Of a stretch of 25,207 nucleotides of DNA, positions 1 to 25,207 are shown piece after piece. Source of the stretch: a virus; IMG/VR virus record IMGVR_UViG_3300030098_003617, positions 1,811 to 27,017 of that record. One strand, written 5' to 3'. Made by a program: the position numbers and the translations under genes. The notes beneath the pieces are model-generated. The model made no database searches. It was not told where the DNA came from and saw only the letters and a program-made list of their open reading frames with translations. Positions within the stretch are counted from its first letter, which is position 1; every line of letters begins with the position of its first letter.

Positions 1-1364
1 TCAATTTTACTATCATTTTTAATAAACGGTTGAGCTTTTTCTAGTATTAAATCTTCTAAAGTAAGGTTCTTGTCAGTTTGTTGTCGTACAGATAACTCTT
101 CGTTTAACTCTTTTATCATTTCAGGATTAAATCTATGATTCTCTATAGACATCTTAATACCGTTAATTATTTGTTCTTTAGCTATTTCTTTTTTAGTTTC
201 AAATATATTAACATTACCCTCCCCAACTCTTTCTGTAGCTATTTTTTCTATTTCTAATTCATTAAATTGTATGTTAGCTGCAACCTCTTGTATATGGTCT
301 CCTAACATAGGGTTAGCGTTTAACTGTCTATTATGTAACCCTACAATAAGCTCTCCCCCACTTGTAGTAACATCAAAAGTTCCTTGAGATTCATTCCATT
401 TAGTTTCATATTGATTGTATGAGTCTTTTAAACTATTAAACTCTTCTTCACTTAATACTGATGCAGGCATTCCAATTTCATTACCATCTATATCTGTAGA
501 AATAACTCGTTTATATTCTTCATAACTATCATATTGACTTACATCTGAAGCTTTACCTAATTCATTAGATTGAATTTCTACATTTACCGTTTCTCTATCT
601 AAAAATTCTTTTTCGGCATCTCTTGATTTTTTACCAAATTTTCCATCTACACCATCATCATTAGGCCCAGTGTCACCTAAATCAGTTTCTAAGTTTTGCT
701 CAAGTAAAAACTGTTGCTTCTCTTTATCTGTTTTTAATGAGTTATATTTATTTAGTAATTGTTGAGAAGGTAATCTTTCTTTTAATATATTCTGTTGTTC
801 AGATACTGACTTAGAATAAAAGTCTGCTTTTTCTTCTTCTGTCATAGATAAGTCAGTTTCCGTATATGTTGTTGGAGTTTCATGGTCGTTCCACATATTG
901 TGGTTCATAGGAGTACGAGTTCTTGTTCGGTGTAAAGTATAATTTTCAGTAGTTCCAAAATGTTCTGTGTCAGAAGCAATTCTATCCTCCATCGCCTTGT
1001 CCTCTTCTTTAATACCTATAGACTTTTGAACTTCACCTATAGCATGTTGTTTAAGTCTTTGAACCTCCATAGCTGCCTTACCTCCATCTAATTTAGGATT
1101 TAAAATAGCGGCTGAATTATTATAAAAATATTCACTAACAGCATTAACTTGTTTTGTTATATAATCAGTATCAACCTGTCTAATTTTAGACACATCAATA
1201 TCTTTAAGACCCTTTAAAAAATCGTCTTTAGCTTTTTTCTTTTCTTTTTTCTTTTTATCTAATACTTGAGCGGCATACCTAGCTCCTTCAGCAAGTTTAC
1301 TTGTATCAAAAACTTGAGCTTTACCGTATCCTATTTTTTGTTCTCCTGGGTATTTAATTGCCAT
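1..1364 (-). CDS. Large internal/cargo virion protein, 3' part cut by window edge
   Basis: An open frame of 454 codons starts at the ATG at 1364-1362 (MAIKYPGEQK) and runs off the left edge without a stop. The start follows an A-rich leader and lies 20 bases after the previous gene. The product is hydrophilic, rich in Lys/Glu/Gln and mostly helical, with a lysine cluster near residue 48. Around residues 215-250 it has the pattern G-P-N-D-D-G-V-D-G-K-F-G followed by A..EF. This resembles the core of the peptidoglycan-binding domain PF01471 (G.DG.FG....A...FQ). The position after the muzzle-like and gp14-like genes matches where crAss-like phages encode large ejected cargo proteins. I infer an internal virion protein that may contact the cell wall during DNA entry. 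No catalytic domain is visible in this part; a lysozyme or peptidase could lie beyond the edge. Confidence 0.6.
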   Translation of the reverse strand, partial: MAIKYPGEQKIGYGKAQVFDTSKLAEGARYAAQVLDKKKKEKKKAKDDFLKGLKDIDVSKIRQVDTDYITKQVNAVSEYFYNNSAAILNPKLDGGKAAMEVQRLKQHAIGEVQKSIGIKEEDKAMEDRIASDTEHFGTTENYTLHRTRTRTPMNHNMWNDHETPTTYTETDLSMTEEEKADFYSKSVSEQQNILKERLPSQQLLNKYNSLKTDKEKQQFLLEQNLETDLGDTGPNDDGVDGKFGKKSRDAEKEFLDRETVNVEIQSNELGKASDVSQYDSYEEYKRVISTDIDGNEIGMPASVLSEEEFNSLKDSYNQYETKWNESQGTFDVTTSGGELIVGLHNRQLNANPMLGDHIQEVAANIQFNELEIEKIATERVGEGNVNIFETKKEIAKEQIINGIKMSIENHRFNPEMIKELNEELSVRQQTDKNLTLEDLILEKAQPFIKNDSKI

Positions 1365-1383
1365 TTTATATTATATTTTAACC

Positions 1384-2343
1384 TTATTCTCCAAGCCATA
1401 TAGAGCCCATATCCGAACCTTTTGAGACAAATCTTGACCCTCCATACTGAGCAAATACATCAGTCCAATTTATACTTCCACCTTCATCTTTAAAACTCTC
1501 ATTTCTAAATTCAGGCAAGTTATCTACCGACCAATTATAAGCGTCCATATCTCCAGCAGCGGCTTTTTTCAACATTTTTCTAGCTATTGTTTTTTGTTTA
1601 CGAGAACCTTCGTCCGCAAGTGCAAAATCTACCATTTCTGACTGATACTTCCCTTTATAACTTTGATGAGATAAACTTTCTCTATTATTTAAATCTGCTA
1701 AAGGATTTTCTTGATTTTCTGGTAGTCCTGAATTTGTAATCTCGTTGTTCTTTGTTTGTTGGTTGTGTAAATCTCTTTCTTTTTTAGTTATACCAGCCGC
1801 GTCTTGATGAGCTATTCCTGTTTGTATAGCACTACCAGCTGTAACTAATCCTCCAGCAACATTTTGCATTCCAGCTCCTATTTGAGCTCTAGCGTAATCT
1901 AAGTCTGCTGAATATTCACTATAATCATGTTGAAATCTTTTCTCTCTATAGGCAGCCATAACATTTCTAGCTTCTTGAGCTCTTAAAATATTTTTATCTC
2001 TAGCCGCTACATCTTGTTGTAGTAATTGTAGGCTAGAACGGTCTTGTTGAGCTTGTATTTGAGAAATCATCCCTAAACCACCTCTTCTATCAGAAGAACT
2101 TCGTAAAGCGGTTTGAGCAGCTCTTTGTTGATTATCTAGAAAAGCGGCTTTTTGCTCATCAGGCAATCCTTGATAAGCTCTCATCTCAGCTTCAGACATA
2201 TTCTTAGCTATTTCTGGAGGTATTTGAAATTCTGGTTTATTTAAACTATCTCTAAGTTCTCTTCCAGACCTCTGTTGTCCAATCCCTTGAGCCACTTGTA
2301 TTCCACCTCCTACTACGGCTACACCTGCTGCTACCCATGTCAT
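1384..2343 (-). CDS. Internal virion (cargo) protein, T7 gp14-like in layout
   Basis: The 319-aa product has a hydrophobic glycine/alanine/valine segment at residues 3-22 that could span or insert into a membrane. A long Gln/Ala/Arg-rich helical region follows (about 45-155), then a second small-residue hydrophobic stretch around 160-178 (VAGGLVTAGSAIQTG), and a charged C-terminus. This layout is typical of podovirus ejection proteins of the T7 gp14 type, and of cargo proteins encoded next to the muzzle gene in crAss-like phages. The start ATG overlaps the cupin gene's TGA stop (ATGA), so translation is probably coupled. The role in forming a channel through the host envelope is inferred from layout and context, not from a recognised domain. 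Confidence 0.55.
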   Translation of the reverse strand: MTWVAAGVAVVGGGIQVAQGIGQQRSGRELRDSLNKPEFQIPPEIAKNMSEAEMRAYQGLPDEQKAAFLDNQQRAAQTALRSSSDRRGGLGMISQIQAQQDRSSLQLLQQDVAARDKNILRAQEARNVMAAYREKRFQHDYSEYSADLDYARAQIGAGMQNVAGGLVTAGSAIQTGIAHQDAAGITKKERDLHNQQTKNNEITNSGLPENQENPLADLNNRESLSHQSYKGKYQSEMVDFALADEGSRKQKTIARKMLKKAAAGDMDAYNWSVDNLPEFRNESFKDEGGSINWTDVFAQYGGSRFVSKGSDMGSIWLGE

Positions 2344-2858
2344 AAGCTTAACATTTTAATTATTTTATTTTTTATTTTTTTTACCACTCCTTTTTCTGAA
2401 GATATAAACTTATCATACTCTTCATAATCTTTAGCTATTACTATTTTTTCCAACTCCTTCAAATCTTCAGTATTAGTAGGATTGTGATGTATAGTTGTCC
2501 ATACTAAATCTGTAATAGCATATAAAGCTCTTTTTGTACCTGGCTCCGAAATCATTGATAATGGAGCTTTTAATACTTCTGACCCTCCTGTTTCCGTTAA
2601 AACTAAAACCTCTCCTTTTAAAAGAAAGTTAGGGTGTTTATGTTTATGTATTTTACCTGTTAACAACATCCCTTTTGGTATAAATATTTCTCTAACATAT
2701 ATACCGTCTGAGAAAGAATGTTTTAATGGACAAGCTTCATTATCACCTATATAAGTGTTAAAATCAACAGAGTCTATACTTTTTAAATTGTTTTCTATAT
2801 CATATATAGCTTGTCTTATTTCTTTTTTTAATTCTTCTGTTATTACTAACGAACTCAT
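2340..2858 (-). CDS. Phage cupin-fold protein
   Basis: A 172-aa protein with a single cupin-like barrel at residues about 45-145. The first motif includes HKHKHP (71-76) followed by LLKGEVLVL. The second is PGTKRALYAITDLVWTTIHH (106-125), whose histidines could complete a metal site. A helical N-terminus precedes it and a Lys-rich tail follows. Small cupins with this pattern are frequent in phage structural regions, but their function is not established; enzymatic and structural roles are both possible. It has its own Bacteroidetes-type promoter just upstream and overlaps the next gene by four bases, so it probably leads a unit expressing the cargo genes. Confidence 0.7.
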   Translation of the reverse strand: MSSLVITEELKKEIRQAIYDIENNLKSIDSVDFNTYIGDNEACPLKHSFSDGIYVREIFIPKGMLLTGKIHKHKHPNFLLKGEVLVLTETGGSEVLKAPLSMISEPGTKRALYAITDLVWTTIHHNPTNTEDLKELEKIVIAKDYEEYDKFISSEKGVVKKIKNKIIKMLSL

Positions 2859-2877
2859 TTATTAAATTTAATTTCTA

Positions 2878-2908
2878 CAAATATACCTATTTTTAATAAC
2901 TTTTACAA
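2878..2908 (-). promoter_or_regulatory. Bacteroidetes-type promoter for cupin/cargo genes
   Basis: On the minus strand the -7 box TATATTTG (complement at 2878-2885) is preceded, 20 bases upstream, by TTG (2906-2908). This matches the TTG...TAnnTTTG plan. It lies 20 bases from the cupin ATG and overlaps the 3' end of the muzzle gene. Confidence 0.65.
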
Positions 2909-2909
2909 G

Positions 2910-5900
2910 TTATTTGTTATTTCTTTCGCTAGAAAAGATGTTAACATTAACAGCAAATAGTCTTGAAAGTATATTTGAAGGATTAGATAATTTAATTAAA
3001 GCAGACGTACTTCTTATCCTATCTCCCTCTATCATACCCCCTGGACTATTAATATCGTTTAACACTTGAGCATAATGAATATTTTCTCTAGTATCAAAAT
3101 CTGTTGTAAATATACTTGTTTTTTGACCATGCTTATTTTCAATATCCGCACTCCATATGTGGTCAGATTCTGTAGATATAGCTTTGTAAACCTTATTATT
3201 AGAAGGAGAAACATTACTTACTAACCATAACTCACTGTTAACACTATTGCCATAAAATTTATTATATTCTTTATTTTGTAAAGAGTCAACACCCCTATCA
3301 TGATGGTATAATTCTCCCCCTACATACGAAACAATACCAACCCCAGAAGAGCCCATTGTTTCTGGATAATAAGTATAAAAAGCGTTCCACCTATTTGTTT
3401 GTTCTGTAAACCCTATTGTTGAAGGTTGTAAAATAACAGATTCTATAACAGGATTGTTAGGGTCAGCTTGCTCCCCTAATATTTTATCGTAAGAAACTAT
3501 ATACTCTCCATATTTTCTATCAAAAACTCCATGTATTTTATATTTATTAAAATTAGCTTTTTCTAAAATAGTTACACTTAAATCACTAAAATAATCTTTC
3601 ATTTTGTACATAGATATTTCAGTTAATCCATCTTGAGAAAGTCTTAATACACACCCTCTTTTAATGTCTGCAAAATACATTCTTATACCATGAGACGCGA
3701 ATGATTCTGGATTTTTACATATACCATAATTTCCTAAATAAGGAGTGGCTATAGATAATACAGCGTCTGTAGCGGCAATATTACCACTACCGTCCATATT
3801 ATACATTATATTTTTATTAACTAAAGATTTAGAAACTTTATCTTCTTGAAAAATAATTAAGTTATTATCTCTAGAATGCAACTTTTGTATAGAGTTATAT
3901 GACCTTTCAAATTCCTGAAAAGAAACGTCTGGCACAATTAAGTTTAATCCATTTATATTTGTATTTGGAATGTAAGGTTCTGAGTATAAACAAGTTGCAA
4001 ATTTTCTTGTTCTTTTAAAATCTTCAAGAACAGCATTAGGTCTTCCCTTGCTCCAGTAATCTGATTTAAAATTATCTGAATAATGAAAAGACTCCATAGG
4101 TGTTATCAACTTACTACTTCTAGTAACTCTATTTCTTAAATAAACATCACCCTTTGTAAATCTACCTGTAGCTCCTTGTATAGTAGTTTGGTTTTGAGCC
4201 CAAGTATTTGAAGTGTCATCAATAGCCATATGAAAACCTCCGTTAACCTCCCCCCACTCTGAAAATTCATTATAAATAACCTTATCTTCATCAGATTTCT
4301 TTTTAGGAGAATATATTTCTAAAGTCCATCCTGTAAACTGAGGTAAGGCTGTTGGTTGAGTGTCTAAAAATGGTAATAAAACAGTCTCTCTAGCTAAAAC
4401 TATATAATCTTGAACTCCAACCACTGGTGTAGAAAAAACACCATTTCCTGATGTTGGAGGAGTACTTGTAGTGGTAGGTATAATATCAGGCATATCTTTT
4501 TGACCAACTCTACCTACAATTTTAAATTCTAAACTAGTAGGAACAACTGTAGGCACTCCATTTACATTAACAGTTGTAGTAGCGTTAGGAGCGTTATCAT
4601 TAGCATCCAAAACCATTCTTAATATATCTCCTTCTTGAAAGTCATAAGAAACAACCCCACCTCCATTTGCTGCTGCATACTGATTTATATTGCTAATATC
4701 AACTAATATATTATCTCCATAATTTTCATTAGAAGTTCCTTCTCCAGTACCATCATCTTTTAAAGCATGAATACCATCATAAAAACCTTCTGTAACAAAT
4801 TGAATAAAATCATCTGTTAATGTGTTCCCTCCATATACCCATTGATAATGAGTAGCCCAACTTGGAGCAGTATGTTTAATTTCCCAATCAATATACCACT
4901 CTCCAAAACCTCCAGCTGGATTAGGAGAGGCCGCTAAGTCTGAATTTTTAGGGATGTAAACATCAGAAACATCAGCTAACTGTACAGAAGAACTTCTGTT
5001 TCCTTCGTCATAATAAACTATTCCAAACCTGTGTTTAGCTCCTGTTTTAAATGAAGGGACTATAGGTTGTTGACCAGCTGCTGGACAAAGGATAGAAAAT
5101 TGACTGTTACCAAAAATATCATTTGGAGTAAAATATACAGCTTGGTTACCTGCATATAAAGCTTGCATATTATTCATAAACCCATTATCACCAGCAGCTA
5201 TATCTATAACACAGGTTCCTGTACCAGCGTATGTGTTGTCGTTAATTTCTAACTCAAATCTATCATTACTACCAGATTGAAACCTTCCAGCCCCCAATTC
5301 ATTATTAACCATGTCATACCCTATACCAACAGCAAATCCAAGTTGTTGAGCTCCACCAACCCAAGAAGAACCTACACACGCAAGTGCTGTATTAGCTCTA
5401 CCAGAAACTTGATGGGAACCAGTTGACATGTAGTTTTGCCATCCTGTACTCATTTCATATATACTCGTAGAGCCAGGAGTGGATACTATTTGGCAAAGAC
5501 CCGATTGGTCAAGAAACCACTGTTTACCATAAGCCATATCTACCTGCATAACAACATAAGTGTTAGCTCCCACGGTTTGAGGGTAAAAATTAACAGAATC
5601 TATAGTAGGGTCTAAAGAGCCATTTACATTATTTGGAAACAATAATCTACTAGTGCCTTGAACAAAATCTCCAGCTATAGTTCTAACATTCCAAGCGCTA
5701 GTACTTATAAAATCCCCTCCATTAGTAATGCTTCCAGAATTTGAGGCTAAAGTAGATAAATCTGTACATATATTACCAGCTATATTAAAAGGAAGCATAT
5801 TGCTACTATATAATGTAGAGTTATAATCCATATTTATAATTCCTAAATTCCCACCGTGGTCATCTTGATTACCCATACCAGCTCCATCTTTTTCTAATGT

Positions 5901-7247
5901 TTTTGAAAAAAACAAATCATCAATTGACAATCTGTATGTATTAAAGCAATTTGGTGTTGGAGGAGTTATTAACCATCTAATATAAAATCTACCCCTAGTT
6001 TGTCTTTTTGTTCCAGCAAATACAGTTTCAGCATTACCTATTTGCATTCTCGCTTGTACATCTATATTATTTATAATATTGTTTACAGTCTGATTATTTA
6101 TTTGTGAAGTTGTAGGTTGTCCTGCTGTTAAAGTTATATCTTTATTATCAACTCCTGTTTGACCAGTGACAACATTTCCGTATACCAATCTATTTCCTTC
6201 TACTATTTCTTGAGCTTTAGCTTTGTGAGGAATATCACTATATAACATATTTGATTCTATAATATCAATAGTAGCGTATATAGAATCATTATAAAAATAA
6301 AATTCATAATCCGTATTATCAGATAAAGAACCTAAAAAAGTAGTAGGTACAGTGTTAACTGTTGTTGTAGTATTTAAACTAACTTTTTCTGAAACATCAC
6401 TTTTTTTAATATCAGCTATTAATTGAAAGTCATCTAATCCATTTGTATTTCTAGAAGCTATTTGTATTCTACTAACCGTATGGTGTCCTGAATTAAATTT
6501 TAATGGTAAAACATTGTTTGTGTTTTGTGTTTGACCTGTAGTATTATAAAACGCAGAAAATGTATTGTCTATATAAACAGGACTAATAGGAGACCAAGTA
6601 CTTTTTTCTCCATCATCATATATATATCTATATTTAAATTGATATGATTTTCCTTTTAACTGATTAGACAGTAAAGTTGTATCACTAGTAAACCCATTAG
6701 AACTTCCTATGCACTCCAAATGTTTATGAGGAGGTTCTTTGATAGCATTTATTGTTTGAGCGTCTATAGATGTGTACCCTCCAGTTAAAGCTTTGTCAAG
6801 ATTTATTTTTCTAGGAGGATTTCTATCGTCAGTCCAATAAAGTAATCCTTGAGGAAATTTATCTTCGTCATCTCCTAAAACATTAACTGCTGTAATTAAT
6901 TTATCAGGATGAAAATTTAAAATATTATTCTGTATTACCGTTTCAATTAATTCATTTTGAGGATTATATTTAAATATAGAATCTGTACCCCCAGTACCTC
7001 CTGCTAAAAAATAATAAACTACATTAGCATTTAAATCTTCATAACTCCCTATAACTGTACCATTTGTAAAGTTAGGATTTATTACATGTTTATTAGAGCG
7101 TATATTTTCAACTGTTCCAGCGCTATCTTCATCAGATACATTAATACGGCAATTTACAGCTTTACGATAATCATTTTTGGCTACGAATCTTTCATCCGTA
7201 TCCATATCCATACCTCCGCCTGCAATTATTTTCTTTTCTAACGGCAT
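2910..7247 (-). CDS. crAss-like muzzle / tail stabilization protein
   Basis: At 1445 aa this is the largest protein in the window. The N-terminus has GGGMDMDTDERF then a Y..A.NCRIN.SD pattern with SAGTVEN about residues 25-48. That opening resembles crAss-like tail stabilization/muzzle proteins, which start with a GG.N.D..R....YR.A.N.R signature. Near residues 1172-1210 it has YGICKNPESFASHG, then MYFAD and GCVLRLSQDGLTEIS, another stretch I associate with this family. The interior is beta-rich, with many Thr/Asn/Gly loops. In the phicrAss001 virion the muzzle protein forms the distal end of the short tail and gates DNA exit. It follows three connector genes, three bases after the last, which fits a contiguous head-to-tail assembly module. 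The family call is from motif memory; an alternative is a generic large podoviral tail tip protein. Confidence 0.75.
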   Translation of the reverse strand: MPLEKKIIAGGGMDMDTDERFVAKNDYRKAVNCRINVSDEDSAGTVENIRSNKHVINPNFTNGTVIGSYEDLNANVVYYFLAGGTGGTDSIFKYNPQNELIETVIQNNILNFHPDKLITAVNVLGDDEDKFPQGLLYWTDDRNPPRKINLDKALTGGYTSIDAQTINAIKEPPHKHLECIGSSNGFTSDTTLLSNQLKGKSYQFKYRYIYDDGEKSTWSPISPVYIDNTFSAFYNTTGQTQNTNNVLPLKFNSGHHTVSRIQIASRNTNGLDDFQLIADIKKSDVSEKVSLNTTTTVNTVPTTFLGSLSDNTDYEFYFYNDSIYATIDIIESNMLYSDIPHKAKAQEIVEGNRLVYGNVVTGQTGVDNKDITLTAGQPTTSQINNQTVNNIINNIDVQARMQIGNAETVFAGTKRQTRGRFYIRWLITPPTPNCFNTYRLSIDDLFFSKTLEKDGAGMGNQDDHGGNLGIINMDYNSTLYSSNMLPFNIAGNICTDLSTLASNSGSITNGGDFISTSAWNVRTIAGDFVQGTSRLLFPNNVNGSLDPTIDSVNFYPQTVGANTYVVMQVDMAYGKQWFLDQSGLCQIVSTPGSTSIYEMSTGWQNYMSTGSHQVSGRANTALACVGSSWVGGAQQLGFAVGIGYDMVNNELGAGRFQSGSNDRFELEINDNTYAGTGTCVIDIAAGDNGFMNNMQALYAGNQAVYFTPNDIFGNSQFSILCPAAGQQPIVPSFKTGAKHRFGIVYYDEGNRSSSVQLADVSDVYIPKNSDLAASPNPAGGFGEWYIDWEIKHTAPSWATHYQWVYGGNTLTDDFIQFVTEGFYDGIHALKDDGTGEGTSNENYGDNILVDISNINQYAAANGGGVVSYDFQEGDILRMVLDANDNAPNATTTVNVNGVPTVVPTSLEFKIVGRVGQKDMPDIIPTTTSTPPTSGNGVFSTPVVGVQDYIVLARETVLLPFLDTQPTALPQFTGWTLEIYSPKKKSDEDKVIYNEFSEWGEVNGGFHMAIDDTSNTWAQNQTTIQGATGRFTKGDVYLRNRVTRSSKLITPMESFHYSDNFKSDYWSKGRPNAVLEDFKRTRKFATCLYSEPYIPNTNINGLNLIVPDVSFQEFERSYNSIQKLHSRDNNLIIFQEDKVSKSLVNKNIMYNMDGSGNIAATDAVLSIATPYLGNYGICKNPESFASHGIRMYFADIKRGCVLRLSQDGLTEISMYKMKDYFSDLSVTILEKANFNKYKIHGVFDRKYGEYIVSYDKILGEQADPNNPVIESVILQPSTIGFTEQTNRWNAFYTYYPETMGSSGVGIVSYVGGELYHHDRGVDSLQNKEYNKFYGNSVNSELWLVSNVSPSNNKVYKAISTESDHIWSADIENKHGQKTSIFTTDFDTRENIHYAQVLNDINSPGGMIEGDRIRSTSALIKLSNPSNILSRLFAVNVNIFSSERNNK

Positions 7248-7250
7248 ATA

Positions 7251-7988
7251 TTAAAATCTAGGAGATTGTTTAAATCCTTTTCTTGAAATTCTTCTAGCTT
7301 GGTCTGGAGTAAAGTTAAGAACTCTAGCTCTAGCAAGTCTTTTTTCGTTATACCAATCTCTTCTAGCTAATTCTCTATCTTGACCACTAGAATTTCTTTT
7401 TCTTTGTATAGACTTCCAGTATATATAAGCTCTTAAAGCCTCTTCAGAAAGAGTGTTTATAGTATTGTCTCCATTTACATTAGAACCATCACTAATATAT
7501 TCTAACACAATTTCATCGTGTTCTACATCTGAAGATAAAGCAATTTGATTGTTTTCTCTATCTACTCTATAATAACCATTAGCATTTTGACCTCCACCTA
7601 ATCCATAAACTCCTCCTGTAGATTCTCCATTTCTATAATTACCTATCCATGTAGAGCCCATTTTACCATCATTAGCCACTTCATTACCACACACATCTAT
7701 TCCTTTACTTAGACATATTTGCTCATCTATACCTAATGTATATATTCTTCCATCAGGCTTACAAACTCCTATTCTAGTATAGTTAACATAATCACAAGGT
7801 AAATCTACTGTTAAATTAGAGTTTACAGGTAATGTAATTACTTTAACCTCCATTAAAACATCAAAAGATAATTCTTTTAACCCTCTAAGAGCTAAATCTA
7901 AATATTGCATATATTTATGCTCTGTATACTCTCCTTGTTGTATTAACAAGGATTTAACTACCTCATCTATTTTTATACTACCATTCAT
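7251..7988 (-). CDS. Tail ring / connector protein (crAss-like)
   Basis: This 245-aa protein has a helical N-terminus (residues 1-45), a beta-rich middle and a very basic helical C-terminus. The C-terminal stretch EALRAYIYWKSIQRKR (about 183-198) followed by DWYNEKRLARARVLNF and a terminal KGFKQSPRF matches the pattern of crAss-like ring proteins and gp11-type tubular connectors. The gene ends three bases before the muzzle-like gene and starts two bases from the 208-aa gene, in a tightly packed assembly operon. I infer a place in the stacked rings between portal and muzzle. Which ring it forms cannot be told from sequence alone. Confidence 0.65.
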   Translation of the reverse strand: MNGSIKIDEVVKSLLIQQGEYTEHKYMQYLDLALRGLKELSFDVLMEVKVITLPVNSNLTVDLPCDYVNYTRIGVCKPDGRIYTLGIDEQICLSKGIDVCGNEVANDGKMGSTWIGNYRNGESTGGVYGLGGGQNANGYYRVDRENNQIALSSDVEHDEIVLEYISDGSNVNGDNTINTLSEEALRAYIYWKSIQRKRNSSGQDRELARRDWYNEKRLARARVLNFTPDQARRISRKGFKQSPRF

Positions 7989-7989
7989 A

Positions 7990-8616
7990 TTATTCTATAT
8001 TATCATTTTGTTCATCATGTGGTATTTGTTTTTGCATACTATATAGTTGAGCCACATTTTTAACTACTTCTGACTGAATATCAGCTGGAATTGGGAAGAC
8101 TACATCATCAGCTATACTTCCTGAATTTAATACCATTTTAAGTAACACAGTATTACCACAACAATCACTAACGCTATCGTTATAATAAATTTTATTACCC
8201 TCTACAAAAAACCCATCTCTCCCACCTAAAGCAGAAGAAGGTAATCCATTATATAAACCCATAGAACCATTAGGCATTCTAATAAAAGCACTTTTCTGAT
8301 TTTTTTGATAACTAACTTGCCATACCCCGTAGTCATTTGGTAAAGATAAAGGGTTTCCTGGCAAATCTGAATACAACATATCTTTTTCCGCATCCTTTTT
8401 TATTAAGACGTTATCAAAAGATGATATAACATCTCCAGCTACAACCATTTCTCCTATTTGTAAAGATTCAAACAATCTAAGCCTAACTAACCTGTCTCTT
8501 TCTTGCTCTACAGCGAGAATAATCTCTCTAATATCTATATCGTTATCATTAGTTATATCTCCAGAATTTATTATTCTAAGTATTTGTTCTGCTATTTTTA
8601 ATTTTGTTGTTGCCAT
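7990..8616 (-). CDS. Probable head-tail connector / ring protein
   Basis: The 208-aa product opens with a helical segment typical of connector proteins (KIAEQILRIINSG, then DIDIREIILAVEQERDRLVR). A beta-rich middle follows with SLPNDYGVWQVSYQK, resembling the 'P.DY' motif of podoviral connector and ring proteins. The C-terminus is helical (IQSEVVKNVAQLY). It lies between two other connector-like genes with gaps of one and three bases. A ring-protein role comes from fold pattern and context; no diagnostic motif is visible. It carries two adjacent cysteines (SDCCGN) of unknown significance. Confidence 0.5.
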   Translation of the reverse strand: MATTKLKIAEQILRIINSGDITNDNDIDIREIILAVEQERDRLVRLRLFESLQIGEMVVAGDVISSFDNVLIKKDAEKDMLYSDLPGNPLSLPNDYGVWQVSYQKNQKSAFIRMPNGSMGLYNGLPSSALGGRDGFFVEGNKIYYNDSVSDCCGNTVLLKMVLNSGSIADDVVFPIPADIQSEVVKNVAQLYSMQKQIPHDEQNDNIE

Positions 8617-8619
8617 ATT

Positions 8620-9390
8620 TTATATTCCTGTTTGTCTTTTTCCTTCACTATACTGAGCTAATTCAGCTTCTCTAAGGTTAACACCTACAAATGATAATAT
8701 CCTAATAGCTATTTCATTAAAAACTTGTTCTGACCATTCAAGGTCTATAGAAGTAGCCGCGTTATATACTGGTCTATCATTAATTATTGTAGAAGCCCAA
8801 TTTGGAACTCGCGGTCTATGTAAGTATGTTAACTCCACAGAAGATAAATCTTTAGGATAATACTGAATACCATCTTCAAAAAAAGCTAGAATAGGATGGT
8901 CTTTAGTTGGAGCTACAATACTGCTTGATAAAAGTTTATTTAACTCACTGTCATCCACTGGTTTCACACCAACTGTTTTTTCTATTGTAGAGGTTGAAGA
9001 TTGTCCACTAACAGCAGAAGAACAATCAACACATCCAGCATTCGCTGAGCTGTCATCCAAATCTACTTCTGATAAATACCTATATGTAGCTTTACTAAAA
9101 TGCATATAGTCATCAGGATAATTCATCATACCATCTGAGTTAATAGGCAACATAACTCTTTTTATAAACATTCTTAAATCATCAGAGATTTTTTGAGTTT
9201 GTTGATAAGCAACTCTAGGAATAGGTCTTCCCGCTTGATATTCAGCGGGATTATTATACCTTTCCATAAACAACTGCATTTGAGCTCTGTCTGCAGCAAG
9301 ATTAAATTCTGTAGGTTTAATAAATCCAGATTGTTCTTTATTTGCTACAAATTGAACAAATCTATACATTTCATCTATATTGATAGCCAT
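8620..9390 (-). CDS. Probable ring / tail connector protein
   Basis: This 256-aa protein begins MAINIDEMYRFVQFVANKEQ and continues with SGFIKPTEFNLAADRAQ, a helical opening typical of connector proteins. Residues about 90-95 read MNYPDDYMHF, again the 'P.DY' turn seen in its neighbour. The C-terminal helix DLEWSEQVFNEIAIRILS then VGVNLREAEL resembles the C-terminus of crAss-like ring proteins (hydrophobic helix followed by GINLRE-like sequence). The leader is A-rich with no Shine-Dalgarno sequence. It is the first gene of the ring-ring-ring-muzzle series after the fibre module. A serine-rich loop (residues about 125-137) has a CVDC pair. Confidence 0.6.
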   Translation of the reverse strand: MAINIDEMYRFVQFVANKEQSGFIKPTEFNLAADRAQMQLFMERYNNPAEYQAGRPIPRVAYQQTQKISDDLRMFIKRVMLPINSDGMMNYPDDYMHFSKATYRYLSEVDLDDSSANAGCVDCSSAVSGQSSTSTIEKTVGVKPVDDSELNKLLSSSIVAPTKDHPILAFFEDGIQYYPKDLSSVELTYLHRPRVPNWASTIINDRPVYNAATSIDLEWSEQVFNEIAIRILSFVGVNLREAELAQYSEGKRQTGI

Positions 9391-9400
9391 ATTTTATTTT

Positions 9401-9655
9401 TTATGAACAACCACAGGTTTCACTGCAGTTTGTTAATGTTGCTATTTCTGTTAAATACGCTGTAGCTTGCGTCGCATCATAACAACTGTTAGATGTATTA
9501 GAAACTATACCATATAAACCGATAAGCACAGTAACCTTATCCAGTATAGCTAAATATTCTTCAGCTAACTTAGGGTTTGAACATTCAGCCGCAACGTATT
9601 TATTATTTATTGTTTCTATACAACAGTAAACATCACATATTGTAGTTATTGCCAT
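9401..9655 (-). CDS. Small Cys-rich protein, paralog of the fibre C-terminal domain
   Basis: I do not know a family for this 84-aa protein. It has nine cysteines, clustered near the N-terminus (C7, then CC at 11-12, and C25) and at the C-terminus (NCSETCGCS). Its helical middle reads YLAILDKVTVLIGLYGIV. The same arrangement appears in the last ~80 residues of the neighbouring 314-aa product: C.IE, then EC, Y..IL, L..LY.I, a Cys, an LTNC/LTDC turn and a CxC tail. The two are therefore probably tandem-duplicated versions of one domain, perhaps an attachment or trimerisation module of the fibre. The start follows an A-rich leader. Confidence 0.6.
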   Translation of the reverse strand: MAITTICDVYCCIETINNKYVAAECSNPKLAEEYLAILDKVTVLIGLYGIVSNTSNSCYDATQATAYLTEIATLTNCSETCGCS

Positions 9656-9674
9656 TTTTTTTATTTATTTATTA

Positions 9675-10619
9675 TTAATCACAACCACCGCATTCACAAT
9701 CACATCCGCAGTCAGTTAAATCTATTATATCATATAATAATGTAGGGTCATCTATTATACTAGTACAATCTAATGTAATATCATACATAGCTAATAGGTG
9801 TCCTGTTCTTTTTAATATATATCTATATTTTTTAATATCATTTTCATCACAATTACACTCAGCTCTATCTAATTTAGCTCTCACCTTTTCAATACATTCA
9901 GTTACAACACAAGGGTCAACATAACATAGTACATTTTTATTATTAGTATATGTTAAATTTTTAATTATACAATATTCTTCGTGACTTACAGTTCCAGGCA
10001 TATCCCATATTATATCTGTAATAATAGAATTAGACCAAACTCCCACTTCTAATCCAGTATAATTTAAAGCACTTGCAGAAGATGATAACACTGGAGAAGA
10101 CAAACTAGAACCCGATGGAGGTGATAAAGAATGAGTTCTGGTAAAACTATAAGGAACATTATTAATAGAGTAATTTGTCATATCTAAACTATTAATTATA
10201 TCGTCATTACAATTGTATGTTATAGAGGATGATATAGCTAAAGCATTAAATGTGGTAATACTTAATCCATTTAATAGAATAGTTTCAGTTGCTTCTACAG
10301 TAGTTCCTCCACTAAAATTCCAATCAAATGTTATTTCATAAACGTCATTATACAATGTACCCCCTGATAATATTGTTATATCTGTATTTGTTCCGTATTT
10401 TGTTGTAGCGTTATAAGTTCTTAAAGAAGCTAGGTCATTATCTATAAATATATCAGGACTAGACAAAGCTCCTGTATAAATTACAGAATTGTTATTTACT
10501 AACTTAACTTTAATTGCTATTTTATAAGGTAATGTATTATTAGTCCCAAGATAATTATTATTGTCTGTAAATGTAAATTTATTAGTTGATAAATTCATAC
10601 ACACATCTAATGGAGACAC
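9675..10619 (-). CDS. Fibre C-terminal portion, probably a frame-shifted continuation of the SprB-repeat protein
   Basis: The 314-aa open frame has only a GTG (10619-10617) as possible early start, with no A-rich leader before it. The frame stays open upstream. From 10673 it encodes CYVTGSVTITEPA, which is exactly what should follow the truncated SprB repeat at the end of the neighbouring 601-aa frame. I therefore think this is the distal half of one gene joined by a -1 shift or broken by an indel. The body (1-230) is a Thr/Ser/Asn-rich beta protein typical of fibre shafts. The last ~80 residues form the Cys-rich helical domain shared with the 84-aa neighbour, ending DCGCDCECGGCD. Independent translation from the GTG remains possible. 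Confidence 0.55.
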   Translation of the reverse strand: MSPLDVCMNLSTNKFTFTDNNNYLGTNNTLPYKIAIKVKLVNNNSVIYTGALSSPDIFIDNDLASLRTYNATTKYGTNTDITILSGGTLYNDVYEITFDWNFSGGTTVEATETILLNGLSITTFNALAISSSITYNCNDDIINSLDMTNYSINNVPYSFTRTHSLSPPSGSSLSSPVLSSSASALNYTGLEVGVWSNSIITDIIWDMPGTVSHEEYCIIKNLTYTNNKNVLCYVDPCVVTECIEKVRAKLDRAECNCDENDIKKYRYILKRTGHLLAMYDITLDCTSIIDDPTLLYDIIDLTDCGCDCECGGCD

Positions 10620-10651
10620 TCCAGGAGGAAGTATAGCTGGCTCTGTAATTG

Positions 10652-12457
10652 TTACAGAACCAGTAACATAACATCTGTTATATATACCGAATATGTCCCC
10701 GCTGTAAGACCACTTAATGAAGAGGATGTGTTTCCATTACTCCATAGATATGTATACGGAGCGGTTCCTCCACTAACTGCAACTGAAGCTGTCCCATCTG
10801 AACCTCCATTAGTAGTAACATCTGTTGACGACATTGTTACGGCTAAAGAGGTACTAGCTACTACCGCAGTTTGTCCAGATTTTACACACCCATTACCTAA
10901 GTCAACTTCAAAAATATATAATCCTGGACTTGTAACAGAGTTAACAGCTAAAGTAGCTCCTTGACTATTATTACCAGAAGAAACAACAGAGCCAAAACCA
11001 TCTTTCCATTCCCAAGTGTATGTTGTAATTCCAGAAGCTAAGTTTGACACAGTAGGATTTAAATCTATCATTCCACATCCATCTCCTGCAATTTGAGATA
11101 TAGTAACTGTACCCTGACACGGAGGAGGTCCTGCATTAATTACAAATGTAACTCCTTGAGTACATCCATAACTATCCGTTATTTTAAGAGCGTATGTTCC
11201 AGGGACTAATGAAGATATAGCTGCTGTATTAGCTATAAAATTATTAGGACCTGTCCATTCATAAGTATATGGAGCTTGACCATTTGTTCCCGAAACTTCT
11301 AATTCTCCATCGTTAGCTCCAAATTGACTTTCATGTTGTTGATTTATTAATGCATATCCTATATTATAATTATCACAAGGACTACTACCAAAAGTATTCC
11401 ATATAGTAACACCATATCCATGATATGCATATCCTCTAATATCAACACTACTTCCATTTAAAGTGGTAAGCATCGCCGCATAATCAGCATTAGATGATTC
11501 ACTTAATGAACTATGAGATGCTTGTCCCCCTACATTTTCCTGTACTATTAAAATAGAAAGTTTTGTAGTAGGAACTTCTCCATGAGGAGATTGAATCCAA
11601 GATAAATACTGAGATTCTGTTTGTACAACGCTAGCTCCCTCATTTATCATTTCATTATTCATCGTATAAGAATCTAACGATATTTTAGGTAGACCACCAC
11701 AAAGATTCCAATTTGTTGTATGTGAATAATTTGCGTAATCAGCGTCCTTATCTGGTCTAAATTTAAAATCTGTAAATGTGCTTTTTTGGTCTGCCAACTC
11801 TTTTATATAAAAAGTAGCGTCTGGTATATTATTTGTTGTTCCACTATGACTGGTTCCTATCCCTGTACATGAAGCGTTACGATAATCGGTTGTTGACAGT
11901 TCAACATCAATATGTTGAAATTTATTATGATAAAATGCCCAAGCGTGGTTTAATTGTGGTCCTCCAAAAGGATTACTTGCAGTGTTAACTATAGGAGCGT
12001 TAGGAACTCGTATTAAAGATTTTTCTTTTGTATCATTACTCATGGCGGTTCCCTCAACTCTTGTATAAAAATGATGTTTACCATGAACCCATACAGTTAT
12101 TTCTTTTGAAAAAGAATTTCCAATAACTGGAGCTGAAGGAAAATTTAATCTATAAGTTCTTTCTGTTCCATTATCTGGTAGGTCGTCAAAATTATATGTT
12201 AACGCACGAGTCCCATTAGTGACAGCAGCGTTAGGAGTTGTCCCTGAAGTAAACATGTTAGGATTAGTAGAACTATCCCCTGTTATGTCTTCAAAAGTTG
12301 GTTGAGCCCATATCTCGTTGGGGTTATTCAGTATTCCCCCCATAGTTATAGTATACAAATCAAACTGTACCTCCGCTTTGTGTCTTACTGTACCTGAATC
12401 ATCGTATACATGTTTTCTTGAAAATGCGAGTAGTACTCTACCTACCTCTCCTGCCAT
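10652..12457 (-). CDS. SprB-repeat-containing tail fibre / receptor-binding candidate (N-terminal part)
   Basis: The 601-aa frame has a probable virion-attachment and beta-rich body (1-375) followed by adhesin-type repeats. Residues 381-432 (NGQAPYTYEW, GTYALKITDSYGC) and 538-595 (SVAVSGGTAPYTYLWSNG, LTAGTYSVYITD) match the SprB repeat pattern PF13573. This repeat is known from the flavobacterial gliding adhesin SprB and other T9SS-secreted surface proteins. Between them, 447-533 is an Ig/PKD-like unit with the same GLYIFEVDLGNGC ending. The third unit stops mid-repeat: after ITD the frame reads VMLLVL and ends, while the expected continuation lies in the -1 frame. A promoter -7 box at 12484-12491 and a terminator before it suggest a separate transcription unit. 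The receptor role is inferred. Confidence 0.7.
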   Translation of the reverse strand: MAGEVGRVLLAFSRKHVYDDSGTVRHKAEVQFDLYTITMGGILNNPNEIWAQPTFEDITGDSSTNPNMFTSGTTPNAAVTNGTRALTYNFDDLPDNGTERTYRLNFPSAPVIGNSFSKEITVWVHGKHHFYTRVEGTAMSNDTKEKSLIRVPNAPIVNTASNPFGGPQLNHAWAFYHNKFQHIDVELSTTDYRNASCTGIGTSHSGTTNNIPDATFYIKELADQKSTFTDFKFRPDKDADYANYSHTTNWNLCGGLPKISLDSYTMNNEMINEGASVVQTESQYLSWIQSPHGEVPTTKLSILIVQENVGGQASHSSLSESSNADYAAMLTTLNGSSVDIRGYAYHGYGVTIWNTFGSSPCDNYNIGYALINQQHESQFGANDGELEVSGTNGQAPYTYEWTGPNNFIANTAAISSLVPGTYALKITDSYGCTQGVTFVINAGPPPCQGTVTISQIAGDGCGMIDLNPTVSNLASGITTYTWEWKDGFGSVVSSGNNSQGATLAVNSVTSPGLYIFEVDLGNGCVKSGQTAVVASTSLAVTMSSTDVTTNGGSDGTASVAVSGGTAPYTYLWSNGNTSSSLSGLTAGTYSVYITDVMLLVL

Positions 12458-12483
12458 TTATTTTATTTTTTATGATATGAATA

Positions 12484-12491
12484 CAAATATA
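12484..12491 (-). promoter_or_regulatory. Promoter -7 box for fibre/ring/muzzle unit
   Basis: TATATTTG on the minus strand, 27 bases before the fibre gene ATG and directly after a terminator, as expected for a new transcription unit. No TTG is found at the usual distance, so the -33 element is weak or absent. Confidence 0.5.
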
Positions 12492-12504
12492 GTGAATTTA
12501 TTGC

Positions 12505-12537
12505 AAAAAAGAAAGGGATATGCGTAAAACATACCCC
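12505..12537 (-). terminator. Intrinsic terminator after the 279-aa gene
   Basis: Read on the minus strand, GGGGTATG pairs with CATATCCC (one G-U pair) around a 7-base loop, followed by TTTCTTTTTT. It separates the 279-aa gene from the fibre unit, whose -7 box lies just beyond. Confidence 0.75.
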
Positions 12538-12562
12538 TAACTTATATATATAATAAATATTA

Positions 12563-13402
12563 TTATTTAGAACTTACAACTTTTTGTTTTTTAGTAGGTT
12601 TTTCTTTCTTTACTTCTAGTGTTTCGCCTTTTAATAATTTAACAATTTTATTAAAAACTTCCTTACCTTCAGTTTCAAAAGTAAAATCTACAAAATGTTC
12701 ATAAGGATTAATACCAACAGGAATAACGGTTATTAACTGTTTAAGCCCTGTTCCCCATTTTATTTCTCTTTTAGAGGTATTAATTACAATTATTCTTTCA
12801 TCTTCAGCGTCCATAATAACTTGTTTTCTTTCAAGTTTAGGATTAGAAATTTCTTCCATAAATAATACAGGGTCGTTTTTAGCCATAACCATCATATCAT
12901 GCTTGATTTCATACATACTTCTATCAACATTAACATCCATAGCTCTAGCGTATCCAACCATTTTTTGAGCGTCCATAGACATTAAAGTTTCTACAGCATG
13001 AAATTCTGTTTCTAAACTTTCTAAATCTTTTTCAGCATTACTTTCTAAATCAACAGTTTCAAATATCTGCTTCTTTGTTTTCATTCTATTTGGATTAGAA
13101 GCGTTATAATTACTTTTTTCTAAAAACTCTCTTAAAGTAACTTGTTGATATTGTACAGGTAAAGAACCATTATTAAAAACAATATCACCTAGTACAGGGT
13201 TAAATCCTGTTTGTTCATCTGCGTAAATTGATTGCTCCCCTAAAACGTATTGGATTTTTCTGTTTCTTCCAGTTTTTTCATCAAAGATTTCATCTATAGA
13301 TGGTATTCTATGACTAACTGGATAGTGCCTTCCTTCGGTGGAAGGTTTTTCATTTTTATAAGTTAATCTAAATATAGTAACTTGTTGTTTTTTCTTTGCC
13401 AT
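12563..13402 (-). CDS. Unrecognised structural-region protein downstream of capsid gene
   Basis: I do not recognise this 279-aa protein. It starts MAKKKQQVTIFRL and ends with a very Lys-rich tail (residues 258-279). The middle (105-165) is helical and acidic, with a possible coiled coil around LESLETEFHAVETLMSM. The rest looks beta-rich, including ERIIVINTSKREIKWGTG and LITVIPVGINPYEHFVDF. It is read in the same direction as the capsid gene but is separated by a strong terminator, so it would depend on read-through or an unseen promoter. Its own intrinsic terminator follows at 12505-12537. Its leader shares the bases AAATTTAAGAAA before ATG with that of the scaffold-like gene. The position suggests a head-associated or completion protein, without direct evidence. 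Confidence 0.6.
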   Translation of the reverse strand: MAKKKQQVTIFRLTYKNEKPSTEGRHYPVSHRIPSIDEIFDEKTGRNRKIQYVLGEQSIYADEQTGFNPVLGDIVFNNGSLPVQYQQVTLREFLEKSNYNASNPNRMKTKKQIFETVDLESNAEKDLESLETEFHAVETLMSMDAQKMVGYARAMDVNVDRSMYEIKHDMMVMAKNDPVLFMEEISNPKLERKQVIMDAEDERIIVINTSKREIKWGTGLKQLITVIPVGINPYEHFVDFTFETEGKEVFNKIVKLLKGETLEVKKEKPTKKQKVVSSK

Positions 13403-13426
13403 TTTCTTAAATTTAATATAATTAAT

Positions 13427-13460
13427 AAAAAAAAGATTGGGGAGGAGACAAATCCTCCCC
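13427..13460 (-). terminator. Strong intrinsic terminator after the major capsid gene
   Basis: A perfect 8-bp stem (GGGGAGGA with TCCTCCCC, 13439-13446 and 13453-13460) and 6-base loop, followed on the minus strand by AATC and a run of eight T. It begins 26 bases after the capsid stop. It should limit transcription into the 279-aa gene. Confidence 0.9.
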
Positions 13461-13485
13461 GCTCTTTATATAATCAAGAACTTAA

Positions 13486-14868
13486 TTAAGCTCTCTCAAG
13501 TAAGATAAATCTGTTGTTTGCGAAACCTTCAAATCCTCTTTCTGTTCTGTAGTGACATCTTAACTCGTCAACATCAGAAGTAGGATTAGCAAGTCCAGCA
13601 GAACCTGTTAACCAGTGCTCCATTTTTCTAGAGTATCCTCCAGCTTCTTTATATCTAACTCTTAAAGAAGGAATAGACTCTCTAGTTTTCGCATCTTTAC
13701 CCATATCTCCAGGAATAACAAGACCCATACCAGAATAGTTGTATCCTGTAGCTCCCATCATTGGAGAATAACTTAAAGCTTCGTATGCTTTCTTATGGAA
13801 AGTATATCCACCTCTAGCGAATGATTTAAATCCGAAAGCAACTCCTATTTCTTCAGAACCATTAAAAGCTCCGTAAGAGATACCTCCACCTGCAAACATT
13901 GCAGCAACCGCATCATCAATAGCTAACGATAAGTCAATTCCACACCACATAGTGTTTTCCTTAGCTCCTCTATTAGCATCTAATGTACGAATCATAGAAT
14001 CAAAATCAGAAAGGTTAAATCCAGCTAATTGGTTATAAGTTTGTGAATTACCACTTCTCATAAAGTCAATTAAACCTTCAGTACCATTAATACCACCAGA
14101 ACCGATTGTACCAGTTAAAGCAGCGTTGGTGTTAGTAGCAACTTGACCTAATAACATTTGCATTTCACAGTAGTTATTGAATCTTTTGTAAGTATCACCT
14201 TCACCTTTTAAGTACCATAGGTATCCAGATTTTCCAGTTGCAGCATCATTTACTTTAAACCATATTTTGTTAGTAGCCTCAGAACCAGTTACCTGGAAAG
14301 AGTCTTTCATAATCATAGTATAGTTTTCGTAGTGATTAGCAGTTGGAGTAATTCCATCAGGTTGTCCTGTACCTTCAGCGTGCTCATTACCAATTACAAT
14401 TAATACATCAGAAGCAGTTAAAGCTGTCCATGAAGCGTTTTTGTAAGGCACTACAGTTATTGTATTAGCTGCACCCCCAGAATGTGGTTTAGCAGTTACA
14501 AGACCTATCTCACCATAAGGATTTTGTATAATGTCTCCAACTCTTACAAAAAAGTTACCATTAATAGTACCATCAGAAGAGTAAGTAGGGTCTAAAGTTA
14601 AAGAAGTACCACCAACAGCAACAGTTGGAGTACCAGTTTGTTTGAAGTTTTGATGTAAATAATCATCTTCATAGTGCTCAAATTTACGTTGAGACACTGG
14701 AGCCATAGCGCCAATAGAATCCAAGAATCCCATTAACGATTGCTCTCCATATCTATTCACAAAGTCTTCAGCAACCTCTGGTTTATGAATACTAAGTGTA
14801 GATACATAGTTTTCGTTTGTAGCCACCTGAAAAGCACTAGGAATCCCAGGTGTAGTAGTATATGCCAT
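13486..14868 (-). CDS. Major capsid protein (crAss-like, HK97-fold candidate)
   Basis: A 460-aa product in the place expected for the major capsid protein: after terminase, portal and an acidic scaffold-like gene. It lacks low-complexity sequence and has the mixed alpha/beta composition of HK97-type subunits. An N-terminal helical arm (residues 20-60, with SLMGFLDSIGAMAPVSQRKF) is followed by a beta insertion (80-165) and a longer core. The pattern VSQRKFEHYEDDYLHQ then a glycine/threonine-rich segment resembles crAss-like capsid proteins. The ATG follows an A-rich leader (AAAATAAAATAAAATGG). Directly after the stop comes the strongest intrinsic terminator in the window, which fits a highly expressed gene. 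The fold itself is inferred. Confidence 0.75.
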   Translation of the reverse strand: MAYTTTPGIPSAFQVATNENYVSTLSIHKPEVAEDFVNRYGEQSLMGFLDSIGAMAPVSQRKFEHYEDDYLHQNFKQTGTPTVAVGGTSLTLDPTYSSDGTINGNFFVRVGDIIQNPYGEIGLVTAKPHSGGAANTITVVPYKNASWTALTASDVLIVIGNEHAEGTGQPDGITPTANHYENYTMIMKDSFQVTGSEATNKIWFKVNDAATGKSGYLWYLKGEGDTYKRFNNYCEMQMLLGQVATNTNAALTGTIGSGGINGTEGLIDFMRSGNSQTYNQLAGFNLSDFDSMIRTLDANRGAKENTMWCGIDLSLAIDDAVAAMFAGGGISYGAFNGSEEIGVAFGFKSFARGGYTFHKKAYEALSYSPMMGATGYNYSGMGLVIPGDMGKDAKTRESIPSLRVRYKEAGGYSRKMEHWLTGSAGLANPTSDVDELRCHYRTERGFEGFANNRFILLERA

Positions 14869-14905
14869 TTTATTTTATTTTAATACATTAATTATTCTAG
14901 TTATT

Positions 14906-15991
14906 TTACATATTCTTTCTTAACTCAGCAGCAATTTGCTCAGCTATAGAAAGAGGTTTGTCAGGAGAACTTTTTGTATCAGGACTATAAGAAGGATTTT
15001 TAATATCATCTATTATATCACCCTTACCTTTTGATAATCCTTGAGCAAAAGCACTTCTAACGATTGAATCTAAATTATTTAAAGTAGCCATATCTCTGTT
15101 AAGTTTAGCAATATTCTCACTGCCATCCTCATTGACATATCTATTCCAAAACTCAGATAGATTCTTGTTTGATGTTCTAACATTTTCTACAGCTTCATCT
15201 GATAATGAAAAAGAAAATTTATCTCCTTTGTCGTTTATATCAAAATCCACGTTTTTAAAGTCAGATAAAGATTTATCTATTTTTTCAGCCCACAATCTAG
15301 CATTTTCTTCAGATTGTTTTTTATTATTAACCTTTTCTCTATGCTGTTTTGGAACTGATGATTCTTCTTGAAACTTCTTAAGCTCTTTTTTAGCTTTTTT
15401 AGAATCGCTTCTCAATTTAATCTTAGATAACTTTATTTCATCAGCAGTATATATGTCCTCATCTAGCTTATATTGACTATTGAAAAGTAAATCAACCTCA
15501 TCATTTGCTAAATCTTGATTGTTAAATTTCAAATGAGATTTAACTAAAGCTAATTCATCCATTTCGTCATAATCCGCTGTTTGAGTCTTTAAATACTCTT
15601 GAACATCGCCACCTTTAGAAACATAATCATTTAGTCTTTCCATCTGTTCGTTGGCAAAACTTGTATCAGTTCCCTTAGCGGAAAGTAAGGATTCAATTTC
15701 TTCATAAGTTTTATATTTACCATTAGTCTTTTCGGCTAATAATTCTTCAAAACTTTTTTGAGAGTTATCTACATCCTCACTTGCTTCTTGAGTAGAATCT
15801 TCTTTCAAAGAACTTTCTTCTTGGGTTTCTTCTTTTTTTGCTTCAGTGTTTTCAGTTGTTTCTTGAGATGTAACCCCCTCTTTAACTTCTGTAGTATCTG
15901 TAGCTTCTTTAGTTTCTTTAACTTCTTCTTCCTCTGCTAATTCAAAACCCATATTTTTAGCAGCTAATTTTTCAAATCTTTCGTTTGACAT
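14906..15991 (-). CDS. Acidic scaffold-like / head assembly protein
   Basis: The 361-aa protein is highly charged. Residues about 18-75 are dominated by Glu, Thr and Lys (EEEEVKETKEATDTTEVKEG), and most of the rest is predicted helix with further acidic stretches. It lies between portal and capsid genes, the usual place for a scaffolding protein, and its low-complexity acidic helical character fits that role. Residues about 75-125 (SFEELLAEKTNGKYKTYEEI, then LSAKG) resemble a segment often seen in phage proteins at this position. A promoter with both elements (-7 box 16017-16024, -33 CAA 16045-16047) precedes it, so scaffold and capsid probably form one transcript. The leader AAATTTAAGAAA recurs upstream of the 279-aa gene. 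Confidence 0.6.
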   Translation of the reverse strand: MSNERFEKLAAKNMGFELAEEEEVKETKEATDTTEVKEGVTSQETTENTEAKKEETQEESSLKEDSTQEASEDVDNSQKSFEELLAEKTNGKYKTYEEIESLLSAKGTDTSFANEQMERLNDYVSKGGDVQEYLKTQTADYDEMDELALVKSHLKFNNQDLANDEVDLLFNSQYKLDEDIYTADEIKLSKIKLRSDSKKAKKELKKFQEESSVPKQHREKVNNKKQSEENARLWAEKIDKSLSDFKNVDFDINDKGDKFSFSLSDEAVENVRTSNKNLSEFWNRYVNEDGSENIAKLNRDMATLNNLDSIVRSAFAQGLSKGKGDIIDDIKNPSYSPDTKSSPDKPLSIAEQIAAELRKNM

Positions 15992-16016
15992 TTTCTTAAA
16001 TTTAAATTAATATCTA

Positions 16017-16047
16017 CAAATATAATAAAAAATTATTTATTATACAA
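16017..16047 (-). promoter_or_regulatory. Bacteroidetes-type promoter for scaffold and capsid genes
   Basis: TATATTTG (16017-16024, minus strand) with TTG (16045-16047) exactly 20 bases upstream. This is the same spacing as the promoter at 2878-2908. It starts 26 bases before the scaffold-like ATG; the -33 element touches the end of the portal gene. Confidence 0.65.
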
Positions 16048-18333
16048 TTATTTTACCTTTGTTCTAACTAAATCAGAATCATCCTCAGCTATTCTAATGT
16101 GTTCTGACTTAATATTTCCACCTAATTCAATGATTTGCATTTTTCTTTCGTGTTCTGCTTGAGCGAACTCTTCTTTCATTTTAAACTCAGCTTCTATTTT
16201 TTGCATTTCCATTTGAGCTTCCATCTGTTTCATTTGAGCATCAGACTGAGCTTTTGCTTGAATAGAAGCTTGTTGTTGCTCAGCATTAGCTCTAGCGTTT
16301 TCTTGAGCTGCTTTAGCAGCTTCTTCAGCATACTTTTTACGTCTTATCATAAGTAATTGATTAGCTAATTTTATGTTAGTTATATTTCTAATCATAATAG
16401 CGTCCTCTAATCTTAATGCTTGTTGTTGTATTGACACTTGAATATTTTGTTCTAATAAAGCTTTTTGCTCATCATCTGGCAAAGGTTCAATCATAATTCC
16501 ATAATCAGCCATAGTAACATCCTTACTAACCTCAATAGCTTTCATGTTAAATTCTCCTATAGCTTGCACATACCCTTTATAAGCTCCTTTATATTTAACA
16601 ATATCTTGAACTCTTAAAGCTACACTTTTAGCGGTGTTTTGAGTTATAGATAATAAAGCTTGATTAATCCATCTTGTAGCGTTGTTAGACGCTAGTAAAG
16701 CCATTTTTTGAACACCAACTAAAGATTCTTTATCAGGTTGACTTGCGTCTCTAGCTTCGTTTATTCCTGTAACATCACGAAGCATTTGTAAGTTATATTG
16801 ATATATAGCAATCAACTCTTGTAAAGCTCCACCAATACCTCCCCCTAACTCTTGTATAGGTATTGAACCACTTGGACTTCCGTCATCCTGTTGTTGCCTG
16901 TAATATAAATTACCTGTTTGTTGATATATATCTTGAACCTCAATAGGAGTGAATGTTCCTCCATCTCCCTTACCCACATTCTCTATAGCTCCTAGTTCAA
17001 TAGCTGAACCTTTTGGTTTTGCTTTAGACATTAAATGTTGTATTTTAAGATGACATAATTGTATTTGGTCAGCAAAAGGAATCATTCTTTCTACAAGGCT
17101 TTTGTTGTTCATATTCAGTATGTTAGGAGCATATATAGAATAAGGTAACACAGCTTTTGCTAAGTTACTTTTAGGTCTTAATATATTAGTGGCTAATCCA
17201 TAATCAAATATATAATCTGTACCTATAATCCATTTTCCTTTGTAAATATTTTCAACAGAAGTCTTTAATTGTGTTCTTTTTTGTTCTGAGTTTTTTGGTT
17301 CTTTATAATCTTTCTTTTTTTTATGAACAGAATACCCTCCATATTTATTTTCTTTCTTTTCATAATGTAAGTCATCTACAGTTTTATATAACCCATCTAA
17401 AACAGCTATTTTAAAAGTGTCATATTCATGTATTTCATACTCATTATAATAATTAGTTCCTTTTCCTAAGTTTTTAGGGTTCCCATATTTACCAGCATTA
17501 TTCCTAGCTATCTCCATATACTCTTCTTCTGTAAACTCGTCACCAGCTAATCTTTTTAATTCATGTATAGTTAAATATATAACTTCTCCAGCATGTTGTA
17601 TGTTTTTAAAATCTGGTCTTGAAGAATGAGATGTGATTAAATTATTAGGGTCTACATATCTAATTGTTAATTTACCATCTTCAACATCTGTTTTACTTGC
17701 TCCAATATTTAAAACAACTAAATCTCTAGATATTCTTTTCTTTACCTCGTCCCAATCGTTTAAATAAAACGTCAACTCAATACCCTCCTCCATAGCTATT
17801 TCAGTCATTTGTTTATAATTTAAACTCATATATAAGTCTAATTCTTCTTGACTTTCAGGTAAATCTTCATTTCCAGCGTCAAAAGGTAATCCTGATAAAC
17901 CAGCAACTTCAGCGTGAAAGCCCTTTAATTCCATAGCTGCTAATTTTTTTAATTTATCTTCCGCTCTTTTATCTTTAGAAATTTGGTCAATAGCTGTACA
18001 TTTTATTTTGTATTCTTGGTTTGTTAATCCTCCAACAATAACATCTACAAATTTTGGTATAACAGGAACAACTTCCCAATTTAAATTAAGATAAGAACTG
18101 TCTCCATTAGCTCCTAATAAATCTTTATATTGTTCAATAGACTGCATCCCTTCAGCATACTCTCTATATCTTGTATATCTCTCATTACGAGAAATATACG
18201 AGCCGCTTCCTATCTCTTCATCAGCCCACTCTTTATACATCCTTTTAAAGTATTGTATCCCATATTTTTTTTCTAATTTCTCTTCTCGTGAAACGAAAGG
18301 GCTTGGGTAACCGCTAAATGCTGTTTTTGCCAT
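16048..18333 (-). CDS. Portal protein
   Basis: This 761-aa protein is long for a portal but normal for crAss-like phages. It starts directly after terL, sharing one base in a TAATG junction, which suggests translational coupling. The N-terminal third (residues 40-110) has the YREYAEGMQSIEQYKDLLG and VVPVIPKFVDVIVGGL pattern that I associate with crAss-like portals. The middle region 230-340 is the clip/wing candidate. Residues 515-600 include IAIYQYNLQMLRDVTGINEA and SLVGVQKMALLASNNATRW, typical of the portal stem/crown helices. The C-terminus (about 660-745) is an Ala/Gln/Glu-rich coiled coil. It should form the dodecameric DNA channel at one capsid vertex and be the terminase docking site. 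Confidence 0.85.
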   Translation of the reverse strand: MAKTAFSGYPSPFVSREEKLEKKYGIQYFKRMYKEWADEEIGSGSYISRNERYTRYREYAEGMQSIEQYKDLLGANGDSSYLNLNWEVVPVIPKFVDVIVGGLTNQEYKIKCTAIDQISKDKRAEDKLKKLAAMELKGFHAEVAGLSGLPFDAGNEDLPESQEELDLYMSLNYKQMTEIAMEEGIELTFYLNDWDEVKKRISRDLVVLNIGASKTDVEDGKLTIRYVDPNNLITSHSSRPDFKNIQHAGEVIYLTIHELKRLAGDEFTEEEYMEIARNNAGKYGNPKNLGKGTNYYNEYEIHEYDTFKIAVLDGLYKTVDDLHYEKKENKYGGYSVHKKKKDYKEPKNSEQKRTQLKTSVENIYKGKWIIGTDYIFDYGLATNILRPKSNLAKAVLPYSIYAPNILNMNNKSLVERMIPFADQIQLCHLKIQHLMSKAKPKGSAIELGAIENVGKGDGGTFTPIEVQDIYQQTGNLYYRQQQDDGSPSGSIPIQELGGGIGGALQELIAIYQYNLQMLRDVTGINEARDASQPDKESLVGVQKMALLASNNATRWINQALLSITQNTAKSVALRVQDIVKYKGAYKGYVQAIGEFNMKAIEVSKDVTMADYGIMIEPLPDDEQKALLEQNIQVSIQQQALRLEDAIMIRNITNIKLANQLLMIRRKKYAEEAAKAAQENARANAEQQQASIQAKAQSDAQMKQMEAQMEMQKIEAEFKMKEEFAQAEHERKMQIIELGGNIKSEHIRIAEDDSDLVRTKVK

Positions 18334-20354
18334 TATTTAATTATTTTAGATATTTTTCCATTATTATTGTATCTTCTAACAAAGGGTTCTGTTCTTTTTA
18401 TTTCAACCTTTGGTTTTATATGTTTTTGAGATGCTAACAAGGTAAATCCACTTGCCATACTAGCATCATATTTTGTTCTATTGTTTACATCAAACTCTAA
18501 CCAGTCTTTTAACAACTCATAAAAAAACACTCTACCGATTGCTCCTTCTTCGTTTATACCCACATAATCGTAAATATAAGCTTGTATAGAATCTACTAAA
18601 GCATTTGCAACAGCTAATCCAGTTGCTGGTATTCCAACTTCAGTTTGTTTTTTACTGAATTTAGTGTGAGTTGATTCTGGTCTAGCCATTAAATATTTTT
18701 CATACCCTCTTCTTTTAAAGTATTGTATTAATCCTATTTTGTTATTTTCAACTAATATAGGACACCCATAAAAAATACATTGCATTAACATATCTTCAAA
18801 AAATATCTCTGCTTTAGGAGGTCTATGTATATATTGAGATACAAACATATGAGAATCGTCTTGTTCGTGAGCATTAAATTTTCTAAAAATATAACTTGCC
18901 GCGTCTGACCTTCTTCCATCTGTAGTTACATCATGGTCAAAAGGGTCACATCCAGATACAAATTCTAATTCATTACCAGGATACTTGTTTCCAAATTTTA
19001 TAATTTGAGAGTTTATTTTATTTGAATCTGGCAATAAAACAACTGACCACTTTCCTTTTTTATCTGGCCTCCAAACCACTTTAGTGTCTTTAATTCCATT
19101 GTTCCAAACAAAATTTCCTCTTGTAACCATCTTACCTCCAGAACCTTCTATATAATCTATTTGTTGATATATTCTTTCGGAGTCAAATAAACAATCATCT
19201 GTACTAACACGAAAAGCTTCTTCTGGAGTCCAAGGGAACTGTCTTTTATGTTCAGCTAATTTATTTGTGTCATTTGTAAATCCCTCTCTTATCTTTTTTA
19301 AATACTCTTTACTACCAATAGTAATTTCATCTCCATATTTATCAAATACTTTAGATTTTGGGTTTTCTATAACACTTTGTCCATACTCATCTATAAAACC
19401 TTCAAATCCATCATAAGCAGGAGTGAAGTATCTATAAAGTCCTGATTTAGTTCTATTTGTACCAATAACCTTATCTTCTTGGTCTGAATCATCCCATATA
19501 TCTTTAAAAGCTTTACCTCCCTCTTCCATCTCATTAACTGTTGATGGTAAAAAAGCTTTACCAATAATCTTTCTACCTTGAGAAAGAGCTGGTTTAACTA
19601 TTTGCCAATTCTTTGAACAATCAGCTTCTAACCATTTACCACCCTCATCTGATATAAAAGTTTTTAGTTTTTCCCCATCATATGAATTGTTCTTGGTGTT
19701 TCTCCAATCTATCTGACTATCTAATGCTTCTGAGGCTTTAACCTGTTTGTTATTTTTTGTAATTCTTTCCCCAGGTTTCTTAAAAGATAGTACAGTTTTA
19801 GGAGAGTCCGTTCCTTCAATAATAGGTTGAAAGAAGTACGGTAACTTTCTAAAAATGTAAACAACCTTGTCAAAGAGCTTTTTAGCGTCACTACCTGTTT
19901 TACTTAATATACCTCCATTTGAATTATAAGAAAGAGTTATATCATGTAATACAATAGAAGCAGCTTTCCAAGACGCACCCTGCCTTCTATGTTTTGGCAT
20001 TATTAACCCAAAACTATTATTATCTTTTCTAACATTATCCCATACAAGAAAAAATCTTCTATCCCTATCCCAATAATCTGGATAACCAATATCAATTTTA
20101 CACCAGTTTAAATAATAATAATGAGCTCCAGTTATATAAGTGGGAGTCCCATTATTCATAAACCAAACACCATTTAATCTTCTTTCAAACTCTTGTTCAA
20201 TAAATTTATTTTTCTTTATCTCACTAAGAGAATCCCAATTATCTGGTATAGGATTTCTTGTCCACCTTTGGTTCTTTTTAGATTTGTTATAACCTATAAT
20301 AGAACTCTTCTTCGGCTTCTTAGGTAAATTAATTTCTATTCCTTGTATATTCAT
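18333..20354 (-). CDS. terL: Terminase large subunit
   Basis: The 673-aa product carries the ATPase and nuclease parts of a packaging motor. A Walker A-like segment MPKHRRQGASWKA is at 119-131. Walker B lies in KTFISDEGGK (231-240), with D236 and E237 as the metal/catalytic pair. The coupling motif region RQFPWTPEEAF is at 371-381. The C-terminal RNase H-like nuclease begins at EFVSGCDPFD (464-473), with D470 the probable first metal ligand and VENN near 535 the next acidic position. Length and motif spelling match crAss-like terminases. It is the first gene of the leftward late block, with a -7 promoter box 16 bases upstream of its ATG. No separate small terminase subunit is recognisable nearby. 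Confidence 0.92.
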   Translation of the reverse strand: MNIQGIEINLPKKPKKSSIIGYNKSKKNQRWTRNPIPDNWDSLSEIKKNKFIEQEFERRLNGVWFMNNGTPTYITGAHYYYLNWCKIDIGYPDYWDRDRRFFLVWDNVRKDNNSFGLIMPKHRRQGASWKAASIVLHDITLSYNSNGGILSKTGSDAKKLFDKVVYIFRKLPYFFQPIIEGTDSPKTVLSFKKPGERITKNNKQVKASEALDSQIDWRNTKNNSYDGEKLKTFISDEGGKWLEADCSKNWQIVKPALSQGRKIIGKAFLPSTVNEMEEGGKAFKDIWDDSDQEDKVIGTNRTKSGLYRYFTPAYDGFEGFIDEYGQSVIENPKSKVFDKYGDEITIGSKEYLKKIREGFTNDTNKLAEHKRQFPWTPEEAFRVSTDDCLFDSERIYQQIDYIEGSGGKMVTRGNFVWNNGIKDTKVVWRPDKKGKWSVVLLPDSNKINSQIIKFGNKYPGNELEFVSGCDPFDHDVTTDGRRSDAASYIFRKFNAHEQDDSHMFVSQYIHRPPKAEIFFEDMLMQCIFYGCPILVENNKIGLIQYFKRRGYEKYLMARPESTHTKFSKKQTEVGIPATGLAVANALVDSIQAYIYDYVGINEEGAIGRVFFYELLKDWLEFDVNNRTKYDASMASGFTLLASQKHIKPKVEIKRTEPFVRRYNNNGKISKIIK

Positions 20355-20369
20355 CTTAACTTAATACTA

Positions 20370-20377
20370 CAAATATA
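20370..20377 (-). promoter_or_regulatory. Promoter -7 box for terL-portal
   Basis: TATATTTG on the minus strand, 16 bases upstream of the terL ATG. No clear TTG -33 element is present, which may mean a phage-modified or weaker promoter. Confidence 0.5.
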
Positions 20378-20409
20378 GTAAATAATTAGGAAAATACCCA
20401 GAATATAAT

Positions 20410-20417
20410 TATATTTG
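20410..20417 (+). promoter_or_regulatory. Promoter -7 box for the 364-aa gene
   Basis: TATATTTG on the plus strand, 40 bases before ATG 20457 and back to back with the terL box 33 bases away. An A-rich leader (AACAAAAAAAAACAAAAAA type) follows. No TTG at the usual -33 distance. Confidence 0.5.
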
Positions 20418-20456
20418 TATCTATTAAATTATTTATTAACAAAAAAAAACAAAAAA

Positions 20457-21551
20457 ATGGGAAATTTTATGCGAGTGCGTACAAAAAAGTACGCAGGATT
20501 AAGCGTGGTAAATAAAGGCGCGACCTTTCACCAGGTCGGGATGTCTACAGACCACGTTATTTATGGTTATGATAACTTAGAGCTTATCGGAACCATTACA
20601 GGAAGTGATGATAGCGCTGACCAAATTGACATCACTCTAAACTCAGGGATAACACTTACTGCTGGTGAAGTCATTCAGCTTGGTGATAGAACAGGAGTTG
20701 ATACAACTATTAATTTATCTAGTGGAGATGTTAGTTCTGGAGCTGGATATACTGTCGCTAATGCGGGTGCTGGTACAGGCTCAACAGGGATTACGATAGA
20801 GCTTTCAAAAGGCTCAGGATACATTAATGTAACTAACGACACTTCTGGACTATCACTTCCTTTATATAGAAGAACAGGTAGATTACTTTATGCTGATATG
20901 GGTTCTGCTGCAGCTCCTATTACAGTGGAAACAGAACAAGTGGCTGTATATCCTGCTGGGGATGCTATCCATAAATCATCAAATCAATTTCTAGATGTTA
21001 GATTAAAATCTAAAAATGGAGTTGCTTACGACCCTACTGCTACTGACCCAGATGGTGATGGAGGTGCTCTAATGATTAATCTTGATAGAATTATTTTAAT
21101 GTATGAAGGAGCTTTATCTACAACTTCAGCAACTGCTGAAGATTGGGTTATATGGTATGACACTTCAAAAACAAATAACGCTGGATTAGATTCACCTTTT
21201 GTAGATATATTAGAATGTGAAACTGACTTAGATGGAACGGAAGAGATTTTTGTAAATCATATTGGTGGATTAGGAAATTTTCTTGATATGAAAAAATTAT
21301 CTGTAAATGGACAGATGGTTGCTTTTCCAGACATTAGTCTTTCTGGAGTTGTAAGAACTAAGAATGTTGTTAGCGCTATTCAGGCTGAGACAGCTGGTAC
21401 AGCTTCATTTATAGCTAATACAGAAGCTGATGCAGGTGACACTATTATGAAAATAAAAGGTTCTGGTAAACATGGATTTAGTATATTAGTTGTTGATGAC
21501 AATTTAGCTGAGGTTGCTGGTAAGACTGATTCTGATAATTTATTAGAATAG
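20457..21551 (+). CDS. Probable virion protein, beta-rich, function unknown
   Basis: From ATG 20457 the product is 364 aa; ATG 20469 (MRVRTKKYAG) would give 360. An upstream in-frame TTG at 20415 lies inside the promoter -7 box and cannot be the start. After a short basic N-terminus the protein is rich in Gly/Thr/Ser/Asp and predicted beta strands, with few Lys, like phage decoration or fibre-base proteins. It is transcribed alone, divergently from terL, and ends at a bidirectional terminator, so it is a single-gene unit that could be strongly expressed. The first ~100 bases are clearly more GC-rich than the surroundings and contain two perfect hairpins. I do not recognise the family; structural protein is an inference. 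Confidence 0.6.
   Translation: MGNFMRVRTKKYAGLSVVNKGATFHQVGMSTDHVIYGYDNLELIGTITGSDDSADQIDITLNSGITLTAGEVIQLGDRTGVDTTINLSSGDVSSGAGYTVANAGAGTGSTGITIELSKGSGYINVTNDTSGLSLPLYRRTGRLLYADMGSAAAPITVETEQVAVYPAGDAIHKSSNQFLDVRLKSKNGVAYDPTATDPDGDGGALMINLDRIILMYEGALSTTSATAEDWVIWYDTSKTNNAGLDSPFVDILECETDLDGTEEIFVNHIGGLGNFLDMKKLSVNGQMVAFPDISLSGVVRTKNVVSAIQAETAGTASFIANTEADAGDTIMKIKGSGKHGFSILVVDDNLAEVAGKTDSDNLLE
20476..20538 (+). other. Two hairpins inside the start of the 364-aa gene
   Basis: TGCGTAC (20476-20482) pairs perfectly with GTACGCA (20489-20495) around six A. CGACCT (20521-20526) pairs with AGGTCG (20533-20538) around TTCACC. Both lie within 82 bases of the ATG, in a locally GC-rich stretch. They could affect mRNA stability or initiation. 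Confidence 0.6.
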
Positions 21552-21572
21552 TAATATAAATTATATTAATAG

Positions 21573-21599
21573 AAAAAGGGACTTTATGTCCCTTTTTTT
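21573..21599. terminator. Bidirectional intrinsic terminator
   Basis: AAAAAGGGAC and GTCCCTTTTT pair perfectly around TTTAT, with T runs at the 3' side on both strands. It sits between two convergent genes ending at 21551 (+) and 21598 (-), so it serves both. Confidence 0.9.
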
Positions 21600-21873
21600 A
21601 TTTTTTTACATTTTTAATATCTATTAAGTCTTGACACTTCTCGTATTCTTCTAGGTATATAAAGTGGTCTAGAAGTGTGTCTATTACCTCATTTTCATTA
21701 ATATAAGGGTCATATGGGTCAAATATTAACCCAAACCCTTCTTCTAATTGAGCTTCTATTAACTCGTCAAATGTTATTTGTTGAGTTATAAGAAGATATG
21801 AATAATGCATTGTTTTATTAATAATTTCTTCTTTATGACGATAATCCTCTAGTTTATCTAACGGTGTTTTCAT
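21598..21873 (-). CDS. Unrecognised small acidic protein
   Basis: The 91-aa protein is acidic and helical, with the pattern FDELIEAQLEEGFGLIFDPY followed by an aromatic and acidic C-terminal half (TLLDHFIYLEEYEKCQDLID). I do not recognise it. It is the last gene of the minus-strand operon. Its ATG overlaps the previous gene's TGA by four bases, and its stop abuts the bidirectional terminator. It may be a regulator or a partner for one of the operon's other proteins, but nothing in the sequence shows which. Confidence 0.6.
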   Translation of the reverse strand: MKTPLDKLEDYRHKEEIINKTMHYSYLLITQQITFDELIEAQLEEGFGLIFDPYDPYINENEVIDTLLDHFIYLEEYEKCQDLIDIKNVKK

Positions 21874-22172
21874 TTTGCAAATTTTTCAGCGGCACCACCT
21901 TTAAAGTGGTTATCCTGGTTATTATTTTCCTTCACTTTTTCCCCCCTCATTCTTTGGTCTAATTTAACCAAAGCTTCCATCATTTCTTGAGCATCCATAA
22001 ATGCTTTTTTCTTAGACTCTAATGCGTTTTTACGTCTTTCATCAGCAACGTCATCCGCTATAGGTCTTCTAACATCCGCTATTAAGGTTGAGATTCCTTC
22101 TTTAGCCGCGTCTAAAAGTTCACTAAGAGTGTCTTCTACATATATTTGTATTTCAGTTTTTTCTTCTTTCAT
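21870..22172 (-). CDS. Unrecognised small helical protein
   Basis: I choose the ATG at 22172-22170, giving 100 aa. It forms a TAATG junction with the stop of the GroES-like gene, whereas the upstream ATG at 22187 would lie inside that gene. The product is mostly helical, starting MKEEKTEIQIYVEDTLSELL. It has a charged middle (RRPIADDVADERRKNALESK) and a possible amphipathic helix AFMDAQEMMEALVKLDQRMR. The C-terminus is polar. Size and character would fit a small terminase-like or regulatory protein, but I cannot support either. Confidence 0.6.
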   Translation of the reverse strand: MKEEKTEIQIYVEDTLSELLDAAKEGISTLIADVRRPIADDVADERRKNALESKKKAFMDAQEMMEALVKLDQRMRGEKVKENNNQDNHFKGGAAEKFAK

Positions 22173-22744
22173 TAATTTAAAACACACATTACATTACTAT
22201 TTCTCATTCTATAATAATGATTATCGTTAATTTTCATTTTATAATTAGAGTTTTTCTCAAAGAAAACTAAATCTCCTATTTTAAAATCTTCTGAAAATTG
22301 ATTAATGTATTTAACCACCCCTCTATCTATTCTGTCTTCTTGTTTTATATTTGTAATTATACCATTATCAGATACTTCTTCTTTAGTCTTTAAAGGTTCT
22401 ACAAATATATAATCCATTAACATAGTTATTTCCCCGTCCCTTTCATATGCGTATATTTGGTCTATATCACACTGATAATATTTTTCTCCTTCTAATTCTA
22501 TAGGTTTATCTATAACAAGATGATGTATAAAAACTTTATCTCCTTTTTGTAAATTTAAATTATCTTTAACTCTTTTGTTTGGATAAGGAGGGGTATGTTT
22601 TACTATACCGTGTTGTCTAGCGTGCCATAATCTATCTATTTCTGTATCTAACCATAGTTCTGTACCGTCAGACATTTTATATTTATTTTCTGTTTCAGTT
22701 TCTAATTCTATTAGAACTGTATTACCCATTGAACTTTTTATCAT
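22172..22744 (-). CDS. Tandem GroES-like co-chaperonin (two domains)
   Basis: The 190-aa protein has two GroES-type barrels in one chain. The C-terminal half (about 106-190) aligns well: MLMDYIFVEPLKTKEEVSDN then GII, a mobile-loop-like segment matching GroES GGIVLT. It continues with RGVVKYINQ, the conserved KIGDLVFF (KVGDIVIF in GroES), and an ending RMRNSNVMCVLN like ES-I-AIV. The N-terminal half (about 7-100) repeats the plan: GNTVLIELETETEN, HGIV, QKGDKVFIHH, and YYQCDIDQIYAY, but without a clear mobile loop. Single-domain phage co-chaperonins such as T4 gp31 (111 aa) help host GroEL fold the capsid protein. The double arrangement resembles chloroplast Cpn20. The role is inferred: assisting the host chaperonin with virion proteins. 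The overlaps with both neighbours point to coupled translation. Confidence 0.75.
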   Translation of the reverse strand: MIKSSMGNTVLIELETETENKYKMSDGTELWLDTEIDRLWHARQHGIVKHTPPYPNKRVKDNLNLQKGDKVFIHHLVIDKPIELEGEKYYQCDIDQIYAYERDGEITMLMDYIFVEPLKTKEEVSDNGIITNIKQEDRIDRGVVKYINQFSEDFKIGDLVFFEKNSNYKMKINDNHYYRMRNSNVMCVLN

Positions 22745-23010
22745 ATCAATTCTTTTTCAATTCCTAATTCATATTCTGGAACACATTTGTTTCCAGGTAT
22801 AGATTTCCATATTCTAGTATATTTTTCTCCAGCTGGAACTACATATATATTATATCTAGCTTCTTGAAAATGTTGAGAGTACGCTTTATCAAATGTAATG
22901 TCTACAATTTTTAAAGCTCCTTTTGCTATTGTTTGACCTCTAAGATATGTTATATCTCTATCTCCAGCTGAAACAATAACCTTTCTTATTAAACCTTCAG
23001 GTATATCCAT
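22741..23010 (-). CDS. Unrecognised small protein in the co-chaperonin operon
   Basis: An 89-aa product starting MDIPEGLIRKVIVSAGDRD. The pattern IVDITFDKAYSQHFQEARYN then IYVVPAG suggests a compact alpha/beta fold, and the C-terminus is acidic. I do not recognise the family. Its TGA stop overlaps the start of the tandem GroES-like gene by four bases, so the two are likely made together. The leader is A-rich. Confidence 0.6.
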   Translation of the reverse strand: MDIPEGLIRKVIVSAGDRDITYLRGQTIAKGALKIVDITFDKAYSQHFQEARYNIYVVPAGEKYTRIWKSIPGNKCVPEYELGIEKELI

Positions 23011-23028
23011 TTTAATTTATTTTAATTA

Positions 23029-23295
23029 TTACCACTTGCCTTTTGGGCATTTTTCAACATGCCATTTTGCCTTAACAGCCATTACACAACCACATACGGT
23101 ACATGTTCCATTAATTTCATCAAGAAGCTCACAGGAATCACATACAGTAAGTCTTTCTTTATACTTGTCTTGTGGAGTGTTTTTAAATCCAGATTTAGCA
23201 TAATCTAATATTGATTTGCTTAGGTTCCAAGCTTTTTTAATAGTACTTGGTTCTTTTGGTTCTTCATTTAATATTCTCGGCTTTTTCTTTTTCAT
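23029..23295 (-). CDS. Small zinc-ribbon protein
   Basis: The 88-aa protein has a Lys/Pro-rich N-terminus, an amphipathic helix (residues 20-38), and a cysteine-rich C-terminal half. The cysteines are C52 and C55 (CDSC), C65, C68 and C70 (CTVCGC), and C83 in the terminal EKCPKGKW. The order CxxC...CxxCGC...K...CPxGKW is a recurring small phage zinc-ribbon arrangement. The CPxGKW end is usual and the function is unknown. It is the first gene of the minus-strand operon and has a promoter -7 box 19 bases upstream. Zinc binding is inferred from the cysteine spacing. Confidence 0.7.
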   Translation of the reverse strand: MKKKKPRILNEEPKEPSTIKKAWNLSKSILDYAKSGFKNTPQDKYKERLTVCDSCELLDEINGTCTVCGCVMAVKAKWHVEKCPKGKW

Positions 23296-23313
23296 TTTAA
23301 TTTAATTATAATA

Positions 23314-23340
23314 CAAATATAATAAAATTATTTAAAACAA
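23314..23340 (-). promoter_or_regulatory. Promoter for the zinc-ribbon/GroES-like operon
   Basis: TATATTTG on the minus strand (23314-23321), 19 bases before the zinc-ribbon ATG, with a TTG at 23338-23340. The 16-base spacing is a little shorter than at the other promoters. Confidence 0.55.
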
Positions 23341-23346
23341 TATGTT

Positions 23347-23376
23347 TTGTTAATAAATAGTTTTTCACTATATTTG
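23347..23376 (+). promoter_or_regulatory. Promoter for the microprotein cassette
   Basis: TTG (23347-23349, within TTTTG), a 19-base spacer, then TATATTTG (23369-23376) on the plus strand, followed by an A-rich leader to ATG 23406. Both elements match the Bacteroidetes consensus. It is divergent from the operon promoter at 23314-23340. Confidence 0.7.
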
Positions 23377-23405
23377 TAAAATACTAATTATTAAAACAAT
23401 ATAAA

Positions 23406-23474
23406 ATGGCATACACAACTACTAAGAAAAAAACTACTAAAAGAAAAAATAAATCTAAAGGAAGAAAAAAATAA
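23406..23474 (+). CDS. 22-aa lysine/arginine-rich microprotein
   Basis: The frame reads MAYTTTKKKTTKRKNKSK then GRKK, 22 aa with 12 Lys/Arg. It begins 30 bases after a strong plus-strand promoter -7 box, and its TAA is immediately followed by the ATG of the next microprotein, so it looks like a real translated gene. The basic, protamine-like composition suggests nucleic-acid binding, possibly in the virion. It begins with the same residues (MAYTTT) as the major capsid protein, probably by chance or from a shared initiation context. There is no homology to test at this length, so the coding call rests on position and junctions. Confidence 0.5.
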   Translation: MAYTTTKKKTTKRKNKSKGRKK

Positions 23475-23546
23475 ATGGGTTGCGGATGTAATAAGTTATG
23501 CCCTAAGTGTCGTAGAAAAAAGAATAATTGTATTTGTAAGAAATAA
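23475..23546 (+). CDS. 23-aa Cys-rich microprotein
   Basis: The ATG follows the previous stop without any spacer (TAAATG) and the frame reads MGCGCNKLCPKCRRKKNNCI then CKK. Six cysteines in 23 residues (3, 5, 9, 12, 19, 21) form CxC, CPKC and CxC pairs that could hold one zinc ion, with a basic RRKK centre. It lies between the 22-aa and 98-aa genes with two bases to the next ATG. A nucleic-acid-binding zinc-knuckle-like peptide is an inference. Coding is supported only by context and residue bias. Confidence 0.5.
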   Translation: MGCGCNKLCPKCRRKKNNCICKK

Positions 23547-23548
23547 TT

Positions 23549-23845
23549 ATGCCTAAAGCTAAAAGAGATTATAAAAAAGAATATCGTAACGAAAAGAAGT
23601 CTAGACGTAAAAGACGTGTGGAGTTAAATCGTTACAATAGACAAAAGGGTACATACGGTAATGGAGATGGTTTAGACGCTTCTCATTGTGGAGGTAAGAT
23701 AACAGGGTTTGTTAAAGCTTCTAAGAATAGAGGTAAGAAAGGAGAGGGTGGTAGAAAGAAAGGTGTTAAACATAACTATCCAAAGAATAGAAAGTCACCA
23801 AGTACAGGAACTAGAAAATCTAGAGGTACTGGGAAAAGAAAATAA
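23549..23845 (+). CDS. Very basic 98-aa DNA-binding-like protein
   Basis: The product has close to 40% Lys/Arg. The N-terminal helix KRDYKKEYRNEKKSRRKRRV resembles the opening of small basic phage proteins of the HNH-like/structural type (KRDY.KEY). The middle reads GNGDGLDASHCGGKITGF then KASKNRGKKGEGGRKKG. A D.SH...N-like arrangement recalls HNH-related basic proteins, but the full catalytic set is not evident. The tail is Ser/Lys/Arg. It is the third gene of the cassette. A role in DNA binding or condensation is inferred from composition; nuclease activity is unsupported. Confidence 0.65.
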   Translation: MPKAKRDYKKEYRNEKKSRRKRRVELNRYNRQKGTYGNGDGLDASHCGGKITGFVKASKNRGKKGEGGRKKGVKHNYPKNRKSPSTGTRKSRGTGKRK

Positions 23846-23870
23846 ATAAATAAATAAATAAATAAATAAA
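23840..23870 (+). repeat. AAAT tetranucleotide tandem repeat
   Basis: About 7.5 copies of a 4-base unit (AAAT/AATA) fill the gap between the 98-aa stop, which lies inside the repeat, and the 77-aa gene ATG at 23879. It forms that gene's A-rich translation leader. Confidence 0.9.
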
Positions 23871-23878
23871 CAGAAATT

Positions 23879-24112
23879 ATGGCAGAAAATAGAGATGGAG
23901 CGAGCTCAATGGACAACGCTCAATATGAAAAATCAAGCGGAGGTCAAAGAGGTGCTGACCAATGTCAAGGAGTTAAACAACAAATCATGGAGATAGCTCA
24001 AAGTGGAGATGTTAAAGCTTTACAAAAAGCATTAAAACAAGCTATACAAATGAAATGTGTAACCGAAAAAGACGCTAACAGTTTATTACAACAAGTGTCT
24101 CAAGGTAAATAA
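23879..24112 (+). CDS. Unrecognised 77-aa protein
   Basis: The product begins MAENRDGASSMDNAQYEKSS and has a helical C-terminal half (VKQQIMEIAQSGDVKALQKA, then LKQAIQMKC). I do not recognise it. Unlike its upstream neighbours it is not strongly basic. The 33 bases before it consist mainly of an AATA tandem repeat that serves as its A-rich leader. Its TAA is followed closely by a GTG-started small gene (TAAT-A-GTG). Confidence 0.55.
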   Translation: MAENRDGASSMDNAQYEKSSGGQRGADQCQGVKQQIMEIAQSGDVKALQKALKQAIQMKCVTEKDANSLLQQVSQGK

Positions 24113-24114
24113 TA

Positions 24115-24252
24115 GTGAAACGTAGAAAACTAAACAGTAAGAACCCTAAGTATAACTCTAGCTCCACAGAAGTTAAAAAGGAAATAAAAAGAAAATTAAT
24201 GTGTACCACTCACCATGGATGTAAGGTTTATGGAGTTTGGTACGAAAACTAA
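24115..24252 (+). CDS. 45-aa basic protein, GTG start
   Basis: From the GTG at 24115 the frame encodes 45 aa: MKRRKLNSKNPKYNSSSTEV, then KKEIKRKLMCTTHHGC and KVYGVWYEN. It lies two bases after the previous stop and five bases before the next ATG, filling an otherwise empty gap in a tight operon. That is the main support. The N-terminal part is basic and helical, and the C-terminal CTTHHGC could bind a metal. An internal ATG (24199) exists but would leave only 17 residues. The family is unknown. Confidence 0.5.
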   Translation: MKRRKLNSKNPKYNSSSTEVKKEIKRKLMCTTHHGCKVYGVWYEN

Positions 24253-24257
24253 ATAAT

Positions 24258-24461
24258 ATGGCGACAGAAATAAAACAACAAATAGCATCGTTAAAAGCTC
24301 AGATAGCTACATTTAAAAAGCAACAACAAGGACTTGATAAAAATGACCCATTCTATCAAGAATTAGATGACAATATAAAAAGAATGCAAGAAGAATTAGA
24401 TAAGTTGTTAGCTGAAAACCCACATGATGACGGTACGGGAAGAAAACAACCTCACTCTTAA
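24258..24461 (+). CDS. 67-aa coiled-coil protein
   Basis: The ATG at 24258 (MATEIKQQIASLKAQIATFK) gives 67 aa. A longer frame from TTG 24237 would overlap the 45-aa gene, so I reject it. Residues 3-58 form a continuous amphipathic helix with heptad-like Ile/Leu/Phe spacing, probably a coiled coil. A charged tail ends DDGTGRKQPHS. It is the last gene of the plus-strand cassette, followed by hairpins and an intrinsic terminator. The function is unknown. Confidence 0.6.
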   Translation: MATEIKQQIASLKAQIATFKKQQQGLDKNDPFYQELDDNIKRMQEELDKLLAENPHDDGTGRKQPHS

Positions 24462-24491
24462 TAGAGACTTCTAAGACACTTTAAGACATAA

Positions 24492-24508
24492 GGGGGTATA
24501 CAACCCCC
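24492..24508 (+). terminator. Hairpin after the microprotein cassette
   Basis: GGGGGT (24492-24497) pairs with ACCCCC (24503-24508) around ATACA. No T run follows directly, so alone it is not a standard terminator. It may protect the transcript 3' end or pause polymerase before the terminator at 24520-24547. Confidence 0.5.
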
Positions 24509-24519
24509 AGAAATAAAAG

Positions 24520-24547
24520 ATAACTCCTTAAATAGGGGTTATTTTTG
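24520..24547 (+). terminator. Intrinsic terminator of the plus-strand cassette
   Basis: ATAACTCC (24520-24527) pairs with GGGGTTAT (24535-24542, one G-U pair) around a 7-base loop and runs into TTTTTG. It lies about 60 bases after the last cassette stop. Confidence 0.75.
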
Positions 24548-25207
24548 TTTATACATATATATGGGTGGGGTGTCTTATATACCAAATGGGTACACCCCTC
24601 TACTTTCTTTCTTATTTTTAATTCTTTCTTTGTAGTATGCTACTAAGTATATATCTATATATATCTATATATATAACATATAATATATAGTATTACCAAC
24701 GTATATACCTTGGTATAAAAAAGGTATTAGTTCTATGACGGAATGGGACAATATACAGAACCGAAGCGAATTAATACTATCTGAAAATGAAAATTTTCAA
24801 CGGGGTAGGTAAGATATGGAATATATCAATATAGATTTGTGAGAATATCCAACGAGCGACGGAGGCACGAGCGAAGCGGACACCTCCACAAATACAAATA
24901 TTATTTAGAATTAATCTAATTTAATATATAGTATTATATATATAAATTTTTAGCCCTGTCTAAATATATTTTTTATACACATCTAAAAAAAATTTTTCGT
25001 TAGACGTACACAAACGCGCAACAATACCTGTTCAAAACTTACTAATAACTTTTTATATAATTGTTTGTTCATGTTATTTATTTTGTTATAGGTATTGAAT
25101 TACGTTCATCATGGTATATATTGGCACGAAATGAGCAAAAAGGCACAAAAAAATATTGAAATTTAACGAAATTTTGCGGACATTTTAACGCTCCAATAAT
25201 AACAATA
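24548..25207. other. Non-coding, structured right end
   Basis: No convincing gene is seen in these ~660 bases. They contain a hairpin GGGGTGT/ACACCCC (24567-24573 with 24592-24598) and a TATATC-type microsatellite (about 24647-24690). A second hairpin is TACCAA/TTGGTA (24694-24699 with 24710-24715), and TGAAAAT/ATTTTCA (24782-24799) closes on a GAAA tetraloop. A GC-rich island at about 24850-24887 has a direct repeat ACGAGCGA and a GGAGG/CCTCC pairing enclosed by ATTTGT/ACAAAT (24835-24840 with 24888-24893). The rest is AT-rich. It could hold a structured RNA, an origin or a module boundary; none is proven. Confidence 0.5.

Follow-up and report, generated by a model that had tools for sequence, protein, structure and literature searches.

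The 190-aa product of an open reading frame in the stretch of viral DNA analysed here (25,207 nt, hereafter the window) consists of two GroES (Cpn10) domains arranged head to tail, and we think it probable that this protein is a Cpn20-like phage co-chaperonin with a putative role in virion assembly. The virus is represented by a 27-kb fragment which carries TerL, portal and capsid genes of the crAss-like/phi38:1-like type, and the gene lies in a cassette of late genes near TerL (Table 1).

Table 1. Location in the window of the tandem GroES gene, its domains and loops, and the neighbouring cassette genes.
Feature	Position	Strand	Remarks
Tandem (two-domain) GroES, Cpn20-like co-chaperonin (putative), 190 aa	22172..22744	-	ATG start
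N-terminal GroES domain, residues 1-104	22433..22744	-	Divergent; invariant GDxxxxHH
C-terminal GroES domain, residues 105-190	22175..22432	-	Pfam Cpn10 1.1e-10 for C half alone
N-half mobile-loop-like segment DGTELWLDT, residues 26-34	22643..22669	-	Family-wide xLxLN motif
C-half mobile loop, residues 117-142	22319..22396	-	Contains NGIIT; pLDDT 69-71
IRKI partner gene, 89 aa	22741..23010	-	ATGA four-base overlap with tandem GroES start
~100-aa protein, putative packaging partner	21870..22172	-	Start shares one base with tandem stop (TAATG)
91-aa protein	21598..21873	-	Overlaps ~100-aa gene; shared by close relatives of the window
Terminase large subunit (TerL)	18333..20354	-	Downstream, same direction; PHROG 6681, 6.5e-150

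Over its whole length the ORF matches Pfam Cpn10 (PF00166) at 3.5e-14 (53 bits against a cut-off of 21.1), a score driven by the C half, and residues 11-188 match PHROG 13932, 'co-chaperonin GroES', at 5.9e-18; a single-sequence phmmer search of the PDB with the 190-aa protein gave no match. The protein is kept in other contigs at 82, 78, 57 and 52% identity, and its relatives among IMG/VR proteins span from 82 to about 24%. Relatives are also encoded by cultured Cellulophaga and Flavobacterium phages. The first-pass annotation was right in assigning this DNA to a phage, and to one of flavobacterial type. In one relative (L041:3923-4792, a 293-aa frame) a single chain comprises three GroES domains, and the last of these bears a canonical SGLIIP loop; no GroEL was found on the 74.7-kb contig of this relative. 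Others (L042:3707-4534, also L043 and L045) carry a long charged insertion, probably a coiled-coil, at the loop position of the N domain.

With the family profile, the C half matches GroES chains in the PDB at 6e-10. The N half of the window sequence, taken alone, scores only 0.033 with Pfam Cpn10, below the curated cut-off; among 36 N halves from the family Cpn10 is the sole recurrent Pfam family, being found in 12 members (best 9.5e-5). By profile-profile comparison the N half matches single-domain phage GroES at E=2.8e-6, against 0.7 for a control consisting of an unrelated neighbour protein, and matches the C half at 9.8e-6, while the C half matches single-domain GroES at 8.6e-13. When the PDB was searched with an ordinary HMM built from the N halves, GroES chains were absent at E<=10 and the best matches were SH3 domains at 0.14; the N half is therefore far diverged. 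The profile-profile and fold evidence outweighs this miss, and on profiles and predicted fold the N half is a GroES domain. The motifs on which the fusion had been proposed (G-[I/V]-V, K-G-D-x-V-F, NGII and KIGDLVFF) can all be located in the protein, as G46-I-V48 and KGDKVF (67-72) in the N half, and as NGII (127-130), G142-V-V and KIGDLVFF in the C half. The most conserved feature of the whole family is the GDxxxxHH of the N half; we know of no GroEL-binding element to which it belongs, and it is counted against the co-chaperonin reading.

An AlphaFold2 model based on 36 family sequences (pLDDT 85.9, pTM 0.80) has an identical strand order in both halves. Among PDB structures Foldseek ranks Cpn20, a tandem co-chaperonin (7ekq_R, E 4.7e-6, 204 columns), first, followed by single GroES chains, with chain 7ekq_Q, which we take to be Cpn23 from the known make-up of the complex, in fifth place; this search of the PDB returned no competing fold. 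Alignments to the tandem chains cover 204-213 columns with a TMq of 0.54-0.57, compared with about 0.39 from one-domain GroES, and therefore both halves contribute to the structural match. Among viral models, the best structural matches include the 200-aa 'cpn10' of Cellulophaga phi18:3. The earlier proposal of two fused GroES-like domains thus stands, as does the likeness to chloroplast Cpn20 that was noted with it; neither profile comparison nor structure prediction showed either half to be something other than a GroES barrel, the outcome that would have refuted the proposal.

GroES binds GroEL through a mobile loop with a hydrophobic tripeptide after a Gly, as is established for GroES and gp31. 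A loop of this type is present in both halves of the window protein; in the C half the NGIIT stretch is presumably flexible, given its low pLDDT, and in the N half DGTELWLDT is modelled as an ordered, confident hairpin (E21-23/E29-31). At the N-half loop position a simple pattern detects a hydrophobic-x-hydrophobic-[ND] motif in 73 of 80 non-redundant members; the others have close variants, so that by eye the motif is present in nearly all. In several members the loop reads exactly SGLILN or DGLILN, the former as in single-domain GroES loops. In the C half an SG[IL] motif is picked up by pattern in about 19 of the 80, at least two of which have short loops and are doubtful. In most other members the C-half loop is shortened or gone, and it is missing from the large GroEL-bearing clade; this loss is counted against the co-chaperonin reading. 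The first-pass view of a single surviving mobile loop, placed in the C half, has to be given up, since the window protein has both, the N-half loop is family-wide and the C-half loop is the one often lost. Covariation of C-loop loss with the presence of a phage GroEL was considered but is not claimed: Fisher's test gives p values of 0.0005 and 0.08 under the two ways of scoring three relatives with shortened loops (G002, G004 and G005), as kept or as lost, and the clades are not independent.

The order IRKI (72-91 aa), tandem GroES, ~100-aa protein, TerL constitutes a cassette of late genes which is conserved across flavobacterial phages. In IRKI proteins an RK close to the N-terminus (IRKI) is invariant, and WK and E lie nearer the C-terminus. 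With one member as query, relatives were found to be encoded in at least 597 IMG/VR stretches, and the tandem gene lies directly downstream of IRKI in 80 of the 80 loci retrieved with this query; most tandem loci for which upstream sequence is available carry IRKI, the exceptions being the L040 and L042/L043 lineages and phi18:3. This co-conservation gives substance to the first-pass suggestion that small neighbouring genes could be partners of the co-chaperonin. The AlphaFold2 prediction for IRKI, of high confidence (pLDDT 90), is a small beta domain that includes a single helix; the model has no match in the PDB at E<=0.001, and searches of PHROG and Pfam gave no convincing family. The idea that IRKI is a further GroES domain was rejected, as profile comparison gave 0.17-0.7, no PDB fold was matched and the best sequence matches were unrelated and non-significant.

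The ~100-aa protein belongs to a family of 157 loci; in phi38:1, Calle and elemo (L005, L006 and L088) it precedes TerL in one fused N-terminal extension, which ties the cassette to packaging. It is a candidate for a TerS-like (small-terminase-like) role. Between the cassette and TerL the window has, in the opposite orientation, a gene for 365 aa (20454-21551, +) with no Pfam or PHROG match, and at least one relative (L004) lacks this gene at that site. Upstream of the IRKI gene lies a gene for an 88-aa cysteine-rich protein (23029-23295, -; DUF6171 / PHROG 13558), and a 98-aa ORF whose product is very basic and K/R-rich is found at 23549-23845 (+).

Chaperonin genes were surveyed in 18 relatives (genomes or contigs complete or of at least 50 kb), among which fragments make absences uncertain. 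GroEL, single-domain GroES and tandem GroES occur together in 12 (phi38:1, Calle, elemo, ctfjg026, G001, G010 and G028-G033), and a single-domain GroES accompanies the tandem protein in 14. In phi38:1 the three are separate genes in two places. Single and tandem GroES without GroEL are found in G009 and in Cellulophaga phi18:3 (NC_021794, Pachyviridae), where they are gp080 and gp096 respectively; the phi18:3 genome has neither GroEL nor a detectable IRKI gene. Neither GroEL nor single-domain GroES was found in G002, G005, G007 and G008, nor in the 27-kb fragment of the window, the latter being counted against the co-chaperonin reading. GroEL has already been reported in 36 of 78 environmental genomes of the phi38:1 group (PMC5332604), and both GroEL and GroES are reported from Maribacter phage Panino (PMC11590407). 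Virion-protein labels (MS-detected for phi18:3; structural, by homology, for phi38:1) are attached to several proteins but not to the tandem GroES, and this omission, albeit weak evidence, is consistent with an assembly factor that is not part of the virion.

Under the co-chaperonin reading, the tandem GroES would be made late in infection and would cap a GroEL ring, either that of the host or, in relatives encoding one, the phage's own, and virion or packaging proteins would be folded in the capped ring, much as gp23 is folded with the help of T4 gp31. Contact with GroEL may be made via the conserved N-half loop and, in the window phage, via the C-half NGII loop as well. Because two-domain subunits give even numbers, a seven-fold ring would either bear an asymmetric cap, of six domains or of eight, or be closed by three tandem subunits together with a single-domain GroES of phage or host origin, as with chloroplast Cpn20/Cpn10. 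As most large relatives encode a single-domain GroES, such a 3x2+1 lid of seven domains is possible. Support for the co-chaperonin reading comes from the GroES character of both halves, the tandem Cpn20/Cpn23 chains as best solved match, the retention of both loops, the late cassette with TerL and portal, the co-occurrence of GroEL and GroES, the GroES-like gp15 near TerL in crAss001, and the chloroplast precedent for seven-domain hetero-oligomers and for working concatamers of 6 or 8 domains (PMC5780408). A more elaborate version, which we put forward as speculation and consider unlikely, is a four-part phage chaperonin of GroEL, single GroES, tandem GroES and IRKI, with a 3x2+1 lid evolved independently of chloroplasts and an asymmetric or enlarged cage for head or packaging proteins, produced by non-equivalent tandem domains of which one has lost its loop.

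The main rival is that the GroES fold has been recruited to packaging; the protein would then act in packaging or head assembly with IRKI and the TerL-associated small protein and would no longer work with GroEL. Such a role would suit the fixed position of the gene, which is translationally coupled to its cassette neighbours, IRKI and the small protein (in some phages part of TerL by fusion). It would also suit the retention of the tandem gene by phages that already have GroEL and GroES, where it is the third such gene and lies at a distance from them. The C-half mobile loop is deleted in the largest clade, and chaperonin binding does not explain the invariant GDxxxxHH. However, the N-half loop motif is conserved, up to the exact SGLILN, the window protein keeps both loops, and it is usual for phage GroES proteins to serve or lie near morphogenesis genes (T4 gp31, crAss001 gp15); we regard recruitment to packaging as rather unlikely.

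The tandem subunit could instead enter a single-domain GroES ring of host or phage and alter or block the chaperonin cycle. In many members each subunit has lost one of its loops, which would leave fewer GroEL contacts; this and the co-occurrence with single GroES are in keeping with such a modulator or decoy, but structural and packaging genes as neighbours suit assembly better than host takeover, and we think this role improbable. It would be very surprising if the protein were a lid for another seven-fold machine such as ClpP: the top PDB match, 7ekq, is indeed the Chlamydomonas ClpP-cochaperonin complex, yet it is the co-chaperonin chains of that complex that are matched, and the main known role of Cpn20-type chains is with Cpn60.

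The family of this gene is already annotated as PHROG 13932 'co-chaperonin GroES', which includes relatives of 200 aa such as Cellulophaga phi38:1 gp089, and the novelty first attributed to a double-domain phage form does not hold, as tandem forms in phi38:1, Calle, elemo and phi18:3 bear that annotation. No publication on a tandem GroES of phages was found in the open-access literature, though an earlier description is possible; as far as could be seen there, no account combines the IRKI partner and the tandem architecture with the coexistence of three chaperonin genes. Judged by the IMG/VR stretches with an IRKI relative, the tandem architecture is widespread in marine phages. Culturable phages with GroEL and single GroES, namely Cellulophaga phi38:1 and Flavobacterium elemo, offer a tractable system for mixed-lid assembly, so that the question of a two-domain lid on a seven-fold ring becomes askable in a phage, and a conserved but unnamed gene, IRKI, gains a candidate function.

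Among cultured phages, the closest counterparts are the members of PHROG 13932 in Cellulophaga phi38:1 (gp089) and Calle (gp013), which match the window protein in length, two-domain architecture and place upstream of TerL; elemo gp30 and phi18:3 gp096 are related tandem proteins. Identity to the versions of phage isolates is only 24-26%, and unlike these the window protein has a canonical NGII loop in its C half, its close relatives being exclusively metagenomic. T4 gp31 is likewise a phage GroES homologue, with a presumed function in head-protein folding and an SGLII-type loop (L091); it has one domain whereas the window protein, when compared with this single-domain type, has two, and most relatives add a single-domain GroES. 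The 'putative 10 kDa chaperonin' of crAss001, gp15, is also GroES-like, has a GGII loop and is encoded shortly upstream of TerL, but differs in being a single domain with a C-terminal extension; bases 1-50000 of crAss001 contained no homologue of IRKI or of the tandem protein. Chloroplasts and apicoplasts are the described sources of tandem co-chaperonins, and how such subunits, with their even domain numbers, fit a ring of seven-fold symmetry is still debated there; hetero-oligomers of seven domains are formed in Chlamydomonas, and concatamers of 6 or 8 domains have been shown to be functional (PMC5780408). Chloroplast Cpn20, Cpn21 and Cpn23 also have two GroES domains head to tail, chains R and Q of 7ekq being the best solved match, and Cpn20, as in most large phage relatives, coexists with a single-domain partner. 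The phage protein shares about 15-17% identity with these chloroplast proteins and has a very diverged N half with GDxxxxHH; the duplication of GroES in phages was probably independent of that in chloroplasts.
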